A DNA stretch of 64,000 nt from Candidatus Puniceispirillum sp. Its GTDB lineage: Bacteria > Pseudomonadota > Alphaproteobacteria > Puniceispirillales > Puniceispirillaceae. The stretch lies in NCBI GenBank assembly GCA_016778895.1, contig JADHOR010000009.1, positions 1-64,000 of the forward strand, written 5' to 3'. The notes beneath the pieces were generated by a model, which saw nothing but the letters and a program-made list of their open reading frames with translations, did not search any database and was not told where the DNA came from. Positions within the stretch are counted from its first letter, which is position 1, and each line of letters begins with the position of its first letter. The position numbers and the translations under genes are program-made. This document shows positions 1-64,000 of this stretch, in pieces.

Positions 1-220
1 GCCATTCGTGGCGCGGATTTCGGCTGAGAAACAACCGCCATAGCAGCAACGACATCGCCCCCATTAAAACCCCGCGCCATCCCATAAGCGCCCAGCGTTC
101 GAGGCCGGAAAGACGGATCACCAATGTATCGGGCGTTAGCACCAAGACCCCGATTAGCGCCAGGATCGTGCCAAAACGGTGCGGATTGTCAGCGAGTAAC
201 CTGGCAAAATATTGCGGCAT
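1..220 (-). CDS. EamA/DMT-family transporter, N-terminal fragment cut by the window edge
   Basis: On the minus strand an ATG at 220 opens a frame that runs off the left edge for 73 codons. It begins MPQYFARLLADNPHRFG and continues with a hydrophobic helix (TILALIGVLVLTPDTLVIRL), a short polar turn with LERWALMGWRG, and a second helix. This is the usual start of drug/metabolite (EamA) permeases, where helix 1 ends in a P-D/L-x-R-L segment and helix 2 starts with W-x-x-x-WRG. An AGGAA lies about 9 bases upstream. The rest of the 10-helix protein is outside the window, so the substrate cannot be judged. Confidence 0.75.
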   Translation of the reverse strand, partial: MPQYFARLLADNPHRFGTILALIGVLVLTPDTLVIRLSGLERWALMGWRGVLMGAMSLLLWRLFLSRNPRHEW

Positions 221-580
221 ATATTTTGTTCCTAAAGTAAAAAATTATGTGAGAGATTTCTGTGAGCTGTTGAAGTTGAGGATTATACTCTCACAAAAAG
301 GGCAACTGAACGAAGCGACATTGCCTCGTGACATCAGGAGGGTCAATTAGCATCACATGATCCATTGACGCACTTTACGGCGCTTTTAGATCTTAGTTTA
401 CGAACTCTGATATATCAATTTTTGACCCGTTATGATCAAAATGAGTGAAAATTAGATGCTACAGATCCCTTTATAGTCTCATAAAATCAGAGTTCATGGA
501 AATTGGGGCTGGACACCAATTAGCGCCTGGAATTATCGTCATTCTAGAGTTGAGATTAAGTTGGCTTCCATTTGGAGGAG
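221..580. other. AT-rich intergenic region with no supported gene
   Basis: This 360-bp stretch separates the divergent partial EamA gene from the phosphatase-like gene. Open frames starting near 168 and 445 have no recognisable domain, no convincing ribosome site and low-complexity composition. It must hold the promoters for both sides, but no clear -35/-10 pair stands out. Confidence 0.5.
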
Positions 581-697
581 ATGGAGGAAACGTCAGGAAC
601 TGCAGCTTTGGGTATGCTGATGCTTATTGTCTCCTTTGTAGTGAAATTGTTGTATCCCTTCGTCGAAAATTGGTTGGGTAAGAAGAGAAAATTTTAA
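581..697 (+). CDS. Possible 38-residue single-pass membrane protein
   Basis: ATG at 581 follows GGAGGAG closely (spacing is short, 2-3 bases). The 38-residue product has one hydrophobic helix of about 16 residues (LGMLMLIVSFVVKLLY) and a basic tail ending GKKRKF, a topology typical of small inner-membrane proteins with a cytoplasmic C-terminus. It ends 13 bases before the phosphatase-like gene and could be co-transcribed with it. No family is recognised, and the ORF may be chance. Confidence 0.3.
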   Translation: MEETSGTAALGMLMLIVSFVVKLLYPFVENWLGKKRKF

Positions 698-710
698 TGA
701 GCCAGGCAAC

Positions 711-1256
711 TTGACTTATGAGCCCCCATTTTTAGGTCCTCTGGATTTCGCCCCTACTTTAAAAGTAGGTTCCTCATCAGTCCTGATGACTCACATTCCG
801 GGTAGGAACCACATTGACCAAAAGGGTCAGCTTTGGAGAAGAAATATTGATGTTGACTTAACGTCATTCTCTGAATGGGGTGCGGTTGCAGTGGTTTGTC
901 TTGTTGAACAAAAAGAATTAAGCGCAATGGGAGTGCCAAACTATTTTGAGCATCTAGAAAATTCTGGGTTTATGCTGTTTCATTTTCCAATCAAAGATAT
1001 GTCTGCGCCAGCAGCTTCCTTTTTTAGCGCATGGAATTCAAGCAGTGAGAAGTTGATTAGTTTAATTTCCCAAGACTCAAAAATAGTAGTGCACTGTGCT
1101 GCAGGACTTGGACGAACAGGCATGTTCTGCGCAAGCCTTTTAAAGCGACAGGGGCATACGGCTGAAGATGCGATAAGAAAAGTAAGGGCAGTGAGGCCTG
1201 GAGCGATTGAGACTTTAGCGCAAGAGAACTTTGTCTTAAATTCTTCTTTGTGCTGA
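711..1256 (+). CDS. Protein-tyrosine / dual-specificity phosphatase-like protein
   Basis: 181 residues. The signature HCAAGLGRT lies at 128-136: Cys129 as nucleophile, five residues, then Arg135 (CX5R) and Thr136. A candidate general acid Asp96 sits in PIKDMSAP. The RPGAIET...QENF tail is typical of the CDKN3/PTP-like phosphatases of bacteria. The start is a TTG at 711 with a weak AGG upstream; the next ATG (786) would remove the beginning of the fold (the ...SVLMTHIPGR strand), so TTG is preferred. No kinase or capsule gene is nearby, so the substrate (phosphoprotein, nucleotide or other) is unknown. Confidence 0.75.
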   Translation: MTYEPPFLGPLDFAPTLKVGSSSVLMTHIPGRNHIDQKGQLWRRNIDVDLTSFSEWGAVAVVCLVEQKELSAMGVPNYFEHLENSGFMLFHFPIKDMSAPAASFFSAWNSSSEKLISLISQDSKIVVHCAAGLGRTGMFCASLLKRQGHTAEDAIRKVRAVRPGAIETLAQENFVLNSSLC

Positions 1257-1434
1257 ATTTTCCCCAGTCCCCCTCCCCCAAAACAGTAGCTCAATAGAAA
1301 GAAAAATTTTAAAAAACCAAAGAAAAGCTTGTCAAAAACTGTTTCTTCAGCCAAGCATCTAGGTATGCACGGCTCAGTCTAAGATGAAAGACCAGTGCCG
1401 AAGCGCAACTATAATTAAACAAAAGAGGGATGAA

Positions 1435-2451
1435 ATGAAGAGTACTTCATGGGTTATTGCTGGACTGACCAGTGTTTTGCTGGCTGGAACTGCGGGTGCC
1501 GCCACGTTGGATGATGTGCGAGCCAAAGGTGAATTAACGTGTATTGTGAATACTGGTCTGGCCGGGTTTGCTGCGCCAAATGATCAGGGTGTCTGGTCAG
1601 GGTTTGACATTGACTATTGCCGGGCTGTTGCAGCAGCTGTTTTGGGTGATTCTGGAAAAGTTGGGTTTGTGCCGGCAACCACAGCTGAACGATTTACCAA
1701 ACTTCGTGCGGGCGAAGGCGAAATCCTGTCAAGGAATACCACCTGGACATTTAGCCGTGATGTTGATTTGCAGCAAACCTTTGTTGGTGTGAATTATTAT
1801 GATGGTCAGGGCTTTATGGTGCCAGCATCTCTTGGTGTTACTTCTGCAACTCAGCTGGATGGGGCATCTGTTTGTATTCAAACAGGCACTACAACTGAGC
1901 TAAATCTGGCTGAATACTTCTCGCTGAACAAGATGAAATATGAGCCAGTGCCGATTGCAACCAATGCCGAAGCACAGTCCAACTATCTAGCTGGGCGCTG
2001 CGATGTTTACACAACAGACGCCTCCGGTCTGGCTGCGACCAAAGCTGCTTTTGACAATCCTAATGAGCACGTAGTGTTGCCGGAGGTTGTTTCAAAAGAG
2101 CCGCTTGGTCCTGTCGTGCGTCACGGGGATGATCAGTGGGCAGATATTGCCTCATGGACTTTGAAGGCAATGATGGTTGCTGAAGAATTAGGCATTACCT
2201 CACAGAATGCAGAAAAAATGAAAAACTCTGAGAACCCAGAAATTCGTCGCCTGCTTGGCGTAGATGAGTTGCAAGGTGTATCAGCGTTGGGCCTGTCACC
2301 TGACTGGGCTTACAACATTATTACCCAAGTAGGTAATTATGGCGAATCCTTCGAGCGGCATCTGGGCAAGAGCACTAAGCTTGGCCTTTCACGCGGTATT
2401 AATGCGTTAGCTAAGGATGGTGGTTTGCATTATGTTCCGCCGGTAAAATAA
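1435..2451 (+). CDS. aapJ: General L-amino-acid ABC transporter, periplasmic binding protein
   Basis: 338 residues. A signal peptide (MKSTSWVIAGLTSVLLAGTAGA, cut after the AGA) is followed by the AapJ/BztA pattern TLDDVRAKGELTCIVNTGLAGFAAPNDQG and GFDIDYCRAVAAAVLGD, the type I amino-acid binding fold. The ATG at 1435 is chosen over the in-frame ATG at 1384 because GAGGG lies 5 bases ahead of it and the signal peptide starts there. It is the first gene of aapJQMP. The family binds a broad range of polar L-amino acids (glutamate, aspartate, glutamine, others). A strong hairpin directly downstream probably keeps its mRNA more abundant than that of the permeases. Confidence 0.93.
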   Translation: MKSTSWVIAGLTSVLLAGTAGAATLDDVRAKGELTCIVNTGLAGFAAPNDQGVWSGFDIDYCRAVAAAVLGDSGKVGFVPATTAERFTKLRAGEGEILSRNTTWTFSRDVDLQQTFVGVNYYDGQGFMVPASLGVTSATQLDGASVCIQTGTTTELNLAEYFSLNKMKYEPVPIATNAEAQSNYLAGRCDVYTTDASGLAATKAAFDNPNEHVVLPEVVSKEPLGPVVRHGDDQWADIASWTLKAMMVAEELGITSQNAEKMKNSENPEIRRLLGVDELQGVSALGLSPDWAYNIITQVGNYGESFERHLGKSTKLGLSRGINALAKDGGLHYVPPVK

Positions 2452-2468
2452 TCGTTTGAATTCTACTC

Positions 2469-2511
2469 AGCAGCCCTTTTCCACAAAATAGGAAGAGGGC
2501 TGCTCTATTTT
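2469..2511 (+). terminator. Hairpin between aapJ and aapQ (attenuator or mRNA-stabilising)
   Basis: A 14-bp stem with one G-U pair, AGCAGCCCTTTTCC (2469-2482) against GGAAGAGGGCTGCT (2491-2504), with an 8-base loop and then CTATTTTT. It looks like an intrinsic terminator, yet it lies inside the operon, so partial read-through or 3'-end protection of the aapJ message is likely. Confidence 0.75.
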
Positions 2512-2572
2512 TAAATAGGTTTTTATTGAATGGTTTGGCTTCAAGCCAGGTACGTTTGAGAAGCGGTTCACA

Positions 2573-3736
2573 ATGTCCTATCTGAATTCCATGTGGCGCA
2601 ATGAGCAATCGCGCGGTGTTTTGATCCAGGTTTTTGTTCTGACCGGTTTCTTCGCTCTTTTTTCCTGGCTAATAGGTAATGTTATCAGCAATTTTACTTC
2701 GCTGAACAAGGGGTTTGGGTTTGATTTCCTGTTTCTGCCGGCTGGATATGATATCAACCAGACTTTGATTGAATACACTAATAGATCGACCCATTTGCGC
2801 GCCGCGATTGTGGGCTTACTGAATACTTTTCTTGTTGCGGCTGTTGGTGTTGCGCTGGCAACGCTACTGGGTTTTGTTCTGGGTGTCGCTCGGTTGTCGC
2901 GTAACTGGCTAATTAGCAAGCTAGCTTATATCTATATTGAGTTTACCCGTAATGTACCGGTTTTATTGCATATTCTGCTCTGGCACGGGATTATCGTAAA
3001 TACCATGCCGCACCCGCGACAGGCACTGACCATCGGTGAAGTTCTATTTTTGACCAATCGTGGGCTTTATGTACCCAAGCCGATAGCCGAAACAGGCATA
3101 GGGCTAGTTTGGCTGGGCGTTGTAGCCGCGCTGTTTTTCTCAGTTGGACTTGCCCGCTATTCCCGCGCCCGCCAACGTCAGTCCGGTTTGCAGTGGCCGG
3201 TTTTTCGTATCAACCTGGTAATTTGGATTTTGCTGCCGACGCTGGCGTTTTTTCTTGCTGGCCAGCCAGTGTCGCTAAACCTTCCCGTGCTTAAGGGCTT
3301 TAATTTTCGTGGTGGGATTCAACTGCCGCCGGAATTTGTGGCTCTTACTTTTGCGCTAGCGATTTATACAGCTGCTTTTATTGGCGAGATTGTGCGTGCC
3401 GGTATTGTCGCGGTAGACAAGGGCCAGAGAGAGGCAGCAGAGGCAATAGGCCTGAAGCCAGGTCAGGTGATGAATGAGGTAATTCTGCCGCAGGCGCGCC
3501 GCATTATTATTCCGCCTTTGACCTCGCAATATCTGAATTTGACCAAAAATTCCTCATTGGCTATTGCTATCGGCTATATGGATATTGTGGCCACGCTGGG
3601 CGGTATTACGCTGAATCAGACTGGCCGGGAGATGGAGGCCATGCTGATGGTAATGGGGATTTACCTCATTATTTCATTGCTGATTTCTGCACTCATGAAC
3701 TGGTATAATAGCCGCGTGCGGCTTGTAGGACGGTAG
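2573..3736 (+). CDS. aapQ: General L-amino-acid ABC transporter, permease (AapQ/BztB)
   Basis: 387 residues, the usual size for AapQ/BztB. It is a polytopic inner-membrane protein. The long periplasmic segment around residues 40-70 (LNKGFGFDFLFLPAGYDINQTLIEY) is typical of this branch. The EAA loop EAAEAIGLKPGQVMNEVILPQA that contacts the ATPase lies at about 300-321. It would form the translocation channel with AapM, driven by AapP. It lies 10 bases upstream of aapM. The ribosome site before ATG 2573 is weak (GAGAAG about 14 bases away), which suits lower expression than the binding protein. Confidence 0.92.
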   Translation: MSYLNSMWRNEQSRGVLIQVFVLTGFFALFSWLIGNVISNFTSLNKGFGFDFLFLPAGYDINQTLIEYTNRSTHLRAAIVGLLNTFLVAAVGVALATLLGFVLGVARLSRNWLISKLAYIYIEFTRNVPVLLHILLWHGIIVNTMPHPRQALTIGEVLFLTNRGLYVPKPIAETGIGLVWLGVVAALFFSVGLARYSRARQRQSGLQWPVFRINLVIWILLPTLAFFLAGQPVSLNLPVLKGFNFRGGIQLPPEFVALTFALAIYTAAFIGEIVRAGIVAVDKGQREAAEAIGLKPGQVMNEVILPQARRIIIPPLTSQYLNLTKNSSLAIAIGYMDIVATLGGITLNQTGREMEAMLMVMGIYLIISLLISALMNWYNSRVRLVGR

Positions 3737-3745
3737 GGACAAGCT

Positions 3746-4876
3746 ATGGCACCACAAAGATCACAAAGCGCTAGAGGATACGTTGCTAAAGTCAGCCTTC
3801 CAGCTTTGCCTCCTCCGATTGGCACGAGTGGTTTGATAGGATGGTTGCGGCAGAATCTGTTTTATAATCTCACCAATTCATTGATGACCATTTTTACAGT
3901 CGTGCTACTATGGCTGTTGGTCAGTTCCGCGTCTGGCTGGTTTGTCATTGATGCAGTAATGCAGGCTGGTAGTAAACAGGAATGCCTGAAGATTGATAGT
4001 GGAGCTTGCTGGGCAGTGATTGGTAAGCGTATTGAACAATTTATGTTCGGCTTTTATCCAGAGGCAGAGCGTTGGAGGCCACTAGTCTGTTTTTTGCTGT
4101 TGTTTGTGGCTATCGGCCCACTGCTCCTGCCCAGTTTTCCAGCTCGTCGTCAGATGCTCTGGTTTAGTGCGATTTATCCGGTTTTGACGGGCGTGCTGTT
4201 GCTTGGTGGCGCGTTTGGACTGCCTCCGGTCAAGACAGCGTTGTTTGGTGGGTTTATGCTAACGTTGATTGTAGGGGTGACGGGCATTGCTGCCTCGTTG
4301 CCGTTAGGGATACTGCTAGCGCTTGGCAGACAGTCCAAATTGCTTGCGGTGCGCACTCTGTCGGTTATGTTTATCGAATTCATGCGCGGTGTGCCGCTGA
4401 TCACCTTGCTGTTTGTGGCGTCGACCATGCTGAATTATTTTCTGCCCCCTGGCACGCATTTTGATTTGCTGTTGCGGGTGCTGATTATGGTGACCTTTTT
4501 CTCAGCTGCATACATCGCTGAAGTGATACGCGGTGGCCTGCAAGCTATCCCGGCTGGCCAGTATGAGGCAGCTCAAAGTATTGGGTTGAATTACTGGCAG
4601 ACAACCAGGCTGGTCACGCTTCCTCAAGCGTTGAAAATATCCATTCCCGGTATCGTAAACACCTTTATTGGGCTTTATAAAGATACCACGCTGGTTATCG
4701 TTATCGGATTGCTAGACCCGCTGGGCATAGGCCGTGCCGCGCTAGCTGATGCCAACTGGAATGGTCTCTCTAATGAGATTTACTTGTTTGTTGCATTGTT
4801 TTTCTTTGTCAGTTGTTTTGCCATGTCGCGCTATTCGCTCTGGTTGGAAAAGCGACTGGCAACCGAACACCGATAG
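3746..4876 (+). CDS. aapM: General L-amino-acid ABC transporter, permease (AapM/BztC)
   Basis: 376 residues. The N-terminal domain has several helices and a large insert with the polar segment around residues 75-110; the conserved permease core follows from about residue 170 (GGFMLTLIVGVTGIAASLPLG). The EAA loop is QYEAAQSIGLNYWQTTRLVTLPQA near residue 272. This is the second half of the amino-acid channel. The gene ends 9 bases before aapP and shares its operon. Confidence 0.92.
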   Translation: MAPQRSQSARGYVAKVSLPALPPPIGTSGLIGWLRQNLFYNLTNSLMTIFTVVLLWLLVSSASGWFVIDAVMQAGSKQECLKIDSGACWAVIGKRIEQFMFGFYPEAERWRPLVCFLLLFVAIGPLLLPSFPARRQMLWFSAIYPVLTGVLLLGGAFGLPPVKTALFGGFMLTLIVGVTGIAASLPLGILLALGRQSKLLAVRTLSVMFIEFMRGVPLITLLFVASTMLNYFLPPGTHFDLLLRVLIMVTFFSAAYIAEVIRGGLQAIPAGQYEAAQSIGLNYWQTTRLVTLPQALKISIPGIVNTFIGLYKDTTLVIVIGLLDPLGIGRAALADANWNGLSNEIYLFVALFFFVSCFAMSRYSLWLEKRLATEHR

Positions 4877-4885
4877 GAGAAGGCT

Positions 4886-5734
4886 ATGACACCGCCATCC
4901 GCATCCAAAAGGACCGCTCGTAAAACAGCTGCCAGGTCAAAAGCTAAAAATGGAGTTAAAGAGAAGACTGCTCCAAAAAGGTCTGGCAAGGCTGGAAATA
5001 TGTCGGTGATCAAGATTGGACAGATGAATAAATGGTATGGCGATTTCCATGTATTGCGCGATATCAATCTAGAGGTTTATGAAGGCGAACGGATTGTCAT
5101 TTGTGGGCCGTCTGGGTCTGGCAAATCCACCCTGATTCGTTGTATTAACCGTCTGGAAGTGCATCACAAGGGTTGTATTATTGTCAATAATACTGAGCTA
5201 ACTTCAGATTTGAAAAATCTGGAAACCATCCGAAAGAACGTCGGCATGGTTTTTCAATCATTTAACCTGTTTCCGCATCTGACGGTCCTGGAAAATTGCA
5301 CGTTGGGCCCAATTTGGGTGCACAAGATGCCACAGGCTGAGGCAGAAGCTCTTGCCATGGAATATTTGGAGAGGGTGCGGATTCCAGAACAGGCTGGCAA
5401 ATATCCCGGCCAGTTGTCCGGGGGCCAACAGCAGCGCGTGGCTATTGCCCGTTCTTTATGTATGAAGCCCAATATCATGCTGTTTGACGAGCCGACTTCA
5501 GCCCTCGATCCTGAAATGATTAAAGAGGTGCTGGACACGATGATTGAGCTCGCCGAAACCGGCATGACAATGCTGGTAGTCACGCATGAGATGGGCTTTG
5601 CCAATAAGGTTGCTGACCGGGTAATTTTTATGGATGAGGGGCAGATCGTTGAGCAGAACGAGCCAGAAGCTTTCTTTAATAACCCGCAATCAGACCGTAC
5701 CAAATCATTCCTGAGCCAGATTTTAGGTCACTAA
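4886..5734 (+). CDS. aapP: General L-amino-acid ABC transporter, ATPase, with basic N-terminal extension
   Basis: 282 residues. The ABC domain starts near residue 40. Walker A GPSGSGKS is at 74-81, signature LSGGQ at 177-181 and Walker B IMLFDEP at 197-203. Preceding it is an unusual 38-residue tail ([20 protein letters not shown] and on to residue 38) with 12 Lys/Arg and one acidic residue. The ATG at 4886 has an excellent AGGAGAAGG ribosome site. An in-frame ATG at 5000 would give the family's normal length but has only a weak site, so the extended form is favoured. It powers AapQM. Confidence 0.93.
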
Positions 5735-5810
5735 AAACTGGCTGACCTGATCTTGGGTTGGATGTTTTAGGGCGCCATGATTCTGCTTGATGCCGTCATT
5801 AGTCTTAATA

Positions 5811-6743
5811 TCATTGTTTTCCTTGGCGGCGCCTGCCGAGCTGGGCAATGAATAATCCGCTTAAAATCACCACTAACGCCATCAGGAAATGTCCGGGCAG
5901 CGCATCATCCAGAACGATGGCACCGATCACTACCGCCCATACCGGCACCTGATAATTTACTAGTGATAAAAATGGTGGCCCGGCGCGCCGCACAAGAACC
6001 GTCAGCAAAATAGTTGCAATCGCTGTTGGGAATATTGCCAGATAAGCAAGGCCGGCAAAAGCAATGTCAGCGGGTGGTGTGGGAACGCCGTCGATGATTA
6101 GCGCCGCTGGAATGAGGATAATCCCACCAAGCATCAATCCTGCCGCAGCAAAAGACAGCGCGCTGACAGGCGGGCATAGGCGGGTGATGATGCTGCCAAT
6201 TGCGTAGCAGGCGCTTGCCGTAATACAGGCAAACTGGGCGGTAAACATAAGCGGTGATGGTGTCGTGCTGGCCAGAATCTTGTCACCACCGATCAGCAGC
6301 ACCACGCCCATAAAACCGAATAAAAACCCGACAATTTTGATGCGGCTCATCACTTCGCCCGGAACTAGGAAATGGCTCAACGGCAGCACGAATAATGGCA
6401 CAACTGCCATGCTAATGCCGGCAAATCCAGAGGTCACAATTTGCTGTCCCCATGATAGCAAGCAGAATGGAATGGCGTTGGTAAAGAAGGCCATGCCAAG
6501 ACAATGTAACCAGATACGCCGATCGGTCGCGGTACGAAAACGCGGCAGCCCATCACCATAGGCAATCGCAATAAAAACAAGAATAAGGCCGGCGGCGGCG
6601 ACGCGTCCAGCAGCGACGGTCACCGGGCCAAATCCGGTCAGGGCCAACTCGACGCCAAGGAAGCTGGCTCCCCAGATTGCGCCAAGCGTGATCAGGATTG
6701 TCCAGTTTATAATCATCGCATGTGGTGGGGTAGGAATTCGCAT
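5811..6743 (-). CDS. EamA/DMT-family permease
   Basis: About 310 residues with ten predicted helices in two EamA repeats. The N-terminus MIINWTILITLGAIWGASFLGVELAL and the second-repeat motifs ACYAIGSIITRLC and GLAYLAIFPTAIATILL are typical of drug/metabolite exporters. The frame is open back to a TTG at 6779; ATG 6743 is chosen, with a GAGAGGA lying rather far (14 bases) upstream, and ATG 6716 is also possible. It converges on the aap operon. The family moves amino acids, metabolites or drugs; nothing here fixes the substrate. Confidence 0.8.
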   Translation of the reverse strand: MRIPTPPHAMIINWTILITLGAIWGASFLGVELALTGFGPVTVAAGRVAAAGLILVFIAIAYGDGLPRFRTATDRRIWLHCLGMAFFTNAIPFCLLSWGQQIVTSGFAGISMAVVPLFVLPLSHFLVPGEVMSRIKIVGFLFGFMGVVLLIGGDKILASTTPSPLMFTAQFACITASACYAIGSIITRLCPPVSALSFAAAGLMLGGIILIPAALIIDGVPTPPADIAFAGLAYLAIFPTAIATILLTVLVRRAGPPFLSLVNYQVPVWAVVIGAIVLDDALPGHFLMALVVILSGLFIAQLGRRRQGKQ

Positions 6744-7002
6744 AGGCGCCAAGCTAGTCCTCTCACAGTCTAAAATCAAAGGGAATTAGACCATGCTGGT
6801 ACCGCAATTGAGGCAAACCCTGCAACTCTAATTGAACCGCGCTGGCGATTGACAGATTGGCATCATCGCTGGCACTCTTAACCCGTTGATCGTGGTGGCA
6901 ATTTAGGAACATTGCGAGGCCAATATATCCTGTGGCCACTATTATCGCGTTACCGGGGTGCGAGCCGCCGGGATGCGCCTTTTTGAGGTGGGGTATTATG
7001 AA

Positions 7003-7575
7003 ATGCGGCGTGTGATTGTTGCCATTACGGGTGCATCTGGAGTTATTTACGGCATTAGGGCGCTGGAGTTGCTAAGGGCGGTTGATGATGTCCAAACCCA
7101 TGTGATTGTTACGCCGTCCGGGTTTCGCACAGCCCTTGCCGAGGTTGATTATGAACCTGATAAGATTCGCGCGCTTGCCGATCATCTCTATAATCATAAA
7201 GATATTGGGGCGGCCATTTCATCTGGCTCCTTCCATACAAATGGTATGCTTGTTGCTCCATGTTCGATCAAAACCCTGAGCGCGATTGCCAATTGTTTTA
7301 ATGAAGAACTGACCGCACGGGCGGCTGATGTGTGCCTTAAAGAGCGCCGCCGTGTCGTGCTGATGCTGCGCGAAACACCGCTTCATGCCGGCCATATAAG
7401 GCTGATGGATCAGGCCACCCAAAGCGGTGCTATTATCATGCCGCCAGTTCCCGGATTTTACGCACGGCCAGAAACGCTCGATGATATGATCAATCAAAGC
7501 GTGGGGCGCGCGCTTGATCTGCTTGATATACAGTTACCAACTGTCAAGCGCTGGACAGGTTCGGGCGTAGATTAG
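7003..7575 (+). CDS. ubiX: Flavin prenyltransferase UbiX
   Basis: 190 residues, exactly the family length from ATG 7003, which has GAGGTGGGG about 10 bases upstream; the in-frame GTG at 6958 is less likely. The FMN-binding N-terminus RRVIVAITGASGVIYGIRALE, the HTNGMLVAPCSIKTLSAIA segment and the C-terminal IMPPVPGFYARPETLDDMI are diagnostic. UbiX joins a dimethylallyl group to FMN to make the prenyl-FMN cofactor used by UbiD-type decarboxylases in ubiquinone synthesis or aromatic-acid metabolism. No ubiD lies in the window, so it must act on a partner encoded elsewhere. Confidence 0.92.
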   Translation: MRRVIVAITGASGVIYGIRALELLRAVDDVQTHVIVTPSGFRTALAEVDYEPDKIRALADHLYNHKDIGAAISSGSFHTNGMLVAPCSIKTLSAIANCFNEELTARAADVCLKERRRVVLMLRETPLHAGHIRLMDQATQSGAIIMPPVPGFYARPETLDDMINQSVGRALDLLDIQLPTVKRWTGSGVD

Positions 7576-7583
7576 AGCTTGCT

Positions 7584-8114
7584 TTAGCTGGTGCCGATGC
7601 TGCTAATGCCAAGCGCGGCGGTTGCAATCAGTTTGATATGATCAGCCTGGTTTGGGGTAACCGGATGCTGGCTGCTGGCTGTCACAACAATGCCGATTGC
7701 ATCGATTAGTGCTGGCAAAGTTACAGGTGAATTATCTTGGTTGGCGGCGGGAAGGGCATCTGCCCAGATTTGCATCATTTCAATCTGAATTTTTTCGGCG
7801 GCAAGCTCGGCGGCCTTTACCTTGTTGCGCAGCTCATCAGTGATTTCGTTCGGGGCAGGATGCGGGCCAGTTTTCAGACGCGTGCGTATGCGGCGAAGCG
7901 ATTGCACAATCTCGGTTTGCCACGGGCGGGCCAGTGATTGAAGATTAACGAATGCATTATTGCCGATGTGTTTATTCTGCAAACAGGCATAGGCGACGGA
8001 AAGCATCAACGGCACATCAACATGAGCGTCTTCTTGCAAGCCAAGGCACGCTGCCGCAACCCCATCACGTTGATAAACCGTTACGGCAAATGACCAAAGA
8101 GTTGTTATCGTCAT
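7584..8114 (-). CDS. TIGR02444-family protein of unknown function
   Basis: 176 residues. It starts LWSFAVTVYQRDGVAAACLGLQEDAHVDVPLMLSVAY, matching the TIGR02444/DUF2390 pattern (W-x-F-A-x-x-x-Y...V-x-x-x-CL-x-LQ-D...DVxLLL). It is a soluble, mainly helical protein with no catalytic motif I recognise. It is convergent with ubiX, 8 bases apart, which suggests overlapping 3' ends. Some family members sit beside ABC-F ATPase genes; that neighbour is absent here. Confidence 0.7.
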   Translation of the reverse strand: MTITTLWSFAVTVYQRDGVAAACLGLQEDAHVDVPLMLSVAYACLQNKHIGNNAFVNLQSLARPWQTEIVQSLRRIRTRLKTGPHPAPNEITDELRNKVKAAELAAEKIQIEMMQIWADALPAANQDNSPVTLPALIDAIGIVVTASSQHPVTPNQADHIKLIATAALGISSIGTS

Positions 8115-8165
8115 TATCTTGATCTTAACCTTAATCTGCGCTGTCGCCGCATCATGACTGTCATT

Positions 8166-8402
8166 CTAGCGGTACAGTGTGATGATTGCCCAGATGAGAT
8201 AGAGTGCCGCCAGAAAGGTGATTATCATGTGGATTTTGCTGATCCGGACATCATCGCCAAGCCAGCCTTTTTTTCGATTTTTTTCAAGTTGTGGCCGCGC
8301 TGGTGCTGGATCTGCTCCGCCGGTAATTCGTGTTTTTAGCCTGATGAAAACCGCGTAAAGCAAGACGATCAGAATGGCGAAGATAATCAGTTTGCCAATC
8401 AT
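8166..8402 (-). CDS. Small two-helix membrane protein, unknown function
   Basis: From ATG 8402 (AAGGG about 9 bases upstream) the product is 78 residues. It has a hydrophobic helix at about 3-20 (GKLIIFAILIVLLYAVFI), a polar basic loop with PAPARPQLEKNRKKGWLGDD, and a second helix near the C-terminus (MIITFLAALYLIWAIITLY). The frame is open further upstream to 8492 but that part looks non-coding. It probably follows the same promoter as the TIGR02444 gene. No family recognised. Confidence 0.5.
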   Translation of the reverse strand: MIGKLIIFAILIVLLYAVFIRLKTRITGGADPAPARPQLEKNRKKGWLGDDVRISKIHMIITFLAALYLIWAIITLYR

Positions 8403-8754
8403 TAGCGCTACCCTTAATGTGACCCTGGCCGAGACATGCCGCCGCAGATAATCAGCAGAAACAACAGCGGTTATAGCATGGCTGCTGCTCAAACCCTAGA
8501 ATCATATTAACGCTGGCATGGTTGAGGCCAGTGTTTTGATCTGGCCAGTAAGGGTGCGCTAAAACATCGCAGCGATTGGGCCTTCACATTTGTCAGTTTC
8601 AGGCCTAACTAACGATAATGCGAGCTGGTACCAGCCAGACTCAAAATACAAACATTCAATAACAACTGGTTTTTGGGAGCAATGATGTCCGTGAAAAGGC
8701 GTGTCCTTTTTGCGATACTGTCATGTGCGTTCAAAGGCCTGTCCGGAGATAAAA

Positions 8755-8937
8755 ATGTCAGTCACAACTGTCTATCAAACAACTTGCCGCGCATGTGAAC
8801 AAATCGAAGCTGCGGTCATGGCAAGCCTTGCTTTCGTTGCCGATTTCTTCATCATTGCCAGCGTTGCATCTAAGGCGTCAAATGCTGCAATGTCTGGTGA
8901 TTATGACGAGGCAAGACGGATCATTGAAACGCTTTAA
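8755..8937 (+). CDS. Small 60-residue protein, unknown function
   Basis: ATG 8755 has GGAG 6 bases upstream. The 60-residue product begins MSVTTVYQTTCRACEQIEAA, has a CxxC pair (C11, C14), a hydrophobic middle (VMASLAFVADFFIIASVASKA) and an acidic C-terminus (GDYDEARRIIETL). A clear intrinsic terminator follows about 90 bases after its stop, which supports a short independent transcript. An overlapping alternative reading starts at 8682 with its own GGGAG but gives only 38 residues. Confidence 0.45.
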   Translation: MSVTTVYQTTCRACEQIEAAVMASLAFVADFFIIASVASKASNAAMSGDYDEARRIIETL

Positions 8938-9022
8938 TGACACCGCTGTAACCTATGGCAATCCTCGTCAAATAGTGGTCTGACTGGGCTGTCGTTAGGT
9001 GCCTATCGCACCGATGAAAAAC

Positions 9023-9058
9023 CCGTACCCGCCTGTCCTGGCCGGTACGGTTTTTTTT
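9023..9058 (+). terminator. Intrinsic terminator
   Basis: CCGTACC (9023-9029) pairs with GGTACGG (9044-9050), followed by eight T residues (9051-9058). It ends the transcript of the 60-residue gene and separates it from the RraA-like gene. Confidence 0.85.
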
Positions 9059-9136
9059 GCGGGGAAGATAAAATTAATCCCATTTTGAAAATCTTTGATT
9101 AATATTGACGCAGTGAGCTTAAACTGGGAGATATAG

Positions 9137-9841
9137 ATGAGCGCCGCGATCACCGCTAACGACCTTGCCGTTTTAATGCAATGGGATACGCCGACAATCT
9201 GTAACGCGCTTGAGGAAATCGTGCCTGAACGGCGCGGATACGGGTTTACCACCACGCATCTGTTCAGCCTTGATCCTGACCTGCCGCCAATTTGCGGGTT
9301 TGCGCGTACCGCAACCATTCGGGCGGCTGCACCATCCGACGAGAGTGCTGCTGAAATGGCGGCCAAACGCGCCGCCTATTATGAATATGTAGCGACAGCA
9401 CCGTCGCCAACGATTGTTGTGATTCAGGATATTGATCCGCAGCCGGGGATTGGCGCGTTCTGGGGTGAGGTGCAGACCAATATCCATAAAGGGCTCGGCG
9501 TGCTTGGCGCTGTGACCAATGGGTCTTTCCGCGATGTGCCTGATAGCGCGCGCGGCTTTAATTTGATTGGTGGTAAGGTTGGGCCCAGTCATGCCTTTGT
9601 ACATCTTGTTGACATTGATTGTCAGGTGACAGTGCATGGGCTAACGGCAAACACAAATGATATTATTCATGCCGACCAGCATGGTGCGGTGTTAATTCCA
9701 CCATCTGCAGTGAGGCAAATACCGGCCACTATTGACCTGATTAGCCGGCGCGAGGCAATTATTCTGGAAACGGCAAAATCACCTAATTTCACTGTTGAAA
9801 AGCTGAAAACAGCCATGGGGCAAATGCAAGATATTCACTAG
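9137..9841 (+). CDS. RraA-family protein (HMG aldolase / demethylmenaquinone-methyltransferase-like)
   Basis: 234 residues of the RraA fold: WDTPTICNALEEIVPERR at the start, a central strand with GVLGAVTNGSFRD (NGSFRD at 128-133, Arg132 and Asp133 as the usual substrate/metal pair), and the C-terminal DIIHADQHGAVLIPP. RraA relatives include class II 4-hydroxy-4-methyl-2-oxoglutarate/oxaloacetate aldolases and regulators of RNase E. The first Asp of the usual DG-x-x-RD is Asn here, so the aldolase role is uncertain. The start at ATG 9137 has GGGAG about 8 bases upstream. Confidence 0.82.
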   Translation: MSAAITANDLAVLMQWDTPTICNALEEIVPERRGYGFTTTHLFSLDPDLPPICGFARTATIRAAAPSDESAAEMAAKRAAYYEYVATAPSPTIVVIQDIDPQPGIGAFWGEVQTNIHKGLGVLGAVTNGSFRDVPDSARGFNLIGGKVGPSHAFVHLVDIDCQVTVHGLTANTNDIIHADQHGAVLIPPSAVRQIPATIDLISRREAIILETAKSPNFTVEKLKTAMGQMQDIH

Positions 9842-9901
9842 CCCCGGCCGGGCCAGCTCGCCCTGTAGCGGCCAGCCCGTTACCATATCACCCGTTACCG
9901 C

Positions 9902-10936
9902 CTAATTTAATTCGGTGCGCACAATTGCCGCCCCGTCGACCATCGCCTTTAATTTACCATAGGCGACATCATGCGGCAGATATTTCATCCCGCAATCAGG
10001 CGCGGCGACAAGCCGGTCAGGGCTAACAAAACGCAATGCCCCGCGTAACCGTTCGGCAACCAATGCGGGTGTTTCGATTTCATTAGTTCCAAGATTCAAC
10101 ACGCCATAAAGAAATTTCTTGGATGGTAATTCGGCCAGAATTGCTGGGTCAAGATTTGGTTGTGCCGCCTCGACGGAAATGTAATCCGCACGGCAGGCGT
10201 CAAGCTGTGGCAGGAATGTATAGCCAACGGGTTTTTCCTTCACCACATAGGCATAGCCAAAGCACAGATGAACAACGGTTGGCCCGTCAACACCATCCAG
10301 CACCTGATTGATCGCATCAACACCATATTTATCAGCCTCTTCCGGGTTGGCCTGCATATAGGGCTCGTCAATCTGGATCACATCTGCGCCCGCCGCTTTA
10401 AGGTCGCGAATTTCGGCATTTACCGCTTTAGCATAGGCGCTAATCAAAGCCTCTGTATCATGGTAAAATTCGTCTTCGGCCAGTTTTGCCATGGTAAAGG
10501 CACCGGGAATGGTGATCTTGATTGGCCGTTTGGTATGCGCGCGCAGATAGGCAACGTCATGCACCTGCACCGGATATTTGCGTTTAATTTCGCCAATAAC
10601 GCGCGGCACGGGGATCATGACATTGCGCCGATTTGGCACCAATGCCGGATTGTCCAGATCAATGCCCGACAACGCATTAGCGAACCGGTTGAAATAGCTC
10701 TCACGGCGGATTTCCCCGTCCGACAGAATGTCGATGCCAGCGCGTGCTTGATCATGTATCGCGGTTAGTGTCGCGTCATCCTTTGCCTCATCCAGCGCAT
10801 CAGCGTCAATCTTCCAGACCTCGCGCATTCGAACCCGGGGCGGCCCTTCGCTTAGCAGTTTTTCCTTATCAACAAGCCATGATGGCTGCGGGTAACTGCC
10901 AACAAGAGTGGTCGGGATCAATTTATCAAACATCAT
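9902..10936 (-). CDS. MetE-like (cobalamin-independent methionine synthase C-terminal domain) protein
   Basis: 344 residues, comprising only the catalytic barrel of MetE. LVGSYPQPSWL is near the N-terminus. The zinc ligands of MetE are all present: His223 and Cys225 in VVHLCFGY, Glu256 in YISVEAAQ, and Cys315 in APDCGMKYL. The acid Asp190-Glu191-Pro motif (IQIDEPYM) is also kept. Lacking the N-terminal half of MetE, such proteins transfer methyl groups from other donors or use other thiols. Two adjacent ATG codons (10936, 10933) are possible starts. It is convergent with the RraA-like gene. Confidence 0.85.
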   Translation of the reverse strand: MMFDKLIPTTLVGSYPQPSWLVDKEKLLSEGPPRVRMREVWKIDADALDEAKDDATLTAIHDQARAGIDILSDGEIRRESYFNRFANALSGIDLDNPALVPNRRNVMIPVPRVIGEIKRKYPVQVHDVAYLRAHTKRPIKITIPGAFTMAKLAEDEFYHDTEALISAYAKAVNAEIRDLKAAGADVIQIDEPYMQANPEEADKYGVDAINQVLDGVDGPTVVHLCFGYAYVVKEKPVGYTFLPQLDACRADYISVEAAQPNLDPAILAELPSKKFLYGVLNLGTNEIETPALVAERLRGALRFVSPDRLVAAPDCGMKYLPHDVAYGKLKAMVDGAAIVRTELN

Positions 10937-11199
10937 GTTATCCTTGGCATAATTCTCGATTAACTCATGGCCGACGGTGTGCGTTTAAAGGGCGTGCGCA
11001 ACAGGCCGGAAAAATGGGTGGCTACAACAAGCAGCGCCTTCCAACAGGGGCCATCCGCATTTGCATAATGATTGCTGCCGCGAACAAACGCCCCCAAGGA
11101 ATGCACCATGAAAGAATGCAACTGCGAAAACTATTCACCGGACAAATGATGAATGCAACTGATGATAGCGTTGTGGGCAATAAAATTCGAAAGCGCGCC

Positions 11200-11451
11200 T
11201 TATTTGCCGCGTTCAGCTATGCAAGGGCGGCAACCAGTACTGCCACGAAGATGCAGGCGTGGTTGCTGCTCAAACGGGCCATGCCGGCGGCAAATGATCG
11301 TGACCTTGGTGGTGTGATTAATGTAATCAACCCGCGAATAATCAAAGGTGCTGCCATGGATTTTCTGAAATTTACGGATGATGGACTCGCTGTCATCCGG
11401 TTTTGATTTTGCCACCTGCCTGCCCCTCTCCGCCGCTTTTGCATTCATCAT
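11200..11451 (-). CDS. Orphan DUF723-like zinc-ribbon protein
   Basis: About 84 residues from ATG 11451 (the frame is open to a GTG at 11487). The core IHGSTFDYSRVDYINHTTKV, then IICRRHGPFEQ...HLRGSTGCRPC, matches the repeated unit of DUF723-type proteins: hG-x-x-YDYS...Y-x-x-x-x-x-KV-x-I-x-C-x-x-HG-x-F-x-Q...H-x-x-G-x-GC-x-x-C. The two Cys pairs suggest a metal ribbon. These domains are common in phage and mobile regions, often near endonucleases. It lies alone between gaps of 260 and 130 bp, so acquisition by transfer is plausible. Confidence 0.6.
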   Translation of the reverse strand: MMNAKAAERGRQVAKSKPDDSESIIRKFQKIHGSTFDYSRVDYINHTTKVTIICRRHGPFEQQPRLHLRGSTGCRPCIAERGK

Positions 11452-11582
11452 TATCGCCCAATTTGGCGAATTTCTCAATATTTCCACTCATTGAGGTGAT
11501 TATGCCAAACGTCTCGTCCTTGCCACGAATTCATTTATATAGTTAAGTCCAAAGATTAAATCTCAAGTGAGAAGGTCGGTCT

Positions 11583-11930
11583 ATGAAGAAAAATATCTCC
11601 TGTGGTGAGCTTGCCGCATTTTGGGCTGTATTGGTGCTATCATTTGGCGCGGTCTATCAGGCCAGGGCGGACGCCGGTCTGGCCGAACAGATTGCCAAGG
11701 CCGATATGGGGTATGGCGAATATCTGGCAGGTGAATGCATGACCTGCCACCGCAACCAGAGCGCTGGCATTCCCAATATTAACGGTCTTGATGCCGAAAA
11801 ATTTGTGACCATCATGCGGGCCTATCGCAGTAAGGAGCTGGAAAATAAAGTCATGCAAATGATGGCGGGAAGGCTGAATGATGAGCAAATTATTTCCCTT
11901 GCTGCCTACTTCTCTTCGCTATCTAATTAG
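11583..11930 (+). CDS. fccA: Sulfide dehydrogenase (flavocytochrome c), cytochrome subunit
   Basis: 115 residues with an N-terminal signal segment ending near ARADAG and one haem-c motif CMTCH (Cys52, Cys55, His56). The MMAGRLNDEQI segment near 93-103 probably supplies the distal Met ligand. The short single-haem form with C-x-x-CH-x-x-x-x-x-x-G-I-P is typical of sulfide-dehydrogenase partners. It would take electrons from the FccB flavin and pass them to periplasmic cytochromes. GAGAAGG lies upstream of ATG 11583; fccB follows after a 160-bp gap. Confidence 0.82.
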   Translation: MKKNISCGELAAFWAVLVLSFGAVYQARADAGLAEQIAKADMGYGEYLAGECMTCHRNQSAGIPNINGLDAEKFVTIMRAYRSKELENKVMQMMAGRLNDEQIISLAAYFSSLSN

Positions 11931-12090
11931 AAAAAAATACCTGCAATTTTCCAGTTCTGAGTTTTAATATTAAGCTTCTGTTTTAGTTGCTAAAAAACTA
12001 TTTTTTGTCTAAATTTTGGCTAAAATTGCAGTTGACTATTGTCCTTTTTCAGCTGACATTTAAGGGGTAATGTAAAAAGGGGAGGAAAGA

Positions 12091-13356
12091 ATGACTTCAA
12101 TTTCAAGACGCTATTTTGGTGGACTTCTAGGTGCAACCGCTACGGGGCTTGCGATGCCATCGCTGGCTTTTGGTGCCGCTCCAAAAGTAGTTGTTGTTGG
12201 TGGCGGTGCTGGTGGTGCAACTGCTGCGCGCTATATTGCAAAGGACTCAAAAGGTTCGATTGATGTTACGCTGGTTGAGGCGTCAAAGCGCTATTACACG
12301 TGTTTTTTCTCGAATCTCTACATTGGTGGTTTCCGTAAATACGCCTCGATAGGACACAACTATTATGGCCTCGCAGTCAATAACCGTATCAATGTTGTGC
12401 ATGAGTGGGCCGCATCGATTGACGGCGCTGCAAGAACGGTGACGTTGGCATCTGGCGGCAAGCTGTCTTATGACAAACTAGTATTGTCGCCCGGTATTGC
12501 GCTAAAATATGATAGCATCGCTGGATATTCGCCGCAGGCGCAAGGGCGTATGCCGCATGGCTGGACATCAGGAACGCAAGCGCAGCAAATTCGCAACCAA
12601 GTTATGACGATGAAAAAAGGTGGGACATTCGTAATGGTTGCCCCGCCAAATCCATACCGCTGCCCACCGGGGCCATATGAACGCGTATCAATGATTGCTC
12701 ATCTTCTAAAAGAGCGTAACCCAACGGCAAAAATCATTGTGCTGGACCCAAAGGAAAAGTTCTCAAAGATGGGACTTTTCACAGCTGGCTGGGAAAAACA
12801 CTATCCAGGTATGGTTGAATGGATCGGCCCGGAAGCCCATGGCGGCATCAAGTCTGTTAATCATGAGACAATGGAAATTGTCACTGATCTTGATACGTTT
12901 AAAGCTGATGCGGCATGTGTGGTTCCAGCAATGAGTGCCGGGGTAATTGCTCAGAACGCAGGTGTTACCGATGGTGATTGGGCGCCAATCATTCCAGCAA
13001 CTATGGCGTCTAAGGCTGATCCTAATATATTTGTTCTTGGCGATGCATCCGTTGCTTCTGCGATGCCAAAATCGGGCTTCTCTGCGAATAGCCAGGCCAA
13101 GGTTGCGGCAAATGCAATTCGCGGTGAGTTAACTGGAAGCCGGGTTTATGACGCTCGTTTTGCCAACACTTGCTGGAGCCTCATTGCGACTAATGATGGG
13201 GTTAAGGTTGGGGCGAATTACAAAGCCGGATCAGAAAAAATTGATGTGGTTGATAAATTTGTCTCACAAGGTGATGAGAGCAGTGAGGTGCGTAAGACAA
13301 CCTATGAGGAGTCGATTGGTTGGTACAGCGGTATTACCACCGATATGTTCTCATAA
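12091..13356 (+). CDS. fccB: Sulfide dehydrogenase (flavocytochrome c), flavoprotein subunit
   Basis: 421 residues. A Tat signal (SRRYFGGLLGA, residues 5-15) is followed by the FAD motif VVVVGGGAGGATAARY. Cys71 in YYTCFFSN corresponds to the cysteine that binds FAD covalently in Allochromatium FccB. Cys191 (PNPYRCPPGPYE) and Cys361 (ANTCWSL) correspond to its redox-active cysteine pair. The C-terminus is the FCSD flavin-binding domain. Function: periplasmic oxidation of sulfide to sulfur/polysulfide with electrons to the cytochrome subunit encoded just upstream. GGAGGAAAG precedes ATG 12091, and a clear terminator follows the gene. Confidence 0.92.
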   Translation: MTSISRRYFGGLLGATATGLAMPSLAFGAAPKVVVVGGGAGGATAARYIAKDSKGSIDVTLVEASKRYYTCFFSNLYIGGFRKYASIGHNYYGLAVNNRINVVHEWAASIDGAARTVTLASGGKLSYDKLVLSPGIALKYDSIAGYSPQAQGRMPHGWTSGTQAQQIRNQVMTMKKGGTFVMVAPPNPYRCPPGPYERVSMIAHLLKERNPTAKIIVLDPKEKFSKMGLFTAGWEKHYPGMVEWIGPEAHGGIKSVNHETMEIVTDLDTFKADAACVVPAMSAGVIAQNAGVTDGDWAPIIPATMASKADPNIFVLGDASVASAMPKSGFSANSQAKVAANAIRGELTGSRVYDARFANTCWSLIATNDGVKVGANYKAGSEKIDVVDKFVSQGDESSEVRKTTYEESIGWYSGITTDMFS

Positions 13357-13378
13357 AATATTAGTCAGAGATTTGAAG

Positions 13379-13408
13379 AAAGCCGGTCATTTTGACCGGC
13401 TTTTTTTA
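13379..13408 (+). terminator. Intrinsic terminator after fccB
   Basis: AAAGCCGGTCA is followed by a TTT loop (13390-13392) and TGACCGGCTTTTTTT: at least a 9-bp perfect stem (13381-13389 with 13393-13401) and a run of T. It closes the fccAB unit. Confidence 0.88.
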
Positions 13409-13517
13409 AAGATAAAACGGGCGAAAAATGTGCCTCTTTTGCATGAACTGGACGCAATCTGGATGGGTATCATGATCATTAGTAAAGTATTCCTGTTTTG
13501 TCTAAGAGGAATAGAGA

Positions 13518-14309
13518 ATGCGTAGCCTTTTGGTGCTGGCACTATTCGGGTTTTGGGCAGGCGCAGCAGCAGCGGCACCATATCAGTCAACGACATTGGT
13601 CTATGATGTTAGCTGGGGAAATATCCTGCTCGCCAAGAGCAAGCTCGATTACCGCTTCGGACCAGATAAAGCGCGTATTTTGGCAAGTGTTGGCTCTACA
13701 GGGCTGGCAGTGATCTTCAGCGAATTCAAAAGCAATGCCGAGGCTGAGCTGGTTTTAGCCGGGGGTAACTGGCAACCAAAAACTTTGATGATGGCACGCC
13801 TTTCCGGGGGTGATACTGTGAAAAGCCGGGTGATTTGGGACTCTGCGTCAAATGTTATTTCCGAGACCCGCATACCCGAATTGGATCTGGACGAAGTCTA
13901 TCCGCTTGGCGATCAGATGCGCGTCGGTGTAATCGATCCCTATAGTGCGGTTCTGCGGTTGATCAATCAAATTGAGGCCGACGGGAATTGCACCGCAAGC
14001 TATGAGATCTATGATGGTCGGCGGCGTAGCCGGATGTCTTTTGAAACCATTGGCGCGGTTGAGTTAACCAAGGCACGCCCGGACGAATATGAAGGCAGCG
14101 CAATGGCCTGCCGTGTGCAATTCATTCCGATAGGGGGACACCGGATCGAGTCAAAATGGCGCGGAGATGACAAGCCTGACAATGACCGTTTTAAGATGTT
14201 TTTTGGCCGGCCATCTCAAGGCCAACTCGTACCGGTCCGCATCGAAGTCAAAAGCTGGATTGGCAAGATTATCGGCAGGCTGGATATGGGTAAAATTGAG
14301 ATGAAATGA
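13518..14309 (+). CDS. DUF3108-domain periplasmic protein
   Basis: 263 residues. A signal peptide (MRSLLVLALFGFWAGAAAAA) is followed by LVYDVSWGNILLAKSKLDYRF, the start of DUF3108, and an all-beta body including TASYEIYDGRRRSRMSFE and a C-terminal PVRIEVKSWIGKIIGRLD. DUF3108 proteins are envelope proteins of unknown function resembling lipoprotein-carrier barrels. GAGGAA lies ahead of ATG 13518. It is convergent with htpG. Confidence 0.75.
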   Translation: MRSLLVLALFGFWAGAAAAAPYQSTTLVYDVSWGNILLAKSKLDYRFGPDKARILASVGSTGLAVIFSEFKSNAEAELVLAGGNWQPKTLMMARLSGGDTVKSRVIWDSASNVISETRIPELDLDEVYPLGDQMRVGVIDPYSAVLRLINQIEADGNCTASYEIYDGRRRSRMSFETIGAVELTKARPDEYEGSAMACRVQFIPIGGHRIESKWRGDDKPDNDRFKMFFGRPSQGQLVPVRIEVKSWIGKIIGRLDMGKIEMK

Positions 14310-14332
14310 CCGGCCCAGAAAGGCTAGGCCGG
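14310..14332. terminator. Possible bidirectional terminator between convergent genes
   Basis: CCGGCC (14310-14315) and GGCCGG (14327-14332) form a 6-bp GC stem between the 3' ends of the DUF3108 gene and htpG. There is no strong T run on either side, so this is tentative. Confidence 0.3.
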
Positions 14333-14345
14333 CCGCCGTTTCTGA

Positions 14346-16208
14346 TTAACCCGCAAGCGCCTTTTGCATCACATCCGATAGGCGTCTGGTAAAGTCGCGC
14401 GGGTCAATAATCGCCTCGCCCTCAGCAACCAATGCGGTATCTAGAATCAATTTGGCAAAATCATCCGATCCTTCAAATTCGCCGGTCTCCAGTTTGGCGT
14501 TCAATGATTTGATCAATGGGTGTTTTACGTTTACTTCAAGGATTTTCGGCATACCCTTAAAGTCGGGATTGTGCATTCGCATCATCCGCTCCATTTGCTG
14601 ATCCATGCCATTTTCATCTGCCACAAGTCGGGCCAGACTGGTTTCCATATTTGCCGAGCTACGTACATTCGCGACACTGCCTTCAAGCACGTTTTTGATC
14701 TTCGCAACAAAAATGTCTGACAGAGTTTCATCTGGCTGGTCATCTTTCTGCTTGGCTTTACCAATATCGGATAGATTCACCTCGCCTCTGGTGATTGACT
14801 GGAAAGCCTTGCCAGCGAATTGCTGAATGTTGGATAGCCAGAAATCATCGATCGGGTCGGTCAGCAGCAAGACGTCAATATCCTTTGCCTGAAATGACTC
14901 AAGATGAGGGCTCAGCCGGGCGCGTTCTGCATCATCAGCCGATAGGTAATAGATCACCTCCTGATTTTGCGCGAACCCGTCAACATATTCCTGAAGCGTA
15001 ATCATCTTGTCGGTCTTGGTTGACCGGAACAGACAAATCTCTAGCAGCTTTTCACTATTAGCCGTATCTTCATAAAGTCCCTCTTTGACAACCTTGCCAA
15101 GCCCGTCCCAGAAATTGGCATAATCATCACGGCGTTTTTCCAACGCCTTTTTCATCTCGCTAATGGTGCGTTTGACTATCGCCTTGCTGATTTTTGTGAC
15201 GGCGGGATTTTGCTGCAACATTTCGCGGCTGACATTCAGATCAACATCCGGCGTGTCGATAATACCACGCAGGAACCGCAGCCATTTTGGCACAAGACCC
15301 TCATAATCATCCGTGATGAAAACGCGATTTACATAAAGCTGTAGTTTCGATTTGCGCTCGGGATCATAGAGATCAAACGGCGCAGATGACGGGATGAACA
15401 GCAAGTTGGTAAATTCAACCGCGCCCTCGGTCTTATTATGAAGTGTGATGAAGGGCTTGTCATAGGCTGAAGCTACAGCATGGTAAAATGATTTATATTC
15501 ATCCTCGGAAATTTCCTTGGCTGGCCGCGTCCACAGGGCAGCCGATGAATTTAGCTGGTCAGCAGCATCATCCTTGCCAATCCAAAAAATAGGTTGGGCA
15601 ATGTGATCGGAATATTTTTTAACCAGATGCGCGATACGTTCCTGCTCAAGATACTCCTTGGCGTCATTGCGCAGATAAAGAATAACGCTGGTGCCGGTTT
15701 CATCACGATCTGCATCGGTAATGCTAAAACCGCCCTGGCCGTCACTGGCCCATAGATTTGCAGCTTTGGCGTCATGTTTCTTCGATAATACTTCAACCTT
15801 GTCGGCCACCATAAAGGCGGAATAAAAGCCAACGCCAAACTGTCCGATCAGCTGGTCGGTCATTTTATCGGCATCTTTGGTTGTTTTGGCGGCTTCCATA
15901 AAGGCCTTGGTTCCAGAGCTGGCAATTGTGCCAAGCGTCTCGACCATTTCCTCGGCTGACAGGCCAATGCCATTGTCGCTTATGGTAATGGTCTTGTCCT
16001 TTTTATGAACGGTGATGGTGATTTTTCCATCGACAGTATCGGCGGCACTGCCAGCAGTGATGATCTTAAATTTCCGCTTGTTGATGGCATCTGATGCGTT
16101 CGAGATCAGCTCACGCAGGAATATTTCTTTTTGCGAATAAAGTGAATTGATCACGATGTTCAGAATTTTTCCGGTATCGGCTTCAAAATTGAATGTTTGG
16201 GTGGTCAT
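14346..16208 (-). CDS. htpG: Molecular chaperone HtpG (Hsp90)
   Basis: 620 residues, full length. The GHKL ATPase domain shows LRELISNASDAINKRKF (E-x-x-x-N Mg/ATP box), ITISDNGIGLS (DxGxG) and TDQLIGQFGVGFYSAF. The middle domain has the catalytic Arg segment LNVSREMLQQNPAV, and the C-terminal dimerisation domain follows. It is an ATP-driven cytosolic folding chaperone. ATG 16208 has AAGGAG 7 bases upstream. A CTTGAAA element in the leader suggests sigma-32 control. Confidence 0.97.
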   Translation of the reverse strand: MTTQTFNFEADTGKILNIVINSLYSQKEIFLRELISNASDAINKRKFKIITAGSAADTVDGKITITVHKKDKTITISDNGIGLSAEEMVETLGTIASSGTKAFMEAAKTTKDADKMTDQLIGQFGVGFYSAFMVADKVEVLSKKHDAKAANLWASDGQGGFSITDADRDETGTSVILYLRNDAKEYLEQERIAHLVKKYSDHIAQPIFWIGKDDAADQLNSSAALWTRPAKEISEDEYKSFYHAVASAYDKPFITLHNKTEGAVEFTNLLFIPSSAPFDLYDPERKSKLQLYVNRVFITDDYEGLVPKWLRFLRGIIDTPDVDLNVSREMLQQNPAVTKISKAIVKRTISEMKKALEKRRDDYANFWDGLGKVVKEGLYEDTANSEKLLEICLFRSTKTDKMITLQEYVDGFAQNQEVIYYLSADDAERARLSPHLESFQAKDIDVLLLTDPIDDFWLSNIQQFAGKAFQSITRGEVNLSDIGKAKQKDDQPDETLSDIFVAKIKNVLEGSVANVRSSANMETSLARLVADENGMDQQMERMMRMHNPDFKGMPKILEVNVKHPLIKSLNAKLETGEFEGSDDFAKLILDTALVAEGEAIIDPRDFTRRLSDVMQKALAG

Positions 16209-16258
16209 AGATTGCTCCTTGGTATTTCAACTATATCGGCTATCTCGATGCGCTACCG

Positions 16259-16287
16259 ATTTAAGAGTTTGGCAGTTAGATTTCAAG
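16259..16287 (-). promoter_or_regulatory. Candidate sigma-32 (heat-shock) promoter of htpG
   Basis: On the minus strand CTTGAAA (16287-16281) is followed after 14 bases by TCTTAAAT (16266-16259), about 50 bases upstream of the htpG start. The -35 box matches the heat-shock consensus exactly; the -10 box is weak. Confidence 0.4.
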
Positions 16288-16437
16288 GTAAAATTGAGAT
16301 CGAATTTACCCTGACAGCAGGATTGCCACGAGGGCGTTTCGAGACCTTACGATCCGGCAAATCTATGCTAAACTTAATCAACAGATATGGTAGCCCTTTG
16401 GTGGACTACTATCCATCCCGATTGACAGGAATGACCG

Positions 16438-17379
16438 ATGAAACCTGCCCTGATTACGCATGATATATCATCTCGCCATGATGTGCCCGCAGGTCATCCT
16501 GAACGGCCGCAACGCTATGCGGCAATTCTCGAACATATCGGTGAAGGCTATCAGTCATGGCAACGTGTTGCCGCGCCAATGGCGTCACGCTCCCAGCTTG
16601 AATTGGTGCATGGTAATAACTATCTAAACATGGTGTTCGACGTCGCTGGCGAGGCTGATGAACCGGCGCCGTTTGATGCGGATACATGGGCCAGCAAGCG
16701 CGGTTATGAATGTGCTTCCCGCGCTGTTGGCGGGGCCTGCCTTGCGGTTGATATGGTGATGGATAATCAGGCCAGCACCGCCTTTAGTTTGATGCGGCCA
16801 CCCGGTCATCATGCCGAGCCGGATAAGGCCATGGGCTTTTGTCTGTTTTCCAGTGCCGCGATTGCCGCGCGTCATGCGCAGGAAAAATGGGGGGTAAACC
16901 GTGTTGCGGTGCTGGATTTTGACGTCCATCACGGCAACGGAACGCAGGCATGTTTCTGGAATGATGGCAGCCTGTTTTATGCCTCGTCCCATCAGATGCC
17001 GCTATTCCCGGGTACCGGGGCTTATGAGGAAACCGGGGCCTATCAGAATATTTTCAATCTGCCGCTTGCTTATGGCACCGGAGGCAGCAGTATTCGGTCT
17101 GGCTGGCGTGATAATCTTTTGCCCTCCATCATTGAGACAAAGCCTGAATTGATCATAATTTCGGCCGGATTTGATGCGCATAAGGCCGATCCGCTTGGCG
17201 GTTTGCAGATGACTAGTGAAGATTTTGGCATCTTGACCAATGATATTATTGACGCGGCGAAAAAGGTGGCTGAAACGAGTGGCGCGATGCGGTTGGTCAG
17301 CCTGCTTGAAGGTGGCTATGACCTAACCGCTTTGGGTGAGAGCGTGTGCCAGCATATGACCGCACTTGAAGGTGTTTAG
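16438..17379 (+). CDS. Histone-deacetylase-family amidohydrolase
   Basis: 313 residues. GHPERPQRYAAI lies near the N-terminus. The tandem catalytic histidines are in RPPGHHAEP (His124, His125). VLDFDVHHGNGT (Asp160, Asp162, His164, His165) and ISAGFDAHKADPLGG carry the zinc ligands. Bacterial class II relatives deacetylate acetylpolyamines, acetoin-pathway enzymes or other N-acetyl amides. ATG 16438 has CAGGAA about 8 bases upstream. It diverges from htpG. No polyamine gene is adjacent, so the substrate is open. Confidence 0.85.
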   Translation: MKPALITHDISSRHDVPAGHPERPQRYAAILEHIGEGYQSWQRVAAPMASRSQLELVHGNNYLNMVFDVAGEADEPAPFDADTWASKRGYECASRAVGGACLAVDMVMDNQASTAFSLMRPPGHHAEPDKAMGFCLFSSAAIAARHAQEKWGVNRVAVLDFDVHHGNGTQACFWNDGSLFYASSHQMPLFPGTGAYEETGAYQNIFNLPLAYGTGGSSIRSGWRDNLLPSIIETKPELIIISAGFDAHKADPLGGLQMTSEDFGILTNDIIDAAKKVAETSGAMRLVSLLEGGYDLTALGESVCQHMTALEGV

Positions 17380-17437
17380 CCGCGCCAGGACGGCAGCCGG
17401 CTATAACGAATGACCGGCAACCACGATTGAAATAACC

Positions 17438-17474
17438 AAAAAGGCCAGCTGAATCTTTTCCGCCGGCCCTTTTT
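17438..17474. terminator. Possible bidirectional terminator
   Basis: AAAAAGGCCAGC and GCCGGCCCTTTTT face each other across a 12-base loop with two A-C mismatches, between the convergent amidohydrolase and alpha/beta-hydrolase genes. A on one side and T on the other give a tail in both directions. Confidence 0.45.
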
Positions 17475-17496
17475 CGACATGGTGGATGGTTGTTGT

Positions 17497-18417
17497 CTAT
17501 CGGTAGACTGGCGCTGTGCGGCCGAGAAATGCCGATAGAATATCATAGACCATCAAATAGTTTTTCTGCTGGAAACTCGCATGAGAAATGCCTTCCATGA
17601 AGGTGAATTGCTTGTCAGGATTTGGCAATTTTTCAAAAAACTTCAGCAAATCCGGAACCCCAGCGATACCGTCATACTGGCCGCGTAAAACAATCGTCGG
17701 AACGGTTATCTTTTCCGGGTCCACAAGCGGTAAACGCGAACACATATCGATATAGGTGCCGTTTGGCATCGAGTCATCAAGTGCGCAAATCGCCGCGGCA
17801 AAAGCATCAACAACCCGTTGCTCAACACAGTCAGGATGATCGCGGTTAAAGATCGACTGCACAAATGCATAATCAATTGGGCGCCGGTTTGACTCAAGAA
17901 ACTGTGGCAGTTTTTTTGTCCGGTCGGCAAGCGTTGGGCTGCCTTCACCTGTCCATACGAATGCGTCAAGCGCCAGCCGTGCAACGCGCTCTGGATGACG
18001 TTCGGCAAATGTTGCGGCGCGCAATGCGCCGGATGAAATGCCATATACATGCATGGGGCCACAATTCCGATAGTTCTGTATATAGGTGCTGGCGGCGGCC
18101 AAATCATCGGCACCATTGGCGATGTCGCAGGTGATGTCGCGATGCTTTGATGAGCGGCCATACCCCTCCATGTCAACGCACCATGTGTCATAGCCCAATG
18201 TTGAAAAATAATTCATTGCCGAGCTGAAAGGGCGCCCATCAACATGAAGATCAAAGGTTGGCTGCGATGCCATGGACGAGCCGTGCACAAAGAGGATTGT
18301 TCCCTTTTTTTCGGTGGCTTCAGGCAAAAACTTGTTCCACATAAATAGTTTTACATCACCTTTTTCAGTCCAATGTTCTTCGCCGACAACAGCGCTTTCA
18401 AGATGGGCATTTATCAT
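17497..18417 (-). CDS. Alpha/beta hydrolase
   Basis: 306 residues. The oxyanion strand is TILFVHGSSM, followed by VDMEGYGRSS. The nucleophile elbow G-I-S-S-G is at 126-130 (Ser128). The acid is probably the Asp in LRGQYDGIAG and the catalytic His is in GISHASF. It is a cytosolic esterase or C-C/amide hydrolase with no signal peptide. It is the last gene of the tctCBA-LVIVD run, 41 bases after the LVIVD gene, so it probably acts on the compound imported by TctCBA. AAGGAAA precedes ATG 18417. Confidence 0.82.
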   Translation of the reverse strand: MINAHLESAVVGEEHWTEKGDVKLFMWNKFLPEATEKKGTILFVHGSSMASQPTFDLHVDGRPFSSAMNYFSTLGYDTWCVDMEGYGRSSKHRDITCDIANGADDLAAASTYIQNYRNCGPMHVYGISSGALRAATFAERHPERVARLALDAFVWTGEGSPTLADRTKKLPQFLESNRRPIDYAFVQSIFNRDHPDCVEQRVVDAFAAAICALDDSMPNGTYIDMCSRLPLVDPEKITVPTIVLRGQYDGIAGVPDLLKFFEKLPNPDKQFTFMEGISHASFQQKNYLMVYDILSAFLGRTAPVYR

Positions 18418-18458
18418 TGATTTTCCTTTTTTGGTAAAGTCTGCAGAGGTATCGGCAC

Positions 18459-19739
18459 TCAGTTGTTAGGCAACGTCATGCGTAAAATTTCCAGTCCGCC
18501 ATTGCGGTCGAGAAGATAAATAAAGCCTTTTTCATCAACGTCGACATCGTTGCTTTGTGGGCTCTCATGCCCAGCGGGGGGAAGCGGAATATAATGCGCC
18601 ACCTCGCGTGGCTTGAACGGGTTGGCGATATCAACCACCCGCAATCCGCCTGAAAACCAGGTCGCATAAACTAGCGTGGTATCAATTTTTTCGCGGAACT
18701 GATGTGCGCCAAACCGGCCCTTGGCACGCGACCATGGCGAGTCCATCTCACTAACATCAAAGGCTGATAATGCGTGAATATTATCAAGGTCGGTGATGTC
18801 GAAAATCCACAAAAAGCCATGAAGCAGGCCGGGCGTGTGATCGTGTTCTTCATCAACAACAACGGCAATCCGCCGGCCGTCAATTAATTGCTCGCATGGC
18901 AAAATAGTGTGCGTCGGCTCGGGGAAAGGGGGGTGATAATTATGCTTGGCGATGGTTTTAGGATTTTTGATATCCTTGACGTCAATCACCTGAAAACCCG
19001 CATACCAGACAGCTGCCCACATTTCATCACCCACCCGCAATGCGTGATGCAGCCGGTTTTTATAGCCCGACCATGTTGGTGTCTCGCCAGCGGCAAGGTG
19101 CTGACCCGGCATATGCCAGCGCGACACCTCAACCGGATTGCTGGGATCGGCAAGATCATAAATCACCAAGATATTGCCGACATAGCCCTCCATTTCGGTC
19201 GAGATATAGGCATAATTCTGATCCATATCAAACCGGTGGGTGCCAAAGCCATGCGTGCGGACATAGGATAATAGCTTTGGCTTTGAGCGTTCAGAGATAT
19301 CCCAAACGCGAAAACCGCCATCGTGATAGCCATTGGCTAGGAAATGATCGATATCAGCAATCTTTCCCACTGGAACACCAAGCGCCTCGGCAAGTTCGGC
19401 GTCGCTGGCCTCGCGCCCCAGCTCATCGCGCAACTGGTCGCGAAGGGCCGGCAGCCGCTCACCGCGACGTAAAAGATGCCGCTGCGCCTGCTCGACATTG
19501 GTAATCATGATATCACCGGCAACCCTTACTTTATGGGTGTGGGATAGATGATCATCGAGTTTAATTTCGGCGACGATTTTGGGATTATACGGGTCTTTGA
19601 CGTCAATAATAGTGGTGCCATCTGGCGCATCCATGTGACCAATATAGGCATATCCATCCTCTACTGTAACCTGCCCACCACCGGCGATGTCCACCCGGGC
19701 AATTTGTTCGATATTTAACGAAACTGGTTCTGTTTGCAT
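18459..19739 (-). CDS. LVIVD-repeat beta-propeller protein with helical insert
   Basis: 426 residues with repeated strands of the type GGFRVWDISERSKPKLLSYV, GFQVIDVKDIKNPKTIAKH and GGLRVVDIANPFKPREVAH, the LVIVD propeller unit. Conserved HRFD and LHHALRVGDEMWA segments lie between them. Residues about 85-135 interrupt the propeller with a helical segment containing LGREASDAELAEALGVPV, which looks like a helix-turn-helix unit. There is no signal peptide. It sits 9 bases downstream of tctA. Enzymatic role unknown; some LVIVD proteins accompany catabolic clusters. Confidence 0.8.
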   Translation of the reverse strand: MQTEPVSLNIEQIARVDIAGGGQVTVEDGYAYIGHMDAPDGTTIIDVKDPYNPKIVAEIKLDDHLSHTHKVRVAGDIMITNVEQAQRHLLRRGERLPALRDQLRDELGREASDAELAEALGVPVGKIADIDHFLANGYHDGGFRVWDISERSKPKLLSYVRTHGFGTHRFDMDQNYAYISTEMEGYVGNILVIYDLADPSNPVEVSRWHMPGQHLAAGETPTWSGYKNRLHHALRVGDEMWAAVWYAGFQVIDVKDIKNPKTIAKHNYHPPFPEPTHTILPCEQLIDGRRIAVVVDEEHDHTPGLLHGFLWIFDITDLDNIHALSAFDVSEMDSPWSRAKGRFGAHQFREKIDTTLVYATWFSGGLRVVDIANPFKPREVAHYIPLPPAGHESPQSNDVDVDEKGFIYLLDRNGGLEILRMTLPNN

Positions 19740-19748
19740 GAAATCTGC

Positions 19749-21263
19749 CTATTCAACGGTTTTGGGTTGACGCCGACGTTTGAGAAATGCCGGCAAAATT
19801 AAGGTTATGACGAGCGCCGCCCACAAAATATTGCCGAGTGATGACGAAAAAAGCACCATTGGATCACCATCAGACATTTTTAATGCCCGAAGCATATACT
19901 GCTCGAGAAGCGGGCCGAGGATTACACCAATTAAAATCGCGGCGACATGATAACCGGTTTTGCGGGCGATATAGCCAATGATGCCAAAGGCAAAGGCTAG
20001 GTACATATCAAACATATATTCACGTGGCACAAATGATCCAACAAGCGTAAAGGCGATAATAATCGGTGACATGTAGGTGGTCGACACCATGGTAACCCGT
20101 GACATATATCGTGACATTGGCAAAATAGTGAAAGCCATCAAAAGATAAGTCACCAGCATCGCCATAAACACGCCATAGCCAAGCTCTGGTCGTTCAACAA
20201 ACAGGCGTGGGCCAGTAGGCACGCCCTGATATTGCATCACCACCATCATGATGGCGGCCGTCGCACCGCCAGGAATGCCAAGCACCATTAGCGGTATCAA
20301 TGTTCCTGCAGTTACCCCATTATTTGCTGCCTCAGGAGCGATAAGGCCTTCATAATGTCCAGTACCGTAGGCATCTGGTGTTTTAGAAAATGTCCGTGAT
20401 TGCTGATAGGCAACGAAGGATGCGATGGCAGCGCCAGCGCCCGGAATGACACCGATAATAAGCCCTATCATGCTTGTCCATGTAACATGATACCAGCGTT
20501 TTAGGGTAATCCGAACGCCCTTAATGGTCTCTTTCCAGCTGGCATTATCTACATTCTGGACGTTGCTTTTAGACAAGAGTGATCCGCTTTCGATAACCAA
20601 AAAAGCCTCAGAAATCGCGAACAGCCCGACGAGAGCAGGGATCAAAGGCACCCCATCATAAAGCTCCAGAAAGCCCATCGTGCCACGCGGAGTGGCATAA
20701 ACATGGTCAGCGCCAATCGAGCCAATCATCAATCCGAAAAAGCCAGCAATCAATCCCTTGATCATGTCCTTTGCTGCGACTGATGCAATCAGGGAAATGC
20801 CAAACAGCATCACAACAATCATTTCTACGCTATGCATATAAAAGCCAACCCGCGCTAACAAGGGCATTGTCACTAGAGCTAAAATAGTTGTTAAAACACC
20901 CCCAATAATTGATGAGACAAAAGAGATTGACAGCGCCCTCTGCCCAAGTCCCTTTTTTGCCATTGGATAGCCGTCAAGCGGGGTTGCTGCGGCGCCCGCC
21001 GTTCCTGGGATATTGACTAGAATTGCGGGTATGCCTGCACCAAGGCGTGATGAGCAATACAAAGCAATCATGAACACTAAGCCAACTTCCACTTCCATCA
21101 AAAAAGTTAATGGAAGTAGAATAATAATGGTATTTGCAGCACTGAACCCAGGAATCGCACCAACAATGAGACCAAGCAGAATAGAGGGGACAATAACCCA
21201 CCACATTCCCATTATGTGAAAAAACAGATCGATAAAAAATGCGAGATTGACGTCCATGCTCAT
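19749..21263 (-). CDS. tctA: Tripartite tricarboxylate transporter, large permease
   Basis: 504 residues and about twelve helices. The family motifs are GLIVGAIPGFSAANTIIILLP near the N-terminus, NIPGTAGAAATPLDGYPMAKKG and the second-repeat GLIIGVIPGAGAAIASFVAY. It forms the cation-coupled channel for a carboxylate delivered by TctC. It overlaps tctB by 4 bases (ATGA), so the two are translationally coupled. The tctCBA order is kept. Confidence 0.93.
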   Translation of the reverse strand: MSMDVNLAFFIDLFFHIMGMWWVIVPSILLGLIVGAIPGFSAANTIIILLPLTFLMEVEVGLVFMIALYCSSRLGAGIPAILVNIPGTAGAAATPLDGYPMAKKGLGQRALSISFVSSIIGGVLTTILALVTMPLLARVGFYMHSVEMIVVMLFGISLIASVAAKDMIKGLIAGFFGLMIGSIGADHVYATPRGTMGFLELYDGVPLIPALVGLFAISEAFLVIESGSLLSKSNVQNVDNASWKETIKGVRITLKRWYHVTWTSMIGLIIGVIPGAGAAIASFVAYQQSRTFSKTPDAYGTGHYEGLIAPEAANNGVTAGTLIPLMVLGIPGGATAAIMMVVMQYQGVPTGPRLFVERPELGYGVFMAMLVTYLLMAFTILPMSRYMSRVTMVSTTYMSPIIIAFTLVGSFVPREYMFDMYLAFAFGIIGYIARKTGYHVAAILIGVILGPLLEQYMLRALKMSDGDPMVLFSSSLGNILWAALVITLILPAFLKRRRQPKTVE

Positions 21264-21772
21264 AAAGCCCTTGCCAAGAATGTCTCAATAGCGCCCTTGG
21301 GAAGGCGCGTTTCAAAGCCAAGGATAAAAATGCCATATGCGACAAGTGCCATAAAGATGGCGAGTGCCAGTTTAACTGCTGGCGCTCTGCCATAATCAAG
21401 CAGCAGCATTGATCCCCAAAAAAACAAAGCTGTTGTTAATGTGAACCCGATCGACTCGATGACAAGAAGATAGGAAATTGTCAGCCCGATAAAGCCACTT
21501 TGCCGGCTTTTGATCACACCTGGAAGACGGTCAACCGTGATATGAAATTTTGCGCTGCCCTGAACCAGCATGACAATACGACTGATCAGGAAAATACCAA
21601 TTACCGTTAGCAGAATTGAGCCAACCATGAAGGCGTTGACTTGAGCTGTCCAGGGTGAGTCAATCACTGTATGGATATAATAGAAGGTAAAAGTTAATGC
21701 ACTGATTGGTAGTATTAATTCGCCAGCAATGTTCTTTTTTGACGTTGGCGGTGATGGATCTTGTTCGGTCAT
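21260..21772 (-). CDS. tctB: Tripartite tricarboxylate transporter, small permease
   Basis: 170 residues with four hydrophobic helices: GELILPISALTFTFYYIHTV, an FMVGSILLTVIGIFLIS helix, SGFIGLTISYLLVIESIGFT and a C-terminal AIFMALVAYGIFILGF. This is the standard TctB layout. Partner of TctA. It lies 94 bases after tctC, with a hairpin in the gap. Confidence 0.88.
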   Translation of the reverse strand: MTEQDPSPPTSKKNIAGELILPISALTFTFYYIHTVIDSPWTAQVNAFMVGSILLTVIGIFLISRIVMLVQGSAKFHITVDRLPGVIKSRQSGFIGLTISYLLVIESIGFTLTTALFFWGSMLLLDYGRAPAVKLALAIFMALVAYGIFILGFETRLPKGAIETFLARAL

Positions 21773-21825
21773 GATGATTGTCCAAAACAGTCTATTGCGA
21801 GATTAAACGAAAAAACATAAAGGAA

Positions 21826-21850
21826 GGGAGCACGCCAGCGGCGTGTCCCC
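21826..21850 (-). terminator. Hairpin between tctC and tctB
   Basis: Read on the minus strand, GGGGACACGCC-GCT-GGCGTGCTCCC forms a stem with a 6-bp GC core, one A-C mismatch, one G-U pair and three outer GC pairs, followed by a T-rich tract. It is placed to protect or partly terminate the tctC message. Confidence 0.65.
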
Positions 21851-21866
21851 CAGATTAATAACGCGT

Positions 21867-22874
21867 CTATTTACCAGTCAAAAGCGAACGATACCGTCCA
21901 CCAAGCTCAAGCATTGCGTTCTTAAACTCTTCACACTCGGCAACACCGCCATAGTTTGAATATGGCCAAAAGCCCTTTGATTTCAGGAAGGCCTCTTTGT
22001 ATGCAGGATCATTCATTGCATCTTTGAAAGTCTTCTGCAAAAGCTCCATCCGGTCAGGATATTTGTCAGCGGCAGCCTTGTGAATGCCAAAAGCTCTGGC
22101 TGAATACATTGGTGGCAGCTTGGTGCCGAAATAATCATTCATTGTTGGCGCGTTGCTCAGCTTGTCACCCGCCAAATTTTTGTTGTCAAAGACCAGCAAC
22201 GTGCGGCAGGCATCACCAGCCGCAATCACCGAGCCTGAAGTCAGAACACAGAAATCCATCTCAAGTGTCACAGCACCAGCAACGGTCTTCTTCCCGCCAG
22301 ATAGAGGCACAAGATTAAATTCTACTCCCACTTCCTCACCAAGTGCGAGGATGCCAATCGACGCCGGGTGCGCAAGGCGACTGGTGCCAACATTTAATTT
22401 ACGCTTTTTGCCTTCTGTAATGATATCATCGATTGACTTAAATTTGCTCTCGGCTCCAACAAAAACAACGCCTGGATCGGTGTCAACACGACCAAAATAG
22501 AAGTAGTCATTAATATCAAAACTTGGCGCTTTTACTGCCCAGTTCAGAACTTCTGGACCCATATTGCCAAAGATCAGACTATAGGCATCGGGCTGATATT
22601 TACCCATATAGACTTCATAGCCAACCCGGCCAGAGGCACCCGGAAAAAAGCCTGGTTCAAAATTGGTGTTCAGGTGGTTTTTCCACACTGAACTCACTGC
22701 GCGCAGCAGTCGATCTGCGCCACCGCCAGCCCGGGTGGGAACGATCACATCAATATTGCGATCCGGGTATGCAGCCCATGCTGGGCTCGACATTAAGCTG
22801 CCAGCAAGCAACGTACCCGCGGTTGCTGCGCCGGTCTTTAGAAACTGGCGCCGTTTCATTGCATCAAAATTCAT
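21867..22874 (-). CDS. tctC: Tripartite tricarboxylate transporter, binding protein (Bug/TctC family)
   Basis: 335 residues from ATG 22874, which has GGGAGG 6 bases upstream; an in-frame start at 22910 is less likely. A twin-arginine signal (KRRQFLKTGAATAG, Arg8-Arg9) is followed by YPDRNIDVIVPTRAGGGADRLLRA, the usual Bug N-terminal lobe. It delivers a carboxylate to TctAB. The Tat route implies the protein folds before export, which is seen in part of this family. First of the tct genes. Confidence 0.9.
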   Translation of the reverse strand: MNFDAMKRRQFLKTGAATAGTLLAGSLMSSPAWAAYPDRNIDVIVPTRAGGGADRLLRAVSSVWKNHLNTNFEPGFFPGASGRVGYEVYMGKYQPDAYSLIFGNMGPEVLNWAVKAPSFDINDYFYFGRVDTDPGVVFVGAESKFKSIDDIITEGKKRKLNVGTSRLAHPASIGILALGEEVGVEFNLVPLSGGKKTVAGAVTLEMDFCVLTSGSVIAAGDACRTLLVFDNKNLAGDKLSNAPTMNDYFGTKLPPMYSARAFGIHKAAADKYPDRMELLQKTFKDAMNDPAYKEAFLKSKGFWPYSNYGGVAECEEFKNAMLELGGRYRSLLTGK

Positions 22875-23079
22875 TTTATCCTCCCAGTTGGTTACTCTAT
22901 TTATTGGCATGTATTGTGACCCCTATTAGGTCCATTCAGACCATCGACATGCCGCTTTTTGGCTGAATGTAAAAGTTTATGTAAAAATTCTATGACTGTG
23001 GTTCTATAGGGTAAAGCCTTTATTTGAATAACTTATTTCAAAATTTAAATAGCGATGCAGCTTTTGCTATAAACTTCAT

Positions 23080-24048
23080 TTACAAACCAAGCCCTTCAAG
23101 CTGTTTTTCCGGATAACGGGTGCCTGACACCAGGTCAGGATTGATCGCGGCGCCGATATCTGCAACCTCGCCGGCGCTCAAATTGATCATTGAGGCTGCG
23201 ATATTTTCCAGCACATGTGATTTATTTTTGGTGCCCGGGATGGGCAAGATGTCATCGCCTTGCGCTAACAGCCATGCGAGGGCCAGCTGCGATGGAGTTA
23301 CATTTTTCGTCGCCGCAATATCTCGAAGCGGTGCAACCAGCGCAACATTTGCAGTGATGTTTTCAGCCTGAAATCTTGGGTGGTCGTGGCGACGATCGCC
23401 TTCTGCAAGGCTGTGGGCGCCTGTGATAGTGCCGGTCAGCATTCCCCGGCCCAGTGGCGAATATGCAATAAAGCCAATCCCGAGTTCACGGATAAGAGGC
23501 AGATAGCTGTCCTCAACAAATCTCGTCCATAGTGAATATTCAGTTTGAAGTGCGGCAATGGGGTGCGTGCCGTGGGCTCGGCGAATTGTTTCCGGTCCAG
23601 CCTCGGACAGGCCAAGCCAGCGCACCTTGCCCTGTTCCACCAGCCGCGACATCGCGCCAACAGTATCTTCAATTGGCACATCAGCATCAACGCGATGTTG
23701 AAAATAAAGGTCAATCACATCTGTCTGCAACCGCTTGAGGCTTTTCTCGCATGCTTTGATCACATATTCCGGCCGTCCATTGGCACTGCCTCCCAGATTA
23801 CCAAATTTGGTGGCAATGAACGCGTTCTGCCGTCGCCCCGTCAGTGCCTTTGCCAGCATTTCTTCGTTTTTGCCGCCAGCATAGGCGTCTGACGTGTCGA
23901 TAAAATTAACGCCGGCATCCATGGCAGCATGGATCGTATTCACGACAATCGCCGCATCCGCGCTACCATAGATATCGGTCATTGCCATGCCGCCAATGCC
24001 GATGGCAGATAATGGATCAGTGCAATGTCCAAGAAATCGGTATTTCAT
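23080..24048 (-). CDS. Aldo/keto reductase
   Basis: 322 residues. The catalytic Asp/Tyr are in FIDTSDAYAGGKNEEMLAKAL, the Lys in AFIATKFGN and the His in VIDLYFQHRVD. The NADPH-binding segment PIPGTKNKSHVLENIAA lies near the C-terminus. This is the AKR11/13-like group that reduces aldehydes or ketones with NADPH in the cytosol. GGAG lies 7 bases ahead of ATG 24048. It sits between gntR and tctC on the same strand, consistent with processing an intermediate of the same pathway. Confidence 0.88.
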   Translation of the reverse strand: MKYRFLGHCTDPLSAIGIGGMAMTDIYGSADAAIVVNTIHAAMDAGVNFIDTSDAYAGGKNEEMLAKALTGRRQNAFIATKFGNLGGSANGRPEYVIKACEKSLKRLQTDVIDLYFQHRVDADVPIEDTVGAMSRLVEQGKVRWLGLSEAGPETIRRAHGTHPIAALQTEYSLWTRFVEDSYLPLIRELGIGFIAYSPLGRGMLTGTITGAHSLAEGDRRHDHPRFQAENITANVALVAPLRDIAATKNVTPSQLALAWLLAQGDDILPIPGTKNKSHVLENIAASMINLSAGEVADIGAAINPDLVSGTRYPEKQLEGLGL

Positions 24049-24075
24049 CATTAGCTCCGCATGGAAATGAGGGCG

Positions 24076-24834
24076 TTATGGTTTTGGCTTGGTGACCATT
24101 TTTAGGTCACGTTTTAGCCGGTCTAGTGTTTTCATATAGTGGGACTCGGTAAGTTGGCAGGCCAGTCCTGCATCGCGCGCCAGCACTGCGTTGCTGATTG
24201 CGGCATGTTCTTTGCCGACGTCACGCTTGCCATCTCCCGTTTTTCTGATGCTTTGGCTTATTGATGACCGGCGATAGCGCTCACACATATCTTGCAGATG
24301 ATCGCGCATTTGCAACAACCATTTTGATCCACAGGCAGCAATCATGGTCGCGTGAAATTCTGCATTGGCTGCCTCCCACACATCAGAAACCCCATTGCCG
24401 CTGGCAAGCAGTGCCGCATCTTCCTTATTCATCAGATAGGTTGCCGCAACAACACGCGACTCCCACTGACTGTCACCAAGTGCAATCGATCTGGTGAGCG
24501 CGACCTTTTCGATTTCGATGCGGGCGATGTTCAGGTCGCTGAATTCATCAAGATCAAGTGGTGACACCATAAAACCGCGCTTCTCCAGCGCCAGTACAAG
24601 ACCCTCGGTGCTTAGCTTTTGCAAAGCCTCACGGAGCGGTGTCGGGCCAATATCATAGATGGTTTTTAACATCTCGATCCGGAGCCGTTCGCCGGGGGGG
24701 CGCGCGCCTGAAATGATGTCAGCACGAATTATGCGATAGGCCCGCTGCGTCATCGATTCATGTTTCGAAACGCTCACGCCGTTCGAACCAGCCGTTGCAA
24801 TCATATCGGCCTGTGCTAACAAATTCATCCCCAT
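24076..24834 (-). CDS. GntR-family (FadR/FCD) transcriptional regulator
   Basis: 252 residues. The winged helix-turn-helix is at about 30-95, with RAYRIIRADIISGARPPGERL and the recognition segment PTPLREALQKLSTEGLVLAL. An all-helical FCD ligand domain follows, with the His-containing FHATMIAACGSKWLLQMRD. FCD regulators bind organic acids through a metal. It is likely to control the tct island and the divergent FAH gene through the 108-bp intergenic region. Confidence 0.88.
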   Translation of the reverse strand: MGMNLLAQADMIATAGSNGVSVSKHESMTQRAYRIIRADIISGARPPGERLRIEMLKTIYDIGPTPLREALQKLSTEGLVLALEKRGFMVSPLDLDEFSDLNIARIEIEKVALTRSIALGDSQWESRVVAATYLMNKEDAALLASGNGVSDVWEAANAEFHATMIAACGSKWLLQMRDHLQDMCERYRRSSISQSIRKTGDGKRDVGKEHAAISNAVLARDAGLACQLTESHYMKTLDRLKRDLKMVTKPKP

Positions 24835-24880
24835 CACATTGGTGTTTGCCAGCTAGCGCCCCAGTTAAAGATAAGAGCGT

Positions 24881-24909
24881 TTGACAGACTAAACTCTATA
24901 TGCTTTTAA
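24881..24909 (+). promoter_or_regulatory. Candidate sigma-70 promoter for the FAH-family gene
   Basis: A perfect -35 TTGACA (24881-24886) is followed 17 bases later by TTTTAA (24904-24909), a weak -10. It lies 34 bases upstream of ATG 24943 in the gntR/FAH divergent region. The GntR protein could act here, but no clear operator palindrome is seen. Confidence 0.4.
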
Positions 24910-24942
24910 ATATTACCGATAAAAATAAGGATTGTCGAGAAA

Positions 24943-25812
24943 ATGAAATTTGTAACTTTCCACCATGCTGGTTCTATCGCTGCTGGCGTTATTGATGGCA
25001 ATGAAATTATTATTTGTTCTCAGGGTGATGATGCCAAAACAGCTGTGCTTAAACTTTGTGGGCAGGAGCAAGCGGTAATTGACTGCTGGGTAGCCAATGG
25101 CACGAATCGCATTGCATTAGCTGGTGCAGAACTACTGTCGCCGATCCCGCAGCCGCAGCGTGATATTCTGTGTGTCGGGAAAAATTACTATGCGCATGCC
25201 GCTGAATTTCATTCTAGCGGGTTCGACTCGACCAGTAAGGAGAGCGTGCCGAAGGTTCCGGTTATCTTTACTAAGGCGCCGAGCAGTGTAGTTGGGCCGG
25301 GGGCGCCGGTGAATGGGTCGCTTGATCCAACCCAGTCGGTTGATTACGAGATTGAACTGGGAATTGTTATCGGGAAAAAAGCTTTTCAAGTCAGCAAAGC
25401 AGATGCCTATGATCATGTCTTTGGCTATCTCATTATTAATGATGTGACCTCGCGTGAGTTGCAGCAGCGGCACGGTCAATGGGTTATCGGCAAGAGCCTT
25501 GACACCTTTTGCCCAATGGGGCCATGGCTTGTAACCAGTGATGAGATCGCCGATGTTAATGCGATGAAACTGGTCACCAGAATCAATGGCGAAGTGAGGC
25601 AAGAGGCAGTTGTTGCTGATCTGATTTTTGATATTCCGACCTTGATTGAAACCATGTCGGCAACGATGACATTGATGCCCGGTGATATCATCGCAACAGG
25701 TACACCGGCCGGCGTTGGGATAGGCTATACGCCACCAAAATATCTGGCAAAGGGCGATCACATGTCACTTGAGATTAGCGGTCTTGGTTGTTTGGAAAAT
25801 ACCATCGCATAG
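24943..25812 (+). CDS. Fumarylacetoacetate-hydrolase-family protein
   Basis: 289 residues. The linker DILCVGKNYYAHAAEF is followed by the metal triad segment VDYEIELGIVIGKKA, then QWVIGKSLDTFCPMGPWLV and IIATGTPAGVGIGYTP. This is the FAH fold, which hydrolyses, decarboxylates or hydrates 2-oxo/enol acids with Mg2+. It is divergent from gntR. With the alpha/beta hydrolase, AKR and TctCBA it fits a degradation route for an organic acid. Confidence 0.9.
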   Translation: MKFVTFHHAGSIAAGVIDGNEIIICSQGDDAKTAVLKLCGQEQAVIDCWVANGTNRIALAGAELLSPIPQPQRDILCVGKNYYAHAAEFHSSGFDSTSKESVPKVPVIFTKAPSSVVGPGAPVNGSLDPTQSVDYEIELGIVIGKKAFQVSKADAYDHVFGYLIINDVTSRELQQRHGQWVIGKSLDTFCPMGPWLVTSDEIADVNAMKLVTRINGEVRQEAVVADLIFDIPTLIETMSATMTLMPGDIIATGTPAGVGIGYTPPKYLAKGDHMSLEISGLGCLENTIA

Positions 25813-25852
25813 CCAGACAAGGCCGATGAAGAAAACCTGCTTTGGGGGAGAC

Positions 25853-25881
25853 ATACGGGGAGCGCTTAGCGTTCCCCGTAT
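25853..25881. repeat. Perfect 13-bp inverted repeat (hairpin)
   Basis: ATACGGGGAGCGC (25853-25865) pairs with the mirrored arm at 25869-25881, with one G-U pair and a TTA loop. No T tract follows on the plus strand, so it is not a standard terminator. It lies 41 bases after the FAH stop. Confidence 0.7.
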
Positions 25882-25899
25882 TGCGTCAGGGGCTGGCTA

Positions 25900-25920
25900 T
25901 AATAAACATTTTGTTTATTA
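25900..25920. repeat. Perfect 9-bp palindrome TAATAAACA-TTT-TGTTTATTA
   Basis: A 21-base AT-rich dyad about 75 bases upstream of the FGE-like gene and 18 bases after the GC-rich hairpin. It may be an operator or part of a two-hairpin leader. Confidence 0.6.
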
Positions 25921-25996
25921 ACCTTCACTGGTGTCCTCGTTATTATCGGCAAGGCGGCAGGTTTATGAGGTCTGTGCACACAAAAAAGAGGTGGCG

Positions 25997-26719
25997 ATGT
26001 CAATGCGTATATTATGGGTGCTATTTGGCCTGATCGTTTTTAACCCGGCGCAAGCTGACATGGCGATCAGGATGGACCAGACTGAGGTGTCGATTAGAGC
26101 CTTTGCCGAATTTGTCGCGGCTACTGGATTTCAAACCAAGGCCGAGCTGGATGGCGGTATGGTCTATGAAGCGGGATGGGTGGTCAAGCCGGGCTGGAAC
26201 TGGCGGCAGCCATACGGCACGGTCAGCCCGCCAGATGAGCCTGCGGTTCATCTGACTTTTGATGAGGCGGCGGCCTATTGCACATGGCGCGGCCAGCGAT
26301 TGCCGAGCCGTGACGAATGGATCAATGCCGCTTATACCGAACAACGCCTCGCCCCACCCGCACCGTTCCGGCGTGGTGTTACATATGATTACCCAACCGG
26401 AGACAGCCCGCATGGTGCCAATTGCCTTGGTGACTGCGGCACCGAGGCAACACCGGTTTCTGGCAAGCGTGACTATAGCCGCCAGCTTTATCGCGGGTTT
26501 GGCCACGCACCGGTTGGGCGAACAAAACAGGGCGTTAACGGGCTGTTTGATATGGGCGCAAATGTCTGGGAATGGGCAGTGCTTGGCACTGGTTCGGCGC
26601 AGGCCACGATGGGCGGTTCATGGTGGTACGGGGCGCAACAGATGACGGCCGATTACGGTGCCACCAAGCCGCGTGAAATGGCGGTGGTCTATATTGGGTT
26701 TCGCTGCATCGCCAAATAA
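25997..26719 (+). CDS. Formylglycine-generating-enzyme (SUMF1)-like protein, exported
   Basis: 240 residues from ATG 25997 (AGAGGTGG ahead). A signal peptide (MRILWVLFGLIVFNPAQA) precedes the FGE-sulfatase fold: MDQTEVSIRAFAEFV, PAVHLTFDEAAAYCTWRGQRLPS, NGLFDMGANVWEWA and the C-terminal IGFRCIA. I do not see the oxidising Cys pair of true FGE, so this is more likely a periplasmic ligand-binding or accessory member than a sulfatase activator. No sulfatase gene is in the window. Confidence 0.82.
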   Translation: MSMRILWVLFGLIVFNPAQADMAIRMDQTEVSIRAFAEFVAATGFQTKAELDGGMVYEAGWVVKPGWNWRQPYGTVSPPDEPAVHLTFDEAAAYCTWRGQRLPSRDEWINAAYTEQRLAPPAPFRRGVTYDYPTGDSPHGANCLGDCGTEATPVSGKRDYSRQLYRGFGHAPVGRTKQGVNGLFDMGANVWEWAVLGTGSAQATMGGSWWYGAQQMTADYGATKPREMAVVYIGFRCIAK

Positions 26720-26924
26720 GCCGCGTTTCAACCGGCGAGCTTGCCGGCTTACCCGGTTAATAAAACCACCGCGAACCCACTGCAGTTTGTGATATTTGAA
26801 CAGAATTGGCCGCTAGGTGCGCAGCCAGCCGATACAACCGCGTTAGAGTGCGCCTTATCCAGATTATTATTATCCGGATTGTCGCCATTTTTAACCGCGC
26901 CGTGTCTGTTCCAGAGGAGTTTTT

Positions 26925-28067
26925 ATGCCTGATTTAGTTGATTTTGGATTTGGAACACAAATCCGCAAATCCCCCTATTTTGATGCGACCGTAGAGTGGG
27001 GCGCGAAGGCGTTTTCAGTGTATAATCATATGTATATACCGCGTGACTTCGGCGATCCTGTTGCCAATTTTTGGAATTTGGTGAATACGGCAATCTTGTG
27101 CGACGTGGCGGTCGAGCGGCAGGTGCAGATCACTGGCCCGGATGCGGCAAGATTTGTCCAGCATCTAACTCCGCGTGACCTCAGCACGATGGCCGTTGGA
27201 CAATGTAAATATGCGCTGATCACTAATGCCAAGGGTGGCATTTTGAATGACCCGATCATCCTGCGGTTGGCTGAGGATAAATTCTGGATCTCACTAGCCG
27301 ATAGCGATGTTTTGCTCTGGGCGCAGGGTGTTGCGGTGCATGGCGGGTTTGATGTTGATATTTGTGAGCCGGATGCATCACCGCTTCAGCTTCAAGGACC
27401 GCGGTCAATGGATGTGATGAAGGCGCTGTTCGGGGAAGATATTGCCACATTAAAATATTACTGGCTTCGCCATCTGACGCTCGATGGCATCGAACTCGTA
27501 GTGTCTCGGACCGGTTGGTCAAGTGAGCTCGGTTATGAGATTTATCTGCAAGATGGATCGCAAGGCAGTCGCTTATGGAACAGGATTATGGCAGCAGGAG
27601 AGCCTTTTGGGCTAAAGCCCGGCCATACGTCAAATATCCGCCGGATTGAGGGAGGTATGCTGTCATATCACGCCGATATGGACATCAACACGAACCCGTT
27701 TGAGCTGAGGCTGGACCGGCTGGTTGCGCTAGATACTGCGCATGATTTTATCGGCAAGTCGGCGTTGCAGGCTATCCGCGCGAAAGGACCAGCCCGCCGA
27801 CAGGTTGGCCTGATCATCGACGGCGCGCCTCTTACGGCTCCCAATACTAAATTCTGGCCGGTAAGCATGAATGATAAGGTGGTCGGCAAGGTCACATCAG
27901 CCGTCTATTCACCGCGTCTTGAACAGAATATCGCCCTCGCGATGGTTGAGCGCGTTGTCGATCAAATTGGTGCTGAGGTCACGGTCGATGCCATTGGTGG
28001 ATTGCGTCAAGCACGCCAGGTTGAAATGCCGTTTTATGACCCGAAGAAAAATATCGCCAAAAGCTAA
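26925..28067 (+). CDS. DmdA-like aminomethyltransferase (GcvT) family protein
   Basis: 380 residues. The SVYNHMYIPR block (31-40), VAVERQVQITGPDA (61-74), LTPRDLS (81-87), GGILNDP (104-110) and ISLADSD (122-128) are shared with DMSP demethylase DmdA. The region following GGMLSYHADM reads NPFELRLDRL (257-266) where DmdA as I recall it has NPxECGLxKFC, so it may be a sister clade rather than true DmdA. The family transfers a methyl or aminomethyl group to tetrahydrofolate. GAGGAG precedes ATG 26925. A cupin gene follows. Confidence 0.75.
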   Translation: MPDLVDFGFGTQIRKSPYFDATVEWGAKAFSVYNHMYIPRDFGDPVANFWNLVNTAILCDVAVERQVQITGPDAARFVQHLTPRDLSTMAVGQCKYALITNAKGGILNDPIILRLAEDKFWISLADSDVLLWAQGVAVHGGFDVDICEPDASPLQLQGPRSMDVMKALFGEDIATLKYYWLRHLTLDGIELVVSRTGWSSELGYEIYLQDGSQGSRLWNRIMAAGEPFGLKPGHTSNIRRIEGGMLSYHADMDINTNPFELRLDRLVALDTAHDFIGKSALQAIRAKGPARRQVGLIIDGAPLTAPNTKFWPVSMNDKVVGKVTSAVYSPRLEQNIALAMVERVVDQIGAEVTVDAIGGLRQARQVEMPFYDPKKNIAKS

Positions 28068-28229
28068 ATGCTACTTTTATAATTAAGGTGGTTGCAGCCA
28101 TCGATATCTGGCAATGCGAGTATCAGCGGGTGCATAAGGCTCGTTAGCCAGATCCCGGTTTTCTATGTCGTTGCTGACGCGGACCGTAACCGATGATTTG
28201 CCGCAGCTGTTTTGTTTTTTGGGGGTAAT

Positions 28230-28763
28230 ATGGGTAGAAAAATCAGGCGTGTTGTTACTGGCCACGATGAAAATGGTGTTGCAACAGTGATTATGGACGG
28301 CGAGGCCGATTGTATTTTGCAACGCCCAAACCGGCCGGGCGTGACTTTGACAAACCTGTGGCAAAGTACAAAGACGCCAGCCACAATGGAACGCCATGAT
28401 GATCCGGTGAACGGCCCGTTGATCCTGCACCCTCCCAAAAATGGTTCGGTGTTTCGCATCGTCCAATTTGATCCGGAAAACCCCGAAGAACTGGCCAAGC
28501 TTGACGGAAAATCAGCCTTTGCGGAAATGGGGGCCAGCGCAAATATTGTTGAAGGCGCGCGCCACCCTTTCATGCACCGGACCGACAGTCTGGATTATGC
28601 AGTGGTTCTGACCGGCGAGATTTACATGATGATGGATGAGGATGAATATCTACTAAAGGCCGGAGATGTCATTGTCCAGCAAGGCACAAACCATGCCTGG
28701 TCGAACCGTGGTACCGAGCCTTGCCAGATTGCATTTATCCTAATTGATGCCGAAAAGGACTAG
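28230..28763 (+). CDS. Cupin-domain protein
   Basis: 177 residues from ATG 28230 (GGGGGT 5 bases upstream). The N-terminal half has KIRRVVTGHDENGVATVIMD. The C-terminal cupin barrel has FMHRTDSLDYAVVLTGEIYM and LKAGDVIVQQGTNHAWSNRG, carrying the usual His/Glu-type metal positions in part. These bipartite cupins occur beside aromatic, sulfur or amino-acid catabolic genes. It is downstream of the DmdA-like gene on the same strand and could share its transcript across a 162-bp gap. Confidence 0.82.
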   Translation: MGRKIRRVVTGHDENGVATVIMDGEADCILQRPNRPGVTLTNLWQSTKTPATMERHDDPVNGPLILHPPKNGSVFRIVQFDPENPEELAKLDGKSAFAEMGASANIVEGARHPFMHRTDSLDYAVVLTGEIYMMMDEDEYLLKAGDVIVQQGTNHAWSNRGTEPCQIAFILIDAEKD

Positions 28764-28792
28764 GCGGCAACCTGTCCTTTTTTATCGCTGAC

Positions 28793-30052
28793 CTAGTTAG
28801 CGCTGGTAATGTTTTTCATCACGCCCAAGAACTGCGCGACCTCGGCGATACTATTATAATGGCACATTGAAACACGAACACAGCTATCAAGCCCAAGCGG
28901 ATCAAGAACATTACCTGAATAATGGTCGGCCTTTCGAAGATGGGTTCGCACGCCCTCACTGTTCAGCCGGGCGACCACATCTTTCGAGGCAATGCCATCA
29001 ACATAGAGCGAGACCAGCCCTTCACGCGCCGGATTATCAACCCCTCCAATGATATGCACATTTGCCATTTCGGCAAGGCCGGGCAAATTACCGGTACCGT
29101 GAATCATCGCATCAGTGAGGGTTTTTTCATGCTCATGGATCGCCTTGCCTGCTGCCTCAAACCGGCCACGCTGATCGCTGCTGCCAGAAATTTCGCCGCC
29201 AAGCCATTCAAGATATTCAACAACATCAGACATGGTGGCATAGGCACCGGTATCGCGTGTGCCAAGTTCCCAGTTCTCGGCTGGCCCGCCAACAAGACTG
29301 TCATGCGGCAATGCAGACATTCGATCCGAAATCCACGCCAGACCATAACCATGCCGCGAAAACATTTTGTAAGGTGAGATGACATAGCCATCAATATCAT
29401 AAGCGCCGATATTGATCTCACCGTGTGCCGCGTGCTGAATGCCATCGACAATGATGAAACAATCCGGGCTTACGGTGCGAATCGTCTTGGCGATGGCTCC
29501 AACATCCATGCCCATGCCGGTAACTGGTGACGTGTGCAGAATTGTTGCAACTAATGTGTCTCTGGTAATTTTGCTGGCATAGGCATCGGCACTGACAAGC
29601 CCCCGCGCATGATCATGCTCGATCAGCACATGTTGTTTGCCACTGATCGGCGCCCAACGTGCGCAGGCACTTCGGGTTGCCGGATGCTCAATCGTCGAGC
29701 CCAGAACAATACCGGCTTTGTCGGTGCCAAGACAGGCATTCATCACCAGGCGGAAAATGAGCTCGGTGCCACTTTCCCCAACAAAAAACTGCCCCTTTGG
29801 CGCATTCATAAAGGCGCGTAAATCCTGCTTGGCCTTATCGATGATGCGGACCAGTTCATGCGACCCGGGATTATCCCGCCCCTGATTATCGGGGATCGCG
29901 GCAAAGCGCGTAGATGTATCAACAACTCTATCTAAGGTCAGAGCTCCGCCAGCATTTTCAAAAAAGACGCGTGGCCCCTGAACTGGACAGCTGTCAACCT
30001 GGGCAAATTGCCCGCGAATATTATCAAGAAGATCTGCAGAGATTTGGGTCAT
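28793..30052 (-). CDS. Class V PLP aminotransferase-like (cysteine-desulfurase-like) protein
   Basis: 419 residues from ATG 30052; the frame is open to a TTG at 30130 and the ribosome site is weak. PLP features are ESGTELIFRLVMN (phosphate loop), IVDGIQHAAH (Asp203, His207) and ISPYKMFSRHGYG (Schiff-base Lys229). It begins with VFFENAGGALT, like the group of class V enzymes annotated as cysteine desulfurase-like or isopenicillin-N-epimerase-like. A transamination, lyase or epimerase reaction is possible. It is convergent with the cupin gene. Confidence 0.82.
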   Translation of the reverse strand: MTQISADLLDNIRGQFAQVDSCPVQGPRVFFENAGGALTLDRVVDTSTRFAAIPDNQGRDNPGSHELVRIIDKAKQDLRAFMNAPKGQFFVGESGTELIFRLVMNACLGTDKAGIVLGSTIEHPATRSACARWAPISGKQHVLIEHDHARGLVSADAYASKITRDTLVATILHTSPVTGMGMDVGAIAKTIRTVSPDCFIIVDGIQHAAHGEINIGAYDIDGYVISPYKMFSRHGYGLAWISDRMSALPHDSLVGGPAENWELGTRDTGAYATMSDVVEYLEWLGGEISGSSDQRGRFEAAGKAIHEHEKTLTDAMIHGTGNLPGLAEMANVHIIGGVDNPAREGLVSLYVDGIASKDVVARLNSEGVRTHLRKADHYSGNVLDPLGLDSCVRVSMCHYNSIAEVAQFLGVMKNITSAN

Positions 30053-30212
30053 AGGAAAATGCTTTCGAATGGAGTTTTTAACAGATGTAACCACACCATA
30101 CAGGAAGGTAAAGCGATTTTGATAGGTCAATTATCTAACTCGAAAATGGCCATCCTGCAGGCCTGATCAGAAGGTTTGAAACTATCCATCGGCTAGTGCT
30201 AATGTTCTGACC

Positions 30213-31805
30213 ATGCGACCAAGGGTAAACATCGTCTGGTTCAAGCGCGATTTGCGTGTATTTGATCATGCGCCACTGGCCATTGCGGCTCGTGACGGCG
30301 CCTTGTTGATACCGCTTTTCGTTGTTGAACCGGACTATTGGCGATTGCCGACATCATCACGCCGTCAATGGTGTTTTGTGCATGATTGCTTGTCTGAGCT
30401 TGATGCCAGCCTTGCCGCCCTTGGTCAGCGTTTGATCATTCGTATTGGCGAGATGATTGAGGTGCTGGATGATCTGGCGCGCGAAGTTGATATTGCGGCG
30501 ATCTATGCGCATGAGGAAACTGGCGATGCCTGGACTTATACGCGCGACCGAAAGGTGATTGCCTATTGCCGGCGGGGCGGCATATCGATTCACCAATCAC
30601 CAGCCAATGGGGTTGTCCGGCGTCTGCAAAACCGTAATGACTGGGCCGTAATTCGAAATCGGCGGATGCGGGAAACCCGCGTCCCGCGTCCCAACCGCTT
30701 GGTTGGCGCGACGGCCGTGCAAACTGAATTAATACCGTCCAAGGATGATCCGTTATTTGGCGCACCGGTGCCGCAACTCGAAAATGATCGCCTAAAATAT
30801 AACAGGCAAAGCCAGACCCAAACCGGTGGGCGCAAGGCCGCAATTGCGCTGTTGACATCGTTTCTGAATGACCACAGTCAGCTTTATATCAAGAATCTGG
30901 CGTCACCGGCGCGTGGGCCCGATACGTCACTGCGCCTGTCGCCGCATCTGGCGTGGGGCACGATTTCATCGCGCGAGGTTGAAACCAGTATTCGTAATTA
31001 TCTGGCCGATCCGTCGCGGGCGACTAGCGCGGCCAAACGGCGCGGCTGCCGGGCGGTAATGTCGCGGCTTGCATGGCGTTGCCATTTTATGCAGAAACTC
31101 GAGGATCAGCCTGCGATTGAAACGACCGCAATGCACCCGCTTTATGACTCAATTCGGGATCCTAAAACTGTTAGAGATGAATCTGATGTGGCGCAAAAAG
31201 CCGCCTATCTTGAAGCCTGGGCGACCGGCAAGACTGGCTATCCGATGATCGATGCCTGTATGCGCTCGCTGATCCATAATGGCTGGATTACCTTTCGGAT
31301 GCGGGCGATGCTGGTCAGCTTTGCCAGTTATCATCTGTGGCTTGATTGGCGGGTAACCGCACCCTATCTGGCAAGGCTTTTCACCGATTATGAGGCTGGC
31401 ATACATTACAGTCAGTTGCAGATGCAGTCCGGAGTTACCGGCATTAACACAATCAGGATTTATAATCCGGTTAAGCAATCGTTTGATCATGATCCGGATG
31501 GCCAGTTTATTCGGCGCTGGGTTCCAGAGCTGGCCCATTTGCCGGCGGAATGGATTCATCAGCCGCATGAAATACCGCCGGTCGAGGCGGCGGCGCTTGG
31601 CTGGACCAGGGGGCACGATTACCCGTTGCCGATTGTCGATAATGCCGCCGCAATGCGCGCCGCGCGTGACCGGATTTATGCGGTGCGCAACAGCGATCAG
31701 TTCAAGGTCATGGCGCGGGCTGTCTATCAAAAGTTGGGAAGCCGCAAACCGTCGCCAAAAAAACGCCACGTAAAAACTGCCAATCCACAGCTGCGCCTGC
31801 TCTGA
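30213..31805 (+). CDS. Cryptochrome/photolyase-family flavoprotein (divergent lineage)
   Basis: 530 residues. The N-terminal photolyase domain starts [19 protein letters not shown]. The FAD domain has [49 protein letters not shown] and [20 protein letters not shown]. The usual RELxWREF is SRLAWRCHF (284-292), and the usual N-N-G-G-WQW region is [10 protein letters not shown] (398-407). It therefore belongs to a divergent photolyase branch, with FAD binding likely and lesion type unproven. The C-terminus is basic ([11 protein letters not shown]). It is divergent from the class V gene and probably light-related. Confidence 0.87.
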
Positions 31806-31815
31806 CCCTCGTAAC

Positions 31816-33147
31816 TTAGGTGGGAAGGCTGGTCTTTATTGCGTCATGCAAACGCGCAACCAGCATATCGATTTCATCATTGGAAATGATAAATGGCGGC
31901 GCCAGCAAAATATGATCACCAAATTTGCCGTCAATGGTACCTTGCGACGGATAACAGGCAAGCCCCGCCGCTAGCGCGTTCTGTTTGATTTTGCCAGCAA
32001 TGTTCAAAGCCGGGTCAAACGGGGTTTTGTCGGTGCGTGATGCCACTAGCTCAATACCTATAAATAGCCCCCTGCCTCGGATGTCACCAATGTGCGGATG
32101 CTGCCCCAATACCGATTGCAACCGTGTTTTGAGATAGGCACCTTTTTCTGCCACCGTTTCAACCAGACCATCGTCAACCAGCCTGTCGAGGACTGCATTT
32201 GCCGCCGCTGCCGCAATCGGGTGACCAAGATAGGTGTGACCATGATGGAAAAAGCCCGACCCTTGCTCGATTGCATCATGGATATAATCACGGCATAGCA
32301 TCGCACCAATAGGCTGATAACCGGCACCAAGCCCTTTGGCGATCGTGATAATATCGGGCATCACCCCATCGATATCGCAGGCAAAGAGTGCGCCTGTCCG
32401 CCCCATTCCGCACATCACCTCGTCAAAAATCAACAGCACGCCATAATGGTCACAAATCTCTCGAATACGTGCCAGATATCCCGGTACCGGACACAGCGCG
32501 CCCGACGTTGCGCCAACCACAGGCTCTGCCATAAATGCCATAACCTGTTCCGCGCCGAGCCGTAAAATCTCCGTCTCAAGTTCGTTTGCAACCCGAAGAC
32601 CATAATCCCCTTCGGTTTCATCCTCGCGCTTGTCCCGCCATGCATAGCAGGGGGAAATCAGACTGGTTTCGATCAGCAAAGGCGCAAAGTTCTGCCGCCG
32701 CCACTGGTTGCCTCCGGCAGCAAGCGCACCAAGAGTATTGCCATGGTAGCTTTGGTGTCTGGCAATGATGTGCTTGCGTTCGGGCTGGCCGATTTCAGTG
32801 TAATATTGGCGGGCCAGTTTGAGTGCGGCCTCGATTGCTTCCGAGCCACCTGAAACCAGATAAACTCGATTGATGTCACCGGGCGCATAGCTGGCGAGGC
32901 GCGCCGCTAGCTGTTCGGCGGGCGCGCTGGTGAAAAAGGATGTGTGCGCGTAAGAAAGGCTTTCTACCTGCGCCAGGATAGCGTTTTTTACATGGCTGTC
33001 AGAATGCCCCAAACATGATACGGCCGCGCCGCCTGATCCATCGAGATAGGCCTTGCCATCAGTGTCCATTAAGAAACATCCGTCGCCAGCCGCCGCCACG
33101 GGCAGATCTGATTCACTGTTTCGCTGGAAGATAAACTGGCTTTTCAT
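31816..33147 (-). CDS. Class III PLP aminotransferase
   Basis: 443 residues from ATG 33147 (GGGGAA upstream). LDGSGGAAVSCLGH is near the start. The PLP site residues are SGGSEAIEAALKLARQYY, the Tyr/His in HQSYHGNT, Glu208, Asp242 (LLIFDEVMCGMGRTG) and Lys271 (ITIAKGLGAGYQPIG). The family transfers omega- or alpha-amino groups to pyruvate or 2-oxoglutarate (beta-alanine, GABA, diamines, taurine). It lies at the head of the peptide-hydrolase island, so it may deaminate one of the released products. Confidence 0.88.
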   Translation of the reverse strand: MKSQFIFQRNSESDLPVAAAGDGCFLMDTDGKAYLDGSGGAAVSCLGHSDSHVKNAILAQVESLSYAHTSFFTSAPAEQLAARLASYAPGDINRVYLVSGGSEAIEAALKLARQYYTEIGQPERKHIIARHQSYHGNTLGALAAGGNQWRRQNFAPLLIETSLISPCYAWRDKREDETEGDYGLRVANELETEILRLGAEQVMAFMAEPVVGATSGALCPVPGYLARIREICDHYGVLLIFDEVMCGMGRTGALFACDIDGVMPDIITIAKGLGAGYQPIGAMLCRDYIHDAIEQGSGFFHHGHTYLGHPIAAAAANAVLDRLVDDGLVETVAEKGAYLKTRLQSVLGQHPHIGDIRGRGLFIGIELVASRTDKTPFDPALNIAGKIKQNALAAGLACYPSQGTIDGKFGDHILLAPPFIISNDEIDMLVARLHDAIKTSLPT

Positions 33148-33359
33148 GTCAAGTTCCCCGCAAAAATGCCGACCATTCACGCCGATCCCCGCCAGATAAA
33201 ATTAGCGCAAGCCTGATAAATATTGATAGATAAAAATTCATCTATTCGACAATCTTTTGTCTCGATTGCTGCTGTCCAATTTCAGATGACGGTCTGGACA
33301 AAACCGCACCGGTTCTGAATAGGGACTTTGTCAAATGCGCAATTTGCCTGTTGCGTTGC

Positions 33360-34127
33360 TCATCTTTTGATAATGGCGTTACCGGTGTAGGGAATGCTGT
33401 TATCGATAAGGTCCCAGATTTCACGACCCGTTGGGCTTTGCTGTTCTTCCATGATGTGCGCCACCAATCCGGCAGCCCGTGAAATTACTGCAAAGCCGCG
33501 CATGATGCCAATCGGAATGCCGGCTCCCATTAATACTGCAGCAGTTGCGCCGGTTGCATTGATCGTCAGATGCTTGCCATAAATCTGGTCAACATGATGC
33601 CCCAAGATTTTCAATATTTCGATTGGCCGTTTGTCGATTTCGTCGTATGCCATGGCAATCTCGAACAGTTTTGGGCTGCGTGGATCATCAGGGCGATGCA
33701 AATGATGACCAAAGCCGGGCATATATTTTGCGTTGACACGGTGTTGTTGCACGATGCGCTGGCACGCGGCGTCATGGCCATCTGGGTCATTGGCGATTTC
33801 GGCCAGAATTTTTGCAGCATTTTCCATTGTGCCAATAAACTGGCTGGCGACATTCAATAGGCCGGCGGCAACTGCCGATTGCATTGCCTCAGGCGCAGAG
33901 AGATAGGTCATGCGGGCGGCTATCGCGCTTGGGGTAAAGCCATGTTCCATCAAGGTAACCATTACCGTATCAAGGACCGCGCGCTGGCCGGGTGAGGGGG
34001 CGACACCGATAATGTGATAGAACATCGCATCGGTAAAACTCATCTTACCCATTACGTCATCAACAAGGTTCTTGTCTCGCAGATATAGGGCTTCAAGCGT
34101 ATGCGTCGATAGTTTTGTCTCAGCCAT
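33360..34127 (-). CDS. Citryl-CoA-lyase-like, short citrate-synthase-family protein
   Basis: 255 residues, much shorter than citrate synthase (about 430). It keeps FTDAMFYHIIGVAPSPGQRAV and the His region PGFGHHLHRPDDPR (137-150), equivalent to the P-G-F/Y-G-H loop. The usual Asp in the N-V-D segment is replaced (INATGATAAVL, 189-199). Such small proteins are annotated as citryl-CoA lyase, making acetyl-CoA and oxaloacetate, but the missing Asp makes the reaction uncertain. It is 29 bases downstream of the M20 gene, likely one operon. Confidence 0.8.
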   Translation of the reverse strand: MAETKLSTHTLEALYLRDKNLVDDVMGKMSFTDAMFYHIIGVAPSPGQRAVLDTVMVTLMEHGFTPSAIAARMTYLSAPEAMQSAVAAGLLNVASQFIGTMENAAKILAEIANDPDGHDAACQRIVQQHRVNAKYMPGFGHHLHRPDDPRSPKLFEIAMAYDEIDKRPIEILKILGHHVDQIYGKHLTINATGATAAVLMGAGIPIGIMRGFAVISRAAGLVAHIMEEQQSPTGREIWDLIDNSIPYTGNAIIKR

Positions 34128-34156
34128 GGAAAAGCTCCCTGTTCAGTGCAAAATTT

Positions 34157-35296
34157 TTAGAAATTCGCGTCAATTCCCATCAATAGACCGGCCATCAACC
34201 TGCCGCGCATTGCCAGACTATCAATTTCAATATGTTCTTCAAGTGTATGATATTTGTCGCCAGCTACCCCCAGACCGTCAAGCGTCGGAACACCCATTGC
34301 GCCAGTGAAATTACCGTCGCTGCCACCGCCCGAACTTTCATGACGAAATGGCTGGCCTAGCTGCGTGGCAAGATCGTTGGCAAGGTCGACAAGTTTCAGG
34401 CCGGCCTCTGTTGGTGTCCAGACAGGCCTTGTCAGGCCAAGCTTGACCTCGGTAATAACCTCGCCCTCTGGATCATTATGGGCAAGCATTCTAGCAATGC
34501 CATCATCGAGATCCGCCTGGCGTTTTGACATTGAAAGAACCTCGGCACTGGCCTTTGACGAGACGCAATTTACCCATTGTCCGGCGTGCATAACGCCGAC
34601 GGAAAAACTGCAATCCTCACTTGTCATGGCTTCGATATCGATAATTTTTTCGGCCATTTTACGAATTGCTGACCGTCCTTCAGAAAGCCGCAATCCGGCA
34701 TGGCTTGGCCTGCCATAGGTGGTGACATCATAGCGGGCGACGGCATAACGGCCAGATGTAACACCATTACCTTTTCGCGCTGGCTCAGGTATCAGAACTG
34801 CCTTGGCGCGGGCGGCTTCGGCTTCGATAAGGGCGCGGGTGTGCGGCGATCCGATCTCTTCGTCCGAGGTGAATAGGACGGTGATGGGAAGCGGTGTTTC
34901 AAGCCCGGCCTTTTGCAGCTGCCGGATTGTCTCAACCGCCAGATAATTACCCCCCTTCATATCGCAGATACCCGGCCCATAGCAGCGGTTGCCATCACGT
35001 TGAAACGGTAATTGTGCCAGCGTGCCAAGCGGGTGAACAGTATCCATATGGCCGATAATCAACAGGCCGGGCTGGTCGGGCTGTGCGTGGGGAAAGCGCG
35101 CACGAATACAATCACCGATTGAGGGATGCGGTGTAATGCGCTCAATCGATGCTCCCATGACGGCAAGGTCATGCGCGGCAATATCCTGCATCCGGTTTAC
35201 TGCCGCCGGATCATAGCTGGGGCTCTCGCATAAAACCCAAGGCCGCAACCCGGCAAGCATGTCCTCATCATTAAAACCTAGCTGCGTTATCTGCAT
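34157..35296 (-). CDS. M20-family metallopeptidase (glutamate-carboxypeptidase-like)
   Basis: 379 residues. The first metal His83 is in IIGHMDTVHP, the bridging Asp112 in GICDMKGG and the catalytic Glu146-Glu147 in TSDEEIGSP. GRPSHAG lies in the dimerisation lid and HESSGGGSDGNF near the end. ATG 35296 is chosen because GGGAGG lies 6 bases upstream; an ATG overlapping that site at 35302 and one at 35317 are less likely. Zinc-dependent removal of C-terminal glutamate, or N-deacylation, is expected. It diverges from the gamma-glutamyltransferase gene. Confidence 0.88.
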   Translation of the reverse strand: MQITQLGFNDEDMLAGLRPWVLCESPSYDPAAVNRMQDIAAHDLAVMGASIERITPHPSIGDCIRARFPHAQPDQPGLLIIGHMDTVHPLGTLAQLPFQRDGNRCYGPGICDMKGGNYLAVETIRQLQKAGLETPLPITVLFTSDEEIGSPHTRALIEAEAARAKAVLIPEPARKGNGVTSGRYAVARYDVTTYGRPSHAGLRLSEGRSAIRKMAEKIIDIEAMTSEDCSFSVGVMHAGQWVNCVSSKASAEVLSMSKRQADLDDGIARMLAHNDPEGEVITEVKLGLTRPVWTPTEAGLKLVDLANDLATQLGQPFRHESSGGGSDGNFTGAMGVPTLDGLGVAGDKYHTLEEHIEIDSLAMRGRLMAGLLMGIDANF

Positions 35297-35469
35297 AATC
35301 ATCCTCCCTCGCATCATGTGCCTGCTTTATCCTGACGTTCAATCATGACGTTAGCTTGTCGCTTATCACAAAAACAAGTCATTAGCTGGCAATCGCTTAT
35401 CATCAGGGTCTGTGAAGAGTTTACTGGCAAGAATTTCAAAAACCTGTTTAAGCTTTCAGGAGGTTAGGC

Positions 35470-37104
35470 ATGTATTTCCCGAAGGAAGCTATGATGACGC
35501 GTTGTATGATTTCGGCACCACAGCCAGAAGCGGTAGAGGCCGGTCTGGATATTTTTAAAGCTGGCGGCAATGTAATGGATGCTGCAATTGCAGCCGCATT
35601 TGTCCAGACGGTTGTGGATCCACAAATGTGCGGTATTGCCGGTTTTGGCTCGATGCAAATCTTCATGCCGGAAAAGGGCAGCCACAGTTTTATTGATTTT
35701 CACGGCAAAGCACCGCAAGCCACCAAGCCAGATATGTGGGAACATCTGATCGAACGCGAATGTGACGATGGCTTTGGCTTTGTGCTAAAGGGGCAGGTCA
35801 ATGAATTTGGGTATCAATCGATGACATCGCCAATGACGTTGCAGGCGTTTAACACCGCGCTGCAAAGCCACGGCACAATGTCCCTGGATCAGGTTTTGCA
35901 ACCAGCGATTGATTATTGCATGAACGGGTTTGCGGTTCGGCCACGGGTTCTGGGATTTTGGCTTCAGCCGGCACAGGCAGGTCGCATTGAACGGGTTGCG
36001 GTGGTGAATAAGCTGGATGCGGCCCGCAAGATTTATCTGCGAGAAGATGGCTCGCTTTTGAATGTTGGCGATATTCTGAAAAATCCGGATATGGGCCGGC
36101 TTTACCAACGGATTGCGAATGAAGGTATTGGCATTTTTTACAATGGTGACGTTGCTGATTTGATTGCCGCCGATATGAAGGCCAATGGCGGGCTGTTGAC
36201 AAAAGCTGATCTAGCCGATTGTGCGCCCACCAAAATTGCGCCGCTGATCGGCAGCTATCGCGGGTTTGAGGTGGCAACCAATCAATTGCCCGGCGGCGGT
36301 TTGATGATCTTGGAAATGCTGAACATTCTAGAGCAGTTTGATTTGTCCGCTATGGGGCATAATTCAGCGCAATATATTGCGACGGTGGCCGAGGCGATGA
36401 AATATGCCACGATCGATAAAGACCAGTTTATGGGGGATCCAAATTTCATTGATGTGCCGCAAGATCTGCTGGCAGGCAAAGCCAGAGCGGTCGAAATTGC
36501 GGGGAAGATTCGCGCCGGTGAAAAGGCCAATATAGTGCGGCTGAATTCGGGCGCGCCGGAAAGTAAGGACACCACGCATCTGGTTGTCGCTGACGCTGCC
36601 GGCAATGTTGTTAATGTTACGCATTCGCTTGGATCAAGCTCGGGGGTGATCACTGACGGGCTTGGCTTTATGTATAATAATTGCATGATGGTTTTTGATC
36701 CGCGGCCTGGTCTTGCGGGTAGCCTTGCGCCGGGCAAAGCCCGCTTTACGGCGATGTGTCCAACGATCTTGTCAAAGAACGGAAAGCCGTTTCTAGCGTT
36801 GGGTGCGCCGGGCGGTACAACCATCACTATGGGGGTTTTGCAGACGATTCTTAACGCTGTTGATTTTGGTATGAGCGCCCAGCACGCGGTGTCTGCACCG
36901 CGCTTTTGCGCAACCTCCAATGTGATTGAGTTGACCAATCGGATTTTGCGTAGTGTCGAGCGTGATCTCAATCAAGGCGGATATGTAACGCGGCGTTATG
37001 CCGCCAGCTATATCACCCCAATCTTACATGCGATCAGGCTGCAAGATGGCAAGCTTGATGGCGGCGCTGATCCGGCCGGTGATGGTATGGCGGCGTCGTG
37101 CTAG
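35470..37104 (+). CDS. Gamma-glutamyltransferase-family protein
   Basis: 544 residues. The Ntn-hydrolase cleavage site is SKDTTHLVVADAAGN, with Thr368 as the new N-terminal nucleophile. The substrate loops LGSSSGVITDG and ALGAPGGTTI follow. The N-terminus has AGGNVMDAAIAAAFVQTVVDP. No signal peptide is apparent, so it may act in the cytosol after uptake. It hydrolyses or transfers gamma-glutamyl groups (glutathione, gamma-glutamyl amino acids). CAGGAGG precedes ATG 35470. It is flanked on both sides by M20 peptidases. Confidence 0.88.
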   Translation: MYFPKEAMMTRCMISAPQPEAVEAGLDIFKAGGNVMDAAIAAAFVQTVVDPQMCGIAGFGSMQIFMPEKGSHSFIDFHGKAPQATKPDMWEHLIERECDDGFGFVLKGQVNEFGYQSMTSPMTLQAFNTALQSHGTMSLDQVLQPAIDYCMNGFAVRPRVLGFWLQPAQAGRIERVAVVNKLDAARKIYLREDGSLLNVGDILKNPDMGRLYQRIANEGIGIFYNGDVADLIAADMKANGGLLTKADLADCAPTKIAPLIGSYRGFEVATNQLPGGGLMILEMLNILEQFDLSAMGHNSAQYIATVAEAMKYATIDKDQFMGDPNFIDVPQDLLAGKARAVEIAGKIRAGEKANIVRLNSGAPESKDTTHLVVADAAGNVVNVTHSLGSSSGVITDGLGFMYNNCMMVFDPRPGLAGSLAPGKARFTAMCPTILSKNGKPFLALGAPGGTTITMGVLQTILNAVDFGMSAQHAVSAPRFCATSNVIELTNRILRSVERDLNQGGYVTRRYAASYITPILHAIRLQDGKLDGGADPAGDGMAASC

Positions 37105-37118
37105 ATATGCTATTTGCC

Positions 37119-37139
37119 AGCGGGGTGCGAGCGGGGTGC
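37119..37139. repeat. Tandem 11-bp duplication AGCGGGGTGCG/AGCGGGGTGCT
   Basis: Two near-identical copies lie in the 34-bp gap between the convergent GGT and M20 genes. Slippage or recent duplication is the simplest reading. Confidence 0.5.
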
Positions 37140-38305
37140 TAAAGGCCTGTTTTGGTTGGGGTCGCCGACAGCGCCAGAATTGTCTCGGCAATAAATTTTG
37201 CACGCACTGACAGGCTGTCAATCTGCATCCATTCATCGGGCCGGTGATAGTTGCCGCCAATTGGCCCAACACCGCAGATTACCGGCGTACCAGCATTAGC
37301 GATAAACCCGCTATCCGCACATCCGCCCGAATGTTCTCCGGCAACAGCAAAGCCATGTTCAGCCGCGGTTTTTACATAAAGATCGAATAGCTCGACTGAT
37401 TGCGGCGATGGGTTCAACGGATGAAATTCGCCTTTTATGACGATGTCTGAACTGGTGCCATCAACGCTTGTCGTCGTGCAGATTTCCCGCACTTTCTCAA
37501 AAATCTCGGTGCGGTCGTCACTATCGCGGTAGCGGATATCGATACCGCAGCTCGCTTCGGCGGCAACCGTATTGACTGACTGGCCGCCGACCACCAGCCC
37601 AACATTGATTGTAATGCCGCGGTCAAGATCGGTCAGTGCGTGCAATGCCTGTATTTTGCGCGCGAGCTCTTCGATTGCACTGCGACCATCTTCGAAAAAC
37701 CCGCCTGAATGCGCGGCAACGCCGCTGATCTCGCAGTGACAGAAAATCCCGCCCTTGCGATTTGTTACAATGTTACCATTTGGTCGCCCGGGTTCGCTAT
37801 TAAACGCAAGGCGCGCTTTTTTTGCTTCCGCGATAATCACATCCTGAGAGGTTGGCGAGCCGATTTCCTCATCACCGGTAAACAGCCCGACGAGAGGGTT
37901 CGGATGCCCCCCAAATTTTTGAAAGGCGGCCAGAATAAACGCATTGATCACAAGGCCCGGTTTCATATCGGCAACGCCCGGACCATAGGCCCGGCCATTT
38001 TCAATTCGAAACGGGCGTTTTTCAACTTCGCCGGTGGGAAAGACAGTATCGCGATGGCCGCATAAAAGGATCGGCCGATTGCCATTGCCGCCAGCAACAA
38101 CCGCGCGCATCGCATCACCATGGCTGGCGACCGGAATGGTTTCGTGCGGAATGGACTGGGCATCAAAAAACTCAGCAAGTCGGATTGCCACACGGTCAAC
38201 ACCGGCTTTGTCGAAACTGTTGCTATCAATATTTACCAGCTCGCCCAGTAAATCCAGCATATTATCCTGCTGCGACTCCAGCCAGTCGATTAGTTGGTTT
38301 GACAT
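37139..38305 (-). CDS. M20-family metallopeptidase (carboxypeptidase G2-like)
   Basis: 388 residues. The metal ligands are His84 in LLCGHRDTVFPTG, Asp113 in GVADMKPG and Glu146-Glu147 in TGDEEIGSP. The lid has ISGVAAHSGGFFEDGRSAI, and the C-terminal lobe has GEHSGGCADSGFIA. It is close to CPG2/ArgE-type enzymes that release glutamate or deacylate amino acids. AAGGAG precedes ATG 38305. It is about 30% like the other M20 genes by eye, so they are separate paralogues rather than recent copies. Confidence 0.88.
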   Translation of the reverse strand: MSNQLIDWLESQQDNMLDLLGELVNIDSNSFDKAGVDRVAIRLAEFFDAQSIPHETIPVASHGDAMRAVVAGGNGNRPILLCGHRDTVFPTGEVEKRPFRIENGRAYGPGVADMKPGLVINAFILAAFQKFGGHPNPLVGLFTGDEEIGSPTSQDVIIAEAKKARLAFNSEPGRPNGNIVTNRKGGIFCHCEISGVAAHSGGFFEDGRSAIEELARKIQALHALTDLDRGITINVGLVVGGQSVNTVAAEASCGIDIRYRDSDDRTEIFEKVREICTTTSVDGTSSDIVIKGEFHPLNPSPQSVELFDLYVKTAAEHGFAVAGEHSGGCADSGFIANAGTPVICGVGPIGGNYHRPDEWMQIDSLSVRAKFIAETILALSATPTKTGL

Positions 38306-38359
38306 CGCGCTCTCCTTGTTAAATACGGGTTCAATCCGCGCTTAATCCGGTCAGATTAA

Positions 38360-39322
38360 TTACGCTTTTTCGATGAGTAGGGCCTGTTTTTGTAACGCAT
38401 CTTTCTTGTCACGCATTTCGCGCCGGATCACATAAAATGATGAGGCAAAAATGATGCTGGCACCGATCCATGTCCATAAATCGGACAGCTCGTTAAACAG
38501 CAACCAGCCAAATAATACGGCAAAGGGCAAGCGGGCATAATCGACACCTGCGACAAACGACGCATCGGCAAGCGAATAAGCTTTGGTTAAGGCGAAATGT
38601 CCAACGACCGCGAAAGGGCCAGTTGCCATCAGGATCAGCCAAACCTCGTGATTGGGCCATTCCCAGACAAGGATCGCCGGAATCAGCGCCATCGGCATCA
38701 TGATGAGATGCGAGATAAACACAATGATCAGTGGGTTATCCTGCCGCGTCAGATGCTTGATGATCAGCGCCGAACAGCCCATCGCCAGCGCTGATAAGAT
38801 GGCAACCCAATGGCCAAGGCTGATATCGACAATGCCAGGGCGAATGATGATCAGTGCGCCAACAAATCCAGTGAAGATCGCCGCCCAACGCCGCATCCGC
38901 ACTGTTTCCCGAAGCACAAAGGCGGCGCCGATCGTGGTAAAAAGAGGGGCAAGAAAGCTCAGTGCTGTTTGTTCGCCAATTGGAATAAGCGTTACCGCAT
39001 AAAACCAAGTCCACATTGCCACCATGCCCGAAACTGATCGAATGATGTAGGTTTTTAACTGCGCTGTTGTGACCGTTTTCAGGCCTTGATGCATCACCAG
39101 TGGCAGCATCACCAGAAAGGCAAACAGCAAACGACAAAAGACCGTTTGAAATGCACTCACCTCATATTGTCCCAATAGCCTGCCAAGTGCGGCGAGCATT
39201 GACAATGCGCAGCAGGAAATCAACATCCACAACACAGATTGTAGCGCGGTATCTTTGCTCTGCAACCGGCTCAGCAGCGATCTCTTTTGCTGTTCGGTGT
39301 CAGATTTCAAAACATGTTCCAA
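38360..39322 (-). CDS. EamA/DMT-family permease (rhtA/S-adenosylmethionine-uptake-like group)
   Basis: 320 residues with ten helices in two EamA repeats: ALSMLAALGRLLGQYEVSAFQTVFCRLLFAF, then TWFYAVTLIPIGEQTALSFLAPLF in repeat 1, and ALAMGCSALIIKHLTR starting repeat 2. A basic C-terminal tail follows. The only start that keeps helix 1 is a TTG at 39322, without an obvious ribosome site. It diverges from the dipeptide ABC operon and may export an amino acid made by the surrounding peptidases. Confidence 0.8.
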   Translation of the reverse strand: MEHVLKSDTEQQKRSLLSRLQSKDTALQSVLWMLISCCALSMLAALGRLLGQYEVSAFQTVFCRLLFAFLVMLPLVMHQGLKTVTTAQLKTYIIRSVSGMVAMWTWFYAVTLIPIGEQTALSFLAPLFTTIGAAFVLRETVRMRRWAAIFTGFVGALIIIRPGIVDISLGHWVAILSALAMGCSALIIKHLTRQDNPLIIVFISHLIMMPMALIPAILVWEWPNHEVWLILMATGPFAVVGHFALTKAYSLADASFVAGVDYARLPFAVLFGWLLFNELSDLWTWIGASIIFASSFYVIRREMRDKKDALQKQALLIEKA

Positions 39323-39403
39323 TGGTTGTTAGGTCAAGTCGCGGGATATTTTTAGGTTTGATTTATCCTTTTTGCTCTAACAATAAGATATAGACCGAAA
39401 ATC

Positions 39404-39426
39404 AAAACATTTAAAACGAATGTTTT
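39404..39426. promoter_or_regulatory. Inverted repeat AAAACATT-N7-AATGTTTT in the divergent promoter region
   Basis: A perfect 8-bp dyad with a 7-base spacer sits in the 258-bp gap between the EamA gene and the peptide ABC operon. The spacing puts the two arms one helical turn and a half apart, which fits a dimeric regulator. The regulator is not in the immediate neighbourhood. Confidence 0.4.
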
Positions 39427-39580
39427 CCCTACCAGAATGATCTGACTAATCAGAGTACTTACTCCTAGGAAATAATGGATTTTTCTTTCAAAGTGGCTCG
39501 ACATAGAGAAAAAGGTATGTTTGACTTTTCGCTAAAAGTGTTCAGCATCACAATACAAATCAATAAAAAGGGAGGGTCTA

Positions 39581-41104
39581 ATGATCATAAAAAAACATGT
39601 CTCGTCGCTGCTTATTGGCGCCTTGCTTGCGACAGGTGGTGCCTCTGTTGCACATGCAGGAAAGTCTGACGATACGCTCAATGTTGCGATTGATCGTGAG
39701 TTGGAATCTATCGATAATTATTACAACACCGCTCGTGAGGGTATTATCATTTCACGTATGGTTTGGGATGCACTTCTTTACCGGGACCCGCAAACAAACG
39801 AGTATTTGCCAAACTTGGCAACGTCTTACACGTGGGTTAATTCGAAAACCCTTGAATTTGAGCTCCGTAAAGGAGTGAAATTCCATAATGGTGAAAAGTT
39901 TGATGCAGATGATGTAGTTTTTACGCTGAACTACTTAGCAGATCCAAAAAATGGAGCAAAACCCGCACGGAACGTTAACTGGTGGAATAATGCTGAGAAA
40001 CTTGGTGAGTATAAAGTTCGTTTGAATTTGAAAGAAGAGTTTCCGGCCGCGCTAGAGTTCTTATCTGGTCCAATCGTGATGTACCCAAATGATTACTACA
40101 GTAAAGTAGGCCCAGAAGGCATGGCTATAAAGCCTGTCGGAACGGGGCCTTATGCCGTCACAAGTGTTGAACCCGGTAAGCGCTATCGGTTCAAGAAATA
40201 TGAGGGTCACCACAGTGGTAGCCCAAAGGGAAAAGCGAATATAGGAAATGTTGTGTTTCGCACCATTGCTGAGAGCAACACACAACTCGCAGAGCTTTTT
40301 TCGGGCGGTATTGACTGGATTTGGAAAGTCAAACCAGATCAAGCCGAACGTATCAAATCACAGGGTGCATTTACCGTAAAGAATTCCTCAACCATGAGAA
40401 TTGGGTATCTGAATTTTGATGCGATGGCGCGTCATAGTAAAAATCCTATGAATGATGTTCGGGTGCGCAGGGCTATTGCCCATGCGATTGATCGTGAGGG
40501 CATTGTAAAGAACTTGGTGCAAGGCGAGTCTATTGTTGTGAATTCCTTGTGTTTTCCTTCGCAGTTTGGATGCACGCAAGATGTGCCAAAGTATGATTAT
40601 AATCCCGAAAAAGCAAAGAAGCTTTTGGCAGAGGCAGGGTATCCAAATGGGTTTGAAACGCCTTTCCTAGCCTACCGAGACCGTAATTATGCTGAGGCTA
40701 TGATCAACAATCTTAACGCAATCGGTATCAAAACAAAATTTGAGTATCTGAAATATGCTGCCTTCCGAGATAAAGTTCAGGAAGGTGCGTCACCATTTAA
40801 CTTCGGTACATGGGGATCTTACTCAATTAATGATGTTTCAGCTATTACCAGCCATTTCCAATCAGGTGGTAAAGACGATTATTCAAAAGACCCTGAGGTT
40901 ATCAAACAACTGGGAATTGGTGATACTAGTGTAGACCCCCAAGTTAGAAAAGACGCCTACAAAGCAGCTCTTTCTCGCATATCTGAAGAAGTATTTATGT
41001 TCCCGCTGTGGTCGTATAATACATGGTATGCGTTCTCGAAAGATGTTGAGTTCACTCCTACTGCAGATGAAATTCCACGCTTTTTCACAGCAAAATGGAA
41101 ATAA
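39581..41104 (+). CDS. Peptide/nickel-type ABC transporter, substrate-binding protein (family 5)
   Basis: 507 residues. A signal peptide ending near VAHAG is followed by the SBP_bac_5 pattern: LNVAIDRELESIDNYYNT, LWDALLYRD-like MVWDALLYRDP, NGEKFDADDVVFTLNYLADP, VGTGPYAV and VRRAIAHAIDREGIVKNL. The DppA/OppA class captures di- and oligopeptides or opine-like compounds. GGGAGG precedes ATG 39581. It is the first gene of a complete five-gene ABC operon. Confidence 0.92.
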   Translation: MIIKKHVSSLLIGALLATGGASVAHAGKSDDTLNVAIDRELESIDNYYNTAREGIIISRMVWDALLYRDPQTNEYLPNLATSYTWVNSKTLEFELRKGVKFHNGEKFDADDVVFTLNYLADPKNGAKPARNVNWWNNAEKLGEYKVRLNLKEEFPAALEFLSGPIVMYPNDYYSKVGPEGMAIKPVGTGPYAVTSVEPGKRYRFKKYEGHHSGSPKGKANIGNVVFRTIAESNTQLAELFSGGIDWIWKVKPDQAERIKSQGAFTVKNSSTMRIGYLNFDAMARHSKNPMNDVRVRRAIAHAIDREGIVKNLVQGESIVVNSLCFPSQFGCTQDVPKYDYNPEKAKKLLAEAGYPNGFETPFLAYRDRNYAEAMINNLNAIGIKTKFEYLKYAAFRDKVQEGASPFNFGTWGSYSINDVSAITSHFQSGGKDDYSKDPEVIKQLGIGDTSVDPQVRKDAYKAALSRISEEVFMFPLWSYNTWYAFSKDVEFTPTADEIPRFFTAKWK

Positions 41105-41114
41105 ATAAATCATC

Positions 41115-41138
41115 GCTGCGCGCCGAACGGCGCGCAGC
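41115..41138 (+). terminator. Strong GC hairpin between binding-protein and permease genes
   Basis: GCTGCGCGCC-GAAC-GGCGCGCAGC: a perfect 10-bp GC-rich stem with a 4-base loop, 10 bases after the binding-protein stop. It has no T run, so mRNA 3'-end protection is more likely than termination. Confidence 0.8.
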
Positions 41139-41170
41139 ACTTCCATTGACGTTTTGACAGGGATGCTCCG

Positions 41171-42088
41171 ATGCTTTTTTATACATTGAAGCGGTTTGGC
41201 CTCGCATCATTAGTCGCTTTAACGGTTTCCTTTATAAGCTTTGGTCTGCTCTATCTGTCGAGTGACCCGGCTATTGCTATGGCTGGTGAAACAGCTTCCG
41301 ACGCGGATATTGAAGCAATTCGTAAACTATACGGCTTTGATCGACCTATCCTTGTCCAGTATTTTGACTGGCTTCAGCGCGCAATTGGTGGTGACCTCGG
41401 GAAAAGCTATTATTTCCGAACCAATGTCAGCGCCTTGATTGGTGAAAGATTGCCCACCACCATGATGCTTGGGGTTAGCGCAATTACCTTTGCCATTCTA
41501 TTTTCAGTTCCGCTTGGTGTTGCTGCTGCAATTCGTCCAAACAGCATTATTGACCGCGTTGCGCTGTTCTTATCGGTTATGGGGCAGGCGCTTCCCAGCT
41601 TTTGGTTTGCCCTGATGCTCATCGTTTTACTTTCGGTGAATATGCGTCTGTTACCAACATCCGGTTCCGATACCTGGCTGCATTTTGTAATGCCAACCGT
41701 GGTGCTTGGGTATTATGCGGCTCCGGCGATTATGCGTTTGACGCGAACCGGCATGCTTGAGGTACTCAGCACAGATTACATTAGAACTGCGCGAGCAAAG
41801 GGATTACGGCCGGTAGTGGTGCTATTTAAACACGCTCTTCGTAATGCAATTATACCTGTTGTTAGCCTTGCCGCGGTGCAGTTTGGGTTCATGCTAGGGG
41901 GGTCCATTGTTGTCGAAACAATTTTTGCTTTGCATGGGGCTGGCTTTTTAGCTTGGGAGTCAATTACCAGAAATGATCTGCCGACAGTGCAGGGGCTTAT
42001 TCTCGTCTTTTCATTGTTTTACATTGTGCTCACATTTTTTGCCGATTTGCTTAATGCTTGGCTCGATCCACGGATCAGAATTAGCTGA
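41171..42088 (+). CDS. Peptide ABC transporter, permease 1 (DppB type)
   Basis: 305 residues, six helices. It begins MLFYTLKRFGLASLVALTVSF with the DppB N-terminal SDPA...A..A-D..AI-x-x-LYGFD-x-P-x-x-x-QY segment. The EAA loop is DYIRTARAKGLRPVVVLFKHALRNAIIPV. The C-terminal AWLDPRIRIS is typical. It overlaps the next gene by one base (TGATG), so translation is coupled. Confidence 0.93.
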   Translation: MLFYTLKRFGLASLVALTVSFISFGLLYLSSDPAIAMAGETASDADIEAIRKLYGFDRPILVQYFDWLQRAIGGDLGKSYYFRTNVSALIGERLPTTMMLGVSAITFAILFSVPLGVAAAIRPNSIIDRVALFLSVMGQALPSFWFALMLIVLLSVNMRLLPTSGSDTWLHFVMPTVVLGYYAAPAIMRLTRTGMLEVLSTDYIRTARAKGLRPVVVLFKHALRNAIIPVVSLAAVQFGFMLGGSIVVETIFALHGAGFLAWESITRNDLPTVQGLILVFSLFYIVLTFFADLLNAWLDPRIRIS

Positions 42089-42978
42089 TGTCATTATCAA
42101 CTGGTGCAAACATAAATAGGTCAGGCAAATTGTCTTCGCTAATAAAAAAGGTCAAAGGCCATCAGGGCATGATTATTGGCTCGGTGATTGTTATTACCGT
42201 CATTGCCATCGCTTTGCTTGCCCCGCTTATGGCGCCGCACGATCCGTATCATCAAGATTTGATGCGGCGTCTTGTGCCGCCTGTTTGGGACAGCCGTGGT
42301 AGCTGGGAGCATATTCTTGGCACTGATCATCTTGGGCGTGATTACCTATCAAGATTGATATATGGGGCTCGAATTTCCCTGCTCATTGGCATCGGGGCTG
42401 CAGTTATTTCTGGCATCATTGGAACTTTTATGGGGGTTATGGCGGGCTATTTTGGTGGCCGCGTTGATATGGTGGTTACGTTTCTGATAACAGTCAGGCT
42501 GTCGATGCCGGTCGTTCTTGTAGCACTTGCAGTGGTCGCGATTGTTGGTGGGTCGCTGCAGGTGGTGGTTACGGTTTTGGGTTTGTTATTATGGGACCGC
42601 TTTGCCGTGGTAATGCGCTCGTCCACTCTCCAAATTCGGTCGATGGATTATGTTGCTGCAGCAAGGGCAGTTGGTTGTTCAACCTCTCGGGTTTTGATAG
42701 CAGAGGTAATGCCGAATGTGGTTAACAATCTTATCGTGATCACAACCATTGAAATTGCTCACGCGATTATTCTTGAAGCGGCATTGTCTTTCCTTGGCCT
42801 TGGCGTTCAACCCCCATTGCCATCCTGGGGGCTTATGGTATCCGAGGGAAAGGATATGATGTTATTTGAGCCATGGTTGATTACTATTCCGGGAGTGGCG
42901 TTGTTTATGCTGGTTCTAGCTATCAATCTGATGGGTGATGGTGTTCGGGATATAACTGCACCGGAAAATAGGAACTAG
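42088..42978 (+). CDS. Peptide ABC transporter, permease 2 (DppC type)
   Basis: 296 residues. The N-terminal helix (GMIIGSVIVITVIAIALLAPLMAPHDPY), then LGTDHLGRDYLSRLIYGARISL and the EAA loop MDYVAAARAVGCSTSRVLIAEVMPN are diagnostic of DppC. SFLGLGVQPPLPSWGLMVSEG lies near the end. It forms the channel with the preceding permease. Confidence 0.94.
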   Translation: MSLSTGANINRSGKLSSLIKKVKGHQGMIIGSVIVITVIAIALLAPLMAPHDPYHQDLMRRLVPPVWDSRGSWEHILGTDHLGRDYLSRLIYGARISLLIGIGAAVISGIIGTFMGVMAGYFGGRVDMVVTFLITVRLSMPVVLVALAVVAIVGGSLQVVVTVLGLLLWDRFAVVMRSSTLQIRSMDYVAAARAVGCSTSRVLIAEVMPNVVNNLIVITTIEIAHAIILEAALSFLGLGVQPPLPSWGLMVSEGKDMMLFEPWLITIPGVALFMLVLAINLMGDGVRDITAPENRN

Positions 42979-42987
42979 GGGGTAGGG

Positions 42988-43983
42988 ATGCCTGATCGAG
43001 TGCTTGAGGTCAAAAATCTATCGGTGGACATTCCCCTTGCTGAGGGTGTGCTTCATGCAGTAGACGACCTCAATATTCATGTGGATAAGGGTGAGACGCT
43101 TTGCATCGTTGGTGAGTCTGGTTGTGGCAAATCACTGACCTCGTTGGCGATAATGGATTTGTTGCCCAAAAAAGCGATCCGCAAGTTGCACCAGCTTGAT
43201 CTGGCTGGCACGAGTATTCTTGATTATTCCGAAAAACAAATGTCGGACATTCGGGGTAACAAGATGGGGATGATTTTTCAAGAGCCCATGACCAGTTTGA
43301 ATCCCGCTTTCACTATTGGTAACCAAATGGTTGAAACCCTGCAGCGGCACCGTAATATTAGCGGCGAGAATGCAAAGAAAACCGCTCTAATCATGCTCGA
43401 AAAAGTCGGTATTACTGCAGCTGACCAACGTTTGAAACAATACCCTCATCAGCTCTCAGGTGGTTTGCGACAGCGTGTTATGATTGCGATGACCCTCTTA
43501 TGTGAGCCTGAATTAATCATTGCAGATGAGCCGACAACGGCACTTGATGTGACGATCCAAGCGCAAATACTTTTGCTCTTAAAGGAACTCCAGTCCGAAT
43601 ATGAGATGGGTCTGATTTTGATCACGCACGATCTCGGTGTTGTGGCCCGCATTGCAACGCGTGTTGCGGTGATGTATGCAGGCCAGATAGTCGAGGAGGG
43701 TACGGTTCAGCAAATTTTTGAAAACCCCATGCATCCCTACACTCGTGGCCTTATGCGCTGTATTCCAGTGCCCGGCAAAACAAAGCCTGGCGAACCACTG
43801 GGGTCCATCCCGGGTATGGTACCGTCTCTAATTGGTGAATTTACTGGTTGTCGATTTGCAGATCGCTGCAGTCATGCAACAGACACCTGCCGAAGTTTAA
43901 ATGTCAATCTGCGCGCGGAAGAAGAAAATACGCAAGCATATCGTTGCATCATTGATCCGAAAACAATGGCTAAGGTGGCATAA
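42988..43983 (+). CDS. Peptide ABC transporter, ATPase 1 (DppD type)
   Basis: 331 residues. Walker A GESGCGKS, Q-loop MIFQEPMTSLNP, signature LSGGLRQRVMIAM and Walker B LIIADEPTTALDVT are all intact. The C-terminal oligopeptide domain has GCRFADRCSHATDTC, the cysteine-rich segment that holds a [4Fe-4S] cluster in DppD-type ATPases. GGGGGTAGGG precedes ATG 42988. It overlaps the next gene at TAATG. Confidence 0.94.
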   Translation: MPDRVLEVKNLSVDIPLAEGVLHAVDDLNIHVDKGETLCIVGESGCGKSLTSLAIMDLLPKKAIRKLHQLDLAGTSILDYSEKQMSDIRGNKMGMIFQEPMTSLNPAFTIGNQMVETLQRHRNISGENAKKTALIMLEKVGITAADQRLKQYPHQLSGGLRQRVMIAMTLLCEPELIIADEPTTALDVTIQAQILLLLKELQSEYEMGLILITHDLGVVARIATRVAVMYAGQIVEEGTVQQIFENPMHPYTRGLMRCIPVPGKTKPGEPLGSIPGMVPSLIGEFTGCRFADRCSHATDTCRSLNVNLRAEEENTQAYRCIIDPKTMAKVA

Positions 43984-44948
43984 TGTCCGACGTTATGATT
44001 AACGCAAGTAATGTAACTCGTAATTTTTCGATTTCGCGGGGGATGTTTCGAGGAAAAAAGACATTACGGGCTGTGAATGGTGTCAACCTGACGGTAAAAC
44101 GTGGTGAAGTGCTAGCTTTAGTCGGTGAGTCTGGCTGCGGAAAAACCACATTGGCTAAAATTTTGCTAGGGCTACTTCCACAAACGGCGGGCTCGATAAC
44201 GCTTTGTGGCAAACCTATTAATGAGGTTCCTCGTTTGGAGCTGGCGCGACTGGTGCAGCCCATCTTTCAAGACCCCTACTCATCGTTAAATCCCCGTAAA
44301 TCAATAGGGTCAATCATTGGCTTGCCAATGCATGTTCAGGGGGTTGAAGACTCCCATGCAATTCGCCGTCAGGTTGAAACAACGATGGATTTAGTTGGTC
44401 TGCCATCACGGTTATTCGGGTCTTACCCAAATCAACTGTCCGGTGGGCAGCGTCAACGTGTAGCGATCGCAAGGGCGCTGGTAAACAGGCCACAGGTCAT
44501 CGTCTGTGATGAGCCGACATCAGCTCTTGATGTCTCCGTTCAATCGCAAATTTTGAATTTGCTAAGTGACCTTCGCAAAGAACTGAATTTGACCTACATA
44601 ATCATCAGCCACAATTTGGCAGTTGTTGAGCATATTGCAACGCGTGTTGCCGTAATGTATCTGGGCCGGCTTGTTGAGGAGGCTAAAACAACTGAGCTAT
44701 TCGCGAGGCCCCAGCATCCGTACACGGTTGCCCTGCTCGAGTCAGTTTTGACTCCAGAACCAAGTCTTGGCATTCCAAACACCCAGCTGGGAGCCAGTTA
44801 TCCAAATCCTATAGACCCACCAAATGGATGCGCTTTCCACCCGCGCTGCGCGAGGGCAATGCCCCAATGTTCAACGCAAGCGCCAAATGGGACAAGGTTA
44901 GGCCAGGCGTTTGTCGAATGCCATCTTTATGGGGATGAATCCCACTAG
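43983..44948 (+). CDS. Peptide ABC transporter, ATPase 2 (DppF type)
   Basis: 321 residues. Walker A GESGCGKTT, Q-loop PIFQDPYSSLNPRKS, signature LSGGQRQRVAIARAL and Walker [15 protein letters not shown] are present. The C-terminal GCAFHPRCARAMPQC completes the oligopeptide domain. It pairs with the preceding ATPase as a heterodimer. It ends 3 bases from the convergent amidase gene. Confidence 0.94.
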   Translation: MSDVMINASNVTRNFSISRGMFRGKKTLRAVNGVNLTVKRGEVLALVGESGCGKTTLAKILLGLLPQTAGSITLCGKPINEVPRLELARLVQPIFQDPYSSLNPRKSIGSIIGLPMHVQGVEDSHAIRRQVETTMDLVGLPSRLFGSYPNQLSGGQRQRVAIARALVNRPQVIVCDEPTSALDVSVQSQILNLLSDLRKELNLTYIIISHNLAVVEHIATRVAVMYLGRLVEEAKTTELFARPQHPYTVALLESVLTPEPSLGIPNTQLGASYPNPIDPPNGCAFHPRCARAMPQCSTQAPNGTRLGQAFVECHLYGDESH

Positions 44949-44951
44949 GTG

Positions 44952-46403
44952 TCAGCCTGCCACTTTCGCTAGAGTGGACAGATTGGCTATATCGGGAAGT
45001 GGGCGCCGGGTTTGCTCATTCTTGGCAAGCACATCCTCCAGCGCTTTTGCGACCTCGATAACCAGCCGGTCACGCCCGGGCGCGCCAAGAATCTGGATAC
45101 CAAACGGCATTTGATGATCATCTAGCCCACATGGCAGAACAACCGCGCTCGCAAGTGCCATTGTTGGCAAATAGGTGATCGCCAGCCAGCGCATATAGGT
45201 TTCCATTTGCACATCATCGATTTCTGTAACCGACCATTGATTATGCCGGAATGGTGAGGTTGATGCCGCCGGACAAATTACCACATCTACATGGTCAAAG
45301 AGATCAAGCCAGTTGCGGGCAATCTTGCTTTGCTGCAGATGCGCAATCGCCACATCTTCCAGATTATAGGCAAGGCCGCGATCAACATTATCAACAACAT
45401 TTGGGCTTAGCTTGTCGCGGTGTTGACGGACACGCTCGCCATGCGCGGCAACAAAATTTACCCCGCGCAAAACTTCAAATGAGTTATCGCCATCGGTAAA
45501 GTCGGGGTTGCCCTCCACCCTAGTCGCAAAGTGACGGCTGAAAACACTAACCCGTTCGGCGAAAAGTGACCGATAGCTTTTTGACATTGGCGCGGCGCCA
45601 AGATCAGCCGTAATCATTGCTCTGATGCTGCCAAGATCGGCACCTTCCAGTGGCGCAAATAAATCGATATCAGGTGACGTTGAAAATGGATCATGCGGAT
45701 CAACGCCAATTTGCGCCTGCAGCAACAGATAGGCATCGTCAACTGTACGCCCCATCGGCCCAAGAACGGAAAAAGGAAGCAGGCCAACCGGCCGCCCTTC
45801 TGCTGCAACAACCCCCGGCGATGGCCTGATGCCAACAACACCGCAGAAACCAGCGGGTGTGCGAAGACTGCCGCCATAATCAGATCCGCTGGCAAGGGGC
45901 ATCATACCGGTGGCGAGCGCGACGGCTGATCCACCAGACGAACCACCACAGGTTTTTTCCGGATTAAACGGGTTGCCGGTAGCACCAAATACAAGGTTAC
46001 GCGTATTTGCACCTGCGCCAAATTCCGGAGTGTTAGTCTTGCCGATAATGATGCCGCCCTCGGCGCGGATATTCGCAACCGACCCCTGATCCTTGGTTGG
46101 GATGTGATCGGCATAAAGTGCCGAGCCTAAAGTGGTGCGGATGCCACTGGTCGCCTCGAGATCCTTGATGCCAACCGGAAGCCCGTGTAGCAAACCCAGT
46201 TCCTGCCCTTCAAGAACGGCTTTTTCAGCGTTAATTGCCTCGTCACGGGCGCGATCAAATGAACGGGTAACAACGGCGTTAAGCGCACCATCTGTCGCTT
46301 CGATCCGGGCAATGCAACTATCCAGCAGCTCAACCGGCGAAATGTCTTTTCTTCCAATCATGCGGCGTAATTCTACAGCGGTCATGTCACATAGGTCTGA
46401 CAT
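44952..46403 (-). CDS. Amidase (amidase-signature family)
   Basis: 483 residues with the complete Ser-cisSer-Lys triad: Lys80 in LPVGIKDL, Ser155 in CGGSSGGSA and nucleophile Ser179 in GSDYGGSLRTPAG. The 24-residue spacing of the serines equals that of malonamidase. Tyr176 replaces the common Thr of the GSDTGGS loop. It hydrolyses a carboxamide to acid and ammonia in the cytosol. GAGGAAA precedes ATG 46403. It is grouped with the M20 gene upstream and faces the peptide ABC operon. Confidence 0.9.
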   Translation of the reverse strand: MSDLCDMTAVELRRMIGRKDISPVELLDSCIARIEATDGALNAVVTRSFDRARDEAINAEKAVLEGQELGLLHGLPVGIKDLEATSGIRTTLGSALYADHIPTKDQGSVANIRAEGGIIIGKTNTPEFGAGANTRNLVFGATGNPFNPEKTCGGSSGGSAVALATGMMPLASGSDYGGSLRTPAGFCGVVGIRPSPGVVAAEGRPVGLLPFSVLGPMGRTVDDAYLLLQAQIGVDPHDPFSTSPDIDLFAPLEGADLGSIRAMITADLGAAPMSKSYRSLFAERVSVFSRHFATRVEGNPDFTDGDNSFEVLRGVNFVAAHGERVRQHRDKLSPNVVDNVDRGLAYNLEDVAIAHLQQSKIARNWLDLFDHVDVVICPAASTSPFRHNQWSVTEIDDVQMETYMRWLAITYLPTMALASAVVLPCGLDDHQMPFGIQILGAPGRDRLVIEVAKALEDVLAKNEQTRRPLPDIANLSTLAKVAG

Positions 46404-46425
46404 CTTATTTCCTCTTTCATAAAGA

Positions 46426-47844
46426 TTAGGACAAGGCAGGGAGATTTAAGTCGTCATTGTCCCTTGGGGTATTTTCGGCACCAAGATCCCACCATAACCC
46501 AGTCATCAGACGAAGCGCGGATTGGGTTATTGATTCCAGAATATGCTCATTTGGCGCGTGCTGCGAGCAGCCGGCATAAGAATGCGGCACCCAGATGGTC
46601 GGCAAGCCAAGCAAGTCTGCAAACACTTCATTGGGCAATGATCCGCCAAGGTTTGGGATTACAGCAACATCCTCACCAGCCGTTTCAGTAAGCGATTTCA
46701 GCGCCCATTTAGCCCATGGATGATCTGGATCAAGCCGTGTGGCATACATTAGATCGCGCTCGCTGGTAATGGTGATATCGCTAAACCCGTGCTTGTCGAG
46801 ATGCACGCGCAGAAGCGGCATTAACTGGCTAACGTCGGTGCCAACAACATAGCGCAGATGCCCAAACACCACGGCACTTGGCGGGATGGCATTGGCCGGC
46901 GATCGCGGATTGCCAGTTTCAAACGCACGCACTTCAAATGTGTTGCTGGCAAAAACCCGTTCGGCGAGCGACATGTTAGGCTCGCCCCAATTTGGGTTGA
47001 GCTCGGGTGCATTTTCGCCGCCGCCAACCTCTAGCTTGGCGATTGCCGTGCGAACCGAATTTGGGATATGGGTGTTGCGCCACCCCTCGACAAGAATTTT
47101 TCCATTTCGATCAATCATGCTGGCAAGTGCATGTGCCATCACAACGCCCGGGTTAGTCAGCAAGCCGCCCCAATTTCCGGAATGGTGGCCGCCAGCGTGC
47201 GAGTCCAGCCGCATGGTAAAATTAAAGACTCCGCGTGATCCCATAAAAATGGTCGGCTTATGCGGGTGGATGCGCGGCCCATCAGAGGCAATAAACACAT
47301 CGGCCTTGAATAAATCCTTATGTGCTACACAGAAATCCTTTAGCCCGGGTGAACCACGTTCCTCGCCCATTTCAATGAGGATGACGACATTGAAACCAAG
47401 CTTGCCGCGCGTTTCCAGAACGGTTTTCAATGCGGCCATATTGATGGTGTGCTGGCCCTTATTGTCGGCGGTTCCACGGCCATACCAGCGCTGCCCATCC
47501 TTGGTGATTTGCCATGGTGACATTTCATTGTCCCATTGGCTGTCATATCCGGCAACCACATCGCCATGACCATAGGTCATCACTGTTGGCAGATCGCTGT
47601 CTTCGGTGCGCCGCGCCACCAGAAATGGGCCGGCATCTGGGCGCGGATTTGGATAGATTTCACAATCAAATCCAAGGTCGGATAAGTATGGTACGAGATC
47701 ATCATCAAGATAGGCCTGTAAAGCGGCCTCGCATCCAGCAAGGTTGCTCTCGGTTTTATAGGCTATCCTACGTGCGAGGTCGGCCTCGAAACCGCCGGTT
47801 TGATAATATTTGTCAATTTTGGATAATGCCTGTTTTCGGCTCAT
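46426..47844 (-). CDS. M20-family peptidase (dipeptidase-like, long form)
   Basis: 472 residues from ATG 47844 (GGAAGGA 7 bases upstream). The open frame reaches 47982 but that part looks non-coding. The metal ligands are His93 in TYGHGDVVAGY, Asp127 in GRGTADNKGQH and Glu161-Glu162 in EMGEERGSPGL. It has the longer insert of carnosinase/DapE-type M20 enzymes (HAGGHHSGNWGG in the lid). It probably cleaves imported dipeptides or N-acyl amino acids. It diverges from the first TAXI-TRAP operon. Confidence 0.88.
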   Translation of the reverse strand: MSRKQALSKIDKYYQTGGFEADLARRIAYKTESNLAGCEAALQAYLDDDLVPYLSDLGFDCEIYPNPRPDAGPFLVARRTEDSDLPTVMTYGHGDVVAGYDSQWDNEMSPWQITKDGQRWYGRGTADNKGQHTINMAALKTVLETRGKLGFNVVILIEMGEERGSPGLKDFCVAHKDLFKADVFIASDGPRIHPHKPTIFMGSRGVFNFTMRLDSHAGGHHSGNWGGLLTNPGVVMAHALASMIDRNGKILVEGWRNTHIPNSVRTAIAKLEVGGGENAPELNPNWGEPNMSLAERVFASNTFEVRAFETGNPRSPANAIPPSAVVFGHLRYVVGTDVSQLMPLLRVHLDKHGFSDITITSERDLMYATRLDPDHPWAKWALKSLTETAGEDVAVIPNLGGSLPNEVFADLLGLPTIWVPHSYAGCSQHAPNEHILESITQSALRLMTGLWWDLGAENTPRDNDDLNLPALS

Positions 47845-48123
47845 GGCCATTTCCTTCCCCACATATGCCCGCATTTGCGGCATCTCTAATTCTAAAGCAT
47901 AAAACCAGCATAACGAAAAAGTGAAGCTTATTTTCAGCCAGTAACGTTGCAACGGGGCTGTTGGTTTCGTCGAAAACGGCATAGTGACTTATGTCGTCAA
48001 TCCGCTGGCTTGCCGACATCAGGAAAGATGCCAACGCTGCTGCGTTATAAATCCCAGGTTGATAATGGGATTGAACCACTTGTCAAATCTGCTAGAGTTT
48101 TGGAAATATCTTGGGAGGCAGAA

Positions 48124-49083
48124 ATGATGAAATTTAATTCGATGGCAAAGCTATTGCTGGCGGCGGCGATGATCGTGCCAACATCACAAGCGATAGGTGA
48201 AACACGCGTTACCTATAAATCGGCAAAATCGACATCATCTTATTATCAAATGGCGGTACAGATTGCCGAGGGCGTGAAGGAAGGATCGAAGGGCGACATA
48301 ACGGTTACTGTTGAGGAGAGTCAGGGTTCGGTTCAAAATGTGATGGAAGTGATCGGCCGTAAAGGCAATTATGTATTCACCACGCCGCCGACGCTGATCA
48401 ATCTGGCTCGTGGTGGCAAGGCGATGTTCAAGGATAAGGCAAATCCGCGCTTTGATGAAATCAGGGCTTTGTTCCCAATCCCGTCTTTGACCATGCATTT
48501 CGTGATGTCCGAAGCGTCAGGTGTAAGCGATTTCACTGGTATGGAAGGCAAGACAATTTTACTTGGCAAGGGGTCATTTGGTGCGAGAGAAGGGGCAAAA
48601 TATCTCAAGCTATTTGGCCTTGAAGGCAAGGTGAAGCTGGCAGAGGTTGAATTATCAAATGCGGTTCCTGCGCTGAAGAATGGCCAGATTGACGGGTTTG
48701 TGACTGCCGGATCCTACCCGGCACCAAATGTGATCGAGGCGGCGGCATCTGCCGGTGCGAGGGTGCTGTCTCTATCTGATGAGCAAATCAAACTGTCAAA
48801 GCGCACGCGTCTCGAGATACCTGCTGGTACCTATGCTGGTCAGTCGTCGGCGATTACCACAACATCATTGCCCGTTGTCGCCTTTGCCACAACAGATATG
48901 GATGACGCTACAGCCTATGCCTTGACCAAAACCTTTTGGGAAGCGAAAGCGTCCATGGGTTCTGCGGCAAAATGGTGGAATGGTGTATCGCTTGATATGC
49001 TTGATAATATTGTGACCGAGATTCATCCGGGGGCAGTAAAATACTATAAAGAGGTCGGCGCCAAGCTGGCATCACATCACTGA
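48124..49083 (+). CDS. TAXI-type TRAP transporter, binding protein (system 1)
   Basis: 319 residues from ATG 48124 (GGGAGG 5 bases upstream); the longer frame back to 47947 is not supported. The signal peptide is MAKLLLAAAMIVPTSQAIG. Typical TAXI features are YKSAKSTSSYYQMAVQIAEGV, DFTGMEGKTILLGKGSFGAREGAKYL and LKNGQIDGFVTAGSYP, with the C-terminal HPGAVKYYKEVG. It captures an anionic or zwitterionic solute for the fused permease downstream. It lacks the common G-T-G-G-x-Y-Y start of glutamate-type TAXI proteins (here STSSYYQ). Confidence 0.9.
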   Translation: MMKFNSMAKLLLAAAMIVPTSQAIGETRVTYKSAKSTSSYYQMAVQIAEGVKEGSKGDITVTVEESQGSVQNVMEVIGRKGNYVFTTPPTLINLARGGKAMFKDKANPRFDEIRALFPIPSLTMHFVMSEASGVSDFTGMEGKTILLGKGSFGAREGAKYLKLFGLEGKVKLAEVELSNAVPALKNGQIDGFVTAGSYPAPNVIEAAASAGARVLSLSDEQIKLSKRTRLEIPAGTYAGQSSAITTTSLPVVAFATTDMDDATAYALTKTFWEAKASMGSAAKWWNGVSLDMLDNIVTEIHPGAVKYYKEVGAKLASHH

Positions 49084-49114
49084 TCATTTTTGGTTCAGTG
49101 AAACCATGATGATA

Positions 49115-49149
49115 GGGGCAAGCGTTGGTGATAACGGTTGCCCCTTTTT
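49115..49149 (+). terminator. Terminator-like hairpin between TAXI-1 binding protein and permease
   Basis: GGGGCAA (49115-49121) pairs with TTGCCCC (49138-49144). An inner CGTT/AACG extension (49123-49126 with 49133-49136) follows across one G-G mismatch, and TTTTT comes after. It should cut off most transcripts after the binding-protein gene. Confidence 0.8.
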
Positions 49150-49176
49150 GTCGGATATTAAGCCGGAAATCTGTCA

Positions 49177-50943
49177 ATGATGGCACAGTTGAAATCAACA
49201 AGATCTATTTGGATTGGGCTTGGGGCTTTATCTGTTGTGTTTCATCTGTGGCTCATTTTTTCCGGCCTTGTGCCCAATCTTGTATCAAGGCCGCTTCACA
49301 TGGCGCTGGTTATCCCGTGGGTTTTTCTGTTCAAATCATCGGTTGGATTGCGGCGCGTTTGTGACTGGGGCTTTGCCATCATCGGAATGGCGGCTTGCCT
49401 CTGGATTGTCGTAAATCACAATTTGCTGCTCGATCAATATGGCTATCTTGCCAATCAGTTTCAGACGTTGGTTGCAGTTATCCTGTTGGTGACGGTGTTG
49501 GAGATGGCGCGCAGGTCCATTGGCTGGCCGCTTCCTCTGCTGGCTTTTATAGCGCTTATCTATGGGCTTTTTGGTAACTATATCCCGGGCGAATTTGGCC
49601 ATCCGGGAACCCCGCTTGCCAGCTTTCTGGGCACAATGACGATTGCCGAGGGGGGTATCTGGGGCACATTAACCGGTGTTTCCGTCTCAATCGTTGCAAT
49701 CTTTGTTATTTTCGGGGCGATGTTGAATGCCGGTGAGGCTGGTGCCGGCTTTATGAATGTTGCGACATCGGCGGCAGGGCGGCTGCGCGGGGGAGCGGCA
49801 AAAGTATCAGTTCTATCGTCAGCGTTATTTGGCTCAATATCAGGGTCAGCATCGGCAAATGTGGCCTCTACTGGCATTGTGACATTGCCAACGATGACCT
49901 CACTTGGATATCCAAAGCGGATCGCGGCGGCGGTAGAGGCGGTGGCGTCATCAGGCGGTCAGATTATGCCGCCATTGATGGGTGCAGGCGCATTCGTCAT
50001 GGTCGAATTAACCGGCATCCCTTATGCCGAGATCATTGTTGCGGCTGCATTGCCGGCGCTATTATATTTCTTTGCCGTTTGGATTGGGGTGGATATTTAT
50101 GCAATGCGTTTCGGACTGCGTCCGCTTGACCGCAAGGCGCGCCCGGCCTTGCGAAAAGTGTTGATAACGGCTAGCTTCTTCCTGATACCTTTTACCGTTC
50201 TTTTGGTTTTTATGTATGCCGGTTTTACACCGCAATATGCCGCCGCAGTGGCGATTTTGGCGGCAACATTTTTGTTATTCACTAACGGATCACTGGTCAT
50301 AAGCTTTCGTGCGGGCGTGGGGCGCATATGTGACGCGGCTGTCATAGCGGGCGGCCAGATTGCCATGATCGCGTCTATAATTCTTTGCGCATCGATTATC
50401 ATAGGCGTGCTTGGAATAACAGGTCTCGGGATTAAGGTAACATCACTTATTTTGTCTTTTTCGGGCGGGATGGTCTGGCCTGCATTATTATTAACCGCGC
50501 TTGCCTGTCTGTTGCTGGGCATGGAGGTGCCAACAACCGCGGCCTATGTGATTTGTGTTTCGGTTGCCGGGCCGGCATTGATTGACCTTGGAATGGCGCC
50601 GTTGACGGTGCATTTGTTTATTTTCTGGTATGCGCTTTTATCGACAATCACGCCGCCTGTTTGTGGCGGGGTGTTCATCGCTGCTGGCATGGTTGGTGAA
50701 AACTGGCTGCGGGTCGGGCTGACGGCAATGTCGCTTGGCATCGGACTTTATCTGATCCCGCTTGGCATGGTGGTGCATCCCGAGCTGCTGACAATTGATA
50801 CGACGCCCCTATTGTCACTGTTTGCATTTTGCAAAATTGCGCTCGCTCTTGGTTTCACATCCTATGCGGTAATCAGTGTTGCCAAGCCGTTTCGCCGCCT
50901 GATAAGCCTTGTTCTGGGCATGACACTATTGCTGATAAACTAA
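49177..50943 (+). CDS. TAXI-type TRAP transporter, fused DctQM permease (system 1)
   Basis: 588 residues. The first four helices form the small DctQ-like part; the rest is the DctM core with repeated motifs GGAAKVSVLSSALFGSISGSAS, SGGQIMPPLMGAGAFVM and the second-half LLGMEVPTTAAYVICVSVAGPAL, TPPVCGGVFIAAGM. It uses a sodium or proton gradient to import the solute bound by the TAXI protein. ATG codons at 49177 and 49180 are both possible starts; the ribosome site is weak. Confidence 0.92.
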   Translation: MMAQLKSTRSIWIGLGALSVVFHLWLIFSGLVPNLVSRPLHMALVIPWVFLFKSSVGLRRVCDWGFAIIGMAACLWIVVNHNLLLDQYGYLANQFQTLVAVILLVTVLEMARRSIGWPLPLLAFIALIYGLFGNYIPGEFGHPGTPLASFLGTMTIAEGGIWGTLTGVSVSIVAIFVIFGAMLNAGEAGAGFMNVATSAAGRLRGGAAKVSVLSSALFGSISGSASANVASTGIVTLPTMTSLGYPKRIAAAVEAVASSGGQIMPPLMGAGAFVMVELTGIPYAEIIVAAALPALLYFFAVWIGVDIYAMRFGLRPLDRKARPALRKVLITASFFLIPFTVLLVFMYAGFTPQYAAAVAILAATFLLFTNGSLVISFRAGVGRICDAAVIAGGQIAMIASIILCASIIIGVLGITGLGIKVTSLILSFSGGMVWPALLLTALACLLLGMEVPTTAAYVICVSVAGPALIDLGMAPLTVHLFIFWYALLSTITPPVCGGVFIAAGMVGENWLRVGLTAMSLGIGLYLIPLGMVVHPELLTIDTTPLLSLFAFCKIALALGFTSYAVISVAKPFRRLISLVLGMTLLLIN

Positions 50944-51014
50944 ATTCTAATCGGTGGTGGCGCGTGCCTATATCGCAGATTTGGCAAGCGCCGATATTAT
51001 TATGACTGCTATCA

Positions 51015-51962
51015 TTATGACGTGACCGGCGTGCCATCATCAACGTGGCTTTGCGCTTCTGCCAGCATTTTGATGACTGCAGCCTCAAGTGTCGCTGCAA
51101 AGGCCATTGCCGATCGTGATAGCGGCCGACGTTTTGGAGTGATGATGGAAAATCGATAAGTTATCTGCGGTTTAAATCGTCGAAAGGCAATGTTGTTGTT
51201 ATTTGACCAAAGGCGTCTATGTATCCAGGCATTCAAGGGGCTGAAGACGCCAAAGCCTGCGCCTGATCCGATGATTTCAAATTGGGCAGCACCATTCTGC
51301 ATCTGAAATTTTGGATCGAAAGCTGCGCCGGCATTGTCAAAAGCCGCTTTTAGCGCCTTGGCAATATGATGTTCGGGAAGAAAGCTGGCGCATGGTCGGC
51401 CCGCGAGGTCGGCAGGCTCAATCACTGATTTGGCCAACAGCGGATCGCCATTCGGTAAAGCACAAACGCAATCAACGTCAAAATGCCGACAGTGAATTAA
51501 ATCACTATCTTCGCCGCGCTCGGCAAGGCCAACATCAAATCGTTGTGCCTCCATGCTGGCAATCACTTCGGGAGAGCCTTGAACGGCAACCTGAAAACCG
51601 GCCTGTGGATAATCTTTGGAGAATTCAGCAATAATCCCCGGCAAAAAATGATCACCAAAGACTGGCATAGAACTTATATTTATTTTTCTTGGGATTGCTT
51701 CACTACCCGATTTTAACAGCCGTTTAAGGTCGTCAACCTGTTCTAAAATCGCTGTGGCTCTGTCGAGTAGGAAAAAGGTCTCAGGCACGGGTATTAGACG
51801 ACCTTTTTCACGCTCAAACAATTGGCAATTCATGTTTCGCTCAATTTCTTTGACGGTCGCGCTCAGTGCAGGCTGGGTACGCCCCAATTGGCGCGCCGCT
51901 GCAGAAATTGAGCCAGCAGTCATTATTTCCCGAATTACTGTCATTTGCCATATGCTGATCAT
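51015..51962 (-). CDS. LysR-family transcriptional regulator
   Basis: 315 residues. The N-terminal winged HTH is ISIWQMTVIREIMTAGSISAAARQLGRTQPALSATVKEIERNMNC. The effector domain has KINISSMPVFGDHFLPGIIAEF, FDVGLAERGEDSD and GAGFGVFSPLNAWIHRR. It is divergent from the second TAXI-TRAP gene set across 298 bp and follows the first set, so it may control one or both and the oxidase genes downstream. The effector is likely the substrate or an intermediate. Confidence 0.9.
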   Translation of the reverse strand: MISIWQMTVIREIMTAGSISAAARQLGRTQPALSATVKEIERNMNCQLFEREKGRLIPVPETFFLLDRATAILEQVDDLKRLLKSGSEAIPRKINISSMPVFGDHFLPGIIAEFSKDYPQAGFQVAVQGSPEVIASMEAQRFDVGLAERGEDSDLIHCRHFDVDCVCALPNGDPLLAKSVIEPADLAGRPCASFLPEHHIAKALKAAFDNAGAAFDPKFQMQNGAAQFEIIGSGAGFGVFSPLNAWIHRRLWSNNNNIAFRRFKPQITYRFSIITPKRRPLSRSAMAFAATLEAAVIKMLAEAQSHVDDGTPVTS

Positions 51963-52260
51963 GCGGTGCCGATTTTTCTATTTGCCAGAATTCATATGAT
52001 AGCCGATAAGAAAAATTTATGGAATTAGAATAATTTATAATTTGTGCTAATAGATTTTCTGACATTAAAGTTTTTGTTAATTGGCGTCATTTTTGGTGAT
52101 GCCGAATAGGCAATTGGGGGATTACCCGGTCGTCGTGCATCGCGCGCAGATTGGGGGTGCATCCTTCATTTGTTGGGCTAGGCGTTTAGCTGAAACCACG
52201 CCTTACGGGCAATCAGCTGCAAATGCTATATTAATAGACGCAAATAATGTGGAGGAACGC
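51963..52260. other. Divergent promoter region between lysR and TAXI-2 binding protein
   Basis: A 298-bp region. The part next to lysR (52000-52080) is strongly AT-rich, suited to LysR binding, but I could not identify one clear T-N11-A dyad as the operator. An open frame from 52081 joins the TAXI-2 gene in frame and is not coding by composition. Confidence 0.45.
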
Positions 52261-53253
52261 ATGAAATATTTAAGCAAGCTATTTGCTACAGCTTTAGTTT
52301 CATTGCTTGCAATGGGCAGTGTGGCTCAGGCGCAGGACATGAAATTTTTCCGGATTGGCACCGGTGGCACTGGTGGCACCTATTATCCGATCGGTGGTTT
52401 GATCGCCAACGCAATCTCAAATCCGCCAGGCTCGCGCCCATGTGACAAAGGCGGCAGCTGTGGTGTGCCTGGTCTGGTTGCGATTGCTGTTTCAACAACT
52501 GCATCCGTTTTTAACGCTAATGCCATTCAAGCAGGTTCGCTTGATGCCGGTCTAGCAGGGGCACAAACTGTTGTGCAAAGCTATAACGGCGAAGGCAAGT
52601 TTGTGAATAACAAAAAAGATAAGATCCGTGTGATTGCAAATCTCTACCCGGAGAGTATGCATTTGGTGTTGAAAAAGGGAACTAAGCTAAACAGCCTAAA
52701 AGACCTTAATGGTATGAAGGTTGGCGTGGCGGCAGCAGGTTCCGGGACTCAGGTGTCTGTTCGCATGATCCTTAAGCATTATGACATCAAGGCTGAAGAA
52801 TATGAGTTAAACGTCGGACAAAGCGCACAGCGTCTCGCTGATGGACAAATTGACGCGTTCTTCTATGCCGCTGGTACACCGCTTTCATCCCTGATCCAGC
52901 TGGGCTCAACTAAGGGCTTTGATCTTTACAGCTTCTCAGCTGATGAGCAAAAGACGATCAATGAGATCATTCCTTACTATGTGCAGGACGTCATTGAAGC
53001 GGGTGTTTACGAAAACATTGGCTATAACGTTAACACTGTCGCAGTGAATGGCCAGCTCATCACGTCAATCGATCAACCAGCCGACCTGATCTATGAAATC
53101 ACAAAGGCACTGTGGAATAAAAATACCCGCAAGTTGCTAGATAAAGGTCATCCAAAAGGCAAAGCCATCCAACCTTCAACAGCGCTTAAAGGCGTTTTGA
53201 TCCCGTTGCATCCTGGCGCCGAGCGTTTCTACAAAGAAGCAGGCTTGATGTAA
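52261..53253 (+). CDS. TAXI-type TRAP transporter, binding protein (system 2)
   Basis: 330 residues from ATG 52261 (GGAGGAA 5 bases upstream). The signal peptide is MKYLSKLFATALVSLLAMGSVAQAQ. The classic TAXI start FFRIGTGGTGGTYYPIGGLIANAIS follows, then CGVPGLVAIAVSTTASVFNANAIQAGSLD, LKDLNGMKVGVAAAGSGT and LADGQIDAFFYAAGTP, with HPGAERFYKEAG at the end. The two Cys (PCDKGGSC) are unusual and may form a disulfide. It differs clearly from system 1, so the two systems should import different solutes. Confidence 0.92.
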   Translation: MKYLSKLFATALVSLLAMGSVAQAQDMKFFRIGTGGTGGTYYPIGGLIANAISNPPGSRPCDKGGSCGVPGLVAIAVSTTASVFNANAIQAGSLDAGLAGAQTVVQSYNGEGKFVNNKKDKIRVIANLYPESMHLVLKKGTKLNSLKDLNGMKVGVAAAGSGTQVSVRMILKHYDIKAEEYELNVGQSAQRLADGQIDAFFYAAGTPLSSLIQLGSTKGFDLYSFSADEQKTINEIIPYYVQDVIEAGVYENIGYNVNTVAVNGQLITSIDQPADLIYEITKALWNKNTRKLLDKGHPKGKAIQPSTALKGVLIPLHPGAERFYKEAGLM

Positions 53254-53263
53254 TTCGATAATT

Positions 53264-53296
53264 TTTGTTGGGGCGGTCAGTGGCCGTCCCAACAAA
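53264..53296 (+). terminator. Hairpin between TAXI-2 binding protein and permease
   Basis: TTTGTTGGGGCGG (53264-53276) pairs with CCGTCCCAACAAA (53284-53296), a 13-bp stem with one G-U pair and a 7-base loop. No T run follows, so RNA protection is favoured over termination. Confidence 0.75.
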
Positions 53297-53338
53297 TCCA
53301 AATTTGGAGTATTACCTCTCGAACAGGGGCGCAGCATC

Positions 53339-55432
53339 ATGGAAAAATTTAGCCTCGAGCGGGCATTATCTCTTGAGAGCAAATATGACGACTCGCTTGC
53401 CACAAGGCCGATTGGTGCATGGCTTGCTAAGTTTGTTTTCTCCTTCAGTATTATTTTTGCGCTCTATCATTACGTAACATCAGGCATTGGCGTGCCAGTG
53501 GATTATTGGCATATGGGCGCCCATATGTCAGGCGTACTTATTCTAATCTTTATTTCTTTTCCTGCTTCGAGGCGTCTGCGGCAACGGTCGGTAAATGAAC
53601 AACCGTGGTGGAGTTTCTCCGGTGTGCCAATCTATGACTGGCTGCTGATGATTGCGGGTGTGACGGCGTCACTCTATGTTGGCTTTAGCTGGTATGGGTT
53701 TGAATTTCACTTCTTGGGGTTCATTTTAGTTGTTCCTGAACAAGTACTGCGCATGGGGGTTCCCCTGCCGATTGACGTATTTTTTGGAACAGTTTTGATT
53801 TTTGTCCTGCTTGAAGCGGTACGACGAACGATTGGTATAATTGTACCGATCATCATTCTTTTGTTCACAGCGTACGCGATTTTTGGGCAATCAATTCCTA
53901 TTCAAATCATGAAGCATCCAGGTCTGAGCTGGTCACTTTTTGTTAATAACATGTATTTTCCAGATCTTGGGATTTACGGAGTTACTCTCTGGATTGTATC
54001 CACGGTGGTGTTCCACTTTGTATTGTTTGGCGTTTTGGCTCAGCGCATTGGCCTTGGGCAATTCTTCGTTGATTTGGCCACCGTTGCTGCAGGCAGATAC
54101 ACCGGCGGCCTGGCAAAGGTTTCAGTCGTGTCGTCGGCTTTATTTGGCACCATCTCGGGATCGTCAATTGCTAATACGGTTTCGACTGGTTCTCTCACCA
54201 TTCCAAATATGAAAAAAAGCGGTTATCCCGGACATTTTGCCGGTGGCGTTGAAGCTGCGGCCAGTGCTGGTGGACAAATTACCCCGCCTATCATGGGAGC
54301 CGCAGCTTTTGTTTTGGCTGAGTTTCTTGAAGTTTCATATACTACGGTGGTTATCGCAGCAGCTGTACCTGCAGCAATGCATTACATTGGGGTTATGTCT
54401 ATTGTCCATTTTAAGGCTAAAAAATTAGGCCTTAGAGGCCTTAGCTCTGAACAGATACCTCAATTTTTGGCGGTGCTCAAGCAAGGTTGGATGACAGCTA
54501 TTCCTCTTATTGTACTGATTTATGTCTTGTTTTCTGGCTATTCACCGCACATGGCGGCGTTTTGGGGTATCACGTCCATACTAGTGGTTGGCTTTATAAA
54601 TCCAAACCACCGTATCGGTTTAGGTGATTTGATGGCCGGTGCGTCGCAAGGGGTGAAGTATGCTCTTTCTGTTGGAGCGGTATGTGCGGCAATTGGGATT
54701 GTCGTTGGTGTCGTTAATGCCACGGGCCTTGGTTTTCGCTTGGGCTTCATGGTAACCAACAGCGCGCTTGGCATGGGTGAAACGATCCAAGGCTGGTTTA
54801 GCTATGTGCCATTAATTGATTTTTCCTTAGACGACATTACGCTGTTTATTTCTCTCATTCTAATTGCAATCACTTGCATCCTAATGGGCGCGGGTTTGCC
54901 GACAACAGCGCTATACGTGATGTTGGCAACTGTTGCCCAGCCAGCCCTATCAGGACTCGGTGTTCCTCCACTAGCATCGCATCTTTTTGTCTTATATTAC
55001 GGCGTGATTTCTGAGATAACACCGCCGGTTTGTGCTTCCGCTTATGCTGCGGCTGGTATCGCTGGTTCAAACCCTTTCAAAACTGGGTTGTCGGCCTTTT
55101 CGCTTGGTATTGGTAAACTGCTGGTCCCCATGGTGTTTGTCTATTCACCGGCAATGTTAATTGTTCTTGATGATTATTTTACCTACGCCGAATTTTTCCA
55201 GACAACAATAAGCTGTGCTTTAGGCGTATTCTTGATTTCTGCATCGGTTGCAGGGTATTTCCTGGTGTCAATGAATGGACCAAGCCGGGTCGTTTTTGCA
55301 ATTGCTGGTTTGCTTTTAGTTTCGCCAAGCGCCACAGCAGCATTTTATTCACTGGCTTTTGCGTCGCCGGTACTGGTGTGGCAAATATATGCGCGTTATT
55401 TTAGCCAGGAGCCAAAATCAGGAGTGGTTTGA
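53339..55432 (+). CDS. TAXI-type TRAP transporter, fused DctQM permease (system 2)
   Basis: 697 residues, longer than system 1. Motifs of the DctM core are GGLAKVSVVSSALFGTISGSSIANTVSTG, SAGGQITPPIMGAAAFVLAEF and the second-repeat LMGAGLPTTALYVMLATVAQPAL with TPPVCASAYAAAGIAG. Additional C-terminal helices follow (VFLISASVAGYFLVSMNGPSRVVF). It shares one base with the cupin gene (TGATG), coupling transport to the catabolic genes that follow. Confidence 0.93.
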   Translation: MEKFSLERALSLESKYDDSLATRPIGAWLAKFVFSFSIIFALYHYVTSGIGVPVDYWHMGAHMSGVLILIFISFPASRRLRQRSVNEQPWWSFSGVPIYDWLLMIAGVTASLYVGFSWYGFEFHFLGFILVVPEQVLRMGVPLPIDVFFGTVLIFVLLEAVRRTIGIIVPIIILLFTAYAIFGQSIPIQIMKHPGLSWSLFVNNMYFPDLGIYGVTLWIVSTVVFHFVLFGVLAQRIGLGQFFVDLATVAAGRYTGGLAKVSVVSSALFGTISGSSIANTVSTGSLTIPNMKKSGYPGHFAGGVEAAASAGGQITPPIMGAAAFVLAEFLEVSYTTVVIAAAVPAAMHYIGVMSIVHFKAKKLGLRGLSSEQIPQFLAVLKQGWMTAIPLIVLIYVLFSGYSPHMAAFWGITSILVVGFINPNHRIGLGDLMAGASQGVKYALSVGAVCAAIGIVVGVVNATGLGFRLGFMVTNSALGMGETIQGWFSYVPLIDFSLDDITLFISLILIAITCILMGAGLPTTALYVMLATVAQPALSGLGVPPLASHLFVLYYGVISEITPPVCASAYAAAGIAGSNPFKTGLSAFSLGIGKLLVPMVFVYSPAMLIVLDDYFTYAEFFQTTISCALGVFLISASVAGYFLVSMNGPSRVVFAIAGLLLVSPSATAAFYSLAFASPVLVWQIYARYFSQEPKSGVV

Positions 55433-55788
55433 TGCATCCGGCATCATGTGATATGCAAACCGCCTGTAAATGGGGTGATGGCGGTATTGGCTGGTCACTT
55501 GTCGAGACCAAGGGCTTGCTTGTGATTGAGGAAACGCTGGCACCTGGCTGCAGCGAAAAACATCATTATCACAATCAAGCGGAGCAATGTTTCTATATGC
55601 TGGCGGGGCGCGCGGTGATGCAGTTTGCGGATGGCCAGCATGTTGAGATTGGCCCGGGTATGGCCTTGCATATCCCGCCCAAAACCCGCCATGCAATTAG
55701 TAATCAGACGGATGAAGAAATCCGCTTTCTGGTGATATCGGCGCCATCATCGCGCGGTGATCGGTATGAAGGGGAACCGGACCGATGA
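55432..55788 (+). CDS. Single-domain cupin protein
   Basis: 118 residues of one cupin barrel. Motif 1 is EKHHYHNQAEQCFYMLAGRAVMQF (two His, one Glu-type metal ligand set) and motif 2 is GPGMALHIPPKTRHAISN. It may bind a metal and act as an isomerase, lyase or sensor of the imported compound. ATG 55432 overlaps the permease stop, with GGAG upstream; its own stop overlaps the next start (ATGA). Confidence 0.87.
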   Translation: MHPASCDMQTACKWGDGGIGWSLVETKGLLVIEETLAPGCSEKHHYHNQAEQCFYMLAGRAVMQFADGQHVEIGPGMALHIPPKTRHAISNQTDEEIRFLVISAPSSRGDRYEGEPDR

Positions 55789-57041
55789 CACTGCCGGAAA
55801 TGAGGATTGATGTTGCTGTTATTGGGGCAGGCATTATTGGCGTCTGTACGGCGCTTGAACTTGTTGAACGCGGCATGAAGGTTACGATTTTTGACCCTGC
55901 GCCGGTATGTAGTAAGACCAGCTACGGTAACGCCGGCGTCATCTCGCCATGGACCTGTGTTCCGCAATCAATGCCGGGCTTGTGGAAACAAGTTCCGCGC
56001 TGGCTGATCGACCCGGAAGGGCCGGTGTCGGTTCGCCTTCGCTATTTACCAAAATTAATGCCATGGGTTTTGCGGTTTCTGGCGGCAGGGCGCTCGGAAC
56101 GGCTTGATCCGGTTGCTGATGGTCTATTCCGCTTGAGCAGTGGCAGTGTGGCAGCCTATAAAAAACGGCTTGCCGGAACCGGACAAGAACAGCTGGTTCG
56201 GGATTCCATGTATGTTCATGTCTATCGAAATTCAAATGCGGCGTCGCTTGAACATCTCGGTTGGCAATTGCGCCAGGCGCGTCAGGTGCCAATCGAACTG
56301 ATTGACAAGCAGGCCCTAAAGGAAATCGAACCGCATATTGCTGATGATTTTGAGGCTGCAATTCTGATTAAACAGCAGGGGCGTGCGAGTGACCCTGCGG
56401 GGATTGGAATTGCCTTGGCGGAAAAGGCATTGGCAAAGGGCGCCAATCACATTCAAACAAAGGTTCACGAAATCCATCCCGATCAGGGTAGCGGTTGCCA
56501 GCTGGTCACTGATCAGGGCGTGTTTTGGGCTAAAAAAATCGTGCTGGCCGCCGGCGTATGGTCATGTAAGTTGCTGGCACGCTTTGGTATCAAGCTGCCG
56601 CTGGAAGCCGAGCGTGGCTATCATCTGGTATTGCGCAATCCGGGTATCACCATCAATCATTCGGTTATGGATGCCGACCAGAAATATGTCGCCAGCTTGA
56701 TGCAAGCTGGTGTCAGGGTTGCCGGTACGGCTGAATTTGCTGGTCTTGAAGCCGCGCCAAATTATGCGCGTGCGCGGCGTTTTGCCGACCAGGCCAAAAA
56801 GCTTTTTCCGCAATTAAACTGTGCTGATCCGGATGAGTGGATGGGATCGCGCCCAAGCTTTCCTGACAGCCTTCCCTGTCTTGGCACGATTCCGGGTGTT
56901 AATAATATCATCGCCGCTTTTGGGCATTCGCATTATGGGTTGGGCATGGCGCCAGCTACCGCTGAGATAATCGCTGATTGCATCACCAAAAATATAGATC
57001 ACAAAACGCTGTTACCATACAGCATCATGCGGTTCCAATGA
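55785..57041 (+). CDS. D-amino-acid dehydrogenase-like FAD oxidoreductase (DadA family)
   Basis: 418 residues. The FAD dinucleotide fold VAVIGAGIIGVCTALELVERGMKVTIFDPAP is followed by KTSYGNAGVISPW, then VLAAGVWSCKLLARFG and EAERGYHLVLRNPG; the C-terminal FGHSHYGLGMAPATAEIIA is the DAO/DadA end. It oxidises D-amino acids or secondary amines to 2-oxo acids and passes electrons to quinone. ATGA overlaps link it to the genes on both sides. Confidence 0.88.
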   Translation: MTLPEMRIDVAVIGAGIIGVCTALELVERGMKVTIFDPAPVCSKTSYGNAGVISPWTCVPQSMPGLWKQVPRWLIDPEGPVSVRLRYLPKLMPWVLRFLAAGRSERLDPVADGLFRLSSGSVAAYKKRLAGTGQEQLVRDSMYVHVYRNSNAASLEHLGWQLRQARQVPIELIDKQALKEIEPHIADDFEAAILIKQQGRASDPAGIGIALAEKALAKGANHIQTKVHEIHPDQGSGCQLVTDQGVFWAKKIVLAAGVWSCKLLARFGIKLPLEAERGYHLVLRNPGITINHSVMDADQKYVASLMQAGVRVAGTAEFAGLEAAPNYARARRFADQAKKLFPQLNCADPDEWMGSRPSFPDSLPCLGTIPGVNNIIAAFGHSHYGLGMAPATAEIIADCITKNIDHKTLLPYSIMRFQ

Positions 57042-58153
57042 CCGATATTACCAAATCCAATTTTGATGCAATTATCGCTGGCGGTGGTCTGATCGGCCTT
57101 GCCATCGGCTATGGGTTGTCGCGTCGTGGCTTGTCAGTGATGTTGCTTGACGCTGAAGATACTGCTTTGCGGGCGGCACGCGGTAATTTTGGGCTGGTCT
57201 GGGTGCAGGGTAAGGGTGCCTATTTTCCGGCCTATGCTGATTGGACAATGCGATCATCCGAATTATGGCCAAAGCTGGCCGGGGAGTTGCGGGAAACCGG
57301 CGGCCCGGCCTTGGGTCTGCATCAAGAGGGTGGTCTTAGCATATGCCTTAGCGAGGCCGAAATGCAGCATAGATTTGAAAAGCTGGATGATCTTAGGGCC
57401 CATCAAAATGGCCGGTTTCAGTTTGAGATGCTTGATCGTGCTGCTCTGAAAGAGATTATGCCCGGCATCGGCCCCAAGGTTGTAGGGGCGGCCTATTGCC
57501 CGCATGATGGACATGTGAACCCGCTCTATCTGATGCGGGCGTTGCAAACCGGTCTAACCAGAAATGGCGGTGTTTGTCTTGCAAATGCTGCGGTTCGCAC
57601 AATTGATAAAACAGGAAATAGCATCTGCGTTGGCACTGAAAAAGGTGATTTTGAATGTCAAAGAATTGTTCTGGCGGCGGGGCTTGCCAATGCCGAACTT
57701 GCCCCGATGGTTGGTCTGCAGCAATCGATAAAGCCGCAAAAGGGGCAGATTGTCGTGACTGAAAAGCTTGATCAGCAAATAGCATTGCCTAGTTTGCTTT
57801 TGCGGCAAACTGACGAAGGTGGATTGATGATTGGTGACAGCCATGAGGATGCCGGATTTGAAACCAGTGTTCGCCCCGATATTGTTAGCGGGATTGCCGA
57901 TCGTGCATTGGCGACCCTGCCTGCCTTGGCTGATGTTGGGGTGGTGCGAAGCTGGGCTGCGCTTCGGGTGATGTCAAAAGATGGCTATCCGATTTATGAT
58001 CAATCTGAAACGATGCCGGGTGCCTTTGCCATATCTTGTCATAGCGGTGTAACATTATCGGCGGCACATGCGTTTGATCTTGCGGGCTATATTGCCGAGG
58101 GCAGTTTGGGCCCGGAGCTTGAAGGTTTTTCTCAGAGGCGGTTCAATGTTTAA
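57038..58153 (+). CDS. FAD-dependent amine/amino-acid oxidoreductase (DAO family)
   Basis: 371 residues from ATG 57038, which overlaps the previous stop. The FAD fold is FDAIIAGGGLIGLAIGYGLSRRGLSVMLLDAED. ARGNFGLVWVQGKG replaces the usual N-x-G-x-I segment, GAAYCPHDGHVNPLYLMRAL lies mid-protein, and SCHSGVTLSAAHAFDLAGYI is at the end. It resembles HcnC/OoxB-type and glycine-oxidase-like beta subunits. Its start and end overlap neighbours, so it belongs to the same coupled unit as the 2Fe-2S subunit that follows. Confidence 0.87.
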   Translation: MTDITKSNFDAIIAGGGLIGLAIGYGLSRRGLSVMLLDAEDTALRAARGNFGLVWVQGKGAYFPAYADWTMRSSELWPKLAGELRETGGPALGLHQEGGLSICLSEAEMQHRFEKLDDLRAHQNGRFQFEMLDRAALKEIMPGIGPKVVGAAYCPHDGHVNPLYLMRALQTGLTRNGGVCLANAAVRTIDKTGNSICVGTEKGDFECQRIVLAAGLANAELAPMVGLQQSIKPQKGQIVVTEKLDQQIALPSLLLRQTDEGGLMIGDSHEDAGFETSVRPDIVSGIADRALATLPALADVGVVRSWAALRVMSKDGYPIYDQSETMPGAFAISCHSGVTLSAAHAFDLAGYIAEGSLGPELEGFSQRRFNV

Positions 58154-58448
58154 ATCGACAATGCCGCAAAATGGCGAGATTGTTCATCTTCACTTTGACG
58201 GTAAAGCAATAACCGCTTTTGATGGTGATAATCTTGCCGCGGCATTATTGCGTGCGGGCAAGGCTCAATTCCGTACCGCCGCAAAAAATGATCCGCGCGG
58301 TCCTTATTGCATGATGGGTGTTTGTTTTGAATGTCTTGTCGAAATTGACGGTAGGCCCAATCAGCAGGCATGCCAGATCACCGTTCGTGATGGCATGATG
58401 ATTCAGCGTCAAAATGCGCCCGATAACGCCGGTAAGACATCAGGATAA
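58146..58448 (+). CDS. 2Fe-2S subunit, HcnA / opine-oxidase small-subunit-like
   Basis: 100 residues from ATG 58146 (AGAGG upstream). It has a plant-ferredoxin-like [2Fe-2S] set Cys55, Cys60, Cys63 and Cys76 in GPYCMMGVCFECLVEIDGR and NQQACQ. This is the small subunit of HcnABC/opine-oxidase and three-subunit amine oxidases. It begins with a beta strand-rich EIVHLHFDGKAITAFDGDNLAAALL segment. Electrons from the FAD subunits should pass through it. It overlaps the previous gene by 8 bases. Confidence 0.88.
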   Translation: MFKSTMPQNGEIVHLHFDGKAITAFDGDNLAAALLRAGKAQFRTAAKNDPRGPYCMMGVCFECLVEIDGRPNQQACQITVRDGMMIQRQNAPDNAGKTSG

Positions 58449-58451
58449 AAG

Positions 58452-59834
58452 ATGGCAAATCAGCATTTTCAAATTGCCATCATTGGCGCTGGTCCTGCCG
58501 GTATGGCGGCAGCTCTGACAACTACAAAGGCCGGTCTCGAGACGATCGTCATTGATGACCAGAAAGATTGTGGCGGTCAGGTTTACCGGAATCTGCAGGC
58601 TAATCAGAAAATCTCACCTGCCTATCTTGGTCAGAGCTATTATGACGGCGTCAATCTTGCCCGGAGCTTTGCTGGTTGCGGTGCCATTTGCCGGCCCAAT
58701 TGCACGGTTTGGCAAATCACCGATGCGCATGAAATTGCACTTGTCTCGCGGGGTAAAGCCGAATTAATCACCGCAGATTATATCATCATTGCCACCGGCG
58801 CGATTGAACGACCAATGCCTGTTAAGGGCTGGACATTGCCCGGTGTGATGAGCGTTGGCGGCGCGCAAACTCTTTTAAAACAGGCAGCAATTGGGGCTGA
58901 AGATGCGGTATTTGTCGGGTCTGGCCCGCTTCTATATCTAACCGCGTGGCAATACATCAAAGCGGGGCTATCGGTTCGGGCTGTTATTGACATTACCGGT
59001 GCCAAACAATGGCGATCGGCCATTCCATTTGCCCCTTTGGCATTATTTCAACCCGGGATGCTGGCGATGGGGTGGAAATGGATCGGTGATATTCGCCGGA
59101 ATACCGAGGTAATTAACCATGTAAGCGCGGTTGAAATCACCGGACAGTCGCAGGCTCAGGGCGTGTCTTGCACCCTGTTGACCGGAGACAAAATTGAGAT
59201 CGGCTCCAACCACATATTTTTGCATCAGGGCGTTGTGCCGAATGTTAATCTGACAATGGCGACCGGGCTTGCGCATCAATGGGATCATCAGGCGCATTGC
59301 TGGCGACCGGTAATTGATGTCACCGGAAAATCGTCTGACGAGCAGATTTATATTGCCGGCGATGGTGGTGGTATTGGTGGTGCCAAGGCGGCCGCAATTG
59401 CCGGACGATTAGCAGCAAGCGCGATTGTCGCCCGCTGCGGCAAGCCGCGTTTTCTGGCACAGCTATATTATAAATTGCGGCATCTGCATTATCTGAGTAT
59501 CCGTCCGTTTCTTGACCGGCTTTATTTACCACCGGCCCATTTCCGGCTGGCGCAGGCTGACGAGACGATCATCTGCCGGTGCGAGGCTGTTAGCAAAGCC
59601 GATGTCGATGCGGCGCTTGACAGCGGTGCCAGCGGTCCAAATCAGCTAAAAGCCTTTTGCCGCGCGGGGATGGGGCGCTGTCAGGGGCGTAGTTGCGGCT
59701 TGGTCGTCCAGGAAATGATTGCGTCCCATACGGGTCAATCGATGACAGAAACCGGCTATTACCGGCTTCGTCCGCCAGTAAAGCCGATCACCCTTGCCGA
59801 GCTTGCCAGCCTTGAGGGACCATGGCCAGAATAG
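58452..59834 (+). CDS. FAD/NAD(P)-binding oxidoreductase, HcnB / OoxA-like with BFD-type C-terminus
   Basis: 460 residues. The first Rossmann motif is IAIIGAGPAGMAAALTTTKAG, the second VFVGSGPLLYLTAWQYIKAG, and the mid-protein ATGAIERPMPVKGWTLPGVMSVGGAQTLLKQ is typical of opine-oxidase/HcnB alpha subunits. The C-terminal domain has the BFD-like Cys set CRCEAV ... FCRAGMGRCQGRSCG, a second [2Fe-2S] site. It works with the small 2Fe-2S subunit and a DAO-type subunit. Confidence 0.9.
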   Translation: MANQHFQIAIIGAGPAGMAAALTTTKAGLETIVIDDQKDCGGQVYRNLQANQKISPAYLGQSYYDGVNLARSFAGCGAICRPNCTVWQITDAHEIALVSRGKAELITADYIIIATGAIERPMPVKGWTLPGVMSVGGAQTLLKQAAIGAEDAVFVGSGPLLYLTAWQYIKAGLSVRAVIDITGAKQWRSAIPFAPLALFQPGMLAMGWKWIGDIRRNTEVINHVSAVEITGQSQAQGVSCTLLTGDKIEIGSNHIFLHQGVVPNVNLTMATGLAHQWDHQAHCWRPVIDVTGKSSDEQIYIAGDGGGIGGAKAAAIAGRLAASAIVARCGKPRFLAQLYYKLRHLHYLSIRPFLDRLYLPPAHFRLAQADETIICRCEAVSKADVDAALDSGASGPNQLKAFCRAGMGRCQGRSCGLVVQEMIASHTGQSMTETGYYRLRPPVKPITLAELASLEGPWPE

Positions 59835-60955
59835 CGGGACCGGCTGCCACGCGGCCTGTTGTTATTATTGGCGCAGGTATCCAAGGCTGCGCTACAGCGT
59901 TCTTTTTGAGCCAGCGTGGTCAGCCGGTCATTGTTGTCGATAAAGATCATGTCGGACGCCATGCGTCGGGGGTTAATGCTGGCGGGGTTCGTCGTCTTGG
60001 ACGCGATATTGCGGAAATTCCTCTCTCGGTTGCGGCAATGGACTGGTGGAACCAGATTGATCAATTGCTTGATATCGACAAGGGGTTTCATCGACAATTT
60101 TATGTCAAGGTCGCACTTGATAATGCAGGGGCTGATCTTGCGTCTCGGCGCATACAGCAGTTACATAAGGCCGGATTCCAGCATGAAACATGGGTTGATC
60201 GTGACCAGCTGCTTGGCCGCATCCCGCATCTTACAAAATCGGTTCTTGGCGGTGTTCTGGTTGAGGGTGATGGCTGGGCCCTGCCGTGGAAAATTACCCG
60301 CGCCTTTCATGATAAGGCGGTGGCTCTTGGTGCCAAATTTCGAACGCCGGTAACTGTGACATCAATCGATAAATTTGGCGAACATTGGCAGGTGACAACT
60401 GACGCCGGCGTGATTGAAACTGATATTGTGGTGAATTGTGCTGGTGCTTGGGGTGGTCGAATTGCCAGAATGACCGGTGATGTTTTGCCAATCGAGGCGC
60501 ATGCGCCAATGCTTGTGATCACCGATCGCCAGCCGATGTTTTTGCAATCTGTTGTTGGGGTCATGGGTGGCACATTGTCATTTAAACAGCTTGATAATGG
60601 GTCGATGGTGATTGGCGGTGGCAAGCGCGGTGTTGCAGATGCAGCGCGTAATTTGACACAAATCATTCCGGCCGGTTTAAGCAGCTTTGTGATGACCGCA
60701 GGGTGCGTCTTTCCGCATTTGCGCGATGTCGCTATCTTACGTGCATGGGCTGGAATCGAAGGCTATACAAAGGATGATTTGCCGATTATCGGTAATGGTG
60801 GCGAAGCGGGTATATTTCATGGTTTTGGGTTTTCGGCACATGGGTTCCAGCTTGGGCCAGCAGTTGGCGAAGTCTTGGCAGATCTGGTTATGGCGCGGCA
60901 AACGCGGGTTAATCTGGCGCCGTTTTCACCGCACCGTTTCGCTGTGTCGCCGTAG
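59822..60955 (+). CDS. FAD-dependent oxidase subunit, HcnC / OoxB-like
   Basis: 377 residues. PVVIIGAGIQGCATAFFLSQRGQPVIVVDKD gives the FAD fold. RHASGVNAGGVRRLGRD is the isoalloxazine loop seen in sarcosine-oxidase-beta and opine-oxidase subunits. CAGAWGGRIARMTG and GFSAHGFQLGPAVGEVLADL follow. It starts 13 bases before the stop of the preceding gene. This is the likely catalytic partner of the HcnA/HcnB-like pair, oxidising a C-N bond of an N-substituted amino acid. Confidence 0.89.
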   Translation: MARIAGPAATRPVVIIGAGIQGCATAFFLSQRGQPVIVVDKDHVGRHASGVNAGGVRRLGRDIAEIPLSVAAMDWWNQIDQLLDIDKGFHRQFYVKVALDNAGADLASRRIQQLHKAGFQHETWVDRDQLLGRIPHLTKSVLGGVLVEGDGWALPWKITRAFHDKAVALGAKFRTPVTVTSIDKFGEHWQVTTDAGVIETDIVVNCAGAWGGRIARMTGDVLPIEAHAPMLVITDRQPMFLQSVVGVMGGTLSFKQLDNGSMVIGGGKRGVADAARNLTQIIPAGLSSFVMTAGCVFPHLRDVAILRAWAGIEGYTKDDLPIIGNGGEAGIFHGFGFSAHGFQLGPAVGEVLADLVMARQTRVNLAPFSPHRFAVSP

Positions 60956-61012
60956 CAAGCCAGCCGCCGCTCGGCACGCTGTCGGCTAATATAGTCTGAC
61001 TGTAAGGCCCAG

Positions 61013-62323
61013 TTATTTTGACGTTGTTTTGAATTTATCCTGAATCGCATATAGTCCCATGGCCAATGGCAAAAACCATGGGTCGCCAGAATAGAACGGC
61101 ATCGTGCGAAACGGAACGCCCTGAAATGCGCTTCCCTCAAATGCGCTTCCATCCAGATCAGCAAGCACCATATGCGCTGCTTTTTGACCTAGCCAACGCG
61201 CCCAAACCGTTCCCGAACCGCAATAGCCAGCTGGGTAAATAACCCCATCATGAACCGCTAGCTTTGGCAGCTGGTCGAACGGAAAGGCAACAAACCCAAA
61301 CCAGTGATTTGTGATGGTGATATTGGCAAGCTGGGGAAAGATTGAGGCCAATCCTGCGACCAGCCTGTTACGCGCTCTGACCGGATTTGGGCTCATCCGG
61401 CGCCCGCCCAAGAGGATGCGTTTTCCATCAGGTGATGGACGGTAATAATGCCCAAGCTGCAGGGCTTCGCCATACATGTTCAACCCCGGCATCAGGCTTT
61501 TCACCATATTTTCTCCAAGCTCTTCGGTAGCAATCATCTCGGAAATCACTGGAATAAGACGGCGGCGTAACCATGGCTGACCCGCATCTGTGTAGGCATT
61601 TGTTGCGCTGATAACATGGCCGGCATGAATGACCCCGCGGCTGGTCTCGACACAAAATTCGGGGGTGGGTGATGATGTGCTTTGCCGGCTCACCGCAACC
61701 ACTTTTGTCTGGGTTGCAATTTTGACCGAAGTTGCAGTTGCGATCTGGCACATGCCCGCCAGTAATTTAGCCGGATGAATGCCGCCAATATCGTCGCGCA
61801 TCATACCGCCGCAATAGCGCGATGTATCAATGTAATCAGGCAGGCTGGCGCGATCATAGACAACGGCGTCAATACCAAGCAATTTGGTCAGCCTTTCAGC
61901 ATCATTTTTCATGCTATCGAGCGATTCTGGACGTAAGGCACCAACCAGACGCCCACATTGCTGAAGGTCGCAATCAATCTTTTCGCTGGTGATAAACTGC
62001 ACCAGATCAGCCCGCGCCGCTTTGGCTTCCTGGTAAAAAGCTGTGGCTTTTTCTGCGCCAAATCTTTTGGTCAGATCATCGAAAGACAGCCGCAAATTCC
62101 CGCTGGTAATGCCGCCATTCCGCGTTGAGGCTCCCGACCCGATCTGGTCGCGCTCTAGAATCACCACATCAAGCCCAGCACGGGCCAGCGGAATGGCAGC
62201 GCCAAATGCGGTATAGCCGCCGCCAATAATCACCACATCAGCGCGCGTCGGCCAGTCATCAATGATAAAATCCTGAGGTGGTGCTGCCTGCCACCAATAG
62301 GGATCATCTGAAATGCCTGTCAT
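61013..62323 (-). CDS. FAD-dependent oxidoreductase, gamma-glutamylputrescine-oxidase-like
   Basis: 436 residues. VVIIGGGYTAFGAAIPLARAGLDVVILE leads into SGASTRNGGITSGNLRLSF, the flavin loop of PuuB/OrdL-type enzymes. KLAVHDGVIYPAGYCGSGTVWARWLGQKAAHMVL is the C-terminal FAD-closing segment. It oxidises a primary or secondary amine to aldehyde or imine plus amine. GGATAGGAAC precedes ATG 62323. It is convergent with the coupled oxidase genes and divergent from the ureohydrolase gene. Confidence 0.87.
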   Translation of the reverse strand: MTGISDDPYWWQAAPPQDFIIDDWPTRADVVIIGGGYTAFGAAIPLARAGLDVVILERDQIGSGASTRNGGITSGNLRLSFDDLTKRFGAEKATAFYQEAKAARADLVQFITSEKIDCDLQQCGRLVGALRPESLDSMKNDAERLTKLLGIDAVVYDRASLPDYIDTSRYCGGMMRDDIGGIHPAKLLAGMCQIATATSVKIATQTKVVAVSRQSTSSPTPEFCVETSRGVIHAGHVISATNAYTDAGQPWLRRRLIPVISEMIATEELGENMVKSLMPGLNMYGEALQLGHYYRPSPDGKRILLGGRRMSPNPVRARNRLVAGLASIFPQLANITITNHWFGFVAFPFDQLPKLAVHDGVIYPAGYCGSGTVWARWLGQKAAHMVLADLDGSAFEGSAFQGVPFRTMPFYSGDPWFLPLAMGLYAIQDKFKTTSK

Positions 62324-62553
62324 TGTTCCTATCCTTTATCAAGACATCGTGCGCCGCGCAGACAAGGCGGGTAATTTGATTTATGCTAGTCCGAAATGTA
62401 AAAATGAAAAGGCTGCTTTTTTCAAAATGGTATTCTATGTGATTTTTCTATCAGACTATGTTTAGCTAACATCTGAACGCGTCGGCCGGTGGTCATTACA
62501 GCTTGTGCCATGCCACTACCAACCCGCCCTCTAGGACAAAGCATAGCATTATC

Positions 62554-63510
62554 ATGACGATCACAATTCCCAAAACCAATCCGCCCGCTGAGAACAGCTT
62601 TGCTCATCTTCCGGTCATTAGCGACTGGCAAGACCTGCACGCCGAGGCGGTTATTTTTGGTGTGCCTCATGGCAAGCCCTATCTTGCGCATTTGTTTCCC
62701 AATAACCAGTCGACCGCCCCGGCTGCGTTGCGTGCGGCAAGCCCGCGAATTCTAATTGATGGTCAAGCGCTCGATGCCGATTTCCAGCACGCTATGTGTT
62801 TGGATGAATTTGCAATTGTCGATGGTGGCGATATTCCGTTTGACGGGTGCGATATTCAGCGGCATTACGCCGCCGCAGAAAATGCCGTTCGCTTTGCCAT
62901 TCAGCGTGGTATTATGCCAATCAGCATTGGCGGTGATGATGGCGTGACCAACCCGGTGATAAGGGGGCTGGATGCCCTATCAGATATCACCTTAATTCAG
63001 ATTGATGCGCATTTGGATTGGCGTGATGAACGCTATGGCATTTATGACGGCTATTCAAGCCCGATGCGCCGCGCTGCTGAGCAGGACCATATCACTGCCA
63101 TTCACCAGATTGGCATCCGTTCGTTTGGGAGTGCGCAAAAGTCGGAAATAGACATGGCGCGCAAATGGGGCGCACAGATTCATCTGGCAAAGGACATACA
63201 CCGACATGGCATGGCACCGGTGATTGCTGCGCTGCCATCATCGGGCAAGTTTTTTGTCACCTTGGATGTTGATGGGCTTGATCCATCGGTGATGCCGGGA
63301 ACGGTTGCGCTCGCGCCGGGCGGGCTGTTTTGGTGGCATGTCATCGAGCTGTTTGAAGCACTAGCAGAAAAGGGACAGATTGTGGGGTTAAACCTTGTTG
63401 AGTTGGCGCCAAAAAATGATCTGAATCAGCTTTCGATGATTGGTGCTGGCCGATTGATGCTCAAGCTGATCATGCTGCAGTTAATGAAATCAAAAGACAG
63501 GGTGGAGTAG
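62554..63510 (+). CDS. Arginase/agmatinase-family ureohydrolase with altered metal motif
   Basis: 318 residues from ATG 62554 (the frame is open to 62503). The ureohydrolase core is present: IDAHLDWRDERYG (Asp151, His153, Asp155) and TLDVDGLDPSVMPGT (Asp238, Asp240). The first metal motif, normally GGDHS, reads GGDDGVTNP, so Asp129 takes the place of the Mn-binding His. The substrate loop is also changed (YDGYSSPMRRA instead of the common H-G-T-P-F-R). It should hydrolyse a guanidino compound to urea plus amine, or a related amide. It sits beside amine oxidases. Confidence 0.85.
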   Translation: MTITIPKTNPPAENSFAHLPVISDWQDLHAEAVIFGVPHGKPYLAHLFPNNQSTAPAALRAASPRILIDGQALDADFQHAMCLDEFAIVDGGDIPFDGCDIQRHYAAAENAVRFAIQRGIMPISIGGDDGVTNPVIRGLDALSDITLIQIDAHLDWRDERYGIYDGYSSPMRRAAEQDHITAIHQIGIRSFGSAQKSEIDMARKWGAQIHLAKDIHRHGMAPVIAALPSSGKFFVTLDVDGLDPSVMPGTVALAPGGLFWWHVIELFEALAEKGQIVGLNLVELAPKNDLNQLSMIGAGRLMLKLIMLQLMKSKDRVE

Positions 63511-64000
63511 GGTGGTTTTGAGGCGGTTGGATACGGCCTACGAGAGCCAGCCGCGCCATATGCGACCATTTGGATTGAAATGATTCCTGCACAGTGAAGG
63601 AAGGAAAAATGGCGCATTCGAGATGAGGTCTTGCCGCCGCATTGGCCTGAAAATTCAATGAAGCTGCCACTTGCTGACTGACGCGGCAAGTCGGATTTTA
63701 GGCCATTCGTATGACCGTAACGCCTGACCTGTCGGTGTCCCCCATCGAAATAATGGGCGGCGGCAGTTTGCGTGATACGCGGTTACTTCATGGTCGCCAA
63801 GCGGCGTAATATAACAGGGCCGTCCATAGAGTTTTATAGTAAAGATATAAAACTCTTTATGAATTTTGTTGTACTTTTCTTTGGCTGCAGGTCTGATCCA
63901 TCACAGTAGGACGCTGGAGGCAAATCAATTCTCGGTATCACCAGACTGCGGGCTTTGCAAAAAGATATTATCTCAGGCTTACATTGAACATGAGCAGCCT
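63511..64000. other. 490 bp without a supported gene, to the right edge
   Basis: No frame in this stretch gives a recognisable protein. Minus-strand frames at 63426-63689 overlap the ureohydrolase end and lack domains. A minus-strand frame is open from 63998 down to a stop at 63834 and could be the 3' end of a gene beyond the edge, but its composition is not convincing. The stretch holds one strong palindrome, at 63828-63856. Confidence 0.5.
63828..63856. repeat. Perfect 11-bp inverted repeat AGAGTTTTATA-N7-TATAAAACTCT
   Basis: Both arms match exactly around the 7-base spacer GTAAAGA. It is AT-rich and stands alone in a gene-free region. It may be a regulator site for a gene beyond the edge or the end of a lost mobile element; no direct repeat flanks are seen. 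Confidence 0.6.

Follow-up and report, generated by a model that had tools for sequence, protein, structure and literature searches.

Is a protein that resembles the DMSP demethylase DmdA, and departs from it in conserved blocks, still a DMSP demethylase? The question is raised by a gene at 26925–28067 (+ strand) of the window, a stretch of 64,000 nucleotides from Candidatus Puniceispirillum sp. (contig JADHOR010000009.1). An earlier note, made from the sequence alone, had proposed that the gene belongs to a sister clade of DmdA that acts on another osmolyte, possibly in partnership with a neighbouring cupin. The open reading frame, together with Pfam, NCBIfam and AlphaFold2 results, describes a DmdA-like protein of the GcvT family, 380 aa long, and a member of a group referred to below as clade 2.

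Family and fold of the window protein

A Pfam search assigns GCV_T and GCV_T_C domains to the product, and the blocks quoted in the earlier note—SVYNHM, VAVERQVQITGPDA and ADSD, as well as ELRLDRL—are all present in it. Since the Pfam matches of this protein and of the cupin lie well over the gathering scores, neither is a chance reading frame. The top curated model is the DMSP demethylase model NF009133, which the window protein matches at 372.7 bits, below the 410-bit cut-off; the 20 clade-2 genes found in 19 genomes score between 357 and 387 bits. A PDB sequence search gives P. ubique DmdA (3tfh) as the best match, and the same structure is closest to an AlphaFold2 model of the window protein (pLDDT 91.6), with a Z of 47.2 and 1.9 Å over 365 residues at 35% identity. 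Aligned with P. ubique DmdA and with that of an R. pomeroyi strain, the window protein shows 38% identity in each case; for the clade-2 rows, identity to the second of these runs from 31 to 39%. Dimethylglycine dehydrogenase and T-protein follow 3tfh in the structure comparison (Z about 43). The window protein has the GcvT-type three-domain fold together with conserved folate-site residues, and its DmdA-like nature, as first read from the short blocks, is borne out. By its placement in a clade of its own (see below), and by the curated NCBIfam cut-off, it is not DmdA. Judged by sequence, the gene is real and DmdA-like, and is not a canonical dmdA.

The same comparisons bear on whether the protein might, in the manner of LigM or DesA, remove an O-methyl group from a methoxylated acid with the help of THF. 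LigM acts together with an enzyme of the MTHFR type, its structures match the fold of the window model (Z 29–30), and the CoA ligase and hydratase found beside many clade-2 genes would suit a phenylpropanoid. However, the LigM model gives 69 bits (cut-off 580) and the DesA model 74.5 bits (cut-off 800), and the fold is nearer to DmdA than to LigM, which makes such an activity highly improbable.

Residues that mark clade 2

Residue counts are given over 144 clade-2 rows, which include twice-fetched genes (e.g. the R. pomeroyi copy, L071 = L113) and near-identical strains, and over 13 DmdA-clade rows; five near-duplicate rows of other groups, small groups and outgroups are omitted. The equivalents of the THF-site residues S122, E204 and Y206 of DmdA, mapped by inference from the 99S/178E/180Y numbering of PMC7487153, are retained throughout clade 2: the first two in 144 of 144 rows and the third as Tyr in 127 and Phe in 17.

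The earlier note had drawn attention to ELRLDRL (residues 260–266; 27702–27722, + strand) as the departure from DmdA, and the clade alignment and a DNA comparison with 97%-identical relatives divide this claim in two. Residue 261 is Cys in 12 of 13 DmdA-clade rows (ECGFDQY in P. ubique) and Leu in 134 of the 144 clade-2 rows, so the change from Cys to Leu is clade-wide. Residue 262, on the other hand, is Gly in 141 of 144 clade-2 rows (consensus ELG), and the Arg of the window is private to it. Its codon, AGG at 27708–27710, is GGG or GGA in 97%-identical homologues at four loci, two of which (L010 and L221) probably represent a single gene; an Arg at the equivalent position also occurs in one DmdA-clade row. 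R262 was therefore rejected as a functional marker, being either a private one-base variant or a base error with no bearing on function.

In the alignment, residues 200–202, 234–239 and 249–250 are stronger markers of the clade than ELRLDRL. The first lie in W198-S-S-E-L-G-Y-E205 (codons 27516–27539, + strand), where the DmdA clade has W/Y-S-K-Q-G-G-Y/F-E: clade 2 has S200 in 137, E201 in 144 and L202 in 141 of 144 rows, against K in 12, Q in 13 and G in 13 of the 13 DmdA-clade rows. The second form H234-T-S-N-I-R239 (codons 27624–27641, + strand) in place of C-P-N-x-I-E; in the clade-2 pattern HTS-x-I-R the H, T and R are found in 144 of 144 rows and the S in 143 of 143, while the DmdA clade has C, P and E in 13 of 13 and N in 12. 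The third, H249-A250, replaces G-N of DmdA. Thus K199-Q200-G201, C233-P234-N235 and E238 of DmdA, each present in 12–13 of 13 DmdA-clade rows, are absent from the window protein. A Trp, W171, has been called key for DMSP (PMC7487153); taking it as W197 of P. ubique, its equivalent is Trp in all 144 clade-2 rows and in 6 of 13 DmdA-clade rows, the other 7 having Tyr. It therefore does not discriminate between the two groups and was dropped as a marker for DMSP, speaking neither for nor against that substrate.

Phylogeny and distribution

In a maximum-likelihood tree of 49 proteins, which leaves out the functional SAR92 DmdAs, the window protein falls in clade 2 (20 proteins, support 99/99), separate from a DmdA clade of 8 proteins (100/99). 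The P. ubique enzyme belongs to the latter, as does the gene of R. pomeroyi strain SZCCDBG043 that passes the cut-off; the R. pomeroyi row in the tree stands for that strain and not for the assayed DSS-3 protein. Forcing the window protein inside DmdA is rejected by the AU test (p-AU 9.5e-70). The description of the group as a sister clade is right in so far as it is a clade apart; the group nearest to DmdA in the tree is, however, the paralogue set P3 (93/86), and DmdA with the entire clade 2 as one group is also rejected (p-AU 0.006).

Of 386 sampled alphaproteobacterial genomes, 19 carry a clade-2 gene (at least 60% identity) and 32 have a gene that passes the DmdA cut-off, both tallies being raw counts in which related genomes are counted separately. 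Thirteen of the 19 clade-2 genomes also hold an over-cut-off DmdA gene, five do not, and one (G726) is ambiguous, with 419 bits from a 54% relative. A scan of named genomes yielded at least 591 relatives of any closeness; among the matches listed, 79 loci were kept, all at least 72% identical and many with marine names, which span SAR116, Rhodobacterales, Halomonadaceae and other Gammaproteobacteria. Clade 2 is thus a real, widespread and uncharacterised subfamily, and its presence in 19 of 386 alphaproteobacterial genomes and at the 79 loci kept from the matches listed suggests that it probably serves a common metabolite.

Three paralogues each are found in R. pomeroyi SZCCDBG043 (clade-2 locus L071) and in the window genome, the latter with clade 2, P3 on contig C32 and DmdA on C25. 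The canonical DmdA of the window genome (L252) scores 562 bits, and its P3 paralogue (L251) retains the SKQGG motif of DmdA. In an alphaproteobacterial genome of 1.4 Mb (G650) about 6 kb separate a clade-2 gene from a canonical DmdA (L223, 8702–9871 and 15814–16920; L255), and an OsmC–hydratase–ligase trio lies about 10 kb from them. A genome of the same genus as the window (G694) carries a second clade-2 copy (70%; L228, 6609–7718) behind a gene that by eye resembles glycine amidinotransferase. Haloarcula and other haloarchaeal plasmids bear homologues 36–39% identical to the window protein.

The downstream cupin

The reading frame at 28212–28763 (+ strand) matches Cupin_2 in Pfam and does stand next to the clade-2 gene, as had been noted. 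If its start is ATG 28230, which is likely, it begins 162 bases downstream of that gene on the same strand. A functional partnership, which the earlier note had entertained, would draw on this arrangement and on its retention at seven loci. These seven, however, are all close relatives of the window, and within 6 kb no cupin of this family was found at the other 121 of 128 clade-2 loci, a set in which 29 have short flanks. A promoter-like site at 28054–28083 precedes the cupin, although such sites are no commoner than in shuffled sequence. Nor does the cupin have the motif of the cupin DMSP lyases. Motif 1 of the cupin DMSP lyases has two His, a Glu and two Tyr, and motif 2 a His (PMC5395565); inspected by eye, motif 1 here, HRTDSLDYAVVLTG, contains a single His and a single Tyr, with Asp in place of the Glu, and the His of motif 2 is present. 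As the second His and the Glu are missing, a DMSP lyase was rejected by the criteria of that source. The cupin is probably a neighbour and not a pathway partner; a role beside the clade-2 protein is scarcely credible.

Gene neighbourhood of clade 2

Clade-2 loci were collected at 128 sites, of which 99 had adequate flanks and 29, whose flanks were short, were excluded; the radius was 6 kb. An enoyl-CoA hydratase lies within this distance in 54 of the 99 loci and an acyl-CoA ligase in 48 (both in 45, either in 57), an Lrp regulator in 40 and an OsmC protein in 34. FolD is found in 15 and PurU in 12, and any gene of the MTHFR, FolD or PurU kind in 15. At 35 of the 99, the window among them, there is no hydratase, ligase or C1 gene within 6 kb. 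Family names come from representatives: L071 for the hydratase (PRK08139) and ligase (PRK08162), and L052, L054 and L058 for the C1 genes. The genes for regulator, demethylase-like protein, OsmC, hydratase, ligase, FolD and MTHFR are clustered in Sedimentimonas (L031) and Paracoccus (L027). Creatininase-, agmatinase- and glycine-amidinotransferase-like genes, TRAP and sugar-ABC genes were set aside as neighbours of single loci that are not commonly shared, several of them named by eye.

One MTHFR-like protein (c19) has no Pfam match and matches a solved 5,10-methylene-THF reductase, 7xg9, at 2.6e-43. The MTHFR genes bear on whether clade-2 proteins are methylene-type aminomethyltransferases that form 5,10-methylene-THF with an oxidase partner, like the GcvT domains of dimethylglycine dehydrogenase, sarcosine oxidase and TMAO demethylase. 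Membership of the GcvT superfamily, 217.1 bits with the TMAO demethylase model and an FAD oxidoreductase near a 55% relative on a Lichenihabitans plasmid are in keeping with such an enzyme. The clade-2 protein is, however, stand-alone, and no oxidase occurs among the families common to many clade-2 loci. The window protein also misses the cut-offs for TMAO demethylase (1100), SoxA (136.5 bits against 1164) and GcvT (NF001567, 186.3 against 300; TIGR00528, 154.6 against 235.85), and the MTHFR of the cluster points to 5-methyl-THF. This activity is accordingly considered very unlikely.

The cluster ligase of L071 fits PRK08162 at 894 bits (cut-off 677), and its identification as DmdB was rejected, the methylthiopropionyl-CoA ligase model giving 304 bits against a cut-off of 822. 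Ligases of the same subfamily adjoin DmdA-like genes of the groups P3 (L162, L164, L165) and P5 (L193, L194, L198), the gene names there resting on L162 and L193, and the pairing of demethylase and ligase may therefore be a general theme that serves several substrates. Ligase and hydratase are broad families, which counts against reading a specific pathway from them. An acyl-CoA dehydrogenase, required in the role of DmdC if the pathway were that of DMSP and searched for with 28 such genes of the R. pomeroyi strain as references, lies within 6 kb in 3 of the 128 loci (391, 389 and 415 aa); in none of the three does it directly follow hydratase and ligase, and in our judgement none is of DmdC size.

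A second, isofunctional DMSP demethylase, in whose pathway the ligase would stand in for DmdB and the hydratase for AcuH, can be weighed against these observations. The nearest solved relative is DmdA itself, and low identity to DmdA is compatible with the activity: in SAR92, where the gene order is dmdA-acuH-dmdB-dmdC, proteins 37.9–40.2% identical to R. pomeroyi DmdA restore methanethiol in a dmdA mutant (PMC10746254), which speaks against a change of substrate. The 31–39% of the clade-2 rows, measured against the R. pomeroyi strain, comes close to this, and the order gene–hydratase–ligase resembles that of SAR92. No dmdA-acuH-dmdB-dmdC cluster was recognised in 293 genomes of a gammaproteobacterial order and 112 of a family, which possibly include no SAR92, or, by similarity to reference proteins, in the gene layouts of 63 stretches covering clade-2 loci and other paralogues. 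Against a second DMSP demethylase, and in favour of a changed substrate, stand the coexistence with an over-cut-off DmdA gene in 13 of 19 genomes, a ligase other than DmdB, the rarity of a neighbour for the DmdC step and the blocks altered at residues 199–201 and 233–238. We regard a second DMSP demethylase as unlikely, though deserving of serious attention.

The window's own genome

How the window fits this pattern is seen elsewhere in its genome, where contig C54 carries, next to each other, counterparts of the L071 hydratase (68% identity) and ligase (71%). The pair is preceded by an amino-acid-type ABC transporter and followed by an FAA-hydrolase-like gene, both named by eye, and over 230 aa the binding protein of the transporter shares 61% identity with one encoded upstream of the L071 clade-2 cluster. 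Nine of the 386 genomes have the ligase at 70% identity or more, and all nine are among the 19 with clade 2. Of five loci from the same family whose flanks are adequate, two have the hydratase close to the clade-2 gene. The link of the window gene to hydratase and ligase is thus one of genome content.

A class-V aminotransferase-like gene (28793–30130, - strand; best model TIGR01976, below its cut-off) lies beyond the cupin. Its relative in the R. pomeroyi strain (L071) precedes the clade-2 gene at a distance of about 850 bases, on the far side of Lrp. Seven of the 128 loci have such a gene inside the 6-kb radius; it is a possible partner. From the likenesses of the C54 pair, the transporter and this aminotransferase to L071, a comparison of two lineages, it seems that SAR116, to which hits to Ca. 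Puniceispirillum suggest that the window belongs, has this set as well, divided between two loci.

Other genes of the window may be recorded here. Upstream, 25931–26719 encodes an FGE/SUMF1-domain protein with, by eye, an apparent signal peptide; it keeps this position in five related loci and matches SenA weakly (55 bits, cut-off 420). On the - strand, 31816–35317 holds a PRK07483 aminotransferase (738 bits, cut-off 485), a citryl-CoA-lyase-like homologue of citrate synthase and a PRK07473 M20 hydrolase. An aminotransferase that by eye resembles the PRK07483 one lies near the clade-2 gene of G608 (L226).

Plasmid copies

Matches occur on 32 plasmids, six of which carry genes at least 73% identical to the window protein. 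In every one of these the order is Lrp, demethylase-like gene, OsmC, hydratase and acyl-CoA synthetase; three (pP88_b, pP24_c and pP30_b) are typed as conjugative, and in pP30_b tyrosine recombinases flank the cassette region on both sides. The earlier warning that automated annotation could call such genes DMSP demethylases does not hold for these six copies, each named 'glycine cleavage T C-terminal barrel domain-containing protein'. Five other plasmid matches, at 37–41% identity, do carry the name DMSP demethylase. The 55% relative on the Lichenihabitans plasmid has MTHFR, purU, folD and an amino-acid ABC transporter alongside, and an aminotransferase near it in addition to the FAD oxidoreductase.

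Proposed function

On balance, we somewhat favour the view that the clade-2 protein is a THF-dependent demethylase of a small onium carboxylate other than DMSP, with 5-methyl-THF as product and a CoA-dependent tail. Clade, fold, conserved THF-site residues and gene linkage are directly established, and it is from these that we infer the reaction, the class of substrate and the order of steps. Family membership makes transfer of an activated methyl group to THF likely. A methyl group would thus pass from an onium carboxylate—a sulfonium or quaternary ammonium zwitterion, DMSP- or betaine-like—to THF, forming 5-methyl-THF, which in organisms with the full cluster would be oxidised to formate by MTHFR, FolD and PurU; the presence of these three beside clade-2 genes fits such a fate. 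The other product would be an acid, as the CoA ligase and hydratase suggest, and this demethylated acid may be activated as a CoA ester by the PRK08162-type acyl-CoA ligase and then processed by the enzyme of the enoyl-CoA hydratase family. An Lrp/AsnC regulator and the OsmC protein would form part of the set, and the Lrp gene and the amino-acid-type transport of some loci hint at an amino-acid-like zwitterion as substrate. In the window genome the hydratase and ligase steps would be supplied from the other contig, behind the amino-acid-type ABC transporter. Methylmercaptopropionate was dismissed as a substrate on chemical grounds, as it is not an onium. The other osmolyte of the earlier note accordingly finds a gene context that fits another compound, the change of substrate itself being deduced from that context and from the altered residues.

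A bolder version, which we consider quite unlikely, would make clade 2 the missing demethylase of non-DMSP sulfonium osmolytes such as dimethylsulfonioacetate and gonyol, and its cluster a complete, plasmid-borne catabolic cassette. Gonyol is a 3-hydroxy acid, and after demethylation a ligase and a hydratase-type enzyme would be all that it needs. R. pomeroyi DSS-3 releases methanethiol from dimethylsulfonioacetate, which DmdA does not recognise, and an unrecognised demethylation pathway has been inferred; gonyol is consumed by R. pomeroyi, Halomonas and Sulfitobacter without release of methanethiol (PMC7221440). A literature search, in the portions of the sources available, found neither the clade-2 gene cluster nor its substrate named.

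Should the substrate be something other than DMSP, dmdA surveys that rely on loose homology mistake one reaction for another; should it be DMSP, clade-2 bacteria have an unrecognised second enzyme. Either outcome alters estimates of methanethiol and methyl-carbon flux, and the cassette, which is partly on conjugative plasmids, offers a small and testable gene set.

Comparison with known systems

Homologues with a DmdA-like structure have been set apart before as functionally diverged 'non-DmdA' proteins (PeerJ 2020, PMC7487153). Compared by description, they and clade 2 are both DmdA-like and uncharacterised; a gene cluster or C1 module is described here for clade 2 and not, in the available text of that study, for the 'non-DmdA' homologues. 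SAR11_1265, a DmdA-like aminomethyltransferase beside metF for which a second demethylation was guessed (PMC3160333; also PMC5069961), shares with some clade-2 loci a DmdA-like paralogue next to an MTHFR-like gene. To judge from that MTHFR-like neighbour, and from what these sources give, it seems to correspond to the paralogue group P4 (L225) and not to clade 2. LigM and DesA have the same superfamily fold as clade 2 and carry out THF-dependent demethylation, their substrates being aromatic methoxy compounds.

The closest known system remains DmdA (NF009133; 3tfh of P. ubique, and R. pomeroyi), with which clade 2 has in common its length, three-domain fold and the Ser, Glu and Tyr of the THF site. 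It differs in forming a separate clade below the model cut-off, with another cluster ligase and frequent coexistence with DmdA; and in the window protein K-Q-G (199–201), C-P-N (233–235), E238 and C260 of DmdA are all replaced.
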